Origin: Deltaproteobacteria bacterium
GTDB lineage: Bacteria; Myxococcota_A; UBA9042; DTJE01
Length of the DNA stretch: 64,000 nucleotides
Direction: 5' to 3'
Assembly: GCA_029555025.1 (NCBI GenBank)
Contig: JAKPTZ010000038.1
Coordinates: forward strand, 1-64,000
Below the pieces are notes generated by a model. That model was not told the DNA's origin. It made no database searches and was given only the letters and a program-made list of their open reading frames with translations. Shown piece after piece: positions 1-64,000 of this stretch; the first letter of the stretch is position 1, and the number at the start of each line of letters is the position of its first letter. Position numbers and translations under genes: made by a program.

Positions 1-798
1 AGCGGGTCGCGGGCACCGTTCGGTCAAACCCATCGGCGTGCCGGACCGGCGGCGCGCAGCCAGCTCCGCTCGTTCCTGACGTCGATGCCGGCTCGGTATT
101 TCGAGCAGGTGGACGCGGCCCAGGCGAAGGAACACGCCAGAATCGTGGATGAGAGAGGGCAACGACCCGTCCACGCGGGCCTGTTCGGCGCGGGGACGGG
201 TGGTCCGCCAGGGATCTGTGTCGTCGCGCCGGACGCGCCGGGGCTCCTGGCCGCCATCAGCGCTGCCCTGATGCTCGAGGACCTCGACGTAACCCGCGCG
301 GACGCCTACACCCGCCGCACGCCGTCCGGTCAGTACGAGGCGGTCGATCTGTTCTGGGTTCGTCGCGCCTTCGTCGAGTCGGCCGCTCCGCTCTCCGAGG
401 CGGACGTGCCCGCCATCGCGTCGACCTTGACCGAGCTCCTGAGCCATCCGGGAGCGCCCTCCGTTCCGGCACGGGCGACCCTGGCGATCACGCCCGGTAC
501 GGCCGAGACGAGCGTGCGCTTCACGGAAAACCTGGATTCCTCCTGGCTCACGCTTGAACTAGAGAGCAACGATCGCACCGGGCTCCTGCTCGCAGTCACC
601 GCGGCCCTGTTCGCGGAGGGGATCCAGATCGTCGGCTCTAGGATCCGCACCCATGGACTTCGGGTTCATGACCGCTTCGACCTGGTCGACGCTGACGGGT
701 CGGCGATCACCGGAACGCGACGACAACGCATAGAGCTGGCAGTGCTGGTTGCCGTTGACGGGCCGTTCCACGGACCGGCTGGATCTGGGCGACCGTGA
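1..798 (+). CDS. GlnD-like ACT-domain protein, C-terminal part (5' end outside the window)
   Basis: The frame is open from the first base, so this is the tail of a longer protein. It resembles the C-terminus of [protein-PII] uridylyltransferase (GlnD), which senses glutamine through tandem ACT domains. An early stretch (LRSFLTSMPARYF, then HARIVDERG) matches the linker before the ACT domains. ACT 1 starts at about residue 60 (ICVVAPDAPGLLAAISAAL) and ACT 2 at about residue 180 (LELESNDRTGLLLAVTAALF), ending in a short basic tail. The nucleotidyltransferase and HD domains, if present, lie to the left, so I cannot tell a full GlnD from a shorter ACT-repeat paralogue. An internal ATG at 85 exists but has no convincing ribosome binding site and is probably not the start. 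The family call is good; the exact role is uncertain. Confidence 0.75.
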   Translation, partial: SGSRAPFGQTHRRAGPAARSQLRSFLTSMPARYFEQVDAAQAKEHARIVDERGQRPVHAGLFGAGTGGPPGICVVAPDAPGLLAAISAALMLEDLDVTRADAYTRRTPSGQYEAVDLFWVRRAFVESAAPLSEADVPAIASTLTELLSHPGAPSVPARATLAITPGTAETSVRFTENLDSSWLTLELESNDRTGLLLAVTAALFAEGIQIVGSRIRTHGLRVHDRFDLVDADGSAITGTRRQRIELAVLVAVDGPFHGPAGSGRP

Positions 799-879
799 CG
801 CGGCGGCACTCGCCACGGGGAAACGGACGGCTTCCTGGAGGAACGGAGCGCGTGGCGCCATCGCCCCCTGGGCGGGATC

Positions 880-1081
880 CCGCTCTCCAGACCAGGAGGG
901 TGGCCAGGCAGTCGCGCTCGGGGCGTCCGAACGCCGCAATGCCCGTGAAGGACTCCGCCCCGCAGAGGACCGCCAACAACGCGATGATCAGGATTTTGAC
1001 CAGTGAATGAGCCCGCTACGCTTGTCCGGGGGCAACCTGCGCTAGGTGCTCCAGGACCTCCGCCGTGAGCACCTTCGTCAT
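880..1081 (-). pseudogene. Remnant of an ISAs1-family transposase (N-terminal part)
   Basis: Reading leftward from an ATG at 1081, the frame gives LEHLAQVAPGQA, an in-frame TAG at 1016-1018, then HSLVKILIIALLAVLCGAES and FTGIAAFGRPERDCLATLL. This matches the start of ISAs1/H-repeat transposases (the DDE_Tnp_1-associated domain), whose usual pattern is LLE.LAQV.D.R..RG.RHSL..IL..ALCAVLCGAE.W..I..WG. Similarity fades near 885. The frame stays open to 707 but gives low-complexity residues antisense to the ACT gene. The catalytic DDE domain is absent. No terminal inverted repeats or target duplication could be recognised. This is a dead fragment, not an active element. Confidence 0.6.
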
Positions 1082-1202
1082 TTCTGGCGCAGACATGCCA
1101 CTTGCCCCCCGAGCGTGGGGGGCAGGCGATCATGCCGGCGATCCCGGCTCCGCAAGTGATCCAATGTGGTCCATCTTCGACGCGTACGCCCTGGAGATGT
1201 CC

Positions 1203-1727
1203 CTACGTACACTGCGAGAAGGCGTAGTAACGGTTGGGGCCGTCCGAGTGGTACTCCGTGCCGTCGCCGTCGTACTCGAAATAGATGTCGCGCGACTGAC
1301 CGCTGCAGCAGTCGAGGATGCTGTGCGTGGTCACGCCGGTTGGCAGACAGCAGCTTCGGTTGCTGCACGTTCCGCTGCAGCAGTCGTCGTCCACGGTGCA
1401 GCCGGTACGGGGGCGGTTGCAGCACGTGCCCGACCGGCAGTTGCGGTTCACGCAGCAGTCGTCGTCCGTCGCGCAGTCTGCGCCGGTGGCGGCGCAGACC
1501 TGGCAGGTTGAATCCATGCACTTCGTCTCCATGCCGTTATCCCAACAGCACGGATCGGTTGCCTGACTGCATGGGTCTCCCAACGCCGTGCAGAGCGGTC
1601 CCGAGGCGGCGTCGGCAGTACTCGGGTCCGAGGCGTCCCCGCCTGAGCACGACCACGCCGAGGCGAACGCGGTCGCGGCCGCCATGACGAGCGTTGCTCC
1701 GGCCACCGAACGTACCAGGCGATTCAT
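1203..1727 (-). CDS. Small Cys-rich exported protein with double-Cys knots
   Basis: A 174-residue protein starting at the ATG at 1727, chosen because a strong GGAGGAAGGGG stretch lies just upstream and because a signal peptide follows immediately. After cleavage near residue 23-25 (AFASA) it is packed with paired cysteines in repeats such as CATDDDCCVNRNC and CTVDDDCCSGTCSNRSCC. These resemble Dickkopf/colipase-like Cys-rich motifs common in myxobacterial exported proteins. The last 35 residues (about 140-174) are aromatic and acidic and may form a small separate unit. A cysteine sits near the cleavage site (AWSC) but the lipobox is poor, so either a soluble or a lipid-anchored form is possible. 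No enzyme motif is visible. The function is unknown. Confidence 0.65.
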   Translation of the reverse strand: MNRLVRSVAGATLVMAAATAFASAWSCSGGDASDPSTADAASGPLCTALGDPCSQATDPCCWDNGMETKCMDSTCQVCAATGADCATDDDCCVNRNCRSGTCCNRPRTGCTVDDDCCSGTCSNRSCCLPTGVTTHSILDCCSGQSRDIYFEYDGDGTEYHSDGPNRYYAFSQCT

Positions 1728-1752
1728 GCTCGTCCCCTTCCTCCCAATGGTG

Positions 1753-2079
1753 TTAGTTGTGGGAGCACCAGACATCATAATGCGACCCGTACTGCGAAGC
1801 GCTGCAGGCCTCGCAGTTCGGACTCCCGCAGTTGACGTCGATGGTGCCATCGTCGGCGTGCATCACGCAGTTCGCGCCCGGACGCTCGCAGGCAGAAATG
1901 AGGCCACCGTGAGGGCACCGCAGTGGGTACCCGTCCGCCATCCGTTCGCCCTCGGCGCAACAGGCCCCGTCGCGACAGCGGCCGTTGTCACCCGCGCCGT
2001 CGTTGCCGCCGGAGCAGCCCGTGAGAGCGAGAGCCACGGTGAGCGCGATCACCCGGTATCGTTCTGATGCTTCTCGCAT
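1753..2079 (-). CDS. Small Cys-rich lipoprotein
   Basis: A 108-residue lipoprotein. The ATG at 2079 is chosen because it is followed by a compact basic-hydrophobic signal peptide and a lipobox (ALALTGC) with Cys at residue 22. Upstream in-frame codons would add a long Arg/Ser-rich non-signal extension. The mature part is short, Gly/Asp-rich at first, and contains about ten cysteines, including CRDGACC and a CGSPNCEAC motif near the end. It lies 25 bases downstream of a neighbouring Cys-rich protein's start and runs in the same leftward direction, so the two may share a transcript. I do not recognise the family. Disulfide-stabilised surface or periplasmic location is the only inference the sequence supports. 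Confidence 0.6.
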   Translation of the reverse strand: MREASERYRVIALTVALALTGCSGGNDGAGDNGRCRDGACCAEGERMADGYPLRCPHGGLISACERPGANCVMHADDGTIDVNCGSPNCEACSASQYGSHYDVWCSHN

Positions 2080-2122
2080 GGGTTTCCGTCCTCGGTGCGT
2101 GCGTGCACGGTCCACGCGGGGG

Positions 2123-2293
2123 CTACTCGTCCGCCTCGATGACGACCTCCAGGTCGTCGATGAACCACTCGACGCCGCAGCAGTCGTTGCAGCCGTTGTA
2201 GAGGCGGAAGCCGAGCCGGAAGTCCGGCACGCCCAGGAACTGGTCGAGTGGCACCCACGCCCCGGACTGTCCCGGCCAGCAGGCATGACGGTC
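2123..2293 (-). pseudogene. Detached C-terminal fragment of a secreted beta-sandwich protein
   Basis: Read leftward from just past the lectin-gene stop, the sequence encodes WVPLDQFLGVPDFRLGFRLY followed by CCGVEWFIDDLEVVIEADE and a stop at 2123-2125. The pattern FRLGFRLYN..(x)..WFIDDLEV is the usual last strand pair of jelly-roll (MAM/immunoglobulin-like) domains of secreted bacterial proteins. No start codon or ribosome binding site precedes it and only about 55 residues remain. It lies in the same reading frame as the upstream lectin gene, separated from it only by the TAG at 2294-2296. It could be a truncated gene, the far side of an assembly join, or a tail cut off by a nonsense change. 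Confidence 0.5.
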
Positions 2294-4159
2294 CTACTCG
2301 GATGCCTCGCACACGAACGGGTACGCCTGAAAACACGCCTCATCGGTCCAATATCCGCGATTCGAGGTGGTCGTTTCGAGTGTCGCACAGTCAGCTGGCC
2401 GAGCTCCCGCCCACCCCCAGTTGTCAGGCTCACCGGTGCCCCAGTTCGTCCAGGTGCTGGCAGTGCTCTCGCCGGCGCTCCAGAACCAAGCGCCTTCGGC
2501 TGCCGGTTCGTACAAGCCGATGAAGGCCCGGTAGCTCACGTCTGCCGCCAGAAGCTCACCGGTCAACCACGAATTCTCCGCCGGGCTGTCGATGCGTGCC
2601 AACGTGTACCCGTAGGAGCCGCAGAAGGCGTCTGCACTCGTCCACGTTCTCGGTTCTGCACAGACGAGGTACGGCGTTGCGTGTTCCTGTTCGACGGACG
2701 CTGTGAAGTACGCCATCACGCAGGGGCAACCAGCACCATCGTCGACGACACCGTTGCAGTCGTTGTCGAGCCCGTCGCAGACCTCCGGGGTCGCCTCCGC
2801 GGATTGGACACAGGTGTCCGTCCCGCAGTCGAACCATCCGCGCTCACAGATGCCGGGCAGTCCGGTGCTACAGGAGACGTCGTCGATCGCACCGTTGCAG
2901 TCGTCATCGAGGGCATTGCACGTTTCTGCGTTCGCGCCCGGTTGCGTCGTGATCTCGCAGGTCGGCAAGCCATCTGCGCACGCGGTGACTCCCGCGGCGC
3001 AGACGCCGAATAGTGAGGTGTCGCAGGTCGCTCCGACGTCGGTGGCGTCCTCGTCGACCTCGCCGTCGCAGTCGTCGTCGAGCCCGTTGCAGGTCTCCGG
3101 GAGACTGCCTGGAGAAACCGCCTCAACACAGACCGCCGCGCCATCGAGGCAGTGGATCTCGCCTTCGGCACAGGCCCCCGGGAGTTCCGTGGTGCAGGCA
3201 GCGCCTTCCCCGAGGGCATCGTCGTCCACGAGGCCGTTGCAGTTGTCGTCGATGCCGTTGCAGATTTCGGCCGCCGGCGTCTGTCCGATGCAGGTAACGC
3301 CCTTGAATTCATTGCAGGCCGTCGTTCCCGCGCATTTGCCGTATTCGTTGCGGTTGAAGCAGTCCTGTCCGACCAGTCCCTCGTCGGTCTCGCCGTCGCA
3401 GTTGTTGTCGATCGAATCGCAACTGCTTTCGTTCGGTTCCCAGCCGGTTATGCCCGAGTACTCACAGACCCATTCACCCCTGAGGCAGACGCGGAAGATG
3501 ACTTCCTGCCTGCCCGCGCAAATCCCCTTGTCGCTGCATGCCGGCTGACTGGGAGGTTGCAGTCCGATGTCGGCCTTGCCGTCGCAGTCGTTGTCCAGTC
3601 CATCGCATGTGGCTTCGGTTTCCTCGAATGACGGAACCTGCGAGTAGTCGCATGCGGCCACGCCCTGGGCGCATGTGGCGGTCACCTTGTCGAACGCCAG
3701 TCCGCACACGCCCGCCCTGGAGCAATTGAGTTCGGCAACTTTCGCGGGGTTCTCGGAAAACTCGTTGTTCTGCGCGTCGAATTCATCCGGCAGGCAGTCC
3801 CCGTCGGGATCGGCCGTCGGAAGGCGGGACTCGAGGGCGTCGATGATTCCGTCGCCGTCGCCGTCGAGAGGCGAATTGACGTCATTGCCGACTTCGGTGC
3901 CGTCGTTGATTCCGTCGCCGTCAGTATCCGCCAGTCCGTAGCTGGTTCCGGTGATATTGCGTTCGATTCCGTTCTTGATCCCGTCGAGATCGAAGTCGCC
4001 GTCCGGATTAAGGCACTGCGAATCATAGCAGAGCCCGCTTTCGCAATCGGCTTCGCTTTCGCAGAATTCCCCGATCTTTCTTGGATCCGAGCCTTCACAT
4101 GATGCGAGAAGCATGCAGAAAAAGACCGACGGAAGCACGATTGAAGTGAATCGTTTCAT
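2294..4159 (-). CDS. MopE-repeat lipoprotein with C-terminal C-type lectin domain
   Basis: A 621-residue outer-surface lipoprotein. Residues 1-22 form a signal peptide with lipobox LLASC, and GGAGG lies 8 bases before the ATG. A short Cys-rich block (CESEADCESGLC) comes next, then thrombospondin-3-like Ca-binding Asp repeats (about 55-125). Six MopE-type metal-binding motifs follow between about 180 and 490 (for example CDSIDNNCDGETDEGL, CNGLDDDCDGEVDEDA). The last 125 residues are a C-type lectin fold with GEPDNWG and WTDEAC, so sugar binding is plausible although the usual EPN/WND residues are modified. The protein is probably displayed outside the cell and bound to calcium. It follows the L28 gene on the same strand at 71 bases. 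The stop codon is followed by an in-frame coding-like fragment. Confidence 0.85.
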   Translation of the reverse strand: MKRFTSIVLPSVFFCMLLASCEGSDPRKIGEFCESEADCESGLCYDSQCLNPDGDFDLDGIKNGIERNITGTSYGLADTDGDGINDGTEVGNDVNSPLDGDGDGIIDALESRLPTADPDGDCLPDEFDAQNNEFSENPAKVAELNCSRAGVCGLAFDKVTATCAQGVAACDYSQVPSFEETEATCDGLDNDCDGKADIGLQPPSQPACSDKGICAGRQEVIFRVCLRGEWVCEYSGITGWEPNESSCDSIDNNCDGETDEGLVGQDCFNRNEYGKCAGTTACNEFKGVTCIGQTPAAEICNGIDDNCNGLVDDDALGEGAACTTELPGACAEGEIHCLDGAAVCVEAVSPGSLPETCNGLDDDCDGEVDEDATDVGATCDTSLFGVCAAGVTACADGLPTCEITTQPGANAETCNALDDDCNGAIDDVSCSTGLPGICERGWFDCGTDTCVQSAEATPEVCDGLDNDCNGVVDDGAGCPCVMAYFTASVEQEHATPYLVCAEPRTWTSADAFCGSYGYTLARIDSPAENSWLTGELLAADVSYRAFIGLYEPAAEGAWFWSAGESTASTWTNWGTGEPDNWGWAGARPADCATLETTTSNRGYWTDEACFQAYPFVCEASE

Positions 4160-4230
4160 TATGAACCTCCGGTTCGGGCGGATGGATATAGAATGTCCGG
4201 AGGTAGTATAAGCGAACCGGGCGCCAATGG

Positions 4231-4473
4231 CTATCTGTCAACCAGCTTGGCGAGATCCAGGCCGTTCTTCCGGGCCCAGGCGACCAGGCCAAGCCTGGTG
4301 ACCGATTTCAGGGCGCGGGTCGAAAGGTTGATACGGATATTGCCCTGCAGTTCCTCCACCCAGATCCTCTTGGACTGGATGTTCGGGTGCTGCCACCTGG
4401 GCGTCCTGTTGTTAGCGTGCGAAACCTTGTTTGCACGAAGTCTTCTCTTTCCGGTCAGTTCGCATCTTGCCAT
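4231..4473 (-). CDS. rpmB: Large ribosomal subunit protein bL28
   Basis: An 80-residue basic protein with the diagnostic bL28 pattern: MARCELTGKRRLRANKVSHA at the N-terminus, then a Trp/His segment and a RVW-like IRINLSTRALKSV core. It is a structural component of the 50S subunit. Only one N-terminal cysteine is present, so it is a zinc-free form. The ATG at 4473 is chosen over an upstream in-frame start because GGAGA lies about 8 bases before it and homologues begin MAR/MSR. It stands alone rather than with rpmG, with its own promoter immediately upstream, and the next leftward gene is a surface lipoprotein. Confidence 0.95.
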   Translation of the reverse strand: MARCELTGKRRLRANKVSHANNRTPRWQHPNIQSKRIWVEELQGNIRINLSTRALKSVTRLGLVAWARKNGLDLAKLVDR

Positions 4474-4504
4474 TTGGTCGTCTCCAAAACACAAAGCGCG
4501 CCGA

Positions 4505-4533
4505 AGGTTACACGGTCAGTGCCGCCAAGTCAA
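4505..4533 (-). promoter_or_regulatory. Probable sigma70-type promoter for rpmB
   Basis: On the minus strand TTGACT (4533-4528) is separated by 17 bases from TAACCT (4510-4505). Transcription would start near 4498, giving a leader of about 25 bases with GGAGA before the rpmB ATG. The -35 box is strong and the -10 box moderate. Confidence 0.5.
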
Positions 4534-4605
4534 TAGGCGTTTGATCATTTCCGGGCGGGATTTTGTCTCGCGTCCCCCCGAAAAGGGTCCTTTGAAGACA
4601 TGCCG

Positions 4606-4635
4606 TTGCCATCGGATGCATTATTCATGGATAAT
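4606..4635 (+). promoter_or_regulatory. Probable promoter for the 4.7 kb Cys-rich lipoprotein gene
   Basis: TTGCCA (4606-4611), an 18-base spacer and GATAAT (4630-4635) lie about 50 bases before the start at 4687. A similar GGATAATCT.CCCG stretch precedes the lipoprotein gene at 33140. Prediction from motif match only. Confidence 0.4.
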
Positions 4636-4686
4636 CTACCCGGCTTCGGGCAACGCAGAAACCGGTCGCCCGATGGAGGAATCCCA

Positions 4687-7600
4687 ATGTTTCGCTGCAT
4701 GGCGTGTCTTGCCGCCGTATTGATGCTGGCCTCCTTTGCCGCCTGCGGTGGCGGGCCGAACACCACGGACGTCGTGTCCGACGTGCCTGGTGAGGTGTTT
4801 GTCGATACCCACCAGGACGATGTGGGCGAAGACGGGCTGGACGAACTTCCTTCGGATGCCGGCAGCGATGCGGATGCCGAAATGGACGGCTTCGACTCAA
4901 TGGCCGAGGATCTTGTGGATTCGGACGAGAGTGATTCCGGTTCTGACGCGTCTCCGGATTCCGACATCGAGGTCTTCGAGTCCTGCACCGCTCTGACGGT
5001 CGATTCCGATTGCGTTCTTACGTGTGCCGAAGCGCAGGCCTGCCAGGTTTGCAGTTGCAACACCGATGTCTCCGGCGGCCGTTGCGAACTGGTGACCGCG
5101 GAGAATGGAACCGAATGCGAGGACGGCGAGAACTGCACGCGCGATGATTACTGTGAAAATGGAACCTGCGTTCCCGGTCGCCTCGCGTGCGACTGTGTTT
5201 CCGATTCCGACTGTGCTTCCCGTGAAGACGGGAATCTTTGCAACGGCACGCTTTTTTGTGATCGTGGCGTTTTCCCGCACAAGTGCGCGGTGAATCCGGC
5301 AACCGTGGTGCCGAAGTGTCCGACTGACAATGACACTCAATGTCTTGCCGCCGGGTGCGTGCCCGAAACCGGCGTCTGCGAGATGCTGCCGGCAAATGAA
5401 GGCCAGACCTGCACCATCGTCAGTACCTGCATTCTTGTCGCGACTTGCCAGGAAGGCGAATGCGCGGCATTTTCCGTGCGCGACTGCAACGACAACAACC
5501 CGTGCACGGACGACCAGTGTGTCGAGCAGCTCGGGTGCGTCAGGCTTCCAAACAGTGTCGGATGCGATGACGGCAACCTTTGCACGACGGGCGACATCTG
5601 CATGGACGGGGAGTGCGGTCATACAGGCACGCTTGACTGCGACAACGGCAAGTTCTGTGACGGTCCGGAAGGCTGCGAGCCTTCCGTCGGATGTGTTCCC
5701 GGCACCCCACCGAGCTGTGATGATGGTGTTTCATGCACCCTTGATCGCTGCCTGGCGTTTTATGACAGATGTTTCAACGACTGGCTGCCGGAAGCCATCG
5801 AGGGACCAAGGGGCGCTCCGCAGTGTTCGGACGGAAAGGATAATGACTGTGACGGGGTGTCGGACGTTTCCGAGCCGGAATGCCTGCTCGGCATCAACAG
5901 GATTGAACCGGATAACGGCGTCCTCGGCGGTGGGGATCTGATCGCCATCAGCGGAAATTCGCTTGACCTTGTCCAGACCGTGACCATTGCCGGCAAGCCA
6001 GCCGAGATTGTCGCCCAGTCCAACCTTTCGCTTACGGTGCGGACTCCACCGGGGGATCTGCCTGGCCGGTGCGACGTGGAAATACGAACCAGCCTGGTTC
6101 CGTTCGTTTCCGAGGACGCCTTCACATACACGACCGTCGAGTCCGCGCCCCAGGGGTCGTGCATCCTGGTTTTCCCGTCCCAGCCGGTCGAGCGCGATCT
6201 TGGCGCATCCATTGTTGTCATGCAGGGCCAGAGCAATCTGCCGCCATCGGTCGAGGCTTCCGTCGTGCGTTTCAGCTTCGGATACGGGCCCAGAGGCTCA
6301 AATCCGCCGATTACGCCCGGGTGGAAGTGGACCGAAGCAACGCTGGTTGCAAGTGGAAGTGTCGGCGGGCTGGTTCGGACTGACTGGAGCGCATTTCCGG
6401 TGGCCGTTGTCGGCGGATACTTCGACATGGCCGCAAGGATGTCGGTCGATGGCGGGGTTCGGTGGATTCCGTGTGACCTTGACGGATCCGCCAACGGTTA
6501 CCTGCCGGTTCAGGCCCCCGACCTTACCGTTTTTGGAAATGCCGAGCCCGGCGACATCGTGATCAACGAAATGATGTGGCCTGGAACAACGCTGGACGTC
6601 AACGATGAATGGATCGAACTCAGGAATCTTTCCGATGCCCCGATAAGGCTTGACGGCTGGAAGATAACCGGCGTCGGTTATCCGTCGGGCCAGGATTTCC
6701 TTTTCGACGGTCATGACAGGGTGGTCAGGAACACGAGCATCGAGGGCGGCGGATATTTCCTTATCGCACAATTCGATGCCCCGGATTCGGTTCTTGACGC
6801 CCAGCCCGATATCCTGGCGCAGGCCAGCGGTTCCTCGTTAAGGACGCTCAGGCTCGGGAACGTCGGCCCAAAGACTTATCATCTTGTCGATCACCGTGAA
6901 GTCATTATCGATTCGGCGTATTTTTCGACCGCCTACGGCATGATTGGCAGCATTCCCTTCAGCGAGCCGTTCAGGTCGATGGAGCGCAAGGCCGACCCGG
7001 GAGACGGCACGACCGACGCAGACTGGTTCACGGCCTTCGTTTCCGATGGCTGGGACGGGGATCCGTTCCAGTCCATGCTTGTCGGGACTCCCCGGGCGCC
7101 AAACAGCGATATCGCGACTTGTGCCACTGATGCCGACTGCCAGTCGTTTCATGCGGAAATCATCGCCACTCTCTGCCAGAAGCGTGTCTGCGACCTGGAA
7201 GTCATGCGTTGCGACATTGTTGATATTCCCGAAGGTGGCGGATGCGATGACGGACTGTTCTGCACGGTCGGGGAGACGTGCACCGGTGGAACTTGTGGCG
7301 GCGGAGGGCCGCGCAACTGTTCCGATACAGGTTCCCAGGCCCTTTGCACTATTGATTCGTGTGACGAGGCCGCGGATGTGTGTATCCATACCCCGGATCT
7401 GACGGTCTTCGAGGGGCCGCGCGACAGCCCGTCATGTCGGGACGTGATTGATAACGACTGCGATGGCATGACTGACGGGCAGGATATCCAGTGTCTGCTC
7501 GACGTCAGTGGCGTTCAACCAGATGTGGTTCCCGTGCGGGCTGTAGAGGGCGGTTGGGCAGGAACGATTTCCGGGATGGGTTTCGCCGCGCCACTTCCGC

Positions 7601-8205
7601 TGGTGGCCGGCGTCGTGTTCCGTGGTCCCGGTGGTGAGCTTGCCGCCGAATCCTTCGTCGTCGTCGATGTGGACACAATCGAGGTCGAATTCCCTTCGGT
7701 CGGCCAGCCCGGTCTGTACGACGTCCTCGTGTCGGACGGCGACGTGACTGCGGTGCTTGAGGACGCGGTTCTTTTCTATGGCACTTCCGACGGAATGCTT
7801 GCAAGGATTGCGTCGCCGACCGACGCGATAAGCGTCAAGAAGAACCAGGCCACGCCATACATTAAGGCGCGGGTGACCGGACAGGACATCGGCTCCGGAT
7901 CCGGAATGATAAGTCCTTCGTCGATAATCGCGCAGATCGGCTACGGCCCGGAACTGGCCGATCCGTCTGCAGATAAGGGCTGGACCTGGATTTCCGCCCA
8001 GTACGATTCGACTTGCCCGGACTGTGTTGACGAATACCAGTTCAGGTTGACACTTTCCATCGCCGCTCCGGGCGTTTACGCCGTTGCCGCCCGGTTCTCG
8101 GTCGATCAGGGCATAACGTGGGCCTGGGGAACAATCGGGCCATATTCCGGGGATCCGTGGGATCCCGCCGGGGCCCTGACCGTGACCGTGCTGGATTTGC
8201 TGTAA
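4687..8205 (+). CDS. Giant Cys-rich lipoprotein with IPT/TIG and lamin-tail domains
   Basis: A 1172-residue outer-surface lipoprotein. The ATG at 4687 is chosen for its GGAGGA site and signal peptide; the lipobox is SFAAC near residue 23. A roughly 70-residue Asp/Ser-rich tether follows. Next come four-cysteine modules (CNDNNPCTDDQCVEQLGC, CDDGNLCTTGDICMDGEC and others) to about residue 380, then an IPT/TIG domain (about 400-480, starting LLGINRIEPDNGVLGGGDLI). A lamin-tail domain (about 620-740, GDIVINEMMWPGTTLDVNDE) is followed by more Cys modules, a second IPT-like domain, and a C-terminal beta-rich segment. Such mixtures are typical of adhesive or scaffolding surface proteins; no catalytic motif is visible. 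The stop overlaps the next gene's start as TAATG, so the two are probably translationally coupled. Confidence 0.85.
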   Translation: MFRCMACLAAVLMLASFAACGGGPNTTDVVSDVPGEVFVDTHQDDVGEDGLDELPSDAGSDADAEMDGFDSMAEDLVDSDESDSGSDASPDSDIEVFESCTALTVDSDCVLTCAEAQACQVCSCNTDVSGGRCELVTAENGTECEDGENCTRDDYCENGTCVPGRLACDCVSDSDCASREDGNLCNGTLFCDRGVFPHKCAVNPATVVPKCPTDNDTQCLAAGCVPETGVCEMLPANEGQTCTIVSTCILVATCQEGECAAFSVRDCNDNNPCTDDQCVEQLGCVRLPNSVGCDDGNLCTTGDICMDGECGHTGTLDCDNGKFCDGPEGCEPSVGCVPGTPPSCDDGVSCTLDRCLAFYDRCFNDWLPEAIEGPRGAPQCSDGKDNDCDGVSDVSEPECLLGINRIEPDNGVLGGGDLIAISGNSLDLVQTVTIAGKPAEIVAQSNLSLTVRTPPGDLPGRCDVEIRTSLVPFVSEDAFTYTTVESAPQGSCILVFPSQPVERDLGASIVVMQGQSNLPPSVEASVVRFSFGYGPRGSNPPITPGWKWTEATLVASGSVGGLVRTDWSAFPVAVVGGYFDMAARMSVDGGVRWIPCDLDGSANGYLPVQAPDLTVFGNAEPGDIVINEMMWPGTTLDVNDEWIELRNLSDAPIRLDGWKITGVGYPSGQDFLFDGHDRVVRNTSIEGGGYFLIAQFDAPDSVLDAQPDILAQASGSSLRTLRLGNVGPKTYHLVDHREVIIDSAYFSTAYGMIGSIPFSEPFRSMERKADPGDGTTDADWFTAFVSDGWDGDPFQSMLVGTPRAPNSDIATCATDADCQSFHAEIIATLCQKRVCDLEVMRCDIVDIPEGGGCDDGLFCTVGETCTGGTCGGGGPRNCSDTGSQALCTIDSCDEAADVCIHTPDLTVFEGPRDSPSCRDVIDNDCDGMTDGQDIQCLLDVSGVQPDVVPVRAVEGGWAGTISGMGFAAPLPLVAGVVFRGPGGELAAESFVVVDVDTIEVEFPSVGQPGLYDVLVSDGDVTAVLEDAVLFYGTSDGMLARIASPTDAISVKKNQATPYIKARVTGQDIGSGSGMISPSSIIAQIGYGPELADPSADKGWTWISAQYDSTCPDCVDEYQFRLTLSIAAPGVYAVAARFSVDQGITWAWGTIGPYSGDPWDPAGALTVTVLDLL

Positions 8206-9341
8206 TGACTGATGTGAACCCCCGTCTATCCCGTCTGGCCGCCATCCCCTCGGTTCCGCTTGCACTGCTTGTGCTCCTGGCCCTGTCGTTGTTTGCCCCC
8301 TGCGACGTCGATGCGCGCCCCAGGAAGAAGAAGGTTCGACCCGCCCGCCAGGTGATGCAGCCGGTTATACCGGAAGACCCCGCAGTCTCGGCCGGCAAGA
8401 TACTGGAATCGAACATGGACGCGTTTTTCAAGGCGCGTCGTCCGTTGTACGGTTCATTCGTGGCCCTGGAACCCGATACCGGTCGCGTCATCGCCGTTTC
8501 CAGCTTCACCAATGGTGGAAAGGTCAAGGATCCCGCGGTCACCGCCACGTTTCCGGCCGCCTCCATTTTTAAGGTGATTTCGGCCGCCGCACTGATCGAG
8601 AAGGGAGTCGGAGTCGAGGAAAAGGTGTGCTACACCGGCGGCAGGCGAAACATCACCGCATCGAACCTGCTCAACCGCAAGCGGGAAAGATCCTGCAGGT
8701 CGTTCTCCTCGGCATTTGCACATTCGACCAACGCCGTTTTTGCCAAGCTGGCGGATCGCCACCTGACCGCCGACAGGCTGATTGAGATGGCCCGGCGCTT
8801 CGGATTCGGCAAGACCATCAAGGTTGGCGATGTTGCCACGATCTCTGCGGTAAGGCGTCCGGAAGGCCGGGTCGGTCTGGCGAGGATGGCGGCCGGTTTC
8901 GCCGGAAGCAACCTTTCGGCGCTTCATGGCGCCGTTATTGGCGCGATTATCGCCAACGGCGGCAGTTGGCCGTCCGAGGTTCATGTTCAGGATTCAGGCG
9001 GCCCGGAATCACAGCAGGTCATCAGTCCCGAAACAGCCCGGGCCATCGGGAAGATGATGACGAGGACGGTCACCGGTGGCACCGGAACGAAGCACCTGGC
9101 GGTGATCAAGGCCCTGTCAGGCAGTTATCCGGCGGTCAAGACGGGCACACTGACAAGTCGGGACGGATCGGGTGTCTGGAATAACTGGATCGTCGGGTAC
9201 TATCCGTCAAACAAACCCGAGATTGCATTTGCAGTTCATATTGGCAACTCATGGGCCGGCGGTCTTCGGGCGGGCCAGGCGGCGGCTTTTGCGATGAAGA
9301 CATGGTTGAAGGTAAGGAACCGGAAGGCCCCGAGTCATTGA
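8205..9341 (+). CDS. Penicillin-binding protein, transpeptidase domain only
   Basis: A 378-residue membrane-anchored transpeptidase that would cross-link peptidoglycan in the periplasm. An N-terminal hydrophobic segment (about 14-33) is followed by a basic linker and a transpeptidase domain with all three active-site motifs: the serine box ASIFK, the SxN box as HSTN, and VKTGT near the C-terminus. There is no N-terminal PBP-dimer or glycosyltransferase domain, so it is shorter than PBP2/PBP3 and closer to PbpA-like or penicillin-interactive proteins. The start at 8205 overlaps the previous stop (TAATG). The 3' end overlaps the convergent redoxin-like gene by 7 bases. Distinguishing a transpeptidase from a class D-like beta-lactamase would need structure or assay; I favour the transpeptidase. 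Confidence 0.85.
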   Translation: MTDVNPRLSRLAAIPSVPLALLVLLALSLFAPCDVDARPRKKKVRPARQVMQPVIPEDPAVSAGKILESNMDAFFKARRPLYGSFVALEPDTGRVIAVSSFTNGGKVKDPAVTATFPAASIFKVISAAALIEKGVGVEEKVCYTGGRRNITASNLLNRKRERSCRSFSSAFAHSTNAVFAKLADRHLTADRLIEMARRFGFGKTIKVGDVATISAVRRPEGRVGLARMAAGFAGSNLSALHGAVIGAIIANGGSWPSEVHVQDSGGPESQQVISPETARAIGKMMTRTVTGGTGTKHLAVIKALSGSYPAVKTGTLTSRDGSGVWNNWIVGYYPSNKPEIAFAVHIGNSWAGGLRAGQAAAFAMKTWLKVRNRKAPSH

Positions 9342-10312
9342 AGCCGAAGGAAATCAAGGCAGAACAGTTCGATCCCCGGTGAAAGGAACACCAGTTTCAG
9401 CCGGTGCCTGGCAACCCCGTGGTTGTGGACGAGATGATACGAATCCGGGTGGGTCACATTCACGATTGAAGGCATGTCAGGGGTGTCAATCACATCCGAA
9501 CCGCGATCGTTGAACACCGGCTGGTCGTCTTGCATGACTATGATACGGCCCGGGCCGTTCGACGGTGGCGCGGCAACCAGGCAGACATCGCTCGAGTCAT
9601 AATCGACGGTCACCTCGCCCTGGTGCCCCGAAAGAATCATGCTGTCCGCCAGGCACCTGAAAGCACCCTTCATGTAATGAATATCGCGCCTGAACCTGTC
9701 CGGCGTTTCGTATTCGCATACTTCGCCCGGGGTGAAACCGTTTCCGTTGCCGATTCGTCCCCGGCGGTAACCGAAATACAGCGACGGGCTGACCGGTCTT
9801 CGCTGCAGTTCCCGATCCGGCTGACCGACAAGGCTGTCCTTCGGCATGACAACGCGGCTGCGGCCTTCCTTCAGCAGTTCCTGCATCGACATCTCGATTT
9901 CGTTGATGCCGCCTTCTCCGAAATGACACGCAGCCAGGTATCCCTGGCGGTCGATGAGGAATGTTGCCGGCCAGAAGCGGTTGGCATAGGCGTCCCAAGT
10001 CCTCAGGTTGACGTCATTGGCGACCGGAAACGGCAGACCATGGTATTCCACCGCCTGACGGAGGTTGCGCTCATCCTTTCCGAAATCGAACTGGGGTGCG
10101 TGGATCGCGACGATCTGCAATCCCTTGTCGGCGTACCGGCCGTGCCACATGCTCAGATACACCAGGTTTCTTACCGATACCACGTAGGAATAATCCCAGA
10201 AGTACAGCAGCACGACCTGCCCCTCGAGAGAGGCAAGCGTCATCGGATCATGATCGAGCCATTGCAGTTCCCTGAATTCGGCAGCCTTGATCTGGTTGCG
10301 CCTGATGAGCAT
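9335..10312 (-). CDS. DipZ-type redoxin-like protein lacking the CxxC active site
   Basis: A 325-residue protein. Residues about 10-150 follow the AhpC/TSA/thioredoxin-like fold (VVLLYFWDYSYVVSVRNLVY, then KGLQIVAIHAPQFDF and WPATFLIDRQGYL). The C-terminal half matches the thioredoxin-like C-terminal domain found with DipZ. Family members carry FWTYTCINCIR at the active site; here the stretch is FWDYSYVVSVR, so both redox cysteines are replaced, by Tyr and Ser. No signal peptide is visible, unlike exported relatives. It is the last gene of a leftward cluster after greA, tsaE and the two RdgC-like halves, 28 bases downstream of the last half. It probably has a binding or structural role rather than thiol exchange. 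Confidence 0.75.
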   Translation of the reverse strand: MLIRRNQIKAAEFRELQWLDHDPMTLASLEGQVVLLYFWDYSYVVSVRNLVYLSMWHGRYADKGLQIVAIHAPQFDFGKDERNLRQAVEYHGLPFPVANDVNLRTWDAYANRFWPATFLIDRQGYLAACHFGEGGINEIEMSMQELLKEGRSRVVMPKDSLVGQPDRELQRRPVSPSLYFGYRRGRIGNGNGFTPGEVCEYETPDRFRRDIHYMKGAFRCLADSMILSGHQGEVTVDYDSSDVCLVAAPPSNGPGRIIVMQDDQPVFNDRGSDVIDTPDMPSIVNVTHPDSYHLVHNHGVARHRLKLVFLSPGIELFCLDFLRLQ

Positions 10313-10340
10313 CGGTCATCCGCCCTTTTTGAAAAGCCTG

Positions 10341-10868
10341 TCAGCCGAATATGTCTTCGCTTTCAATCCAGCGGGAAATTCGTTCGGCTTCGCGTGACCA
10401 TTCTTCCTGATCAATCCGAATCCTGACGAAATGGGTGAAGAGATCCCAGACAGCCTGTTCAACCAGGTCGGTCAGATCCATTCTTTCCTCGAAGATGTCG
10501 GCGAAGTCGCCACCCTTGACGTCGGGCAGTTTCAGGGACTTCATCGCGAGCGTGGAGGACTCGATGCCCGTCTTGAACTCGCGCCCGTCGACGGTCAGCA
10601 TCAGGCGTGCCTTGCTGACCTTCTTTCCGAGCTTGAGAGAAAGCATTACCTCGGATGATTGAGTCGGTTCGTCAACCTTGATCGCGCTCATTTCCCTGGC
10701 CGGGTTCTCTCCGTCAAGCGTCACGGATCTTTCGAAGGCAACGCCGATGACCTGATCGCCAACCTTGACCGACTGGTCGGAATAGGCGCAGAAGAGCAGC
10801 CATGTAAGGAACTCACGTCCCAGGAACTGTGTCCTGCCGATCTTGTCGGCCATGGTGATTTCAGGCAT
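10341..10868 (-). CDS. RdgC-like protein, C-terminal half
   Basis: A 175-residue protein starting within the stop region of the preceding gene (8-base overlap, AATGCCTGA). The N-terminus contains FLGREFLTWLLF, which matches the GreFLTWLW segment in the middle of RdgC-type recombination-associated proteins. Later segments (LKLGKKVSKARLMLTVDGRE, then an acidic helical end with LTDLVEQAVWDLF) also fit that half. RdgC binds double-stranded DNA as a ring and modulates RecA. Here the two halves are separate, tightly coupled ORFs, and I believe related myxobacteria show the same arrangement. A second ATG (MADKIG) 15 bases downstream is an alternative start. The assignment rests on a few recognisable blocks and is moderate. 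Confidence 0.5.
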   Translation of the reverse strand: MPEITMADKIGRTQFLGREFLTWLLFCAYSDQSVKVGDQVIGVAFERSVTLDGENPAREMSAIKVDEPTQSSEVMLSLKLGKKVSKARLMLTVDGREFKTGIESSTLAMKSLKLPDVKGGDFADIFEERMDLTDLVEQAVWDLFTHFVRIRIDQEEWSREAERISRWIESEDIFG

Positions 10869-11553
10869 TTTCTATTTCCCCTTCATCGTCCGCGCAAGGT
10901 TCGGGATCAAACGTGGCGGTTCCCGGCTCGATCGTGCCGCCAAAAAGGAAGCTGGTAGGCAGCAGGTGCCAGACCTGTTCAATTTCCCGCTCATCCAGCC
11001 GGCTTTCGAGGATTCCGACCGGGTTCATGGCCTGAAGCTTCAGATCCAGGAACTGGTTGAAGCGCACCAGGAAGGCCTCGTTCAGCGACTGGGACAGGGA
11101 GTAGAATCTTATGATTCCCCTGGCCATGTCCCAGATTACGTCAACCGCGTTGATCGACGGGAGGGCCCGCCGCAGGAGTTCCAGCCGAACCTGTTCGGAA
11201 AGTTCGTCACGCTCCTCGCGGGGCATCCTGGATCTGCTTGACGCCGCGAGCCGATCCTGCAGGCGCTTCCTGGTGTATATGCGAAGCGTTCCGGCAGGAA
11301 CGGCCAGCTTGTCAACCCGGAACGAGAAAACCGCCAGCGGATCGAAGAAGATGTTCTGCTCCGTGAATTCGGTCTGCAGCGGATCTTCGAAAGTGGCAAA
11401 TCCAAACGACTGATCGTGTCCAAGATCGACGTCGATCGGACTGATGCGGCCGACGGTCAGTCCGCGCAGGATGGACTGGCGCAGTTCCTCGCCATTCACA
11501 TCTTCGGTGACCCGATAAGTCACGTAGCTTACCGTCTGGTTGTTGAATCCCAT
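10861..11553 (-). CDS. RdgC-like protein, N-terminal half
   Basis: A 230-residue protein with AAGGAA before the ATG at 11553. The order of blocks follows the RdgC N-terminal half: a first beta segment (VSYVTYRVTEDVNGEELRQS), a central segment in which FSFRVDKLAVPAGTLRIY is followed by a basic helix (ERDELSEQVRLELLRRALP), then DVIWDMARGIIRFYSLSQ. It ends in an acidic tail and overlaps the C-terminal half gene by 8 bases, so the two are probably made in equal amounts and associate. It lies 18 bases downstream of tsaE in the same operon. The expected role is nucleoid or RecA-linked DNA binding, which is inference from the family. Confidence 0.55.
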   Translation of the reverse strand: MGFNNQTVSYVTYRVTEDVNGEELRQSILRGLTVGRISPIDVDLGHDQSFGFATFEDPLQTEFTEQNIFFDPLAVFSFRVDKLAVPAGTLRIYTRKRLQDRLAASSRSRMPREERDELSEQVRLELLRRALPSINAVDVIWDMARGIIRFYSLSQSLNEAFLVRFNQFLDLKLQAMNPVGILESRLDEREIEQVWHLLPTSFLFGGTIEPGTATFDPEPCADDEGEIENA

Positions 11554-11571
11554 GTTCGTTTCCTTATGATA

Positions 11572-12006
11572 TCAGTCCTGTTCATGTACCGAGATCACCC
11601 TGGTCAGGCGATCCGGTTCGAGCCTGATGCTTATCATGAAATCGACCTGCGCAGCCACGTCCGGGATTTTGTCCGCCCATTCCACGAGGCTGACGGCGCC
11701 CGATGAAGTGAACTCGTAGTATCCGGTCGATTCAAGATCCCCGGCGTCGGTGATCCTGTAAAGGTCGAAGTGGTGCACCGGAATGCGTGCCCGATAGATG
11801 TTCATGATCGTGAAGGTCGGGCTGTGAACCTGGGTGGGGTCGCCTCCGAGCGCCCTCACGGCGCCACGGACGAACACGGTCTTTCCGGCGCCCAGTTCGC
11901 CGACAAGGCCGATGACTTCGCCTGGAGACGCCATCCGGAGCAGTTCCGCAGCCGCGGCCTCTGTTTCCTCTTCGGAAGTCGTGCGGTATTCGCGCAGGAT
12001 TCTCAT
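11572..12006 (-). CDS. tsaE: tRNA threonylcarbamoyladenosine biosynthesis ATPase TsaE
   Basis: A 144-residue P-loop ATPase that works with TsaB and TsaD to place threonylcarbamoyl on A37 of ANN-decoding tRNAs. The Walker A motif GELGAGKT lies near residue 38, followed by the family signatures VHSPTFTIMNIY and FDLYRI, and the Walker B-like LVEWADKI. The ATG at 12006 is chosen over a TTG two codons upstream because GGGGA lies 6 bases before it. It starts 13 bases after greA and is followed at 18 bases by the RdgC-like gene, consistent with one transcript. The length is normal for the family. Confidence 0.92.
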   Translation of the reverse strand: MRILREYRTTSEEETEAAAAELLRMASPGEVIGLVGELGAGKTVFVRGAVRALGGDPTQVHSPTFTIMNIYRARIPVHHFDLYRITDAGDLESTGYYEFTSSGAVSLVEWADKIPDVAAQVDFMISIRLEPDRLTRVISVHEQD

Positions 12007-12019
12007 CGGCAATCCCCGG

Positions 12020-12499
12020 TCAGACGTACTCGACAGCCACGATCGAAAGTCGCCTTTCGCCCCTGGGCGTCTTGAACTTCACGTCGTCACCGTCCTCCTT
12101 GCCGATAAGGGCCCGTCCGAGCGGTGCGTTCACCGAAATCATGTTCCGGTCGATGTCCGCTTCCGCATCGCCCACGATTCTGTAAACGATTTCTTCGTCC
12201 CTGTCTTCGTCGAATATCGTGACGGTCGCCCCGAATCGGATGCGCTTGTCGCCCCTGAAGCGTGACGGGTCTATTACTTCAGCCCGCGCGATAAGGCTTT
12301 CCAGGTGCTTTATGTTGGCATCAATCAGTCCCTGCCGCTCGCGTGCCGAGTGGTATTCGGCGTTTTCGGACAGATCACCCAGATCGCGGGCCTCGCCGAT
12401 AGCCTTGATGATTATCGGCATTTCTTCCTTCCACCTCTTCAGGTCTTCCTGAAGCCTGGCGAAGCCTTCCGGCGTCAACGGAACCCTTGATTCATCCAT
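12020..12499 (-). CDS. greA: Transcription elongation factor GreA/GreB family
   Basis: A 159-residue Gre factor that enters the RNA polymerase secondary channel and stimulates cleavage of backtracked RNA. The N-terminal coiled coil carries the conserved tip motif ARDLGDLSENAEYHSARERQ, with the two acidic residues (D and E) needed for cleavage. The C-terminal FKBP-like domain contains ISVNAPLGRALIGKEDGD. The length and order are typical of GreA. GAGG lies about 9 bases before the ATG. It is the first gene of the leftward greA-tsaE-rdgC-like cluster and starts 84 bases after the end of dnaE2. Confidence 0.93.
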   Translation of the reverse strand: MDESRVPLTPEGFARLQEDLKRWKEEMPIIIKAIGEARDLGDLSENAEYHSARERQGLIDANIKHLESLIARAEVIDPSRFRGDKRIRFGATVTIFDEDRDEEIVYRIVGDAEADIDRNMISVNAPLGRALIGKEDGDDVKFKTPRGERRLSIVAVEYV

Positions 12500-12583
12500 A
12501 TCATGGAACCTCTGTCTTCACATTACGCTTCCGCCTGCCGCAACCCGGCCGGCAGGAAGGGTGATTATATACGTCATGGCATG

Positions 12584-15500
12584 TCAGTGAAAGTCGCGGC
12601 CCGGGTGATTGACAAGCTTTGGCAGCCTTTCGAACGAATCGGCAAGCAGGCTTGTGACACCGGAACGATTCTGCACGACGCCGGAAAAAATCAGGAATGA
12701 CGAAGTAAGAAGCAGTGTCCGGTTTCGCGCGAACACGGCGGGACTGACGGCGACCGCCGCATGACCGCTTTCATCCTCTACGGTCGCGAAATAGAAGCCC
12801 TTTGCCGTTGGCGGTCGCTGCTTGACGATTATCATGCCCGCCACGCTTGCGTGCGCGCCGTCGGGCAGAAGCGAAAGCCCGTTTGCGGGCTTAATCCCGC
12901 GAACCTCGAGTTGAGGGCGGATGAAGGCAATCGGGTGCGGCCCGGTGGTCAACCCGGTTGCCCTGAAATCATTGGCCATGTCTTCAAATGAATGTTCAAG
13001 AAGCGGTTCAACACATTCCGGCATGTCGGTGTCCGACTGGTTTCGGTGCAAAATTGTTGCCGATGGGTCAAATGCCATTGCCTGCCACAATGCGTCCCGC
13101 CTTGTCCCCCTTCCTTCCGTCAACAGCCCCGGCCCGCTCGCCGGAGCCGCCCCGGCATCCGCGATAATCATCAGTTCGGATCGCCCGGCCAGCGCGGCCT
13201 CGCCGACATGTGTAATGTCACGATAACCACCCGTCGGCCGCTTCCGGATGATGCGATCGATTGTCGATGCGGCCAGTCCCCTGATGAATTTCAGGCCGAG
13301 CCTTATTGCGATTTTTCCATCCGCGGCATGTTCAAGGGTGCAGTCCGAAGCAGATTTGTTGACGTCGATGGGCAGAACCGGAACGTTGTGGTGCATGGCG
13401 TCCCTTACCAGCGTCGCCGGCGAATAGAATCCCATCGGCCAGCAGTTCAGGAGGGATGCCGTGAATGCCGCGTGATGGTGAAATTTCAGCCACGCGCTTG
13501 CCCATGCGATAAGGGCAAACGACGCGGCATGGCTTTCCGGGAAGCCGTACAGCGCGAACGAAATGATTGAAGAGACGATTTCGTCGCGGGCAGGCTTTTC
13601 GATACCGTTGCGTTCCATCCCCGCGTGCAGCTTTTCCACCAGCCGCAGCATCCTTGCCCGGGAACGCCTGGAACCCATGGCGCGGCGCAATTCTTCGGAT
13701 TCGCCGCCGGAAAATCCGGCCGCCGTCATGGCCATGCGCATCAATTGCTCCTGGAAGAGCGGAATTCCGAGCGTGCGCTCAAGTATCGGCTGCAGGCAGG
13801 GCGCGGCGTATCTGACCGGGGCCGCCCCGCATCGGCGCTCGAGAAAGGGATGGACCATCTTTCCGACAATCGGCCCTGGCCTGATGATGGCGACTTCGAT
13901 GACAAGATCGTAGAAGCAGCGCGGCCTCATTCGAGGGAGCGTTGCCATCTGCGCGCGCGACTCGATCTGGAATACGCCGATCGTGTCTGCGCGGCAGAGC
14001 ATGTCCCAGACATCCTTGTCGTTTACGGGGATTCCAGCGAGATCCACGTCGACTCCCTGGTGGCGGGAAACAAGCTCGATGGTCTTGGAAATGGCGGCAA
14101 GCATGCCCAGACCAAGCAGATCGACCTTGATCATGCGCATGTCGGCGATGTCGTCCTTGTCCCACTGGATTACACGCCTGCCGGCCATCCTGGCCGGGAC
14201 GATCGGCACAACCCTGTCAAGCCTGTTTCCCGAGATGACAAGGCCACCGTTGTGTTGTCCGATGTGTCGGGGAAGATCCTGCATCTGGTGCCAGACGTCG
14301 ATGAAAGACTGGACGGTTCGGTCGCCTGGATCCAGTCCCGCCTGGGAAACCTTGTTCAGAAAGGACTCCTGGTCATTAGAAAAGTCGAAAGGACGCACCA
14401 GACGGGCAAGGCGCGCGAGACAGTCCGGATCAAGTCCGAAGGCAGCGCCGGCCTCGCGTATGGTGCTGCGTCCCCGGAAAGTGGAAACCGCGGAAGTCAT
14501 GCCGACACACGAAACCCCGTACTTTTCGTAAACGTGCTGGATGACCATTTCCCTTTGTTCCCCGGAAGGGAGATCCAGGTCGATGTCCGGCCATTCGCCC
14601 CGTTCCTCCGACAGGAACCGTTCAAACAGAAGTCCCATCCCGACCGGATCGATCGCGGTGATCCCCAGAGCGTAGCAGACGACCGAATTGGCCGCCGAAC
14701 CACGGCCCTGGGCAAGTATTCCGTTACGGCCGCAGAAGCCGACAATGTCCTGGACAAGCAGGAAGTAGCCGGCCAGGCCGAGCTTGCCGATTATCTGAAG
14801 TTCATGTTCGACCTGGCCCCTGACCCCCTGCGTGACCGAACTGTAGCGCCGCGTGAGACCTGCCTCGACAAGCTGGCGCAGCAGCGAGTCCGGGGTTGTC
14901 GGGGCCGTGACCGGGTATTCGGGGAACCTGTATTCGATGTCGGCCGGGTCGAATCGAAGCGATTCGGCAAGTTCCCCGGTGCGGTCAATGATTCCCGGCA
15001 TGTCGTAAAAAAGGGATTCCATGGTCGAATGATCCCTTTGAAGGTGCCGGTGTCCTGCCGGCAGAATGGTTGCCGCGGCATCGAGGGTGACGTGGTTGCG
15101 TATGGCCTGCAGCACGTCAAAAACGCGGCTGGCCGCGGCGTCGGCGTACCTGACGTCGTTCGTTGCGATCGTCCGGATACCGACCCCCCCGGCAATGTCC
15201 GCAAGGAAGCGGTTTGCGCTTTCCTGTACCGGATCGCCGTGCCGCTGAAGATCCAGGAACAGCGAGTCGCGTCCGAATATCGACGCAAGCCGTGCCGTGG
15301 CGGATGCGGCCGACGTTCGTTCACCGGTCGCGGCGATCGATGTAACGGGACCGTCCATCGAGCCGGCCAGGCAGACCAGTCCATGGTGCAGCTCCTCAAG
15401 CAGATCCCACCCGGCCACCGGCATGTCCTTTTCCCGCCCGGAATGGGCCATGGTTATCATCTGGCAGAGGTTTCCCCAGCCTTCGCCATCGCGGCACAGA

Positions 15501-15763
15501 AGCAGCAGTTGGGGAAGGCGGCCCCCGCGGGTAAGAAAAGGCGTTCCGGGGTCGAAACTGATTCGAGCACCGCAGATCGGCCTGATGCCACCGGCCCTGC
15601 ACGCCTTGATGAAGCGGGGGATCCCGGACACTCCGTCGCGATCGGCGAGCGCCATTGAGTCGCAGCCCAGCCTGGCGGCCTGGTCGGCAAGATCTTCGGG
15701 TACCGACGCGGCCGACAGGAATGAAAACGCGGAGGCCGCCCTGAGCTCGACATATCGTGCCAT
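12584..15763 (-). CDS. dnaE2: Error-prone DNA polymerase III alpha-like subunit DnaE2 (ImuC)
   Basis: A 1059-residue C-family polymerase, the catalytic partner of ImuA/ImuB in SOS translesion synthesis. A PHP domain occupies about the first 200 residues (starting YVELRAASAFSFL). The palm carries PDIDLDLPSG with the catalytic aspartates intact near residue 410. The DnaE2-typical block FQIESRAQMATLPRMRPR is followed by an IIRPGPI motif. An HhH region and a C-terminal OB fold (FYFATVEDESGHAAVAV) end the protein, and no tau-binding extension is present. The ATG at 15763 gives the conserved MxRYVELRA start. It begins 8 bases after imuB and should be transcribed from the LexA-controlled promoter upstream of imuA. 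Confidence 0.93.
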   Translation of the reverse strand: MARYVELRAASAFSFLSAASVPEDLADQAARLGCDSMALADRDGVSGIPRFIKACRAGGIRPICGARISFDPGTPFLTRGGRLPQLLLLCRDGEGWGNLCQMITMAHSGREKDMPVAGWDLLEELHHGLVCLAGSMDGPVTSIAATGERTSAASATARLASIFGRDSLFLDLQRHGDPVQESANRFLADIAGGVGIRTIATNDVRYADAAASRVFDVLQAIRNHVTLDAAATILPAGHRHLQRDHSTMESLFYDMPGIIDRTGELAESLRFDPADIEYRFPEYPVTAPTTPDSLLRQLVEAGLTRRYSSVTQGVRGQVEHELQIIGKLGLAGYFLLVQDIVGFCGRNGILAQGRGSAANSVVCYALGITAIDPVGMGLLFERFLSEERGEWPDIDLDLPSGEQREMVIQHVYEKYGVSCVGMTSAVSTFRGRSTIREAGAAFGLDPDCLARLARLVRPFDFSNDQESFLNKVSQAGLDPGDRTVQSFIDVWHQMQDLPRHIGQHNGGLVISGNRLDRVVPIVPARMAGRRVIQWDKDDIADMRMIKVDLLGLGMLAAISKTIELVSRHQGVDVDLAGIPVNDKDVWDMLCRADTIGVFQIESRAQMATLPRMRPRCFYDLVIEVAIIRPGPIVGKMVHPFLERRCGAAPVRYAAPCLQPILERTLGIPLFQEQLMRMAMTAAGFSGGESEELRRAMGSRRSRARMLRLVEKLHAGMERNGIEKPARDEIVSSIISFALYGFPESHAASFALIAWASAWLKFHHHAAFTASLLNCWPMGFYSPATLVRDAMHHNVPVLPIDVNKSASDCTLEHAADGKIAIRLGLKFIRGLAASTIDRIIRKRPTGGYRDITHVGEAALAGRSELMIIADAGAAPASGPGLLTEGRGTRRDALWQAMAFDPSATILHRNQSDTDMPECVEPLLEHSFEDMANDFRATGLTTGPHPIAFIRPQLEVRGIKPANGLSLLPDGAHASVAGMIIVKQRPPTAKGFYFATVEDESGHAAVAVSPAVFARNRTLLLTSSFLIFSGVVQNRSGVTSLLADSFERLPKLVNHPGRDFH

Positions 15764-15771
15764 CTGTTGCC

Positions 15772-17274
15772 TCAGTCCCAGACCCCGTCGATGAGCCATC
15801 CGTCATCCAGCAGGTCGTGCCAGAGCCTGAAAACGCCGCGCCCCGGAATTTCAATGTCGTAGAGCGCGCCCGCCACAGGGCCGTCGCCCCACCAGGAGGC
15901 GTCAAGGTACCAGGGGCCCGCGACCCGGCATATCCGCCCGGAAACCAGGTTCGACGAGATCTCGGCCGGCAGGTCGTTCCCTGTCGCAACCGTTGCCTTA
16001 TAAGGCGGGTTGAAGCGCCTGAATGCCATGGCTGGCGAACCGGGACGGCGAACCGGTCGCGTGTGCCTTGCATCGGAAGGGCAGGGGTCGAATGGAACTG
16101 GTGCGTATTCCGGGCGTGCTGGCCGTGCGTCGGGATCGGGGCTGCCGACGTTTCCTTCCCCGACGATGGCGGCAAGGCGTCCGGTAAGATCCCTTACGCG
16201 CGAGGGTTCGATTACGGGCGGTCCGAAAAGCTGGCACTGGACGGCCCGGGGGCGTGATGCGGTGATTGACAGGGTGAAACCGCAAATCGGGGATGAAGGC
16301 GGGTTCCTGGAAAGGACCCGGTGAAGTACGGATGAGATGGTTGAAGAACTCGATGAAATGCCGCCGGCCGCCGTTTCCAGGAAATGGATTCCTGAGTTTT
16401 CCAGGTCCAGCGTAAGGCCGGCCTTGCCCGGCACGAGTCCGCGCATCTGCATTCTTGCCGAGATTCGATCGGCTGCACCTTTGATCAGGAATATCAGCGG
16501 CTCGAGGTTGTCCAGGGTCCAGTCGAGTTTCACGCATTCGATGAAGCGGTCGTCGGGCACCACTGGCTTTGTTATGACCGATTCGTCGATGCCGGACGCC
16601 AGCGCGTGAAGTCTTGTACCCTCGTTTCCAAGTCTGGAACCGATTCCGCGGGCCGGGAGCGCGGCAAGGTCGCCAACCGTTATGACCCGGAGGCGGGTCA
16701 GTGCTTCAAGCATGGCCGGGGATGGCTCAAGGATTGACACGGGCATCCCGGCGATGACTCCGGCGACCGCACCAGTTTCCAGGACGGTCGTGGCCGCCCC
16801 GCATCTTGACGCGATGCCGGCAAGCCTGATGCCGCAGCCGAATCCGACACGGACAATGAATCCGTCGTTTCCGGCAGCGTTGATGATCCGTTGTCCCATT
16901 TCCAGGAAAGAACCGTGGATTGCCTCGTGTCCGGCCGCCTCGAAAAGGATCCTGCCGTCGGATTCGACCTGGACGGTTGCTGAAAATGCACAGGCAATGT
17001 CCGTCAGCGCCCTGACGGCCGCCGCGACAACCCCCGCCGCCGGCTGGCGGACGACGACATCGGCCGCGATTGACCGCGCCTGGGATGCAGTCATGCCAAC
17101 CTTTACACCGAGTCGTCCGGCCGATGCCGATATATGGGTTATCCTTGAACCGCCCCTGTCCCCATCCGCTGCCGCCAGGGGCAGTTCCCGAAGGTCGGGT
17201 TCCGTCCTTACCATGGCCTGCAGCGGCATCGCCGGGGCGAATATGCATGCGAACATCCTTTCCGCGTTTTTCAT
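15772..17274 (-). CDS. imuB: Y-family polymerase-like protein ImuB
   Basis: A 500-residue Y-family relative. The start at 17274 overlaps the imuA stop as ATGA, which fits translational coupling. The N-terminal position where active Y-polymerases have DxDxFF reads CIFAPAMP and no SxDE motif is seen, so it is catalytically dead like other ImuB proteins, which act as hubs. The helix-hairpin region (about 180-220, LEALTRLRVITVGDLAALPA) and little-finger region are present. A QCQLFGPP stretch near residue 355 looks like a beta-clamp-binding motif. The extended C-terminus (about 370-500) is Pro/Arg-rich, then ends in the WYLDASWW...YDIEI...FRLWHD segment usual for ImuB. It should recruit DnaE2 to the clamp. 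Confidence 0.92.
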   Translation of the reverse strand: MKNAERMFACIFAPAMPLQAMVRTEPDLRELPLAAADGDRGGSRITHISASAGRLGVKVGMTASQARSIAADVVVRQPAAGVVAAAVRALTDIACAFSATVQVESDGRILFEAAGHEAIHGSFLEMGQRIINAAGNDGFIVRVGFGCGIRLAGIASRCGAATTVLETGAVAGVIAGMPVSILEPSPAMLEALTRLRVITVGDLAALPARGIGSRLGNEGTRLHALASGIDESVITKPVVPDDRFIECVKLDWTLDNLEPLIFLIKGAADRISARMQMRGLVPGKAGLTLDLENSGIHFLETAAGGISSSSSTISSVLHRVLSRNPPSSPICGFTLSITASRPRAVQCQLFGPPVIEPSRVRDLTGRLAAIVGEGNVGSPDPDARPARPEYAPVPFDPCPSDARHTRPVRRPGSPAMAFRRFNPPYKATVATGNDLPAEISSNLVSGRICRVAGPWYLDASWWGDGPVAGALYDIEIPGRGVFRLWHDLLDDGWLIDGVWD

Positions 17275-17972
17275 TGGAACACCAGCCATGGAGCATTTGA
17301 CCTGAACGTGCATTCAGCCTGGTGGCCGTCCGAATGATCCGTTTCGAGCCGCAATGTGCCACCCATAAGAAGGCATCCCGCCCCGATCGGGCCCGACCAG
17401 TCCGCATCGAGCGCGGCGAAGAAGGTGGCGGAAGAGTTGCCGGCAGATGTGGCGGAACCCCTGGCAAGCACGATTACCGGGGCGCCGGAAAGTTCGGCTT
17501 CGCGGGACAGGCGCAGCCAGTGCATCGCGCCGCCGCCATACCATCCGTCCAGGGGCGGACGTACGACAATCAGGCCGAACATGCCGGAAATGATGACTTC
17601 GTGCGTCGATTTGAGGAGGGCATCGGCCGACATCGGTCCCCTGACCCATAGCAGCAGTTTTGTGTTCGCGCCGCAGGCAAGGAGGGACGGCGGATCCATC
17701 GAGCCGTCACCGTCGATCCAGGCCGCCGGCAATCCGGACGATGTAACGGCACAAACCGCGGCCATGGCGACGGTGGTGCGTCCGGTCGATGCCGAAGGGC
17801 CGGGAACCAGCATGTTCAGTCTGCCGCAGGCCCATCCGCCGCCAAGGGCCGCGTCCAGTGCGGAGATTCCGGTCGGCGTGACCGGATTGCTTCGCACCTG
17901 TTCGGAGGCCCGCCTTACAAGGCCGGCCGGCATCCGTTCAAGCAGTCTGGCAATGGCGCTGTTTCCTGGCAC
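17271..17972 (-). CDS. imuA: ImuA-like RecA/SulA-related SOS protein
   Basis: The first gene of the mutagenesis operon. The family pattern is visible: GISALDAALGGGWACGRLNM followed by a degenerate P-loop GPSASTGRTT, then AAWIDGDGSMDPPSL and a RecA-like core with VVRPP. ImuA binds RecA and supports ImuB/DnaE2. The frame is open from a TTG at 18002, but that codon overlaps the TATAAT of the operon promoter and cannot be in the message. I therefore prefer the GTG at 17972 (residues PGNSAIARLLERMP follow), about 25 bases inside the transcript; its ribosome binding site is weak. An ATT at 17988 just after GGAAGG is a less usual alternative. The protein would have 233 residues. Confidence 0.85.
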   Translation of the reverse strand: MPGNSAIARLLERMPAGLVRRASEQVRSNPVTPTGISALDAALGGGWACGRLNMLVPGPSASTGRTTVAMAAVCAVTSSGLPAAWIDGDGSMDPPSLLACGANTKLLLWVRGPMSADALLKSTHEVIISGMFGLIVVRPPLDGWYGGGAMHWLRLSREAELSGAPVIVLARGSATSAGNSSATFFAALDADWSGPIGAGCLLMGGTLRLETDHSDGHQAECTFRSNAPWLVFQ

Positions 17973-18001
17973 TTTCTGATGCCGTAATGGTCCTTCCGTC
18001 A

Positions 18002-18031
18002 ATTATACTGAACGTTTGTTCAGGAAGTCAA
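18002..18031 (-). promoter_or_regulatory. SOS promoter of imuA-imuB-dnaE2
   Basis: On the minus strand TTGACT (18031-18026) is followed after 18 bases by a perfect TATAAT (18007-18002). The whole spacer is occupied by an inverted repeat that fits a LexA operator. The predicted transcript begins near 17995, which rules out the TTG at 18002 as the imuA start. Confidence 0.8.
18008..18024. promoter_or_regulatory. LexA operator
   Basis: CTGAACGTTTGTTCAGG contains the arms CTGAAC and GTTCAG around a 4-base centre. It agrees at every position with the Myxococcus xanthus LexA consensus as I recall it (CTRHAMRYBYGTTCAGS) and contains GAACnnnnGTTC as in Gram-positive boxes. It sits between the -35 and -10 boxes of imuA, so LexA binding should block RNA polymerase until DNA damage. 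It is 107 bases from the divergent glycerate kinase start. Confidence 0.85.
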
Positions 18032-18131
18032 ATGTGTTCACTGCCGACGAAACGATGTTCCAACGTCGGTCTTGCCGTCAGATAATGGTAACCGGTGTTT
18101 TCACGCGGTTCCGAACCGGCAAGGTGGCGAA

Positions 18132-19367
18132 ATGGAATTTCATCTTCGGGCAATGTTCAGGGCGGCGGTGGAATCCGCCATGCCGGCACGGGTACTTCCG
18201 CCGTTGCTTGAAGGCGTGTCCGGTCCGGTCTGGCTGACCGGTGCCGGAAAGGCGTCCGCCGGCATGGCCGCCGCCGCCGCCCCGATGCTTGATATCAGGC
18301 AGGGCGCCGTCGTGACGTTACGAGATGCGCCTGTACCTGGAGATATCGCCGGCATCGATGTCATGTTCGCATCACATCCTCTTCCCGACGAGTCGTCCCG
18401 GGAAGCGGCGGAACGCATGCTCGGGATAGCACGGGCCGCCGCGGCGGTTCCGGGAGCCACGCTGATCTGCCTGCTGTCTGGCGGCGGATCCGCGCTGATG
18501 TCGCTTCCGCCATCCGGCGTCACCGGCGCGGTCAAGGCCGGCCTGATACGCGACATGCTGGCGGCCGGCTCCCCGATTCAGGATATCAACTGCGTAAGGC
18601 GGCATCTGAGCCGGATAAAGGGAGGTCGTCTTGCCGCGGCCGCATTTCCGGCCAGGGTAATGACCTTTGCCATAAGCGATGTCGTCGGGGATGCGCCGGC
18701 CGACATCGCGTCGGGACCGTCGGTTCCCGATCCGACCAGCCTTGCCCAGGCCGCGCATGCGCTGGCCAGATCCGGGATTCGGCCACACCCGGCGTTGATT
18801 GAAGCGCTTTCCGGGCCGGATGCCGAAACACCATTCCCCGGGGATTCCCGCATTGGCGATTGCCGATTCGTTCTGGCTGCCAGCGGATCCACGGCTCTTG
18901 CCGCCGCGGCGGCGGTCGCGCCGTTGCCCGATGTCGTCAACCTCGGTGCGGGCATTGTCGGGGATTCCCGCGCCGCGGCGGCTGAACACGCCCGGCTGGT
19001 GCTCGAGCTTCGTTCCACCGGTCGCAGGTGTGTCATTCTTTCGGGCGGCGAGACCACGACGGTGATTCGCGGTCCGGGCCGCGGAGGTTCCAACACCGAG
19101 TTCCTGCTGGCCCTTGCGGCCGAGCTTCAGGGTGTACGCGACATCTGGGCCATCGCGGCCGACACCGACGGCATCGACGGGAGGGGCGGGCATGCCGGAG
19201 CCTGGTTCGGGCCTGACCTGGTCATGGAGCCAGGCCTTGCGGACAAGGCCGCCGAATTCCTGGCGCAAAGCGATTCCGGTTCGTTCTTCGACCAGGCCGG
19301 CCTGCTTGTCAGAACCGGTCCCACCGGCACGAACGTCAACGATTTCAGGGCGATCATTGTCGGATGA
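18132..19367 (+). CDS. Glycerate 2-kinase (MOFRL family)
   Basis: A 411-residue enzyme of the GckA/TtuD family, which phosphorylates D-glycerate to 2-phosphoglycerate in the cytosol. Family signatures include the N-terminal LTGAGKASAGMA, LLSGGGSALMSLP, VRRHLSRIKGGRLA, and FAISDVVGDAPADIASGPSV. The C-terminal MOFRL domain shows LSGGETTTVIRGPGRGGSN and IAADTDGIDG. The ATG at 18132 is chosen for the AAGGTGG site 5 bases upstream; an in-frame ATG 60 bases earlier lacks one. It is transcribed away from imuA, and the divergent spacer holds the LexA box, though no evidence ties this gene to SOS control. It converges with the acyltransferase gene. Confidence 0.92.
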   Translation: MEFHLRAMFRAAVESAMPARVLPPLLEGVSGPVWLTGAGKASAGMAAAAAPMLDIRQGAVVTLRDAPVPGDIAGIDVMFASHPLPDESSREAAERMLGIARAAAAVPGATLICLLSGGGSALMSLPPSGVTGAVKAGLIRDMLAAGSPIQDINCVRRHLSRIKGGRLAAAAFPARVMTFAISDVVGDAPADIASGPSVPDPTSLAQAAHALARSGIRPHPALIEALSGPDAETPFPGDSRIGDCRFVLAASGSTALAAAAAVAPLPDVVNLGAGIVGDSRAAAAEHARLVLELRSTGRRCVILSGGETTTVIRGPGRGGSNTEFLLALAAELQGVRDIWAIAADTDGIDGRGGHAGAWFGPDLVMEPGLADKAAEFLAQSDSGSFFDQAGLLVRTGPTGTNVNDFRAIIVG

Positions 19368-19380
19368 ACTGCTTGCGCGG

Positions 19381-20298
19381 TCAGGCGGCTGTCATCGCCG
19401 CCGCCAGGACGATGCTCATACGCTTGGTCATGGCCGAGTCGGCCCTGCTGGGAAGAAGTATCGGGATTGACGCGCCTCCGACCACCGCGGCGGTCCAGGA
19501 ATCGGGAACGAACTTCAGGGATTTGTAGAAGACGTTTCCGCTGTTGATTTCGGGGAAGACGAGAACGTCCGCATTGCCGCAGACCTTGCCGGACACTCCC
19601 TTGATTTCCGCCGCCTCGCTGGAAATCGCGATGTACAGGTCGTACGGTCCCTCGACCACGCATCCCGGGAACGCGCCGGCGGCCGCCATATCCACAAGGG
19701 CAGCGGCGTCGGTCGTGCTCTTCATCTTTGGATTGACCTTTTCGACTGCCGCAATCAGGGCAACCAGAGGGTTTGCGATCCCGATCCTGTGATTCACGTC
19801 AACGATATTCCTGATGATGCTGGCCTTCGTCTGCACGTCCGGGTCGATCGTGATTGCGGCGTCCCCGAAGAACAAAGGCTTGTGGTATGTCGGAATCATC
19901 GCCATGGCCACGTGGGAAAGGGTCCTTCCCTCCGGAACCAGTCCGTACTTCCTGTTCAGGACGGCCTTCAGGTAATTGGAAGTTCCCAGCTTTCCCTTCA
20001 GGAGGAATCCCGCCCGTCCTTCGACTATTGACCGCACCGCCAGATCCGCGGCCAGATCCCAGTCGGGCTCGGCGACGATCTCGAAGCGATCCAGTTCAAG
20101 CGAGACCTCTTCGGCGACCTTCCTGATGGAATCTTCCTCGCCAATCAGGATTCCTCCTTCAAGCACGCCGTCCTTCATCGCCATTGCGATGCCCTCGAGC
20201 GCTTCGGCGTTGTCGGCCGCCGGCACAGCGACCCTGCCGGGATTGGTTCTGGCCCTTTCAAAAAGCCCGTTGATGAAATCGTCATGGATGTCAGGCAT
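19381..20298 (-). CDS. Phosphate acetyl/butyryltransferase family enzyme
   Basis: A 305-residue PTA/PTB-fold protein, expected to move an acyl group between CoA and phosphate. Visible family features are VAVPAADNAEALEGI near the N-terminus, GFLLKGKLGTSNYLKAVLN, FFGDAAITIDPD, and the C-terminal CGNADVLVFPEINSGNVFYK. The length fits phosphate butyryltransferase-like proteins rather than long Pta. The ATG at 20298 is chosen because AAGGGG precedes it and the upstream 25 in-frame residues look non-coding. Acetyl, butyryl or another acyl specificity cannot be read from the sequence, and no adjacent acyl kinase gene is present. Confidence 0.8.
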   Translation of the reverse strand: MPDIHDDFINGLFERARTNPGRVAVPAADNAEALEGIAMAMKDGVLEGGILIGEEDSIRKVAEEVSLELDRFEIVAEPDWDLAADLAVRSIVEGRAGFLLKGKLGTSNYLKAVLNRKYGLVPEGRTLSHVAMAMIPTYHKPLFFGDAAITIDPDVQTKASIIRNIVDVNHRIGIANPLVALIAAVEKVNPKMKSTTDAAALVDMAAAGAFPGCVVEGPYDLYIAISSEAAEIKGVSGKVCGNADVLVFPEINSGNVFYKSLKFVPDSWTAAVVGGASIPILLPSRADSAMTKRMSIVLAAAMTAA

Positions 20299-20329
20299 CT
20301 TTATCCCCTTCGTCAAGATACGGTGTTTT

Positions 20330-23005
20330 TCATTCCGAAATCGGAGCTTCCCATCCGTTTCCGTCCGAGTCAAGCCAGATCGGGTTGGCGACGGTGACCG
20401 GAAATCTGCCGTAACCGGGCATCCTGGCTTCTTCCCTTGAAGAGCCGGCAGCGACGACGATGTAGCTGTCGCCGGTGATTTCCGGTTCGAACGTGGTGTC
20501 CAGGAGCCAGTCGCCGGCGGCCATTTCCGGAGTCAGGACGAATTCATTCACAAGGACGCCGCCAACATAAATGCGGACAAAGTCGATGGTCATCCAGGAT
20601 GGGGCATCAAGCCGGATTCGAAGAACCGGTGGTTCGGCCACGGACATATCTACCACGTCGCCTACGCCGAAGCCTCCCATGTCCAGATCGATGTACGGGC
20701 CGCCGTACAGGATTGTCCGTCCTTCCCGGATTGCCTCGAAAACGTCCGTCGGTTCCAGGTCGGCCGCATTGTCCGACGAAGCCTGGACCAGGTTCAGCGG
20801 GTGGCCGTACCTTATGCTGTAACCATGTTCGTCGCTGCCGCCCACCGCGGTGATGCGGTATCCGAGGCCAAGCATTCTGAACCACGCTGGAAGGTGAAGC
20901 GTATCAAGATCGCTCCAGTTGTCGTCCGAATTGATCAGCTCCATTCCGTCAAGGTCGTGAAGGTCAAGCAGATGGGCGAAGTCGGCCGGGTCGTCTTCAG
21001 GACCCATGCCGATGTAATTGAACATTGCGCTGCCTTCCCAGGGATGGGCCGCGCCAACGTACTGGCAGCCGAATCCACGCGTCTTTTCAACGATCTGGCC
21101 CGGAGTGTACTGGTTTGACAGGTATCCGTCAGAATCGTAGTCGCCGAATCTGATGGCGAAGTACGTCGGGTACGACGGCGGCGCGCTGCAGTTAAGTCCG
21201 ACCGTGTGGAAACCGAGAGGCGAAATCTCGATTCCGACCGTGGACTTCAACCTGTCCTGATAGCCTTCGGATTCGATGAACGGCTGCAGATTGCTGAAGA
21301 AGTCGTGCTCGGTGATCATCGGGAAGTCAATTCCGGCCGCCAGCGCGTTATGAACCCGATCATTCATGGGCACGTACGAATCGATCGAGTTTTCGGCATG
21401 GGCGTGTGATACGACGGTCACCTGGCCGGGAGTCTCGACTTCGCGATGAAGCGACAGCATCACATGCGTGGTTTCACCCGCCAGTACCGTTGCATTGGCC
21501 GACACCAGACCGTATTCAAGGCCCTTCATCGCCATTACCGTGTATTCGCCGGGCAGCAGCATGAAGTTGTCGTCCCCGCCCCTGACGGCGTGGAATTCCC
21601 CGCCGGCCGCCGGAGGCATGTCGAGGCCGTTCTTGATGAATACGGCGGCAGGCAGAAGACCGCCATCGCCGTCGTTAATCGTGACATGCAGGCGCCCTGC
21701 CGCCACCGCGTGGATTTCAAACGTGTTGTCGTCCTTTTCGGCCACGGCAACGGCCGACGTCACGTCCCCGGAACCGGGAAGCGTCGTCGTGAGATCCCAC
21801 ACCCCGTCCGGCAGGTGAATGGTGACGTTTCCTTCCTCGTCGGGCTGGCCTGCGGCCATCCAGCCCAGTTTGCCTGACGCTCCCTGCTTTCGCGCGAAGA
21901 CCCTCGCGTCGCGAACGTCCGAAATGCTGTCGGTAAGCAGTATCTTGCCCGTGACGGTTCTTAACGTTGCGGTCTGCCTGATATCGGATGCACGCGTTGA
22001 AACTTCGTCGATGGTTCCGGATCCGACAATCAGGTACTGCACGCTGGATGTCGTGGCGTCCGGGGCCAGTGATGTTTTTGCCGTCCTTGTCAGCAGGAGC
22101 TGTTCTTCCGCCAGAACCACGGACATCCCCGTGCCCGGGGCTGTCGTGAAAGCGTACGACACATCGTCGGAACCTGCCGCCATCCATTCCACGTCGTCCC
22201 GCCCGATCAGACATGACTTGTCGCGGCCGCACTGGTGATAGAAGTACTCCAGCCTGCGGCCGAATTGTACGACCGTGCCGATTTCGACGTCCTGCTCGTA
22301 TTTGGCCCCGTTCGTTACCGCGAGTTCAATCCGAAGTTCGCCGGCGTCGGGCTCCAGTACATAATCCATAACTGCCTGGAGGTTGAACGGGAATGTCGGA
22401 ACCAGCATGTCGATGATGGGCATTCCGTGATCGCGGCCCGAAATCCGTACCCTGGCGGTGCCGGAGAACGTGCCGTCATCGATTATTTCGACCTTGTCGG
22501 CCATCAACACCCTTCCGAAGCCGATCATCGGGAAGAGTTCCAGGAACTTCTCGTGTCCACCGTCGCCGGGATCCCTCGTGACGTCTGCATCGACTATTGA
22601 ACCGGCCGAAGGACTGTACAGGCCGATCTGCTGATCCCGGATGACGAACCTGACGTGTTTGTTCGACAGGAGGATGTCGCCGATTGTCCCGGAAGACATT
22701 GGCCCGGTGACAAGGTCATCCGGGGATTCGATCCGGCGTGCGGTCGCGCCGTCAGGAAACGGCGTCAGGTCCGGCTGCGCGCCAGCGTCGGCCGCATCGG
22801 TTGAAACGTCATCGACACCGCCTTGATCCGGGTCAACCAGATCGTTTCCGCCGATGTCCGTTACGGGAATCTCGCCGCCGCCTTCGTCAGGAAATGAATC
22901 CTGCTGGCCTGAATCCATGCCGGAAAGGTCGTTCGAGTCGTCGGCCCCGCCGCATCCCGCGGCGATGATGGTCGCCATGGCGGCCGAAATCAGGAAAAGG
23001 CGCAT
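20330..23005 (-). CDS. PHP/CehA-type metal-dependent phosphoesterase-like lipoprotein
   Basis: An 891-residue lipoprotein with GGAGG before the ATG. The signal peptide ends in lipobox IIAAGC at residue 18, followed by an Asp-rich tether to about residue 80. The middle is beta-rich (about 100-530) with an Ig-like or carboxypeptidase-regulatory-like segment. The last third resembles CehA/McbA-type PHP domains: VVSHAHAENSIDSYVP, ITEHDFFSN, YVGAAHPWEGS, and VGGSDEHGYSIRYG supply the expected His/Asp metal ligands. The usual first HxH is present as HAH. Substrate is unknown; extracellular phosphoester or related hydrolysis is an inference. It lies 31 bases upstream of the PTA/PTB-family gene on the same strand. 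Confidence 0.75.
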   Translation of the reverse strand: MRLFLISAAMATIIAAGCGGADDSNDLSGMDSGQQDSFPDEGGGEIPVTDIGGNDLVDPDQGGVDDVSTDAADAGAQPDLTPFPDGATARRIESPDDLVTGPMSSGTIGDILLSNKHVRFVIRDQQIGLYSPSAGSIVDADVTRDPGDGGHEKFLELFPMIGFGRVLMADKVEIIDDGTFSGTARVRISGRDHGMPIIDMLVPTFPFNLQAVMDYVLEPDAGELRIELAVTNGAKYEQDVEIGTVVQFGRRLEYFYHQCGRDKSCLIGRDDVEWMAAGSDDVSYAFTTAPGTGMSVVLAEEQLLLTRTAKTSLAPDATTSSVQYLIVGSGTIDEVSTRASDIRQTATLRTVTGKILLTDSISDVRDARVFARKQGASGKLGWMAAGQPDEEGNVTIHLPDGVWDLTTTLPGSGDVTSAVAVAEKDDNTFEIHAVAAGRLHVTINDGDGGLLPAAVFIKNGLDMPPAAGGEFHAVRGGDDNFMLLPGEYTVMAMKGLEYGLVSANATVLAGETTHVMLSLHREVETPGQVTVVSHAHAENSIDSYVPMNDRVHNALAAGIDFPMITEHDFFSNLQPFIESEGYQDRLKSTVGIEISPLGFHTVGLNCSAPPSYPTYFAIRFGDYDSDGYLSNQYTPGQIVEKTRGFGCQYVGAAHPWEGSAMFNYIGMGPEDDPADFAHLLDLHDLDGMELINSDDNWSDLDTLHLPAWFRMLGLGYRITAVGGSDEHGYSIRYGHPLNLVQASSDNAADLEPTDVFEAIREGRTILYGGPYIDLDMGGFGVGDVVDMSVAEPPVLRIRLDAPSWMTIDFVRIYVGGVLVNEFVLTPEMAAGDWLLDTTFEPEITGDSYIVVAAGSSREEARMPGYGRFPVTVANPIWLDSDGNGWEAPISE

Positions 23006-23146
23006 GTCATGCCTCCAGGATTGGATTGTCGAGGGTCGTCCATGCCAGTCCAGGGAAGGGCCGCCACGGGAGTCCGGATGATATCAGAATTTCACGAGGG
23101 ATTCACAGCCGCGCCAGAGCCCGTCTGGAAAAGGATTTGGATGGCG

Positions 23147-23788
23147 CTAGAGGCTCTTTCGGCAGAAGTACCAGTCGATGCATTCGTATCCTTCGTTCAG
23201 ACGCTTTTCGGCGGCTTCAGTGGTTCCGGGTGGCGGAACGATGACCTTTTCGCCGGGACGCCAGTTTTCGGGAGTCGCGACGCCGTTTTTGTCGGAAGTC
23301 TGCAGCGCCTGAACCAGGCGGATGAATTCATCGATCTGGCGACCGTTCGACATCGGGTAATACACCATCGCCCGAAGGATTCCCTTGTCGTCGATGATGA
23401 AGACGGCCCTGACGGCAGAGGTGTTGGATGCGCCAGGCTGGATCATTCCGTACTTCGCGGCCACTTCCATCGAAAGGTCGGCAATGATCGGGAATTTGAT
23501 ATCGACGCCGAACTTGTCCTTGATGGCCCGAACCCAGGCAATGTGCGAATGCACGCTGTCGATCGACAGGCCGAGAAGATCCGTGTTCATCGACAGGAAC
23601 TGCTCATGCGCCTTCGCGAAGGCGATGAATTCCGTGGTGCACACCGGCGTGAAGTCCGCCGGATGGGAAAACAGCACAAGCCATCTGCCCTTGTAATCGG
23701 CAAGCCTCTTCGGGCCGTGGGTGGTGGGCGCCAGGAAGTCCGGGGCCGGTTCATTCAACTTCGGGAATCCATAAACCTTTTCTTCCAT
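23147..23788 (-). CDS. Peroxiredoxin, Prx6/1-Cys-like group
   Basis: A 213-residue thiol peroxidase that reduces hydrogen peroxide and organic peroxides. The peroxidatic cysteine lies in HPADFTPVCTTE near residue 50, with the matching Thr and downstream Arg. The long C-terminal extension with RPGEKVIVPPPGTTEAAEKR is typical of the Prx6-like branch found in archaea and anaerobes. Two further cysteines near the end (YECIDWYFC) could resolve the sulfenic acid. The ATG at 23788 is chosen for its AAGGAGAG site. No signal peptide is present, so it acts in the cytosol. It stands alone, with 141 bases before the next leftward gene. Confidence 0.93.
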   Translation of the reverse strand: MEEKVYGFPKLNEPAPDFLAPTTHGPKRLADYKGRWLVLFSHPADFTPVCTTEFIAFAKAHEQFLSMNTDLLGLSIDSVHSHIAWVRAIKDKFGVDIKFPIIADLSMEVAAKYGMIQPGASNTSAVRAVFIIDDKGILRAMVYYPMSNGRQIDEFIRLVQALQTSDKNGVATPENWRPGEKVIVPPPGTTEAAEKRLNEGYECIDWYFCRKSL

Positions 23789-23945
23789 CTGATTCTCTCC
23801 TTCGGCTTTGTGCCGTTTCCAAACTGTTCTGGTATGACCCGGCATGGCGGGCGTTGTCAAGAATGATCGCCCGTCCGGCCTGGAATGTAAGGTTTTCACT
23901 GAAGGCAGCCGGCGCAAGTGGTAATCTGGATTATTTTTATCCGCT

Positions 23946-25178
23946 TTACTTCAGGCGAGCCTTCTTAAGGGCCAGGGAAAAGGCCGTCTCGCCTTTCGGC
24001 GCGTCTTCCTGCTTCGGAGCGGATGGTGAATAGCGGGCAATGATGGCGGCGTTTTCGGCCGCGTCCGGATCGACCTCGGGAACGGTCATTTCCGGAACCG
24101 GGGCCAGCGCCTTGATTGACAGGGCGATTCGCCTGGCCGCGTGGTCGATCTTCCTTACCGATGCCTCGACCCGCTGCCCGATGGAAAGCACGTCACCAGG
24201 GTGTCTGACGCGTCTTCCGGCCGCAATCTCGCTCACGTGGACCAGGCCTTCGATTCCGGGGGCGATTTCGACGAAAGCGCCGAAGTTCATCAGCCTGGTC
24301 ACCTTGCCCGCGACCGTCATTCCTTCCCTGGCGACTTCATCAATCGAGTTCCAGGGGTCGTCCTGCCTGCTGCGCAGGCTTGCGGAAATCCTCGGCTTTC
24401 CATCCTTCTGCTCGATCCTTGAAATCTCGACGTTCAGTTCCCGCCCAGGTTCCATTCCGCCCAGGATTTCGTCCCGACCGTGCCAGCCAAGTTCCGAAAC
24501 CGGCACCAGGGCGTGCACTCCGCCCCCGATATCGACGAACACCCCGAACTTCTCGACCTTCACGACCGTCGCCGCCACGGTCTGGCCCACGGCAAGGCTC
24601 GAAAGGATACGTCCGCGTTCCTCGGCCATCTCCTGTCGAAGAAGGCTGGCCCGCGACAGAACGGCCTCATGCTCCCTGGCTTCGATGACCTTGAAACGGA
24701 ACACTCGCCCGATGTACTGCTCCGGAGCGAGGGCTGGCCCGATTTCCATCTGGCTGATCGGCACGAAGCCTCTAACCGGCCCGATCTCCACGGTGAACCC
24801 GCCCTTGTTGTGTCCCGTGACCTTTGCCTCGATTGGAAGGTCGGCCTCTTTTGCCATCCTGATTGCCGACATGTCGGCGCCTCGCCCGCCGATGCTTCTT
24901 GAAAGGACGGTGGCCCCGCCGGCAAACTTCACTACATTTGCCTCGATTACATCGCCCACCTTCATCGCGGCCAGTTCTTCCGGCGTGAAGTCCTCCATGG
25001 CAATCGAGGCTTCGCTGCGCTGCCCGATATCGACCAGCAGCGTTCCGTCGCCAACCGAGACGACCGTTCCCCTGACCTTGTCGCCAACCTGGAAATAGTT
25101 GAAACCGTCCCCCGAAGGGAACGATTCGTTCAGCATCGCCTCGAAATCCTCGGCGGCAAAGACTTCCTCTTCAGACAT
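23946..25178 (-). CDS. S1-domain RNA-binding protein (ribosomal protein S1-like)
   Basis: A 410-residue protein with four S1 OB-fold repeats at about residues 30-100, 108-180, 198-270 and 285-355. Each carries the usual G.V..V...G.FVDIG...G.V..S pattern; the best are VGQTVAATVVKVEKFGVFVD and LMNFGAFVEIAPGIEGLVHV. A low-complexity C-terminal tail ends in KKARLK. The architecture fits short S1/RpsA-like proteins that bind mRNA on the 30S subunit, but six-domain RpsA is longer, so this may be an accessory S1-type RNA-binding protein. GGGG lies about 8 bases before the ATG. Confidence 0.8.
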   Translation of the reverse strand: MSEEEVFAAEDFEAMLNESFPSGDGFNYFQVGDKVRGTVVSVGDGTLLVDIGQRSEASIAMEDFTPEELAAMKVGDVIEANVVKFAGGATVLSRSIGGRGADMSAIRMAKEADLPIEAKVTGHNKGGFTVEIGPVRGFVPISQMEIGPALAPEQYIGRVFRFKVIEAREHEAVLSRASLLRQEMAEERGRILSSLAVGQTVAATVVKVEKFGVFVDIGGGVHALVPVSELGWHGRDEILGGMEPGRELNVEISRIEQKDGKPRISASLRSRQDDPWNSIDEVAREGMTVAGKVTRLMNFGAFVEIAPGIEGLVHVSEIAAGRRVRHPGDVLSIGQRVEASVRKIDHAARRIALSIKALAPVPEMTVPEVDPDAAENAAIIARYSPSAPKQEDAPKGETAFSLALKKARLK

Positions 25179-25326
25179 CGTGGAAACCCCGCAATCCAGA
25201 AAAATACATCGGCCCGAACCGGGCCGGCCGTGACCCCCGGTCGTCCGGCGGGTGGATGATACGCCGGATCCGGCACCGGCGAAAGATGGATTGCACCTTG
25301 TTTGACGGCATGTTCCAAGTGAATGC

Positions 25327-25354
25327 TTGATGAACGTCCGATACCGGGTAAAAT
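25327..25354 (+). promoter_or_regulatory. Possible promoter for the cyclophilin gene
   Basis: TTGATG (25327-25332), 16 bases and TAAAAT (25349-25354) lie 49 bases before the ATG at 25403. Moderate motif match only. Confidence 0.35.
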
Positions 25355-25402
25355 ATGCCGGTCAGGTCAACAGGCCTTTATTCTGCCTGCGGAGGTTGTT
25401 CA

Positions 25403-26047
25403 ATGAAGTTGATGATTTCGATGCAGATGTTCGCGGTTGTGATGTTTGTGGCGGTTTCCGGTTGCCAGGCCGATGATCGTGGCCAGGGCTCCGGCGGTGC
25501 TGCGGTTGCCGGGAAGGCCGCCAAGGCTGCCCCGGCCCCGGTTCCGGTCGCGCCGGTCAAGGTCTCGATCCAGACCAGCGTTTCCACCGGCGGTGGCTTG
25601 ATCGAAATGGAACTCTACCCGGACAAGGCTCCGAAGACGGTCGAGAATTTCGTTAAGCTCGCCCGCCAGGGGTTCTATGACGGCGTCCTGTTTCACAGGG
25701 TTGTTCCCGGTTTCGTCATTCAGGGCGGGGATCCGTTGACGAAGGATCCGGCCATGAAGTCGCGCTGGGGTTCTGGCGGGCCGGACTACCGGTTCGAGGA
25801 CGAACCGGTGAAGGGTGACTATGTGCGCGGCGCCGTGGCCATGGCCAACGCTGGTCCGGACACGAACGGCAGCCAGTTTTTCATCTGCGTCAACGACCTT
25901 ACCGGCCGTCTTCCTAAGCAGTACAACTGGTTCGGCAAGGTCACGCGCGGAATGGATGTCGTCGATGCCATCGTAGCGATGCCCCGTGATGAAAGGGATT
26001 GTCCGAACGAAAACGTCGTGATGCAGAAGGTCACCGTCACCGATTAA
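25403..26047 (+). CDS. Cyclophilin-type peptidyl-prolyl isomerase lipoprotein
   Basis: A 214-residue lipoprotein that should speed proline isomerisation during folding of exported proteins. GGAGG lies 7 bases before the ATG at 25403. The signal peptide ends in lipobox AVSGC near residue 21, followed by an Ala/Pro-rich linker. The cyclophilin domain (about 55-214) has GFYDGVLFHRVVPGFVIQGG with the catalytic Arg, NGSQFFI, and the core W/F positions near NWFGKV. It converges with the nuclease gene, with only 4 bases between the stops. Confidence 0.9.
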   Translation: MKLMISMQMFAVVMFVAVSGCQADDRGQGSGGAAVAGKAAKAAPAPVPVAPVKVSIQTSVSTGGGLIEMELYPDKAPKTVENFVKLARQGFYDGVLFHRVVPGFVIQGGDPLTKDPAMKSRWGSGGPDYRFEDEPVKGDYVRGAVAMANAGPDTNGSQFFICVNDLTGRLPKQYNWFGKVTRGMDVVDAIVAMPRDERDCPNENVVMQKVTVTD

Positions 26048-26051
26048 TTTT

Positions 26052-26543
26052 TCATCGGCTGCGGCAGCTCACTTCGGCGCAGGCCCCCCAGAATCCAAGT
26101 CCGATTGATGCCGCCCGTCGGGCGGCAATGCGGATTTCTTCGGCCCGGCCATCGTCCTCCTGGAGGATCCAGGCGCAGGCGTGACCACGTGAAGCCAGGT
26201 ATTCCGAGGCGCAGCGTCCTTCAACGATCAGATGCGCAAGCAGTCGTCCATAGTCGTCGGTGCATCTCGATGTGAATTCCAGTTCGACGTATTTGTCCAT
26301 CAGAAGCGCATCGGCCGCCGCGCGGGAGCGGGAGCTCCAGCAGCAGCCGGTCTCAGGCGCGTCGATTCCAAGCAGCCTGACGGTCCACGAGTCGTCGATG
26401 ACGACGGTGTCCCCATCCAGCACGGCAGTCACACGGCCGCCCCAGATCCCGCAGTCGTGCGTCCCGGACGCGCAACCGGCGAACAATGTCGCGACAATGC
26501 ATGCGGCACGAGCGACATGGATGCGACAGGCTTCGCTTATCAT
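26052..26543 (-). CDS. Staphylococcal-nuclease-like (thermonuclease) lipoprotein
   Basis: A 163-residue exported nuclease. A signal peptide ends in lipobox LFAGC at residue 24. The SNase domain has VLDGDTVVIDDSW, RLLGIDAPETG and DDYGRLLAHL, so the Ca-binding Asp residues and the catalytic Arg, Glu and Arg expected from the family are all present. Four extra cysteines (CCW, C..DDYG, C..SEY, CAW) suggest disulfides, consistent with life outside the cytoplasm. Its ATG overlaps the stop of the lamin-tail gene (ATGA), making it the third gene of a coupled cassette. It should cut DNA or RNA at the cell surface or in the periplasm. Confidence 0.88.
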   Translation of the reverse strand: MISEACRIHVARAACIVATLFAGCASGTHDCGIWGGRVTAVLDGDTVVIDDSWTVRLLGIDAPETGCCWSSRSRAAADALLMDKYVELEFTSRCTDDYGRLLAHLIVEGRCASEYLASRGHACAWILQEDDGRAEEIRIAARRAASIGLGFWGACAEVSCRSR

Positions 26544-27709
26544 CGCTTTTTCTTCCTGGTCGTGCAGGATGCCGCCAGGCGTCCCGGTGTTCCACCATCG
26601 CAGCCGGTCACGACCCAGGCCGCGGCGTCGTCGTCACGGGATGCGATGGTCGCGACATCCTCGGTGGCCGCGAGATGGACGGATTTTGCCTCAGGAACTT
26701 TGGGATGGATGGCGGTTGCAATCATGTTGCCCGACGTATCCGAGAATTCGAGCATCGCCGAGCCGCCCGTGGCGTTGTAGAAGGTATCGGTTCCCTCGAG
26801 GCTGGCCCCATCGGGACCGCCCAGGATGATTACCTCGCCCAACCTGACCGCGAGGCATGTTTCCGAGACGATCGAGAATGCCCGCGACGCATGGTCACGA
26901 CCAGGGCCGTTGAAATGAACGATGGAGATGCCGTTCAGGTCGAAGTCCGCAAGGGCGATGATCTCCAGCCATTCGTCCTTCAGCGTGTCGCTTCCCTTCG
27001 GGTTGAAGAAGACCTCGGTGACCGCCAGGTCGTCAAGCGTCGGCCTGACGGGCCGGCGGTAGGTTCCGGTCGCCGGATTCCTGCACTCGGCCCCGGCCGG
27101 GACGGGGCAGCCCAGGTTTGTTTCCCCGGGTGTCCCGGAGTTCCCCTCGGTGTCCGGGGCTGCGGTCGATGCACACCACGCGGCGGGCGTTCCGGCCTGC
27201 GGCACAGGTTCCATCTGCAGGGAGAAGCCTTCGGGCGGGGGAGGCACTCCGGTACCCCAAGAAAAGGATGCGACCTCGGTGTCGTTGCACAGGATGGTGA
27301 CCGTTCCGCTTTCATTCGGCAGAGTCAGCGAGTCAAGGGTAGCCGCCGCGGGGTTGCCGCCAGGCGGCGCCTCGCTGAAGAAGACTCGCCCGCCGGCAGG
27401 GATGGATGGTTTCGTCCACCCGGTGACCCCGGATATCCGCGGCCTTGATTCACTGCCGGACACCACGAGCAGCCCGTCCAGTTCGACCGGACCCGCGGAG
27501 ACGTTGGCGACTTCGATGAATTCAAGGCCGGCATCCTCGCCGATCGGGTTGATCAGCAGTTCCGTTATCACCAGTTCACCACCGGTGCATGTGCATCCGG
27601 TGACCACGTCGCGAACCGGCGTCGCGGTCTGGCCGCACCCCGGATGAAGAACCGTCCCGGCGACGGCAATTGCGATGCAGACAAATCGATCGATTCGGCG
27701 TTTCATCAT
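26540..27709 (-). CDS. Lamin-tail-domain (LTD) lipoprotein
   Basis: A 389-residue lipoprotein with lipobox LHPGC at about residue 25. Two lamin-tail-like Ig folds are visible: one at about 40-150, with LVITELLINPIGEDAGLEFI followed by VEVAN-type strands, and one at about 230-340, with VTEVFFNPKGSDTLKDEWLE followed by IIALADFDLNGISIV. A Pro/Cys-rich linker joins them and the C-terminus is basic (TTRKKKR). Bacterial LTDs are common in secreted proteins and are often fused to nucleases; here the nuclease is a separate gene overlapping at the 3' end. The 5' end overlaps the HhH/barrel gene by 4 bases. The domain call is firm; its partner or ligand is inferred. Confidence 0.85.
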   Translation of the reverse strand: MMKRRIDRFVCIAIAVAGTVLHPGCGQTATPVRDVVTGCTCTGGELVITELLINPIGEDAGLEFIEVANVSAGPVELDGLLVVSGSESRPRISGVTGWTKPSIPAGGRVFFSEAPPGGNPAAATLDSLTLPNESGTVTILCNDTEVASFSWGTGVPPPPEGFSLQMEPVPQAGTPAAWCASTAAPDTEGNSGTPGETNLGCPVPAGAECRNPATGTYRRPVRPTLDDLAVTEVFFNPKGSDTLKDEWLEIIALADFDLNGISIVHFNGPGRDHASRAFSIVSETCLAVRLGEVIILGGPDGASLEGTDTFYNATGGSAMLEFSDTSGNMIATAIHPKVPEAKSVHLAATEDVATIASRDDDAAAWVVTGCDGGTPGRLAASCTTRKKKR

Positions 27710-29907
27710 CGAACCCCCTTGTCAGGGCGGGCCTGGCCGGTCCTGCCCGTGAAAAGCAGATCGAACGAGATGGCCGCGGCAATCTCGTTCCTTCCGGGAA
27801 ATCCGGATGCCGATCCCCACGACGGTCTCTGATCGACGTGACGGGTATATCGGCCGATGGCCCTTATCCGTAACAGCCCAGTGCTGAACCTTGCGTCCTG
27901 TGCAATCGTCAGGCCGGTTTCGACCCTGGAGTCGCCCCGGCATATCCCCGGCACCCGGTTTTCGATCTCCCGATCCAGGCAGGACTGTCCAGTAGTCACC
28001 GAGGTATCGGCAGCCATCGACTCGTCGCTGAATCTTGCGAAGGCGGAAAGGAGTGGCCCAGGCGACAGGTTCGCGTCGATCTTCAGGGTCGCCGAAAGAT
28101 CCATGTCGAAGCGGTCGCGCAAGGTTGCTGCATCCCGGAAGGCCTGGCCAACCCTTATCGCCAGCGCCGTTCGCCGGATCCGCTTCGTCTGAAACCAGAC
28201 CGACCAGTCAACCCTGCAGCCGCCCGAAAGGTTGCCTGTAGTCGCCGAATAGTATTGATCCCAGGAAAGGCCGCGCCCCGAAACGGCCAGATCCCGGTCG
28301 CGGAAGGAAATCTCGATGCCCAGCCTTTCATGACGCGATGCGAATACCTGAAGAGCGGTGGCGGCCTCCAGGGCCACCTGCGGTCGTGATTCGGCCAGAT
28401 CAGAAGGGCCGTTCCGTCCGACGTCGATTCTGAATCTGTTGATTGTCCTGGCGGAACTTCGCCAGGTCACGTCGAGTCTTCCGGCAACTTCATCACGCGC
28501 GCGGTTTCCCCTGAATTCCCTGGAGTCGGCCGTGGAGCCGGTCCATGGGTTGTCCCAGTTGCGACCGTAGTATCTTATGGAGGGCTCGAGATCCAGGCCT
28601 GATACCGGGCTGAAGGCTGTTTCAAGCATGCCTGCCGTGGCTCCGTTGTCGGAAACGGCGAATTCGGCCGCAAGGTCGCCATTCAGCGGCAGCCGCGCAT
28701 GTCCCGCGACTCCGACCGCGCCGAACCGTCGACGATCCTCCGGCCATGGCGATGACACCGACTGCCACATTCCGGGCGCGGACGGACGAAAGCGCAGCCC
28801 GGTTCCCCAGCCGATGGCCTCCAGTTTCCAGCGCTCCTGTCCGAACCCAATCGCCCCGCCGGCGGTTGCCTCGCGGAGCGATCGGGTGAGCGAAACCCCC
28901 GACGTGGATTCGCCTGCCGCCGCGGGGTCGCTCCAGACCGCCATCGGAGCCTTGTCGCCATCGGCGCATTCTGACGTTAAGTCGGGGCAACGGTTCCAGG
29001 TAACGTCGGACAAAGTCGGATCCGTCAAACGGTACGACGCGAAGACCGTTCCGGCGACGATCCAGCCATCCCGGCCGACCGCCTTCCGGAAGGACGCGGC
29101 AGCACCGGTGAAGTGGCGCATGGGGTAGATCGAACCGGACGCCGCCGACATCACTGCGGACAGGCAGGGCTTGTGGCCGCTGGGGCGCTTCAGCCCGGTG
29201 ATGTCCATCGTAAGGCCGTTCCCGAATCCGACCTTGAAAGTGCCGGCCGTTACGGAATACCAGCCGCCGTCGTAATGAAGCCCGAACGCCGGCGCGGACG
29301 CGGCGACTCCCGGCCCGGTCGCCACCAGTTGTCCCTTTTGCGCGTGAATCGACGATGCCCCCGGGGTTGTGCGCACGCCGGCCCAGACGATCCACCGACC
29401 GTTTGCGCCGGCGGCAATTCCGCCCGTGAAATCGGGCATCTTCATGATATTCGCGCCTCGCTTCAGGGTGTTTGAATGCCAGGCGCCAGCGGATGAAATC
29501 CTTATCCAGTATTCGGTTTTGGAATCGATCCGGCACCGACCGAAATCGTGAAGCGCCTCCACCGCCGTCGGAGAGAGCCCTTCCGTGGACGCCGCTTCTT
29601 CTATCGAGGCAAAGGAGCCGGCCTTACCCCGTCGTTCGAGCAGGATTGCGGCGTCCGATCGCGAGATTCCCGGCACTTCGGCCAGTTCACCGATATCAGC
29701 CGCGTTTATATCGATTCCGTTCGATTCAAGCTCCGCGATCCTTTCGTCGCTGGAATCCGCGGCCGGCGCGTCAACCGGATCCGCCGCTTCGTCGAAGGTG
29801 GACTGGCAGGTGGCGGACAGGGGCGCCAGGGTTCCCAGGGCCAGTGCCATGGCAGTTGCCACAGACCCGCCCAGGCTTGCGATCCTGCTTGATGAGGCGC
29901 TGCGCAT
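27706..29907 (-). CDS. ComEA-like helix-hairpin-helix protein with predicted outer-membrane beta-barrel
   Basis: A 733-residue exported protein. After the signal peptide (cleavage near residue 33) an acidic linker leads to a ComEA-type HhH domain (about 65-130: DINAADIGELAEVPGISRSD, then GSFASIEEAASTEGLSPTAV). The remaining 600 residues alternate polar and hydrophobic residues with many Gly, Trp, Tyr and Arg turns, as in outer-membrane barrels. They include repeated short strands such as WKLEAIGWGTGLRFRP and AEFAVSDNGATAGMLETAF. ComEA-type HhH domains bind DNA without sequence preference. Similar HhH-barrel proteins occur in Bacteroidota. It is the first gene of the overlapping HhH-LTD-nuclease cassette. 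The barrel assignment is by pattern only. Confidence 0.75.
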   Translation of the reverse strand: MRSASSSRIASLGGSVATAMALALGTLAPLSATCQSTFDEAADPVDAPAADSSDERIAELESNGIDINAADIGELAEVPGISRSDAAILLERRGKAGSFASIEEAASTEGLSPTAVEALHDFGRCRIDSKTEYWIRISSAGAWHSNTLKRGANIMKMPDFTGGIAAGANGRWIVWAGVRTTPGASSIHAQKGQLVATGPGVAASAPAFGLHYDGGWYSVTAGTFKVGFGNGLTMDITGLKRPSGHKPCLSAVMSAASGSIYPMRHFTGAAASFRKAVGRDGWIVAGTVFASYRLTDPTLSDVTWNRCPDLTSECADGDKAPMAVWSDPAAAGESTSGVSLTRSLREATAGGAIGFGQERWKLEAIGWGTGLRFRPSAPGMWQSVSSPWPEDRRRFGAVGVAGHARLPLNGDLAAEFAVSDNGATAGMLETAFSPVSGLDLEPSIRYYGRNWDNPWTGSTADSREFRGNRARDEVAGRLDVTWRSSARTINRFRIDVGRNGPSDLAESRPQVALEAATALQVFASRHERLGIEISFRDRDLAVSGRGLSWDQYYSATTGNLSGGCRVDWSVWFQTKRIRRTALAIRVGQAFRDAATLRDRFDMDLSATLKIDANLSPGPLLSAFARFSDESMAADTSVTTGQSCLDREIENRVPGICRGDSRVETGLTIAQDARFSTGLLRIRAIGRYTRHVDQRPSWGSASGFPGRNEIAAAISFDLLFTGRTGQARPDKGVR

Positions 29908-30061
29908 GGCCGTATATCGGCCCCGGGACGATGTTCTTTCACGGGATTTGCAATGTCATCGAATCTGTTGACGAAAGACAGTGACTGACGCACCATAGAC
30001 CGGTTTGTCCGCGACCCCGTTTCGTGGCCCGGATTCCATTCGAATTGCAGAGGTGCCCCTA

Positions 30062-32344
30062 ATGTCAAGAACTATCGGCGTCATGAGGTCTTCCGCGGTC
30101 CATCGACTGTTTCTGGCGTTCGTCGCCTTGTCTGTCGCGGGTTGCGAGATGGTTGGGGAGGGCGGGGATCCGTCGGGGCTGTCAAGTCCGATCATCAACG
30201 GCAAGGCCGAGACCGGGTGGCCGGCTGTCGGCGCGCTTGTCATGTCCTATCCGTTTTACGGTTTCACCGGTTCGTTCTGTTCGGGGACCCTCATCGATCG
30301 TCGCTGGGTGCTGACCGCCGCCCACTGCGTGTCGCCGTCCGACGAGTTCCCGGTTCAGCCCGGCATCGTGTCCTTCATGATTACAAGCGATGCTCGTCCG
30401 ACATCCTCCGGGGCAAGGCCGGCCGGCGTGCTTGTCCAGGCCGATTACTTTGTCACCCATGCTTCCTACAACGGCCAGAACACCGACTACGACATCGCGC
30501 TGGTGCACCTGTCCCGTGACGTCACCGAGGCCGATCCGATTCCGCACAACACGGCCTCGCTTTCGACGTCCCTTGAAGGCAAGTCGTTTTTCTTCGTCGG
30601 GTTTGGCGTTGACAACGGGGCTGCCGAAACCGGCGGCGGCTTGAAGCGTTCGGTCAACATCCCGATTGCCGACATCAACGCCAGACATTTCATTTCGGAT
30701 GCCTACAACACTGCGGTCTGCTTCGGTGATTCCGGCGGTCCGGCCCTTTATCCGATGGGTGGCGTGCAGAAGGTGGTTGGCGTCAATTCCGCCGTTTCCG
30801 GTTACGGTTCAGATCCCTGCATCGGAGTCGGTTACCATGTGCGCGTCGATGCCCATTCCACGTGGATCGAGACGGTCATGAATACGTATCCGCCGGACTG
30901 CAGGAACAAACCGTCCGCGTGCCTTTGCGCGGCCGCCTGCAAGAGCGACGGTACCTGTGACGAGTCCGCCTGTGAAACCAGATCCTGCGGCGAGGCCGTT
31001 GACTGCATTTTCGACTGTTACGGTTCCGGCGACGTCGAGTCTTGCGGCATCGGCTGCTTTGTCTCGGGTCCGGAAGCGGCCCGCGAAGGCCTGGACAACC
31101 TGATGGGGTGTTATGTCACCTACTGCTATCCGAAGTCCATACCGTGGGACAACTGCGTCGCCGACACGTGCAATGGCAAATATAACGCTTGTTACCTCGC
31201 CGACCGCGAAAAGCTTGACTGCCCCGGCGTGTACGACTGCTGGGGCGATTGCCTGACCCCGGTCTGCTCAAAATCGTGCGAATGGCTGGCGATGGAAGGC
31301 GTGTCGGAGCTATGGGCCCCGCTTGCATCCTGCATCGCCTCGAATTGCGCGGACGTTTATGGATCCGCCCTGGGTTCATGCATTTCGAAGAATTGCCCCT
31401 CGCAGACCAACGGCTGCCTGGATCCGGACGAATGCGATCCCAGGGGCGGCGACTGTCCCGACGGAACGAAATGCCGCCAGTTCATGGAGCATTCGACAAC
31501 CTGCGTCGAAAGTCAGGGGCTCGGACTTGGGGAGAAGTGCAAGATCGAAAGCGGCAAGCCGGATCCGTGTGACGATGGACTCGCCTGCATGTCGGGCGAG
31601 GGTGGCCGCCTCTGCCGCAAGGTCTGTTCAAAGGCCGAGGGGTGCGCGGAAGAAGGGGAAGTCTGCAAGGGCCTTCCGCTTCCAAGTCTTCCCGAATGGG
31701 GCTGGTGCGGATGCGTTGATCTTGATGAAGACACCGTCTGCGTGGATGACGACTGCAACGATACCGACTCCTCGGTTTTCCCCGGGGCGCGGGAGTGGTG
31801 CGACGGTCTTGACAACAACTGCGACGGCACGACCGACGAAGGGTGTTCGACATCGTGTCCGGACGCCGATTCCGACGGATCGTGCGACGACGCCGATTGC
31901 GACGACGAAAACGATTCCGTGCGTCCGGGGGCGGTCGAGGTATGCGGAGACAAACTGGACAACGACTGCAACGGCGCGACCGATGACGGATGCTCCGGGT
32001 GCATCGATCTGGACAAGGACGGATACTGTTCCGACCGCGACTGCAACGACAGGGACTACAGGATCAGTCCCAAGGCGCAGGAAGTCTGCGACGGCATCGA
32101 CAACAACTGCGACGGCGCGACCGATGAAGGGTGCGCGATCGGCGGCGAAGACGTGATCGAGCAGGACACGACCGCCGGCGACGATGATCAGGGCGGGATC
32201 ACGACTCTCGACGGCGGCTGTTCGGCCGGTTCCGGCGGCAGCGGCACCTCGCACCTGCTGATCCTTGCCGCAATCGTCATGCTGGCGGCGTGCCGTCGTG
32301 TCTTCAAGTTCCGCGCGCGTCGTTCCGGGGGCCTTCTTGGGTAA
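30062..32344 (+). CDS. Trypsin-like serine protease lipoprotein with MopE repeats and MYXO-CTERM-like tail
   Basis: A 760-residue surface protease. The ATG at 30062 has GAGG 8 bases upstream, and the lipobox is LSVAGC near residue 28. The S1 trypsin domain (about 43-285) begins SPIINGKAETGWPAVGALV and has the full triad: LTAAHC, DYDIALVHL and CFGDSGGPAL. A Cys-rich region follows (about 290-540). Three copies of a 43-residue metal-binding motif (DCND.DSSVFPGA..WCDGLDNNCDGTTDEGC type) lie at about 555-700. The end reads GGCSAGSGGSG, a hydrophobic helix, then an Arg-rich tail, the layout of MYXO-CTERM sorting signals. It may therefore be anchored at both ends, or released after processing. Confidence 0.88.
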   Translation: MSRTIGVMRSSAVHRLFLAFVALSVAGCEMVGEGGDPSGLSSPIINGKAETGWPAVGALVMSYPFYGFTGSFCSGTLIDRRWVLTAAHCVSPSDEFPVQPGIVSFMITSDARPTSSGARPAGVLVQADYFVTHASYNGQNTDYDIALVHLSRDVTEADPIPHNTASLSTSLEGKSFFFVGFGVDNGAAETGGGLKRSVNIPIADINARHFISDAYNTAVCFGDSGGPALYPMGGVQKVVGVNSAVSGYGSDPCIGVGYHVRVDAHSTWIETVMNTYPPDCRNKPSACLCAAACKSDGTCDESACETRSCGEAVDCIFDCYGSGDVESCGIGCFVSGPEAAREGLDNLMGCYVTYCYPKSIPWDNCVADTCNGKYNACYLADREKLDCPGVYDCWGDCLTPVCSKSCEWLAMEGVSELWAPLASCIASNCADVYGSALGSCISKNCPSQTNGCLDPDECDPRGGDCPDGTKCRQFMEHSTTCVESQGLGLGEKCKIESGKPDPCDDGLACMSGEGGRLCRKVCSKAEGCAEEGEVCKGLPLPSLPEWGWCGCVDLDEDTVCVDDDCNDTDSSVFPGAREWCDGLDNNCDGTTDEGCSTSCPDADSDGSCDDADCDDENDSVRPGAVEVCGDKLDNDCNGATDDGCSGCIDLDKDGYCSDRDCNDRDYRISPKAQEVCDGIDNNCDGATDEGCAIGGEDVIEQDTTAGDDDQGGITTLDGGCSAGSGGSGTSHLLILAAIVMLAACRRVFKFRARRSGGLLG

Positions 32345-32978
32345 GAAGAAGCCGAAGTACTACGCATATTTCCTTCCCGAATCCCGTACCCGCGGCATCG
32401 TGGAGTCGTGGGATGACTGCCTTGCCGCGACGAGTGGAAGCAGTGCAAGGTACAGGGGCTTCGATTCGCGCGGTGCGGCCCTGGAGTGGCTTGATGCCGG
32501 AGCGGTCTATGAAGACAGAAAGGCGGCCAAGACGCTTGCTCAGGCGGATCTTCCGGAAGATGCGGTCTTTTTTGATTCGGGTACCGGCCGTGGCCAGGGA
32601 ACCGAGGTGAACGTTACCGATCGCGACGGAACCCCGCTTGCCTTCATGGTTGCGCCTTCTAACCGTGTCACGACCTTCGGTACCGTGCTGCTTTCGGAAG
32701 GCCGGACAAACAATTATGGCGAGCTTATGGGCTGCTATCTTGCCATCAAGGTTGCGATGAAAACCGGCCGCAGGCTGGTGATGGGCGACAGCGCCCTCGT
32801 TCTTGAATACTGGTCCCGGGGCAGGGTGAACCGGGAGGCCGCCGGGAAGGATCCCGATCTTGCGAAACTTGTGAAGGCCACTGCCGAACTCAGGGGGTCA
32901 TTCGAAGCGGCTGGTGGAAGGCTTGAGCATGTCCCGGGCGGAATCAATCCGGCCGATCTGGGCTTTCACCGCGACTGA
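32337..32978 (+). CDS. Ribonuclease HI with viroplasmin-like N-terminal domain
   Basis: A 213-residue enzyme that removes RNA from RNA-DNA hybrids. The N-terminal 50 residues match the caulimovirus viroplasmin/hybrid-binding domain (KPKYYAYFLPESRTRGIVES, ARYRGFDSRGAALEWL). The RNase H core follows with FFDSGTGRG, TNNYGELMG, VMGDSALVLEYW and HVPGGINPADLG, giving the four metal-binding acidic residues. I choose the TTG at 32337 because GGGGG lies 5 bases before it and the protein then begins MGKKKPKYYAYF. It overlaps the end of the protease gene by 8 bases. A GTG at 32298 is the alternative. Confidence 0.85.
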   Translation: MGKKKPKYYAYFLPESRTRGIVESWDDCLAATSGSSARYRGFDSRGAALEWLDAGAVYEDRKAAKTLAQADLPEDAVFFDSGTGRGQGTEVNVTDRDGTPLAFMVAPSNRVTTFGTVLLSEGRTNNYGELMGCYLAIKVAMKTGRRLVMGDSALVLEYWSRGRVNREAAGKDPDLAKLVKATAELRGSFEAAGGRLEHVPGGINPADLGFHRD

Positions 32979-33062
32979 CTTGACGCTCGTCCGGGATGCG
33001 CCCGAGGTCGTTTACCGTCCACGGCAGTTGAAGAAGTTGGTCGATCCGCCCATTGTTGGAGC

Positions 33063-33091
33063 TTCACAGGCCTTCGATCCGGGTGGATAAT
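33063..33091 (+). promoter_or_regulatory. Possible promoter for the FG-GAP/UnbV lipoprotein gene
   Basis: TTCACA (33063-33068), 17 bases and GATAAT (33086-33091) lie about 50 bases before the ATG at 33140. The -10 context GGATAATCT.CCCG repeats that found before the lipoprotein gene at 4687. Confidence 0.35.
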
Positions 33092-33139
33092 CTGCCCGCG
33101 CCCCGGATCAGGCCGGAAATCATCCAGGAGAAGACCTTG

Positions 33140-35368
33140 ATGCAGGCACGACATCTCTTATCGTTTTTCGTTGTGACCGCAATGCTGCCATGCGTCGGCT
33201 GCGGCGACGGGGCAGGTTCGGAAGATGCGGTGGATCACGGCTTGATTGACATTTCGGGCGCCGACACGGCCGACGAAGTCACGGCCGATCATGGCAGCGA
33301 TTATGGACGGGATTCTGCCGCTGACTCGATCGTTGTCCCCGATGTCGCGGATGTCGGGGAGCCCGTCGATGCGGTCGATGATCCCGGTTTCGGGGACGCC
33401 CCTCCCGAAATCTGCAGGAACCCTGTCAAGTGGGATCCCTCGAACGCGCTCGTGAAGGTTTTTTCGGACGTCACCGACCAATCCGGCCTTCTGTCCCAGA
33501 AAGTCCGTGGCATACGCGCGGGGTCAGTCGATTTCGACGGCGACGGCCTGCCGGACCTTGTGACCAGAAACGTGTCCCAGGCACGCGACGCCTTTGAAGG
33601 GAGCGGCCCCAGATTCACATGGCTGCTGCGGAACAAGGGCGGGTTCGAGTTCGAGGACGTGACCGAATCCAGCGGATTCACCGCGACCAGGGACGTCGAG
33701 GGGACGCAGGGCCGCGTCACGCACGTTGTCGTATGGGGCGATGTCGATAACGACGGCGATCTGGACGCGTTTTCCGGAAGATCCATGACCTCGAAGCCGA
33801 CAGGGGCCTCCGACAACATGGACGATCGCGCCGAACTTCTGCTGAACAACGGCGACGGGACGTTTTCGCTTGCGGCCGAGCAGCCCTTCCGCTGGGTGAC
33901 AAGGGATCCGAAGCTGGCCGAAAACCTCCAGATGTACGACCCGAACCTTGCGGCTTCTTTCCTTGATTACAATCGCGACGGAAGTCTGGATTTGTTTCTC
34001 GGGTACGCAATGTACGGGCAGGCCTTTGTCCAGGACATGCTGTTTGCCGGCGACGGTACGGGCGCATTTTCCGACGTTACCGAGGAGGCCGGGCTCAAGC
34101 TGAAGGTTCCGCTGGCGTATCCCTACACCGCCGACCCCGCTTACAAGAACGGAACCGCCGTCAGGAACACGTGGGGAACAACGGTCACGGACATCAACAA
34201 CGACGGCTGGCCGGACATCATGTGCTCGGTCTATGGACGTTACTTCAACGCGCTCTGGCTTGGCGGCCCCGAAGGTTTTTCCGACTGGTCGCATGAGTCC
34301 GGGTACGCATCGGATCACAGGGAGGACTGGACGACGAACCTTAATGCCAGGTGTTATTGCAAGCTGGTCAGGGAGGTTCCACAGTACTCCGGGTATCCGG
34401 CCGAAGGTTGCGAGGGCGTTCAGGATCCGCCGGAAACCTTCCGTTGCGTCAACCCGGACGAGCTTCGCTGGAACCACAACACGGATCGGAATCCCTACCG
34501 GCTGGGTGGCAACACCTTTTCAACGGTGTCCGGGGATATCGACAACGACGGTGACATGGATCTGTTCACGTTCGAGATTGTCCACTGGGATGTCGGCGAC
34601 ACTTCGGATCCCGCCGAACTGCTGGTCAACGACGGCTCCCCGAAACCGATTTTCTCAAGGCCGGGCGCCGGGGCCCTGGGCATGGCACGGGACTGGGACG
34701 GTCACGGGGATTTCAACGCTGGCGACATGACCGGCGCCCTGTTTGATTTCGACAACGATGGAAGGCTGGACGTCCTGATCGCCAGCTCGGATTATCCGTA
34801 TACGCGTGCATTCCTTTTTCACCAGAAGGACGACGGAACCTTCGAGGAGGTTCCGGCCGGCGTTGGAATCGACCAGCCGCATGCCCACGGGGTCGCGGTG
34901 GCCGATTTCGATCTCGATGGCGATCTGGACGTGGTTCTGGGGCACAGCACGGCACGCTGCGACAGCAGTCCGGATGAGTGCTATTCGGAGAATGCCGGTT
35001 TTGGAAAGATCACGTATGTACAGCAGTTTCACGCATTCAGGAACGAAATTGGCCAGTCGGGAAACTGGACCAGGATCAACCTGATCGGTGGCGCCGGTTC
35101 GAACCGAGCCGCAATCGGCGCGGTTGTGAAGGTGACCGCCGGCGGGGTTACCCGGATGCGCGAGGTTGGCGGCGGCCACGGCCATGTCGGAATACAGCAC
35201 GAAATGACCCAGCACTTCGGTCTCGGCTCCTCGTGCAACATCGACAGGATCGAAGTCAGGTGGCCGGATGCGGCCGGGACGGTCGAAGTCTTCAGGAACG
35301 TGCGCGGTAATTACGTGGTCGATATCGAGCAGGGTGCCGGCGCGGTCCGGTACCACCTGCCCGAGTAA
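33140..35368 (+). CDS. FG-GAP/VCBS-repeat lipoprotein with ASPIC/UnbV C-terminus (CRTAC1-like)
   Basis: A 742-residue surface lipoprotein. The ATG at 33140 (GGAG 9 bases upstream) leads a signal peptide with lipobox CVGC at about residue 20, then an Asp-rich tether to about residue 90. A seven-bladed propeller of FG-GAP/VCBS repeats follows, marked by Ca-binding Asp loops such as DFDGDGLPDL, DVDNDGDLD, DYNRDGSLDL, DINNDGWPDI, DIDNDGDMDL and DFDNDGRLDV. The last 110 residues are the ASPIC/UnbV domain (starting WTRINLIGGAGSNRAAIGAV, ending RWPDAAGTVEVF). The family is CRTAC1-like, probably adhesive or matrix-binding. An insertion with four cysteines (about 400-450) interrupts the propeller. Confidence 0.88.
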   Translation: MQARHLLSFFVVTAMLPCVGCGDGAGSEDAVDHGLIDISGADTADEVTADHGSDYGRDSAADSIVVPDVADVGEPVDAVDDPGFGDAPPEICRNPVKWDPSNALVKVFSDVTDQSGLLSQKVRGIRAGSVDFDGDGLPDLVTRNVSQARDAFEGSGPRFTWLLRNKGGFEFEDVTESSGFTATRDVEGTQGRVTHVVVWGDVDNDGDLDAFSGRSMTSKPTGASDNMDDRAELLLNNGDGTFSLAAEQPFRWVTRDPKLAENLQMYDPNLAASFLDYNRDGSLDLFLGYAMYGQAFVQDMLFAGDGTGAFSDVTEEAGLKLKVPLAYPYTADPAYKNGTAVRNTWGTTVTDINNDGWPDIMCSVYGRYFNALWLGGPEGFSDWSHESGYASDHREDWTTNLNARCYCKLVREVPQYSGYPAEGCEGVQDPPETFRCVNPDELRWNHNTDRNPYRLGGNTFSTVSGDIDNDGDMDLFTFEIVHWDVGDTSDPAELLVNDGSPKPIFSRPGAGALGMARDWDGHGDFNAGDMTGALFDFDNDGRLDVLIASSDYPYTRAFLFHQKDDGTFEEVPAGVGIDQPHAHGVAVADFDLDGDLDVVLGHSTARCDSSPDECYSENAGFGKITYVQQFHAFRNEIGQSGNWTRINLIGGAGSNRAAIGAVVKVTAGGVTRMREVGGGHGHVGIQHEMTQHFGLGSSCNIDRIEVRWPDAAGTVEVFRNVRGNYVVDIEQGAGAVRYHLPE

Positions 35369-35434
35369 TGTGCGAAGGGCTGTCCGCGCGCCGCATCCGC
35401 CCGATTCTCCAAGTCACTAAAATTCTGAAATCGG

Positions 35435-35453
35435 CACTCAAAGAGTGTAAAAT
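35435..35453. promoter_or_regulatory. Inverted repeat abutting a -10-like element
   Basis: CACTCAAAGAGTG (35435-35447) is a perfect 5-base inverted repeat with a 3-base centre, directly followed by TAAAAT (35448-35453), 28 bases before the start at 35481. It looks like an operator over a promoter, but no good -35 box is seen at the usual distance. Confidence 0.3.
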
Positions 35454-35480
35454 ACCGCGGACTGTACTGCGGGGCTTCAC

Positions 35481-38429
35481 ATGTTTCACAAAGGTCGCCT
35501 GGAATCACTGCTTCTCGTCGCGTCTGTCGCGGTACTCGCAGCGTGCGGGCCTTCCGGCGGCCCGAATCCCCAGGAGGACGCAGTCCAGGACATCCATGAA
35601 ACGGACTTTGGTTACGACCATGGAACCTTGCCCGATTCCGGCGGCGATACCGTAATCGATGCCCGCGATTCAGGCATCGATGATGCCGATGTCGTGGATG
35701 ACGTTCCGGATGTCGGGCCGGATTTCGACGTGGCCGATGCCGAAGACGACGGAATCGATTCGGATGCCGCCGATGTTCCCGCGGATCCGGGTGATGCCGG
35801 TGATGACGGCGATATCGGTTCTGCCGACGACGGCGTCGAGCCTGCCTGCGAGGACGACGGGCTGGAATGCACTGTCGAGTCGCGTGGGGATGATGGCGTC
35901 TGTGTTTCGACCCTGATGGAATCCTGGTGCCTTATCGACGACGTCTGTTACGGGCCTGAAGCCGTCCATCCGGACAACCGCTGTCTGGAGTGCGCCCCGT
36001 TGATTGATCCGCTGGCCTGGACCGTGATCGTCGGCCGTGACTGCGATGATGGTCTCAAATGCACGACCGGCGATGTCTGCGGTGACGACGGCATCTGCGC
36101 CGGTGTCGCCGTGGCCTGTCCGGATGACGGAAATTCATGCACCGTCGAGGCTTGCAGCCCGGACACGGGCAGTTGCTTCACCACGACCCTGCAGAACGGC
36201 GCCGCATGTCAGGATGATTTGAATGAATGCACGATTGATCGATGCCAGGGCGGAACATGCGTGCACGCGGTAAGAAACGGCGGTACATGCAGCGACGGGG
36301 ATATGTGCACCTACGGAGATGCCTGCGATGCGCAGGGCGTCTGCCGAGGGAACGAAAAGGTCTGTGTCGATGACGGAAACGTCTGCACGGAAAATGGATG
36401 CGATCCGCTTACCGGCAACTGCGTTGCGGTGAAGATTGACGACAACCGGAAATGCGAGGACTACAACTGGTGCACGCTCAATGATGGCTGCAGGAAGGGC
36501 GTCTGCACCGGCGACCTGCGGGATTGCAGCGACCCGGATCCCTGCACGTTTGATACGTGTGTTGACGGTCCTGCCGGCTACTGCTCGAACGAGCCGGTTT
36601 TCGGCTCATGCGAGGACGGCAACCTGTGCACCAGGGGCGAGACTTGCAATATCGCCGGGATCTGCGAGGGCGGACAACCGATCGTCTGCGACGACGACAA
36701 CAAGTGTACCGACGATTCCTGCGACCCGGCCATCGGCTGCGTGTTCACCCCCAACTATTCCTTCTGCGACGACGGCAATCCGTGTACGTCCGGCGATCTC
36801 TGCGATGAGTTCGGCGCTTGCGTCGGCGAGCCCATTCCCTGTTCGGACGACAACGATTGCACCAGCGACTACTGCTTCCTCGGGACATGCCGCCACGACA
36901 ACAAGGTCAACGGAATCGACTGCGACGACGGCGACGTCTGCACGACGGGCGGAAAATGCAATTTCGGGTCGTGCGTGCCTTCCGGTGATCTTGACTGTAA
37001 CGATAACAATCCGTGCACCGTCGATCTCTGTGATCCGGTCGAAGGCTGCTACACGGAAGTCCTCAGTTGCGACGACGGCAATCCGTGCACCGATGATTCG
37101 TGCGATTCAGTCACGGGGTGCCGCCACGATGCCAACACCGCCATATGCAATGACGGCGACGCATGCACGGAAGCAGACAGGTGCTCCGGCAAGCAGTGCA
37201 AAGGCACACCACTGGACTGCTCGGACGGCGATACATGCACGCTTGACAAGTGCGCCGACGGCATCTGTTCGAATCCACCGAATACCGGCGCATGCGACGA
37301 CGGGAACGCCTGTACCACCGGCGAGCGGTGCTTTGACGGTGTCTGCATGAACGGTTCCCCGGTCGATTGCTATGACGGCAGCGACTGCACCGCTGATTCC
37401 TGCAATCCCGCCAGCGGGTGCGTGAACACGCCGATTTCCGGTTCGTGTGACGACGGAACCGTGTGCACGCTGAACGATCAGTGTTCGTCAGGCATCTGCG
37501 TCGGTACCCCGATCAACTGCAACGACGGGAATTTCTGCACGAACGACCTGTGCCATCCGCTGGACGGCTGCTATCACGAAAACAACGCCCTCCTGTGCGA
37601 CGACGGCAATCCCTGTTCGACGCCGGATCAGTGCGGCGGCGGAACATGCAACGGCCAGCTCGTCTTCCGAAATCCTGTGATCAAGGGCGCGTCTTTCGTG
37701 ATCGGGGCGGACGGATACGCGGGCAGCGGTCTGGACGTGGATGAGAATGCCGGCACGTGTCTGCCATCAAACAAGTGCGACGGCGGAATCGACAACGCGT
37801 TCGCCTCGATGGCCCTGATGGTGAAGGACCAGTTCAATCCGGATCTGGTTGAACGGACGGCCTCGGGCGATCTGGCGATGTTCCTTGAGCCCGAAAGCCC
37901 CGGGCCGGTCGGTTCGCCCTTTGAAATGAAGATGTTCTTTGGCCACCGCACCGCGCCCGAGACGTGCAATCCGCTGACGTCGGGCTGCAACTACCTGGCG
38001 TTCAAGGCCGACACCATCGGTTCATGCACCGTCAAGTACGCGTTCGGAAACGCGAGCACGGCGTCCTCACACATTTCCGCGGGCGGCAAGACGACTGAAA
38101 CGGTCGTGTACTTCATGATCGGTTCGTATGCGATGCCGATTGCCCTGAAATGGGCGCGCATCGAGGCGGACGTCACGATCAGCGGCAACTCCGTCGTTTC
38201 CGGATCCGGCGTCATCGGCGGCGTCATCAACAAGGTCGATTTCAAGTACGCGCTTCAGGCGGTTCCGGACGCCTATTTCAGTCCCTATACGAAGTCGCAG
38301 GTAATCCTGAATGTCGATCAGACGCTTCCGATGGACGCCGACGCGGATTCAAACGGCGTCAAGGAGTCTTCGTCAATCGGGTTCAAGTTCACGATTGTCC
38401 AGGGCAACGTGGTCGGCCGCGACAACTGA
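35481..38429 (+). CDS. Cys-rich lipoprotein built from alternating four-cysteine modules
   Basis: A 982-residue surface lipoprotein. The signal peptide ends in lipobox VLAAC at residue 22, followed by an Asp-rich tether of about 95 residues (DDADVVDDVPDVGPDFDV type). Residues about 123-725 are a run of roughly 20 cysteine modules. Two types alternate: C-x5-C-x5-C-x4/5-C (CDDGNACTTGERCFDGVC) and C-x5-C-x4-C-x5-C (CNDGNFCTNDLCHPLDGC). They resemble the CTDC repeat of Dictyostelium matrix proteins. The C-terminal 250 residues are nearly Cys-free, beta-rich and unlike anything I recognise. All cysteines can pair, so the rod should be stiff and protease-resistant. It converges with a small lipoprotein gene, with 5 bases between the stops. 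Confidence 0.85.
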   Translation: MFHKGRLESLLLVASVAVLAACGPSGGPNPQEDAVQDIHETDFGYDHGTLPDSGGDTVIDARDSGIDDADVVDDVPDVGPDFDVADAEDDGIDSDAADVPADPGDAGDDGDIGSADDGVEPACEDDGLECTVESRGDDGVCVSTLMESWCLIDDVCYGPEAVHPDNRCLECAPLIDPLAWTVIVGRDCDDGLKCTTGDVCGDDGICAGVAVACPDDGNSCTVEACSPDTGSCFTTTLQNGAACQDDLNECTIDRCQGGTCVHAVRNGGTCSDGDMCTYGDACDAQGVCRGNEKVCVDDGNVCTENGCDPLTGNCVAVKIDDNRKCEDYNWCTLNDGCRKGVCTGDLRDCSDPDPCTFDTCVDGPAGYCSNEPVFGSCEDGNLCTRGETCNIAGICEGGQPIVCDDDNKCTDDSCDPAIGCVFTPNYSFCDDGNPCTSGDLCDEFGACVGEPIPCSDDNDCTSDYCFLGTCRHDNKVNGIDCDDGDVCTTGGKCNFGSCVPSGDLDCNDNNPCTVDLCDPVEGCYTEVLSCDDGNPCTDDSCDSVTGCRHDANTAICNDGDACTEADRCSGKQCKGTPLDCSDGDTCTLDKCADGICSNPPNTGACDDGNACTTGERCFDGVCMNGSPVDCYDGSDCTADSCNPASGCVNTPISGSCDDGTVCTLNDQCSSGICVGTPINCNDGNFCTNDLCHPLDGCYHENNALLCDDGNPCSTPDQCGGGTCNGQLVFRNPVIKGASFVIGADGYAGSGLDVDENAGTCLPSNKCDGGIDNAFASMALMVKDQFNPDLVERTASGDLAMFLEPESPGPVGSPFEMKMFFGHRTAPETCNPLTSGCNYLAFKADTIGSCTVKYAFGNASTASSHISAGGKTTETVVYFMIGSYAMPIALKWARIEADVTISGNSVVSGSGVIGGVINKVDFKYALQAVPDAYFSPYTKSQVILNVDQTLPMDADADSNGVKESSSIGFKFTIVQGNVVGRDN
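35848..37650 (+). repeat. Array of alternating four-Cys coding repeats
   Basis: About 20 in-frame units of 70-80 bases, each coding a C-D-D-G-x-x-C-T type module. Long and short cysteine spacings alternate along most of the array. The DNA is less conserved than the protein, which points to an old duplication rather than recent slippage. Confidence 0.7.
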
Positions 38430-38434
38430 TTTGC

Positions 38435-39112
38435 TTACTCCTGCCCAACCGCCTTCCGCACGTTTTCCTTGATCTTCAATTGAAGTTCATCGGTTTCCTT
38501 TTCGGAAAGTTCCGGGTAGAGCGCCCAGTTCGGCTGGTAACCGCCAAGCACCTTTGTTGCCTGCGACAGCTTCGGAAGCAGCAGTTCATGCCTGTCCTCG
38601 GGAAGGCGCGACTTGATTTCGTTCAGCCAGCCATTGAACTGTGCCGCCAGGAATACCTGGCCCGGAAAGGGGGAACGCCAGGTTCCGTCCTGTCGCGCCA
38701 TGGGGAACCCGTACTCGCCGCCGCGAAGTTCGAAGATCACACGCGCAAGCTTCTGGCGAGGATCTATCACGTGACGGATGACCTTGACGTTGCCGCTGGT
38801 CATTCCGGCATGCCTGGCGACAAGGCATACCCACAGTGCGCCGCGGTTGGGCCCGTCGTTGTTGAAGTCCGGTTCCAGGAAGGCCGGATCGGCAACGGAG
38901 TCAAGCGCGGTCATCGCGGCCTGGGCCTGCGTCGTGTGCATACGCATGAACGCATCCATGTCGGCGCAATTGTCGTGGGCCGAAATTATGGCGTTGAATC
39001 CGGCCAGGAGTTCGGCTTCCATCTGCGGGGTGACGACCGCCGGCTCGGGCGGCGCCGACCTGCATCCCGTGCCGATTGCAGCGACAAAGAGACAGATGAT
39101 GAGGCGTTTCAT
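38435..39112 (-). CDS. Uncharacterised lipoprotein
   Basis: A 225-residue lipoprotein starting at the ATG at 39112, preceded by AGGGGGT at 8 bases. The signal peptide MKRLIICLFVAAIGTGC gives a clear lipobox with Cys at 17. The mature part is helical at the N-terminus (MEAELLAGFNAIISAHDNC), with a middle region containing paired Cys at about 43 and 90 and a mixed beta region (ARVIFELRGGEYGFPMA). The C-terminus is Lys/Glu-rich. I do not recognise the family and see no catalytic motif. It lies 34 bases downstream of the M20 dipeptidase gene on the same strand, so the two may be co-transcribed. Confidence 0.65.
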   Translation of the reverse strand: MKRLIICLFVAAIGTGCRSAPPEPAVVTPQMEAELLAGFNAIISAHDNCADMDAFMRMHTTQAQAAMTALDSVADPAFLEPDFNNDGPNRGALWVCLVARHAGMTSGNVKVIRHVIDPRQKLARVIFELRGGEYGFPMARQDGTWRSPFPGQVFLAAQFNGWLNEIKSRLPEDRHELLLPKLSQATKVLGGYQPNWALYPELSEKETDELQLKIKENVRKAVGQE

Positions 39113-39146
39113 TCCATGACCCCCTGTAAGGAGTGATGCGGGAGCG

Positions 39147-40523
39147 TCACCTTGAAACTGACGCGAATTCCTCGTAAAGCACGACGCCGCATTCGATGCC
39201 TTTCTGGAAGTGGGACAGCTTGAATTTCTCGTCCGGGCTGTGGATGTTGTCTTCAAGCAGTCCGTAGCCAACCATGATTGACGGAGCCTTCAATTCGGTC
39301 AGGAATGTGGCGGTGATCGGGATCGAAGCGCCTTCCCGGACAAGAACCGGGCGCTTTCCGAAAGTCTTCTCGATAGCGTTCTGGCCGGCCGTGATGAACG
39401 GGCTGTCAACCGGCACCATCACCGGCGTGGCGCCGTGCAGGTAAGTGACCTTGACCCTGACGCCAGGCGGGCAGACCCGTTCGATATGGTCCTTGAACTG
39501 AACAGCGACCTTTTCGGGATCCTGGCCGGCCACCAGGCGGCTGCTGACCTTGAATCCGCCCTCGGCAGCAATGACGGTTTTCGCGCCTTCGCCGGAGAAT
39601 CCGCCCCAGATGCCGTTCACATCGAAGCTTGGCCTGGCCCAGTTGCGTTCGATTGCCGAGAACCCCTTTTCACCCCACAGAACCGGGACGCCGATTTCGC
39701 GCGCGACCTGGTCTTCCGGTGATTCGACCTTGCGGAATTCGGCCCTTTCCAGTTCCGTCAGTTCGACAACGTCGTCGTAGTACCCGGGAATCGTTATCCT
39801 GCCGTCGGCGTCCTGAAGCGCGGCGATGATTTTGGCCACCGCGTTCAGCGGATTCTGAAGCATTCCGCCATAGCTCCCGCTGTGCAGATCCCGATCAGGA
39901 CCGAAGACATCGACGTGGAAATATGCAAGTCCCCGTAGCGCATAGACAATCGTTGGAAGATCCGGCGAATACCATCCCGTATCCGATATCGCGACGGCGT
40001 CGCACGCCAGCAGATCCCGGTTCGCGGTGACGAAATCCGCCGTCCCGCCCGTTCCGCCTTCCTCTTCACCCTCGATGAACACCTTCACGTTGCACGGCAG
40101 CCGTCCGGTTACCTTCAGGATGGATTCCAGGGCGAAAAGGTGCGTCGCGACCTGGCCCTTGTCGTCCGATGTTCCGCGTCCATAGATGAAGCCGTCCTTT
40201 ACGACCGGTTCAAATGGATTCGAATGCCATTTCTCGATTGGATCCACCGGTTGTACGTCGTAGTGGCCGTAAACCAGGATTGTCGGCTTGCCTGGAGCGT
40301 GCAGCCAGTCGCCATAGACGGCCGGGTGACCGGTCGTTTCCTTCAGGCCAACGTTTTCGAAGCCGATGGCTTGAAGCTTCGAAACCACCCATTCGCCCGC
40401 GCGGCGAACATCCCCGTTGTGTTCGGGAAGGGCGGAAACGCTGGGAATCCTGAGCCAGTCGAAAAGTTCGGCAAGGAACCTGTCCTGATTGTTTTTTACG
40501 TAATCCAGTACTTTTTCGTTCAC
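39147..40523 (-). CDS. M20-family dipeptidase
   Basis: A 458-residue di-zinc peptidase of the M20/CNDP-like family, hydrolysing dipeptides in the cytosol. Metal-binding and catalytic motifs are intact: VYGHYDVQPVD (His and Asp ligands), GRGTSDDKGQV (bridging Asp), the catalytic Glu in IEGEEEGGTGG, and DLHSGSYGG. The dimerisation domain begins near residue 200. I choose the GTG at 40523 because homologues start near VNEKVLDYVK and GGGGG lies about 9 bases upstream; the frame remains open further upstream without a good start. No signal peptide is visible. Confidence 0.9.
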   Translation of the reverse strand: MNEKVLDYVKNNQDRFLAELFDWLRIPSVSALPEHNGDVRRAGEWVVSKLQAIGFENVGLKETTGHPAVYGDWLHAPGKPTILVYGHYDVQPVDPIEKWHSNPFEPVVKDGFIYGRGTSDDKGQVATHLFALESILKVTGRLPCNVKVFIEGEEEGGTGGTADFVTANRDLLACDAVAISDTGWYSPDLPTIVYALRGLAYFHVDVFGPDRDLHSGSYGGMLQNPLNAVAKIIAALQDADGRITIPGYYDDVVELTELERAEFRKVESPEDQVAREIGVPVLWGEKGFSAIERNWARPSFDVNGIWGGFSGEGAKTVIAAEGGFKVSSRLVAGQDPEKVAVQFKDHIERVCPPGVRVKVTYLHGATPVMVPVDSPFITAGQNAIEKTFGKRPVLVREGASIPITATFLTELKAPSIMVGYGLLEDNIHSPDEKFKLSHFQKGIECGVVLYEEFASVSR

Positions 40524-40685
40524 GGCAGCTACCCCCGGAACCGCGGCGACGTGCCGCCGCGATGGTGAAAGAATGGATTTGCGGGACAAAACCCTTCACG
40601 AAGGAAGTTACCCGTTGCCTGTCTGGTGGTCAATACCTGTGTGGCGCGAACGGGCGGGACGACTCTGGACATCTCGGCACCGCGG

Positions 40686-41591
40686 CTATTCGACGCACCG
40701 CCTGTCACCTTTCGGGCATCGGAACCTTATGTGCACGTGAGATGAATGTTCCGCATCCGGCCTGATGACTCCGTCGGGCGCGAATGCACCGAGATACTTC
40801 CTGAGAAGGGGGCGCTGCCGCGCGTATATTTTTGATATGTAGGTCTTCAAGGCGTCGGCCAGGCCCCGGTGGATGAATATGTAGCGCACGTCGGACGTAT
40901 CGATGAACGACTTCAGCATCACCCATGTCCGCAGTGGATCCATGTTCGACGGGTTTGCGTGCAGGAAGCGTCCTGAAGCGTTTCCCGACTTCAGGATAAT
41001 GCCGACATCGACGTCCCTTCCGCTCTGGTGCGAAACGTGGGGGGGGAGCGGGCCACCCGACGGTCTTGAAATGTCGCCGATTGAAAGCGGGACGAACTTC
41101 AGGCCGCGATCCCGGAAGTAAGCCCGGTATCGCTTCGCGGCGTTGTAAATGTTCCTTATGGTCTCAGGTGTTCCATAGAGGTTGCTCCGGTCAACCGAGA
41201 CGACCCAGCCCTGGCCGCGGTCATCTCCGTCACAGTCGAGGTTCATTCCGCCGACAAGGGTTCCCGACGACGGCCGCCCCACCGATTCGCGGGGAAATGC
41301 CGTCCTTGAATAGTAGATGACCCTTGAAACGCCTTTGCGGAATGACTTGCGCCCCCCTGTCGAGACGATTGAGCCCCTGTTCCACTTTTCCAGATCCGTC
41401 TGCGACACGCCAAGAAGACGGGATACGGCCTCGAGCGTCTCGCTGGTGCACCGCTGATATGTGAAACGCCGGAGCTGGCCCTGCTTCGGGGCCGGGCGGG
41501 CATCCGCGCCCCCAGCCGCCGCCGTCAGCACCCCGATGGCGGCAATCATTGTCAGCATTCGGATCAGCCTGTCAGGCCGAGGTACTTTCAT
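40686..41591 (-). CDS. Penicillin-insensitive murein endopeptidase-like (MepA/M74) protein with LysM-like region
   Basis: A 301-residue exported murein hydrolase. The ATG at 41591 has GGAGAG at 5 bases and begins a signal peptide (cleavage near AGGADA, about residue 30). Residues about 38-90 resemble a LysM unit (TLEAVSRLLGVSQTDLEKWN) for glycan binding. The catalytic domain is of the LAS/M74 type, with HVSHQSGRDVDVGI and HSSHVHIRF giving the zinc ligands. The expected reaction is cleavage of D-Ala-mDAP cross-links. Six cysteines in the mature part may form disulfides. Together with the penicillin-binding protein at 8.2 kb it is one of the peptidoglycan enzymes in the window. Confidence 0.85.
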   Translation of the reverse strand: MKVPRPDRLIRMLTMIAAIGVLTAAAGGADARPAPKQGQLRRFTYQRCTSETLEAVSRLLGVSQTDLEKWNRGSIVSTGGRKSFRKGVSRVIYYSRTAFPRESVGRPSSGTLVGGMNLDCDGDDRGQGWVVSVDRSNLYGTPETIRNIYNAAKRYRAYFRDRGLKFVPLSIGDISRPSGGPLPPHVSHQSGRDVDVGIILKSGNASGRFLHANPSNMDPLRTWVMLKSFIDTSDVRYIFIHRGLADALKTYISKIYARQRPLLRKYLGAFAPDGVIRPDAEHSSHVHIRFRCPKGDRRCVE

Positions 41592-41795
41592 GGCTCTCCG
41601 ATGTCGGGCCCTGGACGGGCGACTTCTTTGACCCGCCGGCCGGGTCCGATCCACATTGTAACGGCCAGGTTCCGCCGATGCGGAATTTTTCGCTTGCGTC
41701 TCCACATTTCGGAGCCTTCCGCACATGACGTTCAACATTGACATTCATTTCCGGCGTGATACCTTTCTGCGTGGTTAACTGTGGAGTCATTGCCG

Positions 41796-42998
41796 ATGAA
41801 GAAGTGGCTGATTGCATGTGCGGTCGTTTTTGCCGCCGGTTGTTCAAGTTCCGGTGATGTCGCGCTCTATGGCGATTGCGTTTCCTCCGATGACTGTTCG
41901 GCTGGACAGGTTTGCGGACCTTTCGTCTGCTCATCCAGCCAGTTGGGCTGCTGGGCGATGTGGGGATGCACCACGGAAGAAGAATGCGGCCGCGAATCGG
42001 TCTGCCACAAGGATCCTGAAGGATGTCTGACCGGTGCATGCGGAAAGGTCGTCAAGGTTGCCGCCGGCTCTTTCACGATGGGCTGCGACAAGGGTGAAAA
42101 CGAGACCGACGAGGTCTGTCATCCGATGTCCCGTCCGGCACATGCGGTCACTTTCGCGAAGCCGTTCTACATCGACAAGCATGAAGTCACCGTGGCCGAA
42201 TATGCCGCATGCGCGGCGGAAGCCGTCTATGACAAGGACGGTTACGTGACGTTTGCCTGCGATCTTCCAAAACTTTCGGTTGGCGACTGCAACTGGAAGG
42301 GACGCGAGGATCATCCGGTCACCTGCGTATCCTGGAACCAGGCCACGAGTTACTGCAAGTGGGCTGGAAGGCGGCTCTGCACCGAGGCCGAGTGGGAGTA
42401 CGCGGCCAGGGGACCGTCCGGAAAGGTTTATCCGTGGGATGGCGTTGAAGAGTGCGAGTCCAATGATGTCTGCAAGCAGACGAATTCGATTCACGTGACC
42501 CTTACCACCGAGCCGTCCGGTTGCGGCGACACACTGACGACACCCGCGGTTCCCCCGGTTGAGGAAGCGTCCGAGGCGGAGGGCATGCCCGCCCCCGAGC
42601 CGTTCTGCGATGTCACCGAATCCGGTGCCCTGTATATGGCCGGCAACGTCTGGGAATGGGTTCAGGATTTTCTGCACGACTCGTACGCCGACGTGTTTTC
42701 CAACGGGCAGTACGAAGATGCCCCGGCCGACGGATCCGAATGGCTGTTCGATCTTGGCGGGCGCCGCGTTGCGCGTGGCGGACGCCCCGATGCAGTCAAT
42801 CCGACCGACCACAGGCTTCATCGTCGGTATGCCGAATTCCCGCCGTTCCAGGACGACTCGCTCGGTTTCCGCTGCTGCGCCAACTTCGTCTGCGACACCG
42901 ACGATGACTGCGCCGCCCTTTCGTCGGCCAGGCCATACTGCCTGACCAGGCCTGATGGCGTGAATTACTGCTCCGCCACCCCGGCCGAATCGGACTAG
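41796..42998 (+). CDS. FGE/SUMF1-fold lipoprotein without the catalytic Cys pair
   Basis: A 400-residue lipoprotein. MKKWLIACAVVFAAGC gives a textbook lipobox. A Cys-rich segment of about 60 residues precedes an FGE-sulfatase domain (about 85-385) with AAGSFTMG, KPFYIDKHEVTVAEY, PVTCVSWNQATSYCKWAGRR, RLCTEAEWEYAARG, GNVWEWVQD and SLGFRC. Oxygen-dependent FGE enzymes need a Cys pair before GFRC (as in SYCYRYRC). That stretch reads HRLHRRYAEF here, so sulfatase activation is unlikely and a binding role is more probable. A 60-residue acidic insertion interrupts the domain. The start at 41796 has GGAG 9 bases upstream. Confidence 0.88.
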   Translation: MKKWLIACAVVFAAGCSSSGDVALYGDCVSSDDCSAGQVCGPFVCSSSQLGCWAMWGCTTEEECGRESVCHKDPEGCLTGACGKVVKVAAGSFTMGCDKGENETDEVCHPMSRPAHAVTFAKPFYIDKHEVTVAEYAACAAEAVYDKDGYVTFACDLPKLSVGDCNWKGREDHPVTCVSWNQATSYCKWAGRRLCTEAEWEYAARGPSGKVYPWDGVEECESNDVCKQTNSIHVTLTTEPSGCGDTLTTPAVPPVEEASEAEGMPAPEPFCDVTESGALYMAGNVWEWVQDFLHDSYADVFSNGQYEDAPADGSEWLFDLGGRRVARGGRPDAVNPTDHRLHRRYAEFPPFQDDSLGFRCCANFVCDTDDDCAALSSARPYCLTRPDGVNYCSATPAESD

Positions 42999-43239
42999 CT
43001 GGTCATAAGTCTTTTCTGCAATATCCGATTTTTCCAACCGGTCGAAGCTCGCCCGCCAATACCGGAAATCGCCCTACAGCCTTATTTAATTGGCGGTTTC
43101 GGCACAATGTGCGTTAGAATAGCGGTTAGTTTATTCTGTCCGGCGTCCACGCACGGCCCGGGCTCGCGCTGGAAGATACGTTCGTGCCGGCGGACGCCCC
43201 TGATTTCCTTCGTGGAATTCAGGTCTTGGAGTATTGCTG
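42999..43239. other. Intergenic region with leader of the PEGA-domain gene
   Basis: Two hundred and forty-one bases without a supported gene. The left part is AT-richer with a run CGATTTTTCC. A weak TTGGCG/TAGAAT promoter is present near 43.1 kb, with the 11-base palindrome GCACAATGTGC between the boxes. The remaining 120 bases would be an untranslated leader ending in GGAG. No terminator or RNA gene could be recognised. Confidence 0.4.
43090..43120 (+). promoter_or_regulatory. Weak promoter candidate for the PEGA-domain gene
   Basis: TTGGCG (43090-43095) and TAGAAT (43115-43120) are 19 bases apart, longer than ideal. The spacer contains the symmetric GCACAATGTGC, which could be an operator half or chance. 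Confidence 0.25.
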
Positions 43240-44529
43240 ATGACTCGTCGAGCTCGAGTGGTTCTCTTTCCCGCCGTCATTCTTGCGACAATTATCGTCT
43301 GTGGCTTTCAGTTTCCGGCGGCCGCCCAGACCGGGCAGAGGTCGCAGGATCTTTATACCTTGATCGAGCAGGCCCAGGCCCACGTCGTTGCAGGACGCTG
43401 GCAGTCCGCGATTACCGTCTATCTGGACGCATGGAAGGTTTCCCGGGATCCCGGTTATCTGTACAACATCGCTGTTCTTTATCTGGTCAGGCTGAAGGAC
43501 GAGGCCAAGGCGCTTGATTACGCCGAGAAGTATTCCGAGCAGGCCAGGACCGATTCCGAGAAGCTCGAGGCCGAGGGGCTGATCAGGAGGATTCGCGACA
43601 GCATCAAGGGAACCCACGGGCGGATCGTTGTTCAGGTTCTGCCCGCCCGGGCGCAGGCCGTTGTCTATGTCGATAACAGGCCGCTTGGAGAGGATAACTG
43701 GGTCACCGCCGGCGTTCACACGCTTGGCGTCCAGGCGCCGGGATATGTGCCGTTTTCGCGTGAAATCGAGGTTGTCGCAGGCACGGAAACCTCATTTTCG
43801 GTTCAGTTGAAGACCGTCGAGGGCCAGGTCTCGGTCCGGTGTGACGGCGGTCCCTGCAAGGTGTTGGTGGATGGCGACGAAATCGGGCAGGCCCCGGTTT
43901 CACGCGCCCTCAGTCCGGGCGAGCATTCCGTGGAAATTGACGCTTCAGGCCGCCAGCTCTTTTCGGACTGGGTCGTCATTGAGTCAGGAATGAAAAGCTC
44001 GCTGGTGGTATCGGTTGACAGCGGCCGCGTCGAAGTCACGACCGAATCGATTGGTGCCGAGTCGGGAATTGCCGTCGTCGAGGACGAGAAGCCCGCCACC
44101 GAGTCGAAGGCCGACGATGCCGGCAAGCAGTGGGCAAAGCAGGTTGACACCCAGTCAGCAAGGACTTCGAAAATTGGTCCCCAGAAGGCCGCGGCCATTT
44201 CGATGTGGGTATTGTCCGGAGTTGTGCTCGGCGTCGGAACCGGCATGTACTTCCTTGCCCAGGACAAGCTTGATACCGCTGCCCTGTATTACGAGACCTT
44301 CCTGCGCACGACCAAGGAAAACGAGCGCTTGTGGCTGTACCGCGAACAGAAGAAGTTGATTGGGATGGCCGACACGCTTTCCTATGTCGCCTATGGATCC
44401 TGGGGCTTGAGCGGTGCCGCGCTGATCACCGGGCTTGCGCTGTGGTTCACGGCACCGGCCGATTCCGCGGTTTCGGTCCTTCCGTCCGGCCCCGGCGGTC
44501 CCGGTGCCACGGTGCTCGTTCGCTGGTAA
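43240..44529 (+). CDS. TPR/PEGA-domain envelope protein with C-terminal membrane helices
   Basis: A 429-residue exported protein. The ATG at 43240 (GGAG 8 bases upstream) starts a signal peptide with likely cleavage after FPAAA near residue 29. A TPR-like helical region comes first (about 35-110, GRWQSAITVYLDAWKVSRD, then GYLYNIAVLYLVRLKDEA). Two PEGA-type beta domains follow (about 125-215 and 215-285), with VVYVDNRPLGEDNWVTAGVH and VLVDGDEIGQAPVSRALSPG. After a charged linker, two hydrophobic segments (about 325-345 and 385-410) could be membrane helices. The TPR plus PEGA order is typical of myxobacterial surface proteins of unknown role. The next gene, 37 bases downstream, is a Cys-rich lipoprotein. 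Confidence 0.8.
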   Translation: MTRRARVVLFPAVILATIIVCGFQFPAAAQTGQRSQDLYTLIEQAQAHVVAGRWQSAITVYLDAWKVSRDPGYLYNIAVLYLVRLKDEAKALDYAEKYSEQARTDSEKLEAEGLIRRIRDSIKGTHGRIVVQVLPARAQAVVYVDNRPLGEDNWVTAGVHTLGVQAPGYVPFSREIEVVAGTETSFSVQLKTVEGQVSVRCDGGPCKVLVDGDEIGQAPVSRALSPGEHSVEIDASGRQLFSDWVVIESGMKSSLVVSVDSGRVEVTTESIGAESGIAVVEDEKPATESKADDAGKQWAKQVDTQSARTSKIGPQKAAAISMWVLSGVVLGVGTGMYFLAQDKLDTAALYYETFLRTTKENERLWLYREQKKLIGMADTLSYVAYGSWGLSGAALITGLALWFTAPADSAVSVLPSGPGGPGATVLVRW

Positions 44530-44566
44530 GTGGTGTGTCACACCTGATAACTGGACGGTTCGCCTT

Positions 44567-46741
44567 ATGAAAAAGCGTTTTATCCTGCTTGCAGTCGCGA
44601 TGGTTCTTCCGCTGGTCACTGCATGTCTTCAGTATCCCGACAGGATCCCGAATCCCGACAGCATTGTCGATGCCGTGGATGACGTGGTTTCGGACGTCAA
44701 TTCTGAAGATGTGACGGATGCCGTGGAAGAAACGGTTCTTGATGCGGTCACGGATGCGGACGGGGAGTCTTCGGACACGGCGGATGTCGCAGACGTGGCT
44801 GATGTGGATGCCGTGCAGCCGTGCATCGAGGGCGATGAGTGCGACGATGGCGATCCTTGCACGGTCGATGACCAGTGCGACTCGGCCGGCCTCTGCGCCG
44901 GCATGTTTGTGGTCGAGTGTGATGACGGAATCGAGTGCACCGATGACTCGTGTTCGTCTGCCGTCGATTGTGCCCACGCGGTCAAGGAAGGCTTCTGTCT
45001 TGTGTCCGGGGTCTGTTACGAAGATGGCACCATGAATGTGGAAGTTTTCGGCCCGTGCCGCAAATGCAGACCCGAAGTGGCAAACGACGACTTGTCGGCC
45101 GATGACACCCTTTCGTGTGATGACGGTTCGGCCTGTTTTATCAATGACCGCTGCGAGGGTGGCGTCTGCAAGACAACGCCGCTGGTCTGCGACGACCTGA
45201 ATTCGTGCACCGACGATTCGTGTGACGCGGTCGAAGGCTGCAAGACGACTCCGAACACCAGCCAGTGCGCGGCGGCCAGGTGCGAGGGCCTGATGTTTTA
45301 TCCGGCCGCCGTCTGTTCGGGCAGCGCCTGCCCGTCGGTCTCCCCGGTCAACTGCAACGATGAGAATCCATGTACGGATGACAGTTGCACGCTTGCGGGC
45401 TGCGTCAATACCGTGCGGAACGGCAAGATTTGCGCGCCGGCGAAATGCGAGATGGGCACCTTCTACAGTCCGTCCGCCTGCATCAATGATTTCTGTCCGC
45501 CGCAGGACAGCGAGTTCTGCGATGACGGCAATGAATGCACCGAGGATTACTGCTCCATTGATGCCGGTTGCCTGGCCCGTCCGGACAACCTGAAGGTGTG
45601 TCGTCCGGCAGGCTGTCAAGACCTGATTCTGAGTCCAGAGGTCAAGTGCAGCAACGGCGTCTGTCCCGCTGCCGTTCCCAGGACCTGCGATGACGGAAAT
45701 ATCTGCACGGACGATTCGTGCCTGCCTTCGGGTTGCGTCAACGCTGCCAACAGCGCGCCTTGCGAGGACGGCAACAAGTGCACGTTGAACGACAGGTGCG
45801 GGTCAAAGACGTGCAAGTCCGGGGGTATCAGGAATTGTGACGACGGGCTGTTCTGCACCACCGATCAGTGCAATCCAATCGACGGCGAGTGCATGAACGA
45901 TTATTCGGGCTATTGTCTGATCGACGGCAACTGCTGGTTCGATTCCGAGGTGAACCCGGACAACCAGTGCCAGCAGTGCAAGCCCTTCGAACTCGGTGAT
46001 TCCTGGTCGGCGGCCTTTGCCGGCGTGACGTGCGCCGAGTACGAGAATGGAAGCGCGACGTGTCAGGCCGGTGAATGCCATTTCGAATGCGATCTGAACA
46101 GGGGCGACTGCGACGGTTCGCCGGCCAACGGGTGCGAAACCGATCTGCTCAGCGATCCCGATTACTGCGGCGACTGTGAGACCGACTGCGGCACGCAGGT
46201 GTGCTCGCTCGGATCCTGTGCCGATACGTGCGCGCCGGGGCTGGATATCTGTGGCGGGCGTTGCGTCGATACCACGGCAAGCATTGAGCATTGCGGCGGA
46301 TGCAATACCCCGTGTCAGCGCGACAATGCGGTCGTTGCCTGCTCCGGTGGCGAATGCGTCGTCACAGGGTGCAGAGCCGGATATTTCGATGTCGATCTTG
46401 AGCCCGACAACGGATGCGAGTGTGAAAACACGGGAATCGAGTTGTGTGACGATCTGGATAACGACTGCAACGGCACGACTGACGACGTGGCGCCCGAGAT
46501 GATGCTGACCGACGCTCTGAACTGCGGCAGTTGCGGGAAGGTCTGCAACAGCGGGGACAGGACTGTGTATGGATCCTGCGGCTCGGGCAACTGTCTCGAG
46601 ATCCCTTGTCCTTCAAACTACTGGGACAACGACAAGAAACCCGACAATAACTGCGAATACTTCTGCGTCTTTTCCGGTTCCGAGGTGTGCGGCAATTCGA
46701 TTGACGAGGATTGCGACGGCTCGACCGAGAACGGGTGCTGA
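44567..46741 (+). CDS. Cys-rich lipoprotein with Asp tether, alternating Cys modules and MopE-type C-terminus
   Basis: A 724-residue surface lipoprotein. The ATG at 44567 starts a signal peptide with lipobox LVTAC at residue 20, then an Asp/Val-rich tether to about residue 85 (DAVDDVVSDVNSEDVTDAVE). Four-Cys modules follow in both spacing types (CDDGDPCTVDDQCDSAGLC, CDDLNSCTDDSCDAVEGC), some extended by longer inserts such as AARCEGLMFYPAAVC. From about 500 the pattern changes to GDCDGSPANGCETDLLSDPD-type and CGGCNTPC motifs. The end has two MopE-like motifs (CDDLDNDCNGTTDDV, CGNSIDEDCDGSTENGC). No enzyme motif is present. It probably shares a transcript with the PEGA gene. Confidence 0.85.
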   Translation: MKKRFILLAVAMVLPLVTACLQYPDRIPNPDSIVDAVDDVVSDVNSEDVTDAVEETVLDAVTDADGESSDTADVADVADVDAVQPCIEGDECDDGDPCTVDDQCDSAGLCAGMFVVECDDGIECTDDSCSSAVDCAHAVKEGFCLVSGVCYEDGTMNVEVFGPCRKCRPEVANDDLSADDTLSCDDGSACFINDRCEGGVCKTTPLVCDDLNSCTDDSCDAVEGCKTTPNTSQCAAARCEGLMFYPAAVCSGSACPSVSPVNCNDENPCTDDSCTLAGCVNTVRNGKICAPAKCEMGTFYSPSACINDFCPPQDSEFCDDGNECTEDYCSIDAGCLARPDNLKVCRPAGCQDLILSPEVKCSNGVCPAAVPRTCDDGNICTDDSCLPSGCVNAANSAPCEDGNKCTLNDRCGSKTCKSGGIRNCDDGLFCTTDQCNPIDGECMNDYSGYCLIDGNCWFDSEVNPDNQCQQCKPFELGDSWSAAFAGVTCAEYENGSATCQAGECHFECDLNRGDCDGSPANGCETDLLSDPDYCGDCETDCGTQVCSLGSCADTCAPGLDICGGRCVDTTASIEHCGGCNTPCQRDNAVVACSGGECVVTGCRAGYFDVDLEPDNGCECENTGIELCDDLDNDCNGTTDDVAPEMMLTDALNCGSCGKVCNSGDRTVYGSCGSGNCLEIPCPSNYWDNDKKPDNNCEYFCVFSGSEVCGNSIDEDCDGSTENGC

Positions 46742-46825
46742 TCCGCACGAGTTCTGCTGCACGGTTTTTCCCGTCGGTGCAATGTCGTCCTATAATCCGG
46801 TTCGTCGTTCTTTCCGGGGGCTCTC

Positions 46826-47779
46826 ATGAATCACAGGTTGTTTGTGCTTTCCTTTCTCGTGGCGGCCATTTCGACGGTTCCCGTCAGCGCGAAGGTCTGG
46901 GGCGAGAACGAGGCGCCCGGGGACTGGTCGTTCAAAACCGACAAGCCGGTACGGGTCATCGTCATCGGAGGATCGGTTTCCGAGTTCAACCAGGGCTACA
47001 GCGACTGGATCGGTCGTACCTGCAGGAACGTCGAGGTAGTCAACGTTGCAAAGGCCAGGTACGGCTCGTGGGGAATTGGAAAGCGCTTCGAGGCACAGGT
47101 CCTTGCCAACCCCAACATCGATTTGAAAGATCCGAACCGCAGCTACTGGGTCGTCCTGCAGGGTGGCCTGAACAACATCTGGGAACCTGCAAGGGTCAAC
47201 AATGATTTCATGGAACTTTTCCGGCTGATTCATTCAAAGGGCATGAAGGTCGTGGGCCTGTCCCTTTCTCCCTGGGGTTCCGACAAGGACAAGCGCTGGG
47301 TCGGCATCGATGCCGTCAGGAATCAGGATAGAACCAGACAGTGCGTTGACTGGATGCTGGGGCGCCTGACCCCGGGCGAGGCTCTTGGAAAGTACGCGGC
47401 GGGGAAGAAATCATGGGATCCGGCGGATCTGCCGGACGTGGCCATTGATCTGTACGATTCACCGCTTCGGGACGTCAACGCCCGGCCGCGCCCGGCCGCT
47501 GACATCAAGGCCAGAATGGCCAGGGACAAGCAATTGAACAGGGAACTGTCGGCTCTTCCCCAGCAGTCCAGGGATGCCAGATACCAGAAGATCATGAAGC
47601 AGGCGGTGGAGATGCCGAAATGGTTCCTTCGCCCGGAATTGCAGTCATTTGACCACATCCACCCCAACCGCGAAGGTCACCGGATTATCGTCGAGACCGC
47701 GTGTCCGAAACTGCCCGCCGAGTGGGGCTGTGACTGCACGTATATCAGGAACGCCGGGAAGAAGGCCGCATCAAGGTAG
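46826..47779 (+). CDS. SGNH-hydrolase-like exported protein
   Basis: A 317-residue protein with GGGGG before the ATG and TATAAT at 46791-46796. The signal peptide is cleaved after PVSA (about residue 22). The SGNH fold is recognisable: block I as VIVIGGSVSEFNQGYSDWIG, block III-like QGGLNNIWEP, and block V as FDHIHPNREGH with Asp and His. Block I reads GGS rather than GDS; the nucleophile Ser remains. Family members are esterases or acetyl-transfer partners on polysaccharides. It ends 2 bases from the convergent galE. Since an MBOAT-SGNH pair lies 1.2 kb away, a role in the same polysaccharide is possible but unproven. Confidence 0.75.
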   Translation: MNHRLFVLSFLVAAISTVPVSAKVWGENEAPGDWSFKTDKPVRVIVIGGSVSEFNQGYSDWIGRTCRNVEVVNVAKARYGSWGIGKRFEAQVLANPNIDLKDPNRSYWVVLQGGLNNIWEPARVNNDFMELFRLIHSKGMKVVGLSLSPWGSDKDKRWVGIDAVRNQDRTRQCVDWMLGRLTPGEALGKYAAGKKSWDPADLPDVAIDLYDSPLRDVNARPRPAADIKARMARDKQLNRELSALPQQSRDARYQKIMKQAVEMPKWFLRPELQSFDHIHPNREGHRIIVETACPKLPAEWGCDCTYIRNAGKKAASR

Positions 47780-47780
47780 T

Positions 47781-48800
47781 TCAATCCTTCGGATAGCCGT
47801 CGGGGTTCTTCTGCTGCCAGCGCCATGCATCCGCGCACATCGCATCAAGATCGCGTTCGGCCTTCCAGCCGAGGTCCATCATTGCCCTGGACGGGTCACA
47901 CCACACCTCGGCCGCGTCTCCCGGGCGCCTGTCGACGATGGAATAGGGAATTGCCCGTCCGCACGCCCGCGACATGGCATTGACCATTTCCAGCACCGAG
48001 CATCCGCGCCCCGTCCCCAGGTTGTACGCGACGCAGCCGGGGTTTTCTTCGAGTTTCCTCAGGGCGGCAAGATGGCCGACCGCAAGATCGACCACGTGGA
48101 TGTAATCCCTGACGCCGGTTCCGTCCCTGGTAGGGTAGTCGCCCCCGAATATCTTCAGTTCCGGCAGGCTGCCAAGGGCGACCTTCGTGATATATGGCAT
48201 CAGGTTGCACGGCACGCCTTCGGGATCCTCGCCTATCTGTCCGCTTTCATGGGCCCCGACAGGGTTGAAATACCTCAGCAGCATGATGTTCCAGCGGTCG
48301 TCGGAACGGTGAAGGTCGCGCATCATGTCCTCGATGACCAGCTTCGTCCTGCCGTACGGGTTCACCACCGACAGCGGAAAATCCTCGCGCACGGGCACGG
48401 TTTGCGGGTCTCCATACACCGTGGCCGAGGAGGAAAAGACCATGTTCCTTACTTCGTGACGTAGCATGGCGCGAAGCAGCACCACGGTCCCGGTGATGTT
48501 GTTATGGAAGTATTCAAGCGGCTTCGCGACCGATTCCCCGACCGCCTTCAAGCCGGCGAAATGCACCACTGATGAAAATTCGTGCCTTTCGAAGATCCTT
48601 TCCATGGCGGCTTCATCGCAGATGTCGGCCCGGTAGAAAGTGATCCCTTTTCCGGAAATGCCCTCGACCCGCCGGACTGCTTCCATCCGGCTGTTGCAAA
48701 GGTTATCCACCACGACGACGTCAATTCCAGAACGCGCCATCTCCAGGCACGTGTGGCTTCCGATGTATCCCGCGCCACCGGTTACGAGGACTGATCTCAT
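47781..48800 (-). CDS. galE: UDP-glucose 4-epimerase
   Basis: A 339-residue short-chain dehydrogenase family enzyme that interconverts UDP-glucose and UDP-galactose with bound NAD. The N-terminal Rossmann motif is VTGGAGYIGSHTCLEMARSG. The catalytic SSSATVYG and YGRTK (Tyr, Lys) are intact, and the GalE-typical RYFNPVGAHESGQIGEDP and DGTGVRDYIHVVDLA follow. The ATG at 48800 has GGAGG 9 bases upstream; the longer in-frame extension has no homology. It points away from the MBOAT operon, sharing a 140-base divergent spacer, and supplies UDP-galactose for envelope polysaccharide. The length is normal. Confidence 0.95.
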   Translation of the reverse strand: MRSVLVTGGAGYIGSHTCLEMARSGIDVVVVDNLCNSRMEAVRRVEGISGKGITFYRADICDEAAMERIFERHEFSSVVHFAGLKAVGESVAKPLEYFHNNITGTVVLLRAMLRHEVRNMVFSSSATVYGDPQTVPVREDFPLSVVNPYGRTKLVIEDMMRDLHRSDDRWNIMLLRYFNPVGAHESGQIGEDPEGVPCNLMPYITKVALGSLPELKIFGGDYPTRDGTGVRDYIHVVDLAVGHLAALRKLEENPGCVAYNLGTGRGCSVLEMVNAMSRACGRAIPYSIVDRRPGDAAEVWCDPSRAMMDLGWKAERDLDAMCADAWRWQQKNPDGYPKD

Positions 48801-48940
48801 GCGGCAACCTCCTGGCGGCTTCCGGCCGCGATTCCCGTTGACGTGCGCGATATTAGCTGGATTGAAGGTGCTTTTGAATATACAATCCGCCATCACCGGA
48901 GCCGGGCCAGGTTCCGGAACCCTGGGGAAGATTCGGGCAG

Positions 48941-50362
48941 ATGCTTTTCCACAGTCTTGATTACATCCTGTTCCTGTTCCTGGCGGTGACCCTGTTCTGG
49001 GCACTTTCTCGAAAGGACACCTTGCGCATCCTTGTGCTTTTCCTGATGTCATGCCGGTTCTACATGGTCTGGAACCCGGTCTATATCTTTCTTGTGATTT
49101 CTTCGGCCCTTATCGATTACTCGGCCGGCCGCATGATTCCACTGGCCAGGACCGAGCGGGGGCGCAAGGCGTGGCTGATCCTGTCAATTGTGACCAACCT
49201 TGGCGTCCTGATAACCTTCAAGTACTACAACTTCTTCTATTCCGTGGTCCAGGACTCCCTGGGGCTGTTCGGCATAAGCGTGCCGGCGGCTTACCTGAAG
49301 GTTCTGCTGCCGGTGGGCATATCGTTCTACACATTCCAGTCGATGTGCTACACCATCGACGTCTTCCAGAAGAAGCTTGAGCCGGTCAAGAATTTCCTTC
49401 ACTTCGCCACTTTCACGGTGTTTTTCCCTTCACTCGTCGCCGGGCCGATCACCAAGGCCCAGCAGTTGATTCCCCAGCTTCAGGCCCGTCCCCGGCTGAC
49501 CGCGGAACTGGTCGGGAACGGCACCTTCCTGATCGTCAAGGGGCTTGTGAAGAAGATCGTCTTCGCGGACTTCCTGGCCCTGAATCTTGTTGACCGTGTG
49601 TTTGACAACCCGCAGGCCTTCACGTCGGTCGAGACGCTGATCGGTCTTTACGGCTACACGCTTCAGATTTATTGCGATTTTTCAGGTTACACCGACGTGG
49701 CGCGTGGTTCGGCCATGCTCCTGGGCATCGAGCTTCCCGAGAATTTCAACCGTCCCTACATGGCCACCAGTCCCGCGCAGTTCTGGCGACGCTGGCACAT
49801 GACCCTGAGTTCGTGGCTGCGCAACTACGTCTATTACCCTCTTGGCGGTTCACACTGTTCAACCGCCCGGACATACTGGAACCTCTGGCTGACACTCTTC
49901 CTCATCGGCATCTGGCATGGGGCCGGCTGGACGTTCGTGGTTTACGGAACCATTCATGGCCTTGCCATGGTCGTCCACCGGTACTTCTATAAGAAGAGCG
50001 GCCGGACGAAGACCACGGTCGATCCCAGATGGCTTGAAATTATAAAGATATTCGTGACTTTCCATTTTGTGGTTCTGTCCAGGATACTGTTCAGATCGCC
50101 GGATCTGGGCGTCGCCGGCGATGTGGCGTCGCAGCTTTTCGCCGGATCCCTTTCGACCGCCCAGGTTACATGGCGCACCTGGCTGGTACTCGGTGTGGGC
50201 TTTGGCATTCACTGGACCCCGAAGTCGTGGGTCGATGCGGTTCAGGCAAGGTACCGGGCGCTCCCGGCCCCGGTTCAGGGCCTGGTGCTGGCCGGGGTGG
50301 CGGCCGTGCTGTTCAAGCTCGGTTCCAGCCAGGTCGTGCCATATATCTATTTCCAGTTCTGA
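48941..50362 (+). CDS. MBOAT-family O-acyltransferase (AlgI-like)
   Basis: A 473-residue polytopic membrane protein with about ten helices, expected to pass acyl groups across the cytoplasmic membrane for polysaccharide O-acetylation. Family hallmarks are the N-terminal FHSLDYILFLFLAVTLFW, LLPVGISFYTFQSMCYTIDV, the AGPITKAQQLIPQ segment, YCDFSGYTDVARGSAMLLGI, FWRRWHMTLSSWLRNYVYYP, and the catalytic His in IGIWHGAGWTFVVYG. It is followed after 13 bases by an SGNH gene, the usual periplasmic partner of AlgI-type proteins (compare AlgI with AlgX/AlgJ or PatA with PatB). The acceptor glycan is unknown. Confidence 0.93.
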   Translation: MLFHSLDYILFLFLAVTLFWALSRKDTLRILVLFLMSCRFYMVWNPVYIFLVISSALIDYSAGRMIPLARTERGRKAWLILSIVTNLGVLITFKYYNFFYSVVQDSLGLFGISVPAAYLKVLLPVGISFYTFQSMCYTIDVFQKKLEPVKNFLHFATFTVFFPSLVAGPITKAQQLIPQLQARPRLTAELVGNGTFLIVKGLVKKIVFADFLALNLVDRVFDNPQAFTSVETLIGLYGYTLQIYCDFSGYTDVARGSAMLLGIELPENFNRPYMATSPAQFWRRWHMTLSSWLRNYVYYPLGGSHCSTARTYWNLWLTLFLIGIWHGAGWTFVVYGTIHGLAMVVHRYFYKKSGRTKTTVDPRWLEIIKIFVTFHFVVLSRILFRSPDLGVAGDVASQLFAGSLSTAQVTWRTWLVLGVGFGIHWTPKSWVDAVQARYRALPAPVQGLVLAGVAAVLFKLGSSQVVPYIYFQF

Positions 50363-50375
50363 CGGGGTGGTGACG

Positions 50376-51941
50376 GTGTCCGGGGAAAATCCGGTCAAGG
50401 GTGAAGTCGGGACGGTCGAATGCAGGCGCGCGATCGTTCGTCTTGCCATTATAGCTGCCGTGTTCGTGGCGGCAGCCGGCCTTACATACCTGATCCCGGC
50501 CGCCGAGGCCCTTCGACCATGGGTTCCCGGGGATGATGCCCCGATGAAGCGGCTTTACACCTTCGACTGGTCCAAAGGGATTTCGGGCAGCGGAACCGAG
50601 TCCGACGGCGCGCTGAAGGGCGAAATGGCCAGGGTGTCACTGGCGGAAGGCCTTGGAGAGGAACTGGCCGCCAACCTTGGTTCGGAGGCCGGCGTGGATC
50701 AGCCCGTGGCGAATCGGGCCGCGGATTCGTCCGCATCGCAGCCGTCCCTGATATCACCCGATGAGCTGGTCGGCCTGGTGAGGAAGATCGAGGATCCGTC
50801 GGGAAAGGCGCTGGATGCGTTTTTCCGCGCGCTTCAGGCTTCCGCATCCGGTCGGTCGGTCACAAGGATTGCCCACTGGGGCGACTCGACCATCGCGGCT
50901 GATGACGTGACGGGAACGCTGCGTAGGCGTCTGCAGTCCAGGTTCGGGGATGCAGGTCATGGATTCATGCTGGTCGGCAAGGGCACCATGCCCTACCGAC
51001 ACAAGGACATCGAGACCGTGCAACTTGGTCAGTGGAAGCAGCAGATGGGCATCCGTCGGGAACGCAGGGACGGCCGCTACGGCTACGGCGGGGTCGCTTT
51101 CACGACCTGGGGTGGCGGCAGCGCCTGGTACAAGACGGTTGACAAGGGCCCGATTGGCACCAGAGCATCTTCCTTCGAGGTATTCTTCCAGTCCCATCCC
51201 GCCGGTGGGAAGGTCAATCTGGCAGTCGATGGCAAGCCTGCCGGAACGATTGACACCAGGGCCGGGGAGGTTGCCGACGGATTCCGGAAGATTCAGGTCG
51301 TCTCCGGTCCGCACAGGTTCGATATCGACACGGAAGGCGAGGTAAGGCTTTACGGTGTCGCGATTGAAGATGATGGGCCCGGCGTCGTCTATGATTCGCT
51401 TGGAATGGTGGGTGCCAGGGCCCAGCGTCTTCAGAATTTTGACCCGGCCCACTTCGCGGCACAGGTGGCGCATCGAGCCCCGGATTTGCTTGTAATCGCG
51501 TTCGGAGGAAACGAGTGCGGCGATGCCATGATGGACTTTGATATCTATCGCGAAAATCTGCGCAAGACGATTGATATCGTCATGGCCGGTCGTCCGACGG
51601 CATCCTGCATGCTCCTGGCGCCACTCGATCAGGGTGAGGTCGGCCCGCGCGGCAGGATTCGGACCATGCCGGCGATTCCATTGATTGTCCAGGCCCAGCG
51701 CGAGGTCGCGGCGGAAAAGGGTTGCGCGTTCTTCGACACCTTCTCGGCGATGGGCGGCGAGGGATCCATGGCGCGCTGGTACAAGTCCAGGCCGCGCCTG
51801 GGATGGGGCGACTATCGTCACGCCACTCCGGCCGGCTACGAGGTCATCGGCAACATGATCTACAAGGCGCTGCTGGCTTCGTTCTCCGAATGGCTGGCGC
51901 GCTCCCCGGAAGTGGAAGTCCCGCCATCGCCGGGAACCTGA
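50376..51941 (+). CDS. SGNH/GDSL hydrolase-like partner of the MBOAT protein
   Basis: A 521-residue membrane-anchored protein. One N-terminal helix (about 25-45, IVRLAIIAAVFVAAAGLTYL) places the rest in the periplasm. The SGNH domain shows IAHWGDSTIAADD (Ser nucleophile), FGGNECGD (block III) and a C-terminal DYRHATPAGYE (His). A jelly-roll insertion lies at about 265-345 (KVNLAVDGKPAGTIDTRAGE). I take the GTG at 50376 because GGGGTGG lies 6 bases upstream; GTG codons at 50367 and 50370 are alternatives. It probably transfers or removes acetyl groups on the polysaccharide. Its 3' end overlaps the opposite-strand membrane protein gene by 82 bases. Confidence 0.85.
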   Translation: MSGENPVKGEVGTVECRRAIVRLAIIAAVFVAAAGLTYLIPAAEALRPWVPGDDAPMKRLYTFDWSKGISGSGTESDGALKGEMARVSLAEGLGEELAANLGSEAGVDQPVANRAADSSASQPSLISPDELVGLVRKIEDPSGKALDAFFRALQASASGRSVTRIAHWGDSTIAADDVTGTLRRRLQSRFGDAGHGFMLVGKGTMPYRHKDIETVQLGQWKQQMGIRRERRDGRYGYGGVAFTTWGGGSAWYKTVDKGPIGTRASSFEVFFQSHPAGGKVNLAVDGKPAGTIDTRAGEVADGFRKIQVVSGPHRFDIDTEGEVRLYGVAIEDDGPGVVYDSLGMVGARAQRLQNFDPAHFAAQVAHRAPDLLVIAFGGNECGDAMMDFDIYRENLRKTIDIVMAGRPTASCMLLAPLDQGEVGPRGRIRTMPAIPLIVQAQREVAAEKGCAFFDTFSAMGGEGSMARWYKSRPRLGWGDYRHATPAGYEVIGNMIYKALLASFSEWLARSPEVEVPPSPGT

Positions 51942-53569
51942 TGCCTGCGATACAGCCCGAGGGTGACGGTGTTTCTGTGGTGCCGGTCGAGGTACGGAGC
52001 TACCTGCCCATATGGGGCGTTCTCGAACGTGATTGACTCAACCTCTTCCAGCCCTTTGATCGATTCGCTGCAATCCGGACCATCCCTGAAATTGCAGTCC
52101 AGCGGCAGATAGAACATGGTGCAGCCGCTCCATGCGGTCGGTCGATCCAGGGTGACCTTCAGATTCTTGCCGAACCAGGCGTCCTTGAATGAGCCGTGGT
52201 CGAACACGGTCGTTTGAAAAAGGCATTCCGGATGCTCATTCTGCAGTTTGATCAGATAGTTGACCTCAATCTGCGGGTTTCGCAGCCTGATGCCGCCGTC
52301 CCGAAGTTCCGGCCGCAGCACGTAACCGGCCGGATTTCCGGCCGTCCTTATGGGCAGCAGAACGGACGACGCGATTGCTGCGGCCGCGGCGAGCTTCCAG
52401 AATCGGTGCGCGGTCCATGTCGATGTGAATCGTATGGCGTGGCCAAGGCCGACGGCGGCAAGCAGCATGACAAGCGGGACGTCCATCGAAAACAGTCGGA
52501 ACCAGTGGTTGAACTCTGTTCCGGATGCCGCAACGTGAAGCTTGGGAAGGAGAACGGCAACGACGGGCAGCAGAAGCCATTTGACGGGACTGCGGGCCGT
52601 TATCAGAAGTCCGGCTCCCGCAAGCAGGACGACGGGGGTCGGCAGGAAAAGCATCAGGAATGTAGGAATGCTTGAGAATCCGTGGTTTAACGGATTGAAC
52701 GCCCCGGCAACCCAGCTTGCCGGGGGACTCAGCATCCTTTCCAGGGCGAAAGCCGTGCCGAAGAAGACGAGCGCGGCAATCAGCGCCTCAAGCGCTTCCA
52801 GTGGGCGTCGGGCGGCGTCCGCGGCAAAGCGCGACAAGGCATCCCCCATCGCGTGAAGCCTGGCCGGGGGCATGACCGCGACCAAAGCCGCGATCGCAAG
52901 CACGACAAGGACGGCCGCGCCGGCTTCCGGCCGCAGGCCGGCCGCGATCATTCCGCTGACCGCGATCAGGGCAAGCGCCGGGATCGCCTCGAACGCCCGC
53001 CTGCCCCGGAGCCTTGAGATCGCGAAGCCCGCGATAAAAACAAGGAGGAAAATGACGGTGATGCCTGGGCCGGGAAATTCCGACGACGAAACCAGTGACA
53101 TGTTCCTGTTCGACAGGAATATCCAGGAAATCGGAATCGCCGCAAGCGCGGATCCGGTGATGAAAGCGGCGATGCCGAAAAAGATCGTGCACGCCGCAAT
53201 CGAAATCATCCTGTTCAATCGAATCAGCGAGGGAAGCCGCACCGCGTCGCCTTCCGGGGCGACCAGCCTGGCAAGCTGGGATGTGAATGGGCTGCTGTGA
53301 ACGCCACCGCCATGGACGTGCTTCAAGTTCTGGAGCGAAGTTCCGTCCTGCATGATCACGAAGGAATCGGGATTCAGGGCGATCGGGGTCTTGAATGCCG
53401 CAAACAGCCCGAATATGGCGGTGGCTGCAAGCAATGCGGCCTTGTGCCGGGCCGTGATGCCGCTGGAACGGACCGCGATGACCGTCACAGTCGGAGCCAG
53501 CACCGCCGCGGCCAGCAGCAGTGAAACCAGCAGCAGGGGAAACGGTTCCGGTGGTGACGACGGCGGCAT
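51860..53569 (-). CDS. Polytopic membrane protein with soluble C-terminus (glycosyltransferase-like topology)
   Basis: A 569-residue protein with about nine to eleven hydrophobic segments over residues 10-415. The first loop carries LNPDSFVIMQDGTSLQNLKH and the last 150 residues are soluble with four Cys (SGCTMFYLPLDCNF). A long N-terminal loop followed by many helices recalls lipid-linked-sugar glycosyltransferases, but I do not see a clear catalytic D/E pair, so function is open. AGGAATCAGG precedes the ATG at 53569. It runs opposite to the MBOAT-SGNH pair and overlaps the SGNH 3' end by 82 bases. A second protein of similar layout is encoded at 61-62.5 kb. Confidence 0.6.
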   Translation of the reverse strand: MPPSSPPEPFPLLLVSLLLAAAVLAPTVTVIAVRSSGITARHKAALLAATAIFGLFAAFKTPIALNPDSFVIMQDGTSLQNLKHVHGGGVHSSPFTSQLARLVAPEGDAVRLPSLIRLNRMISIAACTIFFGIAAFITGSALAAIPISWIFLSNRNMSLVSSSEFPGPGITVIFLLVFIAGFAISRLRGRRAFEAIPALALIAVSGMIAAGLRPEAGAAVLVVLAIAALVAVMPPARLHAMGDALSRFAADAARRPLEALEALIAALVFFGTAFALERMLSPPASWVAGAFNPLNHGFSSIPTFLMLFLPTPVVLLAGAGLLITARSPVKWLLLPVVAVLLPKLHVAASGTEFNHWFRLFSMDVPLVMLLAAVGLGHAIRFTSTWTAHRFWKLAAAAAIASSVLLPIRTAGNPAGYVLRPELRDGGIRLRNPQIEVNYLIKLQNEHPECLFQTTVFDHGSFKDAWFGKNLKVTLDRPTAWSGCTMFYLPLDCNFRDGPDCSESIKGLEEVESITFENAPYGQVAPYLDRHHRNTVTLGLYRRHQVPGDGGTSTSGERASHSENEASSAL

Positions 53570-53702
53570 CCTGATTCCTGTATCCCGGGATTATCATTGC
53601 GCCGCCACGGGGGACGGTCGCATCTGGATATTACTACGAATCCGGGTTATCGTGGCAGCCGCTGAAGGGCAGGCGGGACTGTCGCGAATCCGGGGGCTTG
53701 GC

Positions 53703-54206
53703 GTGCCATTTGCGGTGGCGTTTCTTTCTATTGTGATTACTTTGGCGGTGGCGGCCTTTCTGGTCGCCAGGCGCAAGGCCGAGGCCAGGAAGGCTGTTGC
53801 GTGGCTGCGCGCCAGGTACGGCCGGGATTTGTCCCTTCTTGCCGGGTGTCTTCTTCTTGACGGCCGCAGGCGGATTCCGGCGGTCGCGGCGATTGACGCG
53901 ACAAGGATCGTCTGGCGCGGCGTAAGGTTCGACGCCGGAACAGTGGGCGAGATCGAACTGGCCTCGGTGTCGATGGTAATCTGGGCCGACGCCGTCCGCG
54001 GGGCTCACCCCGCCATCTGGCGGCGTCTTCCCGGACAGGCTTTGAGCGTGATTGATCTGGACGGCGTTGAAAGACATTTCGTTTTTGCCGAGGCCCAGGC
54101 CGTTCTGTGGCAGAAGGTTCTTGAAATCAGGCTTTCCGACGACGATGCCACCTCCCTGAAGCATGTGGCGGAGCCGGAAGTCGTTTCCATTGGAGGTGGC
54201 GTCTGA
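53703..54206 (+). CDS. Small membrane-anchored protein, unknown
   Basis: A 167-residue protein with one N-terminal helix (FAVAFLSIVITLAVAAFLVA) and then basic cytosolic residues, so the rest is probably inside. The mature part is beta-rich with repeated Trp/Arg positions (ATRIVWRGVRFDAGTVGEIE, SMVIWADAVRGAHPAIWRR), a look seen in bacterial PH-like domains; that is a guess from pattern. The GTG at 53703 is chosen for the GGGGG 7 bases upstream. Its stop overlaps the next start as TGATG, so it is coupled to the GH92 gene. No family recognised. Confidence 0.55.
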   Translation: MPFAVAFLSIVITLAVAAFLVARRKAEARKAVAWLRARYGRDLSLLAGCLLLDGRRRIPAVAAIDATRIVWRGVRFDAGTVGEIELASVSMVIWADAVRGAHPAIWRRLPGQALSVIDLDGVERHFVFAEAQAVLWQKVLEIRLSDDDATSLKHVAEPEVVSIGGGV

Positions 54207-56434
54207 TGCGTTCGGGATTCATCGGCATTCTTGCCCTTGTCGCGACGGTCTCATGCCAGAAGACCCAGGATTTTACATTCGAAGTGGTCGATCTGGCGGC
54301 GCATGTGCGTCCGCACGTCGGGACGTCCGGTTACGGCAACGTCTTCGTCGGCGCTTCCTGGCCGCGAGGGATGGTCAAGGTCGGGCCGAACACCATAGTG
54401 AAGCCCGGTTCCATGTCGGGTTACGACTACAATGATGAAAGGATCAAGGGCTTTGTTCACTCCCATCTGGAAGGCCCCGGCGGCGCTGGAAACGGCTACA
54501 ACCGGATCCTGGTCATGCCTTTCGTCGGCTCGCCCGAACCGACCGAAGAATCCTGGTCATCCACGTTTTCCCATGACGAGGAAGTTGTCAGCCCGGATTA
54601 CTACTCGGTCAGGCTGGCTTCATCCGGAGTGCTTGCCGAACTGACCGCTTCACGACTGGTCGGCCTGCACAGGTGGACATACCCGGCAGCCCCCAGGGCC
54701 GGCGTAATCCTCGACCTTCAGACGTCGCTGGGCCAGTGGCTTGAGTCCGACCTTGAAGTCGTCGGCACGGACACGGTCGAAGGCTGGAGCAGGTACCAGA
54801 CGAACGGTCTGATAAGCATGTTTGCGGATCTGGTTGATCCCGGAACCGGCATTTCGACCGTTTATTATTCAATCAAGCTGGATCGTCCCGTTGACGTGTC
54901 CGAATGGAATCCGGCATCGCACCCCGGGGCCTTCCTGGTCTTTTCCACCGAGGAGGGCGACGTTGTCGAGATGCGGGTCGGCATCTCCTATATTTCGGTC
55001 GATCAGGCCAGGCAGAACAGGGAAGCCATCGACGGCATGACGTTCGAGGATGTCCGTGCCGAGACCAGGGGGCAGTGGAACCGCCTGCTTTCCAGGGTAA
55101 GGATTGAATCCGATCGGCCGGATGACGTGGATCGCTTCTATACCGCCTTCTACCATTCGCTTCTTGCCCCGGCCGATTACACCGAGGGAAACAGGTTCTT
55201 TTCCGGCGCGGACGGCAAGGGCCAGACCTGGCTCGCGGACGGCTGGCGGTACTACACCGACGACTGGTGCATGTGGGACACATACCGCACTTCCCATCCC
55301 TGGTTTTCCATCATCGAGCCCGAAGTCAATTCCGACATGATCCGCTCGATCGTGCATACGTACGAGGCGGGAGGCTGGATGCAGAAGTGTACGTGGAACG
55401 CGACCGGCGATTCCAGGTGCATGACCGCCAATCCGCAGTTCTGCGTGATCGCCGACGGATTCCTGAAGGGGTTTGACGATTTCGACATTGATCTGGCCTG
55501 GGAGGGCATGAAAAAGGGATCCCTGCAGGATTCCGAAAATCCGCTTCCAGACGGAATGTGCGGATACTTCAACCGCGGAACTCCGCCGGATTATGTCGAT
55601 CTTGGCTTCGTTTCGATGGACTGCGACGTCGATCAGTCTGCGTCCATGACGCTTGAGCACGCCCACAACGACTGGTGCGTGGCGAGGTTCGCCAGGGCGA
55701 TCGGGCAGGATGAATGGGCCGACTTCTTCCTTTCCCGGTCGATGAACTATGTGAACCACTGGAATCAGGAAGCAGGATTCATGGTGCCGAAGAATCGTGA
55801 CGGATCGTGGCTTCAGGATTTTGATCCGGTCGGTCCCGCGGGATTCTGCGAGGCCGATTCCTGGAAGTACACATGGTCGGTGCCGCAGGACGTGTGCGGC
55901 CTTGTCGAGTTGATGGGTGGCCCCGAAAACTTTGTCGCAAAACTGGATCAGTTTTTTGACGGCGGCCATTTCGCGATGGACAACCAGCCGGATTTTCATG
56001 TCCCGTGGCTTTATGCCTTTGCCGGGGCGGCCGCCCGGACCCAGGAGACCGTTTCCGATCTGATGGCGCGTCATTTCCATCTTGGTCCCGACGGACTGCC
56101 CGGGAACGACGATGCCGGTTCGATGTCAACCTGGCTGGTCTTTGCGTCGCTGGGTTTCTATCCGGTCACGCCGGGCGGCGACACCTACATCATGAACGCG
56201 CCCCTGTTTGACCGGGTCGAGCTTTTCATCGATCCCGATGGCGAGTCGCGCAGGTTCGAGATCGTTGCCCAGGGACTGGATGCCGAAAGCAGGTACATCC
56301 AGTCAGCGACCCTGAATGGAAAGCCGCTGGAATTTCCTGAAATTTCCCATTCCGACATCGTTGCGGGCGGCAGACTGGTGTTGAAGATGGGGTCCGAGCC
56401 GTCGGCCTGGGGCACCGCCATCTGCGACAGGTGA
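54206..56434 (+). CDS. Glycoside hydrolase family 92 (alpha-mannosidase-type) lipoprotein
   Basis: A 742-residue exported glycosidase. Lipobox ATVSC at residue 17. The N-terminal beta-sandwich begins VGTSGYGNVFVGASWPRGMV and GPN, typical of GH92, with SGYDYND and FVHSHLEGPG. The (alpha/alpha)6 domain has WRYYTDDWCMWDTYRTSHPW, GYFNRGTPPDYVDLGFVSMD, TLEHAHNDWCVARFA and GNDDAGSMSTWLVFASLGFY. GH92 enzymes are Ca-dependent exo-alpha-mannosidases acting on N-glycan or fungal/yeast mannan. It starts on the previous stop. A lipase-like gene follows at 7 bases. Surface exposure suggests use of outside mannosides. Confidence 0.93.
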   Translation: MRSGFIGILALVATVSCQKTQDFTFEVVDLAAHVRPHVGTSGYGNVFVGASWPRGMVKVGPNTIVKPGSMSGYDYNDERIKGFVHSHLEGPGGAGNGYNRILVMPFVGSPEPTEESWSSTFSHDEEVVSPDYYSVRLASSGVLAELTASRLVGLHRWTYPAAPRAGVILDLQTSLGQWLESDLEVVGTDTVEGWSRYQTNGLISMFADLVDPGTGISTVYYSIKLDRPVDVSEWNPASHPGAFLVFSTEEGDVVEMRVGISYISVDQARQNREAIDGMTFEDVRAETRGQWNRLLSRVRIESDRPDDVDRFYTAFYHSLLAPADYTEGNRFFSGADGKGQTWLADGWRYYTDDWCMWDTYRTSHPWFSIIEPEVNSDMIRSIVHTYEAGGWMQKCTWNATGDSRCMTANPQFCVIADGFLKGFDDFDIDLAWEGMKKGSLQDSENPLPDGMCGYFNRGTPPDYVDLGFVSMDCDVDQSASMTLEHAHNDWCVARFARAIGQDEWADFFLSRSMNYVNHWNQEAGFMVPKNRDGSWLQDFDPVGPAGFCEADSWKYTWSVPQDVCGLVELMGGPENFVAKLDQFFDGGHFAMDNQPDFHVPWLYAFAGAAARTQETVSDLMARHFHLGPDGLPGNDDAGSMSTWLVFASLGFYPVTPGGDTYIMNAPLFDRVELFIDPDGESRRFEIVAQGLDAESRYIQSATLNGKPLEFPEISHSDIVAGGRLVLKMGSEPSAWGTAICDR

Positions 56435-56441
56435 TTGTTCA

Positions 56442-57572
56442 ATGAATTCGGAACGAACCGAGATATATCTGGTGCCGGGATTCTTCGGTTTCAAGTCTCT
56501 TGGCGCCCTTCAATACTTCAATGGCGTTCCCGATGTGCTTGCGACGCAGCTTTCGGCAAGGGGCGTGGTGGCGCGGATTCACGAATGCGAGGTTCTTCCG
56601 GCCGGCTCGATCAGCCGCAGGGCGGAAAGCGTGTTCGAGACCGTCCAGAAGACCGGGGGCCTCCAGGCAGACCACATTCATTTTATCGGACATTCGACCG
56701 GCGGTCTTGACGTCAGGCTTCTGCTGTCGAGGTGCGGTGGAATGAATGGAAACTGGGGCCGCATCCTGGAAAAAACCAGAACCGTTATAACGATTTCGAC
56801 GCCTCATCACGGAACCCCTCTTGCCAACTTCTTTCTTACCGCCCAGGGCAAGCAGATTCTCAAGCTGATGACCAGCGCCGCAACCACGGATTCGGGGCGC
56901 CGGACACTCCACATCCTGGCACGGCTGGCCAGTTTCGCGGCCCGCCTGGACGATCCCCTGCGCCCGGCGGATTCATGGCTGGATGTCGCAACCGAGAAGT
57001 TTTTCGGCCGGATCTCGTCCGACAGGGATGATCCGCTTTTCAAGTTCATATCGGCAGTCGCCTACGATCAGGGTGCGATAATCCAGCTCACTCCGGAAGC
57101 GATGAATCTTTTTAACGCCGCGGTCAACACCCCGCCGGGGATTGCGTTCTTCAGTGTGGTTACCGGTGCGCCGAACATGTTCGCCGGAAACCTGAACCTG
57201 CGGGGATGGTCGGTTGAAAAGGCCGTCATGTCGGTTGTCTATGCGATTCTTAACACAATTACGGGCATGGATCCCGATCGGTACAGTTATCCCGAGTTGG
57301 ACAAGCGGACAAGGGAGCGCATACGTGCCGGTTTTCCTTATGAGGTCACGACAAGAACCAACGATGCCATCGTACCGACCCTGAGCCAGCTTTTCGGGCG
57401 GCTGCTGATGGTGGTCGAGGCCGATCACCTGGATGTTGTGGGCCAGTACCAGAGATCCCGCGGTGATTACCTTTCCGACTGGCTTCCATCGGGCTCCGGT
57501 TTCGACGATTCGCGTTTCAGGATGGTCTGGGGAAGGATTGCGGATGCGATTGCGGGCCAGGTCGAGGCTTAG
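56442..57572 (+). CDS. Alpha/beta-hydrolase lipase-like protein
   Basis: A 376-residue protein beginning MNSERTEIYLVPGFFGFKSL, where VPGFFG gives an oxyanion-type turn. The nucleophile elbow is FIGHSTGGLDVRLLL (Ser near residue 86). A catalytic Asp/His pair is plausible at TRTNDAIVPTLSQ and VVEADHLDVVGQYQ. The middle has a hydrophobic cap (FFLTAQGKQILKLMTSAATT). The layout is that of lipase/PGAP1-like esterases. No signal peptide is seen. It begins 7 bases after the GH92 stop and is probably co-transcribed. The substrate is unknown. It converges with rex. Confidence 0.85.
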   Translation: MNSERTEIYLVPGFFGFKSLGALQYFNGVPDVLATQLSARGVVARIHECEVLPAGSISRRAESVFETVQKTGGLQADHIHFIGHSTGGLDVRLLLSRCGGMNGNWGRILEKTRTVITISTPHHGTPLANFFLTAQGKQILKLMTSAATTDSGRRTLHILARLASFAARLDDPLRPADSWLDVATEKFFGRISSDRDDPLFKFISAVAYDQGAIIQLTPEAMNLFNAAVNTPPGIAFFSVVTGAPNMFAGNLNLRGWSVEKAVMSVVYAILNTITGMDPDRYSYPELDKRTRERIRAGFPYEVTTRTNDAIVPTLSQLFGRLLMVVEADHLDVVGQYQRSRGDYLSDWLPSGSGFDDSRFRMVWGRIADAIAGQVEA

Positions 57573-57650
57573 TCGGTCGTCTTGCGCCCCGGGGATCGTT
57601 CGGGAAATTTTCCTGATGCAGGCCAGGATGGGGCGGTTGATCCGTTGGAG

Positions 57651-58301
57651 CTATTCGTCCTGCTCGTCTTGTGCCCTGCCGTTCGTCCTGATGAATGACA
57701 GCTTCTCAAGTTTTGCCGAGATATCGACGTCCTCGACGAAAATGTCCGGGGTTCGGTTGATCAGGACGGGGACGAAGTTCAGGAAGTGGTGGACGCCCGC
57801 CGAGGCCAGTCTGGAAACGAGTTCGTTCAGATCCGACGGCCCGCACGCCAGTATCGCGATGTGCGCATCGAGCGTTTCAAGTGCCGATTCAAGCTGGTCG
57901 ATCCGGTAGATGCGCCTTCCGGCAAACGTTCGGTCGGTCTTTTCCGAGTCACGGTCGAATGCGGCAACGATGCGGAATCCGCGTTCCTCGAATCCACGGT
58001 AAGTGAGAAGGGTCTTTCCAAGGTTTCCCACCCCGATCAGGATCACGTTCCGAACCGAATCCGTTCCGAGCAGCCTTCCGATCGTCTCGCTCAGTTCCCT
58101 TACGTGGTAGCCCCGGGCGACGTTCCCGAACGAACCGAAGGAAGCGAGATCCCGGCGCAACTGGGCCGGGGTGACCGACGCAAGACTTGCCAGCCTGTGG
58201 GAAAAGACGTATTCGGTGCCCTTGTCGGCAAGATCGGAAAGCACCTTGCGATAGACGGTCAGTCTTTCGACGGTTTTCAGTGAAACTCCGCCAGGAACCA
58301 T
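57651..58301 (-). CDS. rex: Redox-sensing transcriptional repressor Rex
   Basis: A 216-residue NADH/NAD-sensing repressor. An N-terminal winged helix (about 8-75, TVERLTVYRKVLSDLADKGT, PAQLRRDLASFGSFGNVARGY) binds DNA. The Rossmann domain has VILIGVGNLGKTLLTYRGFE and FDRDSEKTD, and the C-terminal domain-swapped helix is FIRTNGRAQDEQDE-like. The start at 58301 is chosen for GAGGTG 5 bases upstream; the longer in-frame extension to 58397 looks non-coding. It is 111 bases downstream of the histidine kinase gene on the same strand. No clear Rex box was found nearby. Targets cannot be read from this window. Confidence 0.9.
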   Translation of the reverse strand: MVPGGVSLKTVERLTVYRKVLSDLADKGTEYVFSHRLASLASVTPAQLRRDLASFGSFGNVARGYHVRELSETIGRLLGTDSVRNVILIGVGNLGKTLLTYRGFEERGFRIVAAFDRDSEKTDRTFAGRRIYRIDQLESALETLDAHIAILACGPSDLNELVSRLASAGVHHFLNFVPVLINRTPDIFVEDVDISAKLEKLSFIRTNGRAQDEQDE

Positions 58302-58412
58302 GTTCACCTCATGCATGCCTGTGAACAGATGATCCGGATACGGCTCTAGATAATCGCATACGGTGACAAAAGACAAGAAAAAACAGGATTGTGACAATGT
58401 GCCTGTGAAAAG

Positions 58413-60890
58413 TCAGGAGTCGAGCACCTGTCTTACAGTTCGCTGGAACTCCTCCAGCGAGAATGGTTTGTTAAGAAGATCGACGTCGGAACTGAGAATG
58501 CCATGGGCGGAAATCGTGTCCCTGGGATATCCCGACATGTAGAGTACCTTAAGGTCGGGATGAATCTGCTTAATCCTGGCCGCGAGTTCCTTGCCGCTCA
58601 TTTCCGGCATGACCACGTCGGTCACAAGTATGTCCGGCCGGGTTTCCTGAGCCAGTTCAAGGGCCCGCAACGGGCGATCGGCGGCCATGACCCGATAGCC
58701 CGCATCCTTCAGGACGTCGGAAAGCAGCATGAAGAGTCCCTTTTCGTCCTCGGCCAGCAGAACCGTTTCATTTCCGCCGGAGGCCGTCCCGTCCTTCGGG
58801 GCGATACCCGCCGCGCCATCGGTTCGCGAAAGTGCCGGAATGAAGAGTGTAACGGTTGTGCCCTGGCCGACCGTGCTTGTGATATCGATATAGCCGGAGT
58901 TCTGCTTGATGATTCCATAGACGGTCGAAAGTCCGAGCCCGATGCCTTTTCCGACCTCCTTCGTGGTGAAGAACGGCTCGAAAAGCAGTTTCATCGTGTC
59001 GTCGGACATGCCGATCCCGTCGTCGGCAAGTGTGATCACGACATAGTCGCCGCACGCCACCGGGACGCCCCCAACATTGAGCGAATCGGTTACCGACATG
59101 CCGTTAACGCTGATTGCAAGCGTGCCGCCGGTTCCCATGGCGTCCCTGGCGTTGGCAACGATGTTGTAAATGACTTCGACGAACTGACCGCGATCCATCT
59201 CAATCCTGTCAACCGTGTCGGAAATCGCGATATCCAGGTTAAGGTTTTCGCCAAGGGAAACACGCAGCGACTGTTCCATTTCCCGGATCAGTGTGCCGGG
59301 ATCCAGGATCTCCAGCCGGCGAACCTGCCTGCGCGAGAAAGCAAGAAGACTGCTGGTGAGCGACGACGAGTGGTTGACCGCCTTGCGAATCTCCTCGAGC
59401 ACGCTTATGTCCGCTGCCGATGACAGCCTGCGTGAAAGTACGTCGCAGTATCCGCGGATTATCGTGAGCTGGTTGTTGAAGTCGTGCGCGACCCCACCCG
59501 CAAGCCTGCCCGCCATCTCAATCTTCTGGATTTGTCGCAACTGGCTCTCGAGGCGAGCCTTCTCGCGTTCGGCAGACCTGAGGTTTGAAACGTCGTGAAT
59601 GGTGGTAAGGACGACGTCCTCGCCCCGGATGACCACCTTTTCCATGTTCAGGATGCACTCGATATGCCGCCCGGCCCTTTCCCTTATCGACAGTGGATAA
59701 TTTCGACAGTGCCCGTTTTCAAGCACCTGGCGCACGATCTTCGTGCGATCCCCGGGATCCACCCACAGGTTGAGCTCGCTCGAAGTCCTGCCAATCATTT
59801 CCAGTCGTGAGAAGCCAAGCAACTTAACGGCCGCGGGGTTCACTTCCAGGTAGCGACCTTCATTCAAGGACGAAAGGGACATCATCACCGGGTTGAAGTT
59901 GAACAGGACGTCGAACACCTCCTGCGACCTGCGAAGCTCCTCCTCGGCTCGCCGACGTTCCTGAAGTTCCCCCTGAAGCGCCTTTGTCCGGGCGGCCACG
60001 CGCCTTCGAAGGATGATTGTCCACGCGGCCAGCCATGTGACCAGGCCAAGAATGATAAGCAGGGTCAATCTGCCGTATTTTTTCAGGAATTCCTGAACCG
60101 GGCCGGAGATGGCCGGTGCTTCCAGCCACGCAGCCTCCAGCTCTGAATACCTGCCATCCGCGCGCATCATTGCCATTGCGGCGTTGAGTTCGTCCAGGAC
60201 AGGGGTCTTGTCGAAAGTCGTCGCGAAGGCAAGATGGCGGGGCAGAATCGGCGGTCCGGTCTTCCTGATAGCCTTCAGGCCGAGCTTGCCGATGGCGGTC
60301 CTGGCGGTAAGCTCCGACACGATCGCCACATCGCCGCGACCGTTTTCAAGGGCGACAAGAGCCTGTGGCTCCGACTCGACAAAGATCAGTCTTGCCGAAG
60401 GAATCGAGCCCGAAAGGAACTCGGCGGCGAAGCCGGTCTGCTGAACCAGGACACCCTTGCCCGCAAGCTGATCCAGGTTCTTTACATCATCTTCGCCCTT
60501 TCGAATCCAGATCGTGTCGTAACCGACCGTCAGGGGATCGGAAAAGGCGAGTGCCGCCTCGCGATCCTGGGACTTGAACATCGAGATGACGTCAATAGAC
60601 CCTTCCCATTGTTTCTGGCGGATTTCCGACCAGGGGCCTGGCACGAACTGAATCGTCATGCCGGTGATACTGCTGATGCCACGCATCAGATCGATGTTGA
60701 ATCCCTGCAGCGTGCCGTCCGGCGCCACCCACTCGAACGGGGGAAAGTCCTCGTCGGCGCCATAGACAATCGCGGACGGCGCGCGCGCGGACGCCGGATG
60801 CACGACCATGACGGACAGGACGGATGCCATGGCGAATGCCATCAAACAGGGGGCAATCCTTGATTTCCCGTCCATCGGCATGACAGTCAT
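58413..60890 (-). CDS. Hybrid sensor histidine kinase with periplasmic solute-binding domain
   Basis: An 825-residue sensor. The signal/TM region is at 10-40 and an SBP_bac_3 periplasmic ligand-binding domain at about 42-265 (YGADEDFPPFEWVAPDGTLQ, then GFNIDLMRGI). A TM helix lies at about 283-305, PAS at about 330-445, and HisKA with GGVAHDFNNQLTIIRGY (phospho-His) at about 470-535. HATPase follows with VEVIYNIVANARDAMGTGG and DDGIGMSDDTMK at about 570-690, then a C-terminal receiver with ILVTDVVMPEMSG (phospho-Asp) at about 705-825. Class resembles BvgS/EvgS-like hybrids but has one SBP domain. The ATG at 60890 is preferred over a TTG two codons earlier. The ligand is unknown; amino-acid-type ligands are common for this domain. 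Confidence 0.9.
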   Translation of the reverse strand: MTVMPMDGKSRIAPCLMAFAMASVLSVMVVHPASARAPSAIVYGADEDFPPFEWVAPDGTLQGFNIDLMRGISSITGMTIQFVPGPWSEIRQKQWEGSIDVISMFKSQDREAALAFSDPLTVGYDTIWIRKGEDDVKNLDQLAGKGVLVQQTGFAAEFLSGSIPSARLIFVESEPQALVALENGRGDVAIVSELTARTAIGKLGLKAIRKTGPPILPRHLAFATTFDKTPVLDELNAAMAMMRADGRYSELEAAWLEAPAISGPVQEFLKKYGRLTLLIILGLVTWLAAWTIILRRRVAARTKALQGELQERRRAEEELRRSQEVFDVLFNFNPVMMSLSSLNEGRYLEVNPAAVKLLGFSRLEMIGRTSSELNLWVDPGDRTKIVRQVLENGHCRNYPLSIRERAGRHIECILNMEKVVIRGEDVVLTTIHDVSNLRSAEREKARLESQLRQIQKIEMAGRLAGGVAHDFNNQLTIIRGYCDVLSRRLSSAADISVLEEIRKAVNHSSSLTSSLLAFSRRQVRRLEILDPGTLIREMEQSLRVSLGENLNLDIAISDTVDRIEMDRGQFVEVIYNIVANARDAMGTGGTLAISVNGMSVTDSLNVGGVPVACGDYVVITLADDGIGMSDDTMKLLFEPFFTTKEVGKGIGLGLSTVYGIIKQNSGYIDITSTVGQGTTVTLFIPALSRTDGAAGIAPKDGTASGGNETVLLAEDEKGLFMLLSDVLKDAGYRVMAADRPLRALELAQETRPDILVTDVVMPEMSGKELAARIKQIHPDLKVLYMSGYPRDTISAHGILSSDVDLLNKPFSLEEFQRTVRQVLDS

Positions 60891-60991
60891 CTTCAATGCG
60901 TGACTTGAAACGGTATGTTACTACAGAATATCGGTTGCGTAAGCGGATGGATTAGTAATACCTTGATTTGACTGTTTACGGGGTGTCTGCC

Positions 60992-62515
60992 TTGGGTGTG
61001 GATCCGGCTCTGGCTGCCGCTTCGATACTTCTTGTTGTCGCGGGCGCGACCGGCTGGCCGCGCGGACGTTCCGGGCGCGTCGTCCTGGTTCTGCTCTGCC
61101 TAGCGGTCATCCTTCTTTCGGCACTGCCGGTGTTCACGGTTCCATTTTCACACGACGCCCAGATCCTGCGCGTGGCCTTTGCCGCGCGGGACGCAAGCGC
61201 CGACTGGAATCATCCGTTTCTGTCGTACCTTCTGAACCGCCCCGCCGCGTTGCATTCGTTTGACCCGGTCATCCTGCGGCTGGTGCCATTCCTGTGGTTC
61301 GCGGCCGAGGCTCTGCTTTCGGGACTTGTCGCGTACAGGCTTGCCGGCCGCCTGGCAGCGGCACTGACGGTAATATGGATGGCCCATTCCGTCCGGCTTT
61401 CAATGGGGATGGTTGACCTGTCTGATTGGAACCTGGCCGGGGTCTTCCTTTCGCTGATGCTGTTGCGTGCGACCAGGGGCGGGCCGTCTTCAGGTCTGGG
61501 CCGGTACGTTCCTGCCGGAGCGCTGCTGATCCTGGGCGGATGTTTTTCGTCGTATATGATGATCGTTCCGTCGCTGGTTATGCTTGCGTGGGAGATCCGT
61601 CGGTCGGCGACCGGGCTTCAGTCCTTCTGGCATGCTGCGGCGTCCGCTGTCGCTGCGGCGGTGGCTCTCTATTTCTTCCTCGACGTCGTGTCGATTGGAA
61701 GGATGGCCCCGAAACTGGGATTCGCCGCGGACTTCCTTCCGGTGGTTTCGGAGATGTTCCTTGTGTCCCCGCCGCTCGGCCAGGGCCCCCTGATCCCTGC
61801 CCTGACCCTGGGCGGGCTTGTCCTGATGCCGGGTTCCGGTCGCAGATCCTCGTGGCTGTTCCTTGCGGCGACCGTCCTTCTGGGGCTGATCGCGGTCCTG
61901 GCCGGCCTTGTGCTGGCGGCAATAAACGGTGGCTACTACTTCGGCCTCATGAAGGGACCGGTCTTCATCGCGGCCGCAGCCTTCACGGCCGCGGCGTCCA
62001 GGTTCCCGGCCGGGCAGTTATGCAGGACGGGATTATCCCGGCGGGCCGCGTCAGCACTCGCGGCCCTGGTCGTCCTGTCGGTCGTCGTCGCGGGTACTTT
62101 CCGGACCGCCCCGATTGACGAAGTCATGAAGGCGTCCGGCGTCGAGCACGTCGGCGGGCTGGTCGATGCCTCGGGACGCGGCGAGCGAAGGATCCTGTCA
62201 AACGATCAGAATGCGGTGATCCTGATGGAATATCACGAGATTGTCGAAGGCAGGATGGATATCGGCCAGATCCTCGATTCAAGGCGTTCGAACTGGGTAA
62301 CGCGCACCGTGTCCGTTTTTGGTGTTGACAGCATTGACTGCAAATCCCTTCCGGCAGATTTTCTTTTCATGTTCAGGCGTTCCGGTGATCGGATGAAGGA
62401 ATGCGACCTGTTTCGGGCAGCCGACTGCAGGGAACTGTTCGCGGACGGCGGCGGCGGTGAATGCCGGGAATCCGGAAGAACATTCTGCTATTATGACTGC
62501 CGTCGGAAAGATTGA
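60992..62515 (+). CDS. Polytopic membrane protein with Cys-rich soluble C-terminus
   Basis: A protein of about 507 residues with about ten hydrophobic segments over residues 1-375 (LAAASILLVVAGATGWPRGR, then VVLVLLCLAVILLSALPVF). The first loop contains VPFSHDAQILRVAFAARDAS, and the soluble end has six Cys (CDLFRAADCREL, CRESGRTFCYYDC). The layout parallels the protein at 51.9-53.6 kb: short N-terminus, a loop after the first helices, many helices, soluble tail with disulfides. I take the TTG at 60992 because GGGG lies 8 bases upstream; TTG 60968 and GTG 60998 are alternatives. Glycosyltransferase-like topology is a guess. It is divergent from the histidine kinase. Confidence 0.55.
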   Translation: MGVDPALAAASILLVVAGATGWPRGRSGRVVLVLLCLAVILLSALPVFTVPFSHDAQILRVAFAARDASADWNHPFLSYLLNRPAALHSFDPVILRLVPFLWFAAEALLSGLVAYRLAGRLAAALTVIWMAHSVRLSMGMVDLSDWNLAGVFLSLMLLRATRGGPSSGLGRYVPAGALLILGGCFSSYMMIVPSLVMLAWEIRRSATGLQSFWHAAASAVAAAVALYFFLDVVSIGRMAPKLGFAADFLPVVSEMFLVSPPLGQGPLIPALTLGGLVLMPGSGRRSSWLFLAATVLLGLIAVLAGLVLAAINGGYYFGLMKGPVFIAAAAFTAAASRFPAGQLCRTGLSRRAASALAALVVLSVVVAGTFRTAPIDEVMKASGVEHVGGLVDASGRGERRILSNDQNAVILMEYHEIVEGRMDIGQILDSRRSNWVTRTVSVFGVDSIDCKSLPADFLFMFRRSGDRMKECDLFRAADCRELFADGGGGECRESGRTFCYYDCRRKD

Positions 62516-62564
62516 GGCGAGGCGCGGTTTCGCGCGGGGTTCCGTTTGATTTGAGGCTTGATTG

Positions 62565-63662
62565 ATGAACAGGGTTGCAAAGAAGCGTTTCAACCTCTGG
62601 GCCTGGCGTCATTTCGTCGATTTCGAGTTCGCGCACCCGCGGCTGACCTACCTGTTCTGGGAGGCGACGCTTGACTGCAATATGGCCTGCAGGCACTGCG
62701 GATCCGACTGCCGCAGATCCACTGACATCAGCACGGAATTGAAGGCCGATGAAGTCCTGCGGGTGTTTTCCGAAATCGCCAGGACGCATAATCCCCGGAG
62801 GGTATTCGTGGCCGTGACGGGTGGGGAACCCCTGGTAAGGCCGGACCTTTTCGACGTTATGGCTCAGGTCAGGCGCATGGGATATCCGTGGGGGATGGTA
62901 TCCAACGGCTGGGCCGTTGATGACCGGGTCGTGGATCAGGCCAGGCGAAGCGGCATGCGGACACTTGTTATCAGTCTGGACGGGGTCAACGCCGAATCTC
63001 ACGACTGGCTTCGCGGGCGGGGTTCCTTCGATCGGGCGGTTGACGCGATCGGTCGTTTCCGTCGGGCCGGCTTCCTGCGCAATCTTCAGGTCACCTCGAC
63101 ATTTCATCGCCGAAATATCGATGAACTCGAGCCGATGTATCGCCTGATGATTGATCTTGGCATCGCCGACTGGCGCGTGGTGTCGGTATTTCCAAACGGC
63201 CGCGCGGCAAGGCAGGCCGACTTCCTGCTTGAACCATCCGAGCTCCGGAAGATGATGGACTTCATCGCCGAAAAGAGATCAAGGCCGCGTCCGATCAAGG
63301 TTTCCTATGGCGACGAAGGATATCTGGGTTGCCAGTACGAGCGTGACGTCAGGGATTTCTTTTATGCCTGTTTCTCTGGCGTCAGGATTGCGTCGATACT
63401 TGCCGACGGCGGTGTGACGGGCTGCCCCAACAACCCGAGAACCCTTGTCCAGGGGAACGTCCGCGATCGGTCGTTCATGGATATATGGACGAATGAATTC
63501 GGCAAGTTCCGGGATCGAAGGTGGATGCGCCAGGGTGATTGCGCCAGATGCCGCGACTTCGCCATATGCAAGGGCAACAGCATGCACCTGTGGGACACCG
63601 AAAAGAGCGGTCCGAAGGTGTGCCACGTGCGGATGCTGAAGGATGCCGGGGCGCGGGTATAG
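62565..63662 (+). CDS. Radical SAM protein with SPASM-type C-terminus
   Basis: A 365-residue radical SAM enzyme. The cluster motif is CNMACRHC (CxxxCxxC), followed by the SAM-binding TGGEPLVRPD and VISLDGVNAESHDWLRG. The C-terminal half has Cys at GCQYERD, FYACFSG, GCPNNP, and DCARCRDFAICKG, the usual SPASM/twitch layout for auxiliary iron-sulfur clusters. Relatives modify peptides or act in cofactor, heme or glycan maturation. No precursor peptide gene was recognised next to it; the following ORF is a lipoprotein. The ATG at 62565 (GAGG 9 bases upstream) is preferred over the TTG one codon earlier. Confidence 0.88.
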   Translation: MNRVAKKRFNLWAWRHFVDFEFAHPRLTYLFWEATLDCNMACRHCGSDCRRSTDISTELKADEVLRVFSEIARTHNPRRVFVAVTGGEPLVRPDLFDVMAQVRRMGYPWGMVSNGWAVDDRVVDQARRSGMRTLVISLDGVNAESHDWLRGRGSFDRAVDAIGRFRRAGFLRNLQVTSTFHRRNIDELEPMYRLMIDLGIADWRVVSVFPNGRAARQADFLLEPSELRKMMDFIAEKRSRPRPIKVSYGDEGYLGCQYERDVRDFFYACFSGVRIASILADGGVTGCPNNPRTLVQGNVRDRSFMDIWTNEFGKFRDRRWMRQGDCARCRDFAICKGNSMHLWDTEKSGPKVCHVRMLKDAGARV

Positions 63663-63742
63663 GCCGACCGTCTTGTTGTTGGGAGCGAGTCCATCGGCAC
63701 GCCCGAGTTTGCGCGAAGTCGGTTCATCCGCCCGCCCGGATA

Positions 63743-63772
63743 TTGAAGTGCTTATTGATCCTTTGCTATAAT
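63743..63772 (+). promoter_or_regulatory. Probable promoter for the terminal lipoprotein gene
   Basis: TTGAAG (63743-63748), 18 bases and a perfect TATAAT (63767-63772), then GGGGG and an ATG at 63798. Good sigma70-type match. Confidence 0.6.
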
Positions 63773-63797
63773 TGCCGCACTGTTTCGGGGGTTTATC

Positions 63798-64000
63798 ATG
63801 CTGATGGTATTCATGGCTTTCATCAACTTCACAAGGATGAAGGTTTATGCGGCCACGCGATGGCTTTGGCTGGCCCTTTCCGGTGGCCTGTTCGTGACCG
63901 CGCCGATCGGTTGCGAGGAAGAAGACCCGCAACCCCTTTACGGCGTTCCCGAAGACATCCAGGTTCTTGATTCGGCTGAAGAGGACATCGGACCCCAGCC
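63798..64000 (+). CDS. Asp/Glu-rich lipoprotein, N-terminal part (cut by window end)
   Basis: Sixty-seven residues are visible. The frame starts with ATG at 63798 (GGGGG 7 bases upstream); an internal ATG at 63837 would give a tighter signal peptide. The lipobox is TAPIGC, followed by EEEDPQPLYGVPEDIQVLD and further acids. This is the same acidic-tether start seen in several large surface lipoproteins of this window, so a big Cys-rich or repeat protein probably continues beyond the edge. Confidence 0.7.
   Translation, partial: MLMVFMAFINFTRMKVYAATRWLWLALSGGLFVTAPIGCEEEDPQPLYGVPEDIQVLDSAEEDIGPQ

Follow-up and report, generated by a model that had tools for sequence, protein, structure and literature searches.

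A conserved HhH-barrel, lamin-tail and nuclease cassette of Myxococcota with a proposed role in the digestion of extracellular DNA

What could an outer-membrane barrel, a lamin-tail lipoprotein and a nuclease accomplish together when their genes overlap end to end on one strand? The question is raised by a stretch of 64,000 nucleotides from a Deltaproteobacteria bacterium (contig JAKPTZ010000038.1, positions 1 to 64,000), referred to below as the window. Three minus-strand open reading frames, 29907-27706, 27709-26540 and 26543-26052, adjoin in that order within it. The stop codon of gene 1 overlaps the start codon of gene 2 by 4 bp in an ATGA (27706..27709), the same arrangement is seen between genes 2 and 3 (26540..26543), and plausible putative ribosome-binding sites lie 5' of genes 2 and 3. 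The reading frames and both junctions agree with the trio described in an initial annotation of this DNA. Its further claim that all three products carry export signals is matched by the predicted signal peptide or lipobox of each protein.

Proteins encoded by the three genes

Gene 1 (27706..29907, minus strand) encodes a 733-aa protein that, according to its reading frame, Pfam, AlphaFold2 and Foldseek, is probably exported and joins a helix-hairpin-helix (HhH) domain to an outer-membrane beta-barrel. The AlphaFold2 model, built with 51 sequences (pTM 0.80, mean pLDDT 76.7), consists of an N-terminal helical domain (residues 36-122) followed by about 24 long strands across residues 131-721 (27745..29517). 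The best PDB match found by Foldseek is MtrB (6r2q_B, E 1.7e-10), followed by TonB-dependent receptors and ushers. As the TM-scores are modest (about 0.4), these matches indicate a common architecture with MtrB and are not proof of family. The Pfam MtrB_PioB model has no match in gene 1 of the window and matches one of 17 relatives weakly (E 0.0058). The likeness to the MtrB/PioB porins lies in the large barrel fold and indicates no common function. With a many-stranded barrel predicted behind a signal peptide and outer-membrane barrels as top PDB matches, the structure prediction upholds the proposed assignment of gene 1 as an outer-membrane barrel. Searched with Pfam down to matches of E 1, the products of genes 1 and 2 show neither a TonB plug nor a SusD domain. 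Since the barrel is without a TonB plug by this measure, it is not evident what would power active import.

The N-terminal part of gene 1 holds a ComEA-type HHH_3 domain (residues 62-122, 29542..29724; Pfam E 1.1e-9), and the protein is weakly related to ComEA by NCBIfam (24.5 bits against a ComEA model cut-off of 152.35). Canonical HhH domains touch the phosphates of DNA through their GhG hairpin. Both hairpins are degenerate in gene 1 (PGIS and EGLS), and by sequence comparison GhG is absent from both hairpins in 82 of 82 barrel HhH domains, whereas the 20 ComEA-type HhH domains used as controls, also taken from this phylum, all keep it in both. The net charge of the two groups showed no significant separation (p = 0.09), and GhG loss alone was therefore used as the discriminator. 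In one relative (locus L037), the barrel has lost the HhH domain altogether. Because of the lost hairpins and this deletion, the claim that the fused domain binds DNA is not supported, and the sequences make a structural or gating role more likely. Compared with the periplasmic DNA receptor ComEA, gene 1 thus has the HHH_3 fold, but it is fused to an outer-membrane barrel instead of forming a small protein, lacks both GhG hairpins and occurs in a genome with separate ComEA-type proteins.

Gene 2 (26540..27709, minus strand) encodes a 389-aa lipoprotein, as judged from its reading frame, Pfam, alignment and a structure model, and the two lamin tail domains (LTD, PF00932) ascribed to it can both be recognized. 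The first (residues 43-152, 27254..27583) is matched by Pfam just above threshold (E 2.7e-8, 34.6 bits against a cut-off of 34.3), and the second (strands at residues 228-335, 26705..27028) is seen in the structure model and missed by Pfam. Compared with the PDB, the model is most similar to human lamin Ig domains, with TM-scores of up to 0.74 by target length. The lipobox in the window is atypical (LHPGC), but at least 90% of the sequences in the LTD family alignment have its cysteine, which is thus almost unchanged across the family.

Gene 3 (26052..26543, minus strand) encodes a 163-aa staphylococcal-nuclease lipoprotein according to its reading frame, Pfam and alignment. Its SNase domain (PF00565; residues 54-152, 26088..26384) scores 38.3 bits against a cut-off of 21 (E 2e-9) and is related to thermonucleases in NCBIfam. 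The catalytic residues, which had been described as intact, do align with those of the Staphylococcus aureus nuclease: R56, E64 and R100 correspond to catalytic R35, E43 and R87, and D45 and D61 to the metal ligands D21 and D40. These residues are retained in 76-78 of 78 family copies, and the lipobox cysteine is invariant in the SNase-I family alignment. Judged by sequence, the nuclease looks active. An EEP domain was found by Pfam in none of the three window proteins.

Conservation of the cassette and exchange of its enzyme

Among 53 relatives, LTD and SNase homologues adjoin the barrel gene in nearly all genomes of the same family. When the GTDB species set was scanned with patterns from the alignment of the closer relatives, 57 barrel loci emerged, all but a few of which bear the label Myxococcota or Deltaproteobacteria. 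Among the carriers are two strains of Enhygromyxa salina as well as Plesiocystis pacifica SIR-1, and the cassettes of these two species comprise five genes (loci L102, L081 and L096). Both an LTD and an SNase gene lie beside the barrel at 43 of these 57 loci, and at 26 of the 28 that have at least 4.5 kb on each side; the loci are mostly on contigs of metagenome-assembled genomes, where a missing partner near a contig end is uninformative. In a survey of 379 Myxococcota genomes, several dozen encode full-length barrels, and the closest SNase matches are mostly located at barrel loci. The non-redundant barrel loci number 84, and 48 of them are flanked by 3.5 kb or more on each side. At these well-flanked Myxococcota loci, an LTD gene accompanies the barrel in 46 cases, and an LTD gene together with a nuclease-type gene (SNase, PLD or MBL) on the same strand in 44. 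The trio is a real conserved unit, and a nuclease partner is usually present next to HhH-barrel genes, two points on which the initial annotation had made its reading depend.

The gene order is variable. The relatives of the window show barrel - LTD - SNase, a common layout elsewhere is LTD - long SNase - multi-LTD - short SNase - barrel, at least three orders occur in all, and many loci encode two or three nucleases. Persistence of the set while its order changes is expected of a functional rather than a positional linkage. Barrels of family f9 have neither LTD nor nuclease genes nearby and other neighbours instead, so that not every barrel belongs to a cassette. Clustering of the flanking genes revealed no further partner conserved across the barrel family, including any nucleoside transporter, nucleotidase or phosphate gene, and the module therefore appears self-contained. 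The sole match in the plasmid tblastn search was ComEA.

The enzyme itself has been exchanged. From the 379-genome survey, 20 divergent barrel loci were picked, mainly those of barrels without a nearby SNase-I match, a choice that introduces a bias against nuclease linkage and not for it. An LTD gene is present at almost all of them, and the enzyme slot is filled by three unrelated folds: SNase, a NucT-like phospholipase D (PLD) protein or a ComEC-type metallo-beta-lactamase (MBL), the latter encoded here as a stand-alone protein. The PLD protein is found at several divergent loci, mostly carries a lipobox and is related to Helicobacter pylori NucT. The MBL partner occurs in a clade of family f16, where those members that could be called clearly have a signal peptide. 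It matches the MBL domain at the C terminus of ComEC (TIGR00361, E 1.7e-17; PDB ComEC chains). The motif HxK(x)4D is intact in all nine PLD proteins and HxHxDH in all six MBL proteins. Some loci are arranged as PLD - barrel - LTD-like gene (L043) or combine enzymes, with SNase beside a large PLD protein (L046 and L049) or PLD and MBL together (L128). At least three changes of partner type are needed on the barrel tree. Action on nucleic acid is the sole obvious property common to the SNase, PLD nuclease and ComEC-type MBL folds, which makes this exchange the strongest functional argument and the best evidence, from sequence, that the module would act on nucleic acid.

Proposed function and alternative explanations

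The most likely function, to which we give an even chance, is that nucleic acid outside the cell is degraded at its surface and the fragments are scavenged through the barrel. The large barrel would sit in the outer membrane with the HhH domain at its periplasmic mouth, where this domain would act as a scaffold or gate rather than as a DNA clamp. A lipoprotein with two to about five LTD domains, placed on or near the barrel, would hold the substrate, the enzyme or both, and a lipid-anchored or secreted nuclease would cut the nucleic acid. The products would then be scavenged, most simply by entry through the barrel. By analogy, the cassette may work like a Sus-type unit, composed of a pore, a surface lipoprotein and a surface hydrolase, with other protein families in each slot. 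Cutting of nucleic acid is well supported by the predicted enzymes, whereas we infer that the parts lie at the surface, form one complex, let fragments pass and serve nutrition.

Rather doubtful, in our judgement, is that the cassette displays nucleases at the surface, where they would turn over the biofilm matrix, serve in predation or ward off incoming DNA, with the barrel anchoring or exporting the lipoproteins and importing nothing. The barrel of MtrB, whose solved fold is the closest, forms a sheath around a protein partner, many loci encode two or three nucleases and no uptake gene is linked to the cassette, all of which would fit such display. Biofilms are moreover affected by the LTD-containing nucleases ExeM and Xds (PMC6085458). 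However, a dedicated large barrel that is kept through three changes of enzyme exceeds the need of an anchor, and a cognate barrel is usually unnecessary for the display of lipoproteins.

Import for natural transformation, in which the barrel would carry DNA in, the nuclease would nick it or degrade one strand and ComEC would take over at the inner membrane, appears unlikely. The ComEA-type HhH fold of gene 1 and the ComEC-type MBL partner of one clade fit this proposal, but the lost GhG hairpins of the barrel domains, intact in all controls, and the absence of the HhH domain in L037 speak against it. The same applies to ComEC, which is found in 48 of the 53 relatives whether or not they have the cassette, and being nearly universal leaves its correlation with the cassette uninformative. 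The window genome also encodes a separate ComEA-type HhH protein and two secretins away from the cassette, and potent nucleases would destroy transforming DNA. That the barrel HhH domain substitutes for a missing ComEA was considered as well and dropped, given the separate ComEA-type protein of the same genome. Across the 53 genomes compared, nothing ties the cassette to natural transformation. Among experimentally studied systems, NucT is implicated in natural transformation as well as purine salvage in H. pylori (PMC5714352), and pilus-free DNA uptake in Riemerella anatipestifer, a case of non-pilus competence in Bacteroidota, requires an HhH protein, an outer-membrane barrel and a surface protein (RA0C_RS02645, RS04915 and RS04920; PMC8459023), both of which favour the transformation proposal. 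By description, the Riemerella set resembles the cassette, but its HhH protein is separate and predicted to be periplasmic, and neither an SNase nor an LTD is reported there (PMC8459023).

A chance assembly of neighbours without a common function is extremely improbable, and is refuted by the survey of barrel loci. Although these genomes are rich in LTD and SNase genes, an LTD gene and a nuclease-type gene recur next to the barrel at 44 of the 48 well-flanked loci, the gene order takes at least three forms, and in the window the genes overlap by 4 bp.

Relation to known systems and significance

Degradation of nucleic acid at the surface with scavenging of the fragments can be compared with several described systems. 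SusCD-type systems, including BtuBG, likewise pair the gene of an outer-membrane barrel with that of a surface lipoprotein, joined in polysaccharide loci by one for a surface hydrolase. In contrast, the cassette has no TonB plug or SusD by Pfam and presents an HhH domain in place of the plug, LTD in place of SusD and a nuclease in place of the glycosidase. LTD domains occur in the secreted nucleases ExeM and Xds of Shewanella and Vibrio, which have roles in nutrient acquisition and biofilm (PMC6085458). There, too, LTD is tied to an envelope nuclease, but LTD, OB and EEP nuclease form one polypeptide and no barrel is involved, whereas the cassette has separate LTD and nuclease lipoproteins with SNase, PLD or MBL as the nuclease. 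The PLD partners belong to the same PLD nuclease subfamily as H. pylori NucT, a membrane-associated enzyme of purine salvage and competence, but NucT is not reported beside an HhH-barrel or LTD gene in the literature searched. The initial annotation knew of no described system with exactly this trio, and no publication of a barrel-LTD-nuclease cassette was found in the open-access literature searched, where the Riemerella paper (PMC8459023) was the sole match for HhH with a barrel. Neither LTD with HhH and a nuclease at the outer membrane nor LTD in Myxococcus returned a paper from the open-access literature.

Taken together, the results point to the cassette as an undescribed machine of myxobacteria for digesting external DNA, perhaps with uptake. 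It is self-contained, pairing a predicted large pore with a nuclease that can be any of three unrelated enzymes, and provides a context for bacterial lamin tail domains. A further proposal, which we regard as tentative, is that it forms a dedicated outer-membrane port for nucleic acid across Myxococcota, in which a very large barrel, gated by the remodelled HhH domain, would be loaded by LTD lipoproteins, served by interchangeable nucleases and pass oligonucleotides or longer DNA to the periplasm. Were this correct, uptake by this route would require neither TonB nor type IV pili. For the question of how DNA or its fragments pass the outer membrane outside pilus systems, the cassette offers concrete genes, including some in cultured myxobacteria.

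Genes flanking the cassette

In the window, the cassette of helix-hairpin-helix (HhH) barrel, lamin tail domain (LTD) and SNase genes is adjoined by a divergently transcribed gene (30005-32344, + strand); its product is a trypsin-like protease that carries three copper-binding motifs of the MopE type. Convergent with the cassette is a gene for a cyclophilin-type peptidyl-prolyl isomerase with an export signal (25355-26047, + strand), which is separated from the SNase stop by 4 bases.

Partner enzymes at related barrel loci

At five barrel loci (L136:9086-10459, L137, L138, L139 and L140), a ComEC-type metallo-beta-lactamase domain is a stand-alone protein, encoded adjoining the HhH-barrel (and LTD) genes; those members that are called clearly have a signal peptide. 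Large PLD proteins are encoded immediately 3' of the barrel at L046:1-2625 (= L108:6400-9024) and L049:4015-7149, and both genomes retain SNase as well. The L046 protein contains two PLD repeats and an LTD-like stretch, and its gene shares 4 bp with the end of the barrel gene, at the stop. At L067:1078-1581, L087:7331-7879 and L117:7346-7906, the barrel and short SNase genes are separated by one for a divergent third SNase lipoprotein on the opposite strand.

Barrel variants and lineages

The barrel homologue at L037:2265-4280 (= L062) lacks the HhH domain in frame; after it come an LTD gene and, at the contig end, the beginning of an ORF resembling SNase. Barrels of family f9 are without LTD and SNase neighbours; after two of these comes an exported protein of uncertain family with the sequence DCHGPLYY (L041:8253-9374 and L048:1072-2364). 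Within a single bacterial family, f1, two distant barrel lineages with differing gene order are found (L044, L045, L047 and L038 versus L031-L037 and L050), which suggests horizontal transfer or an old duplication.
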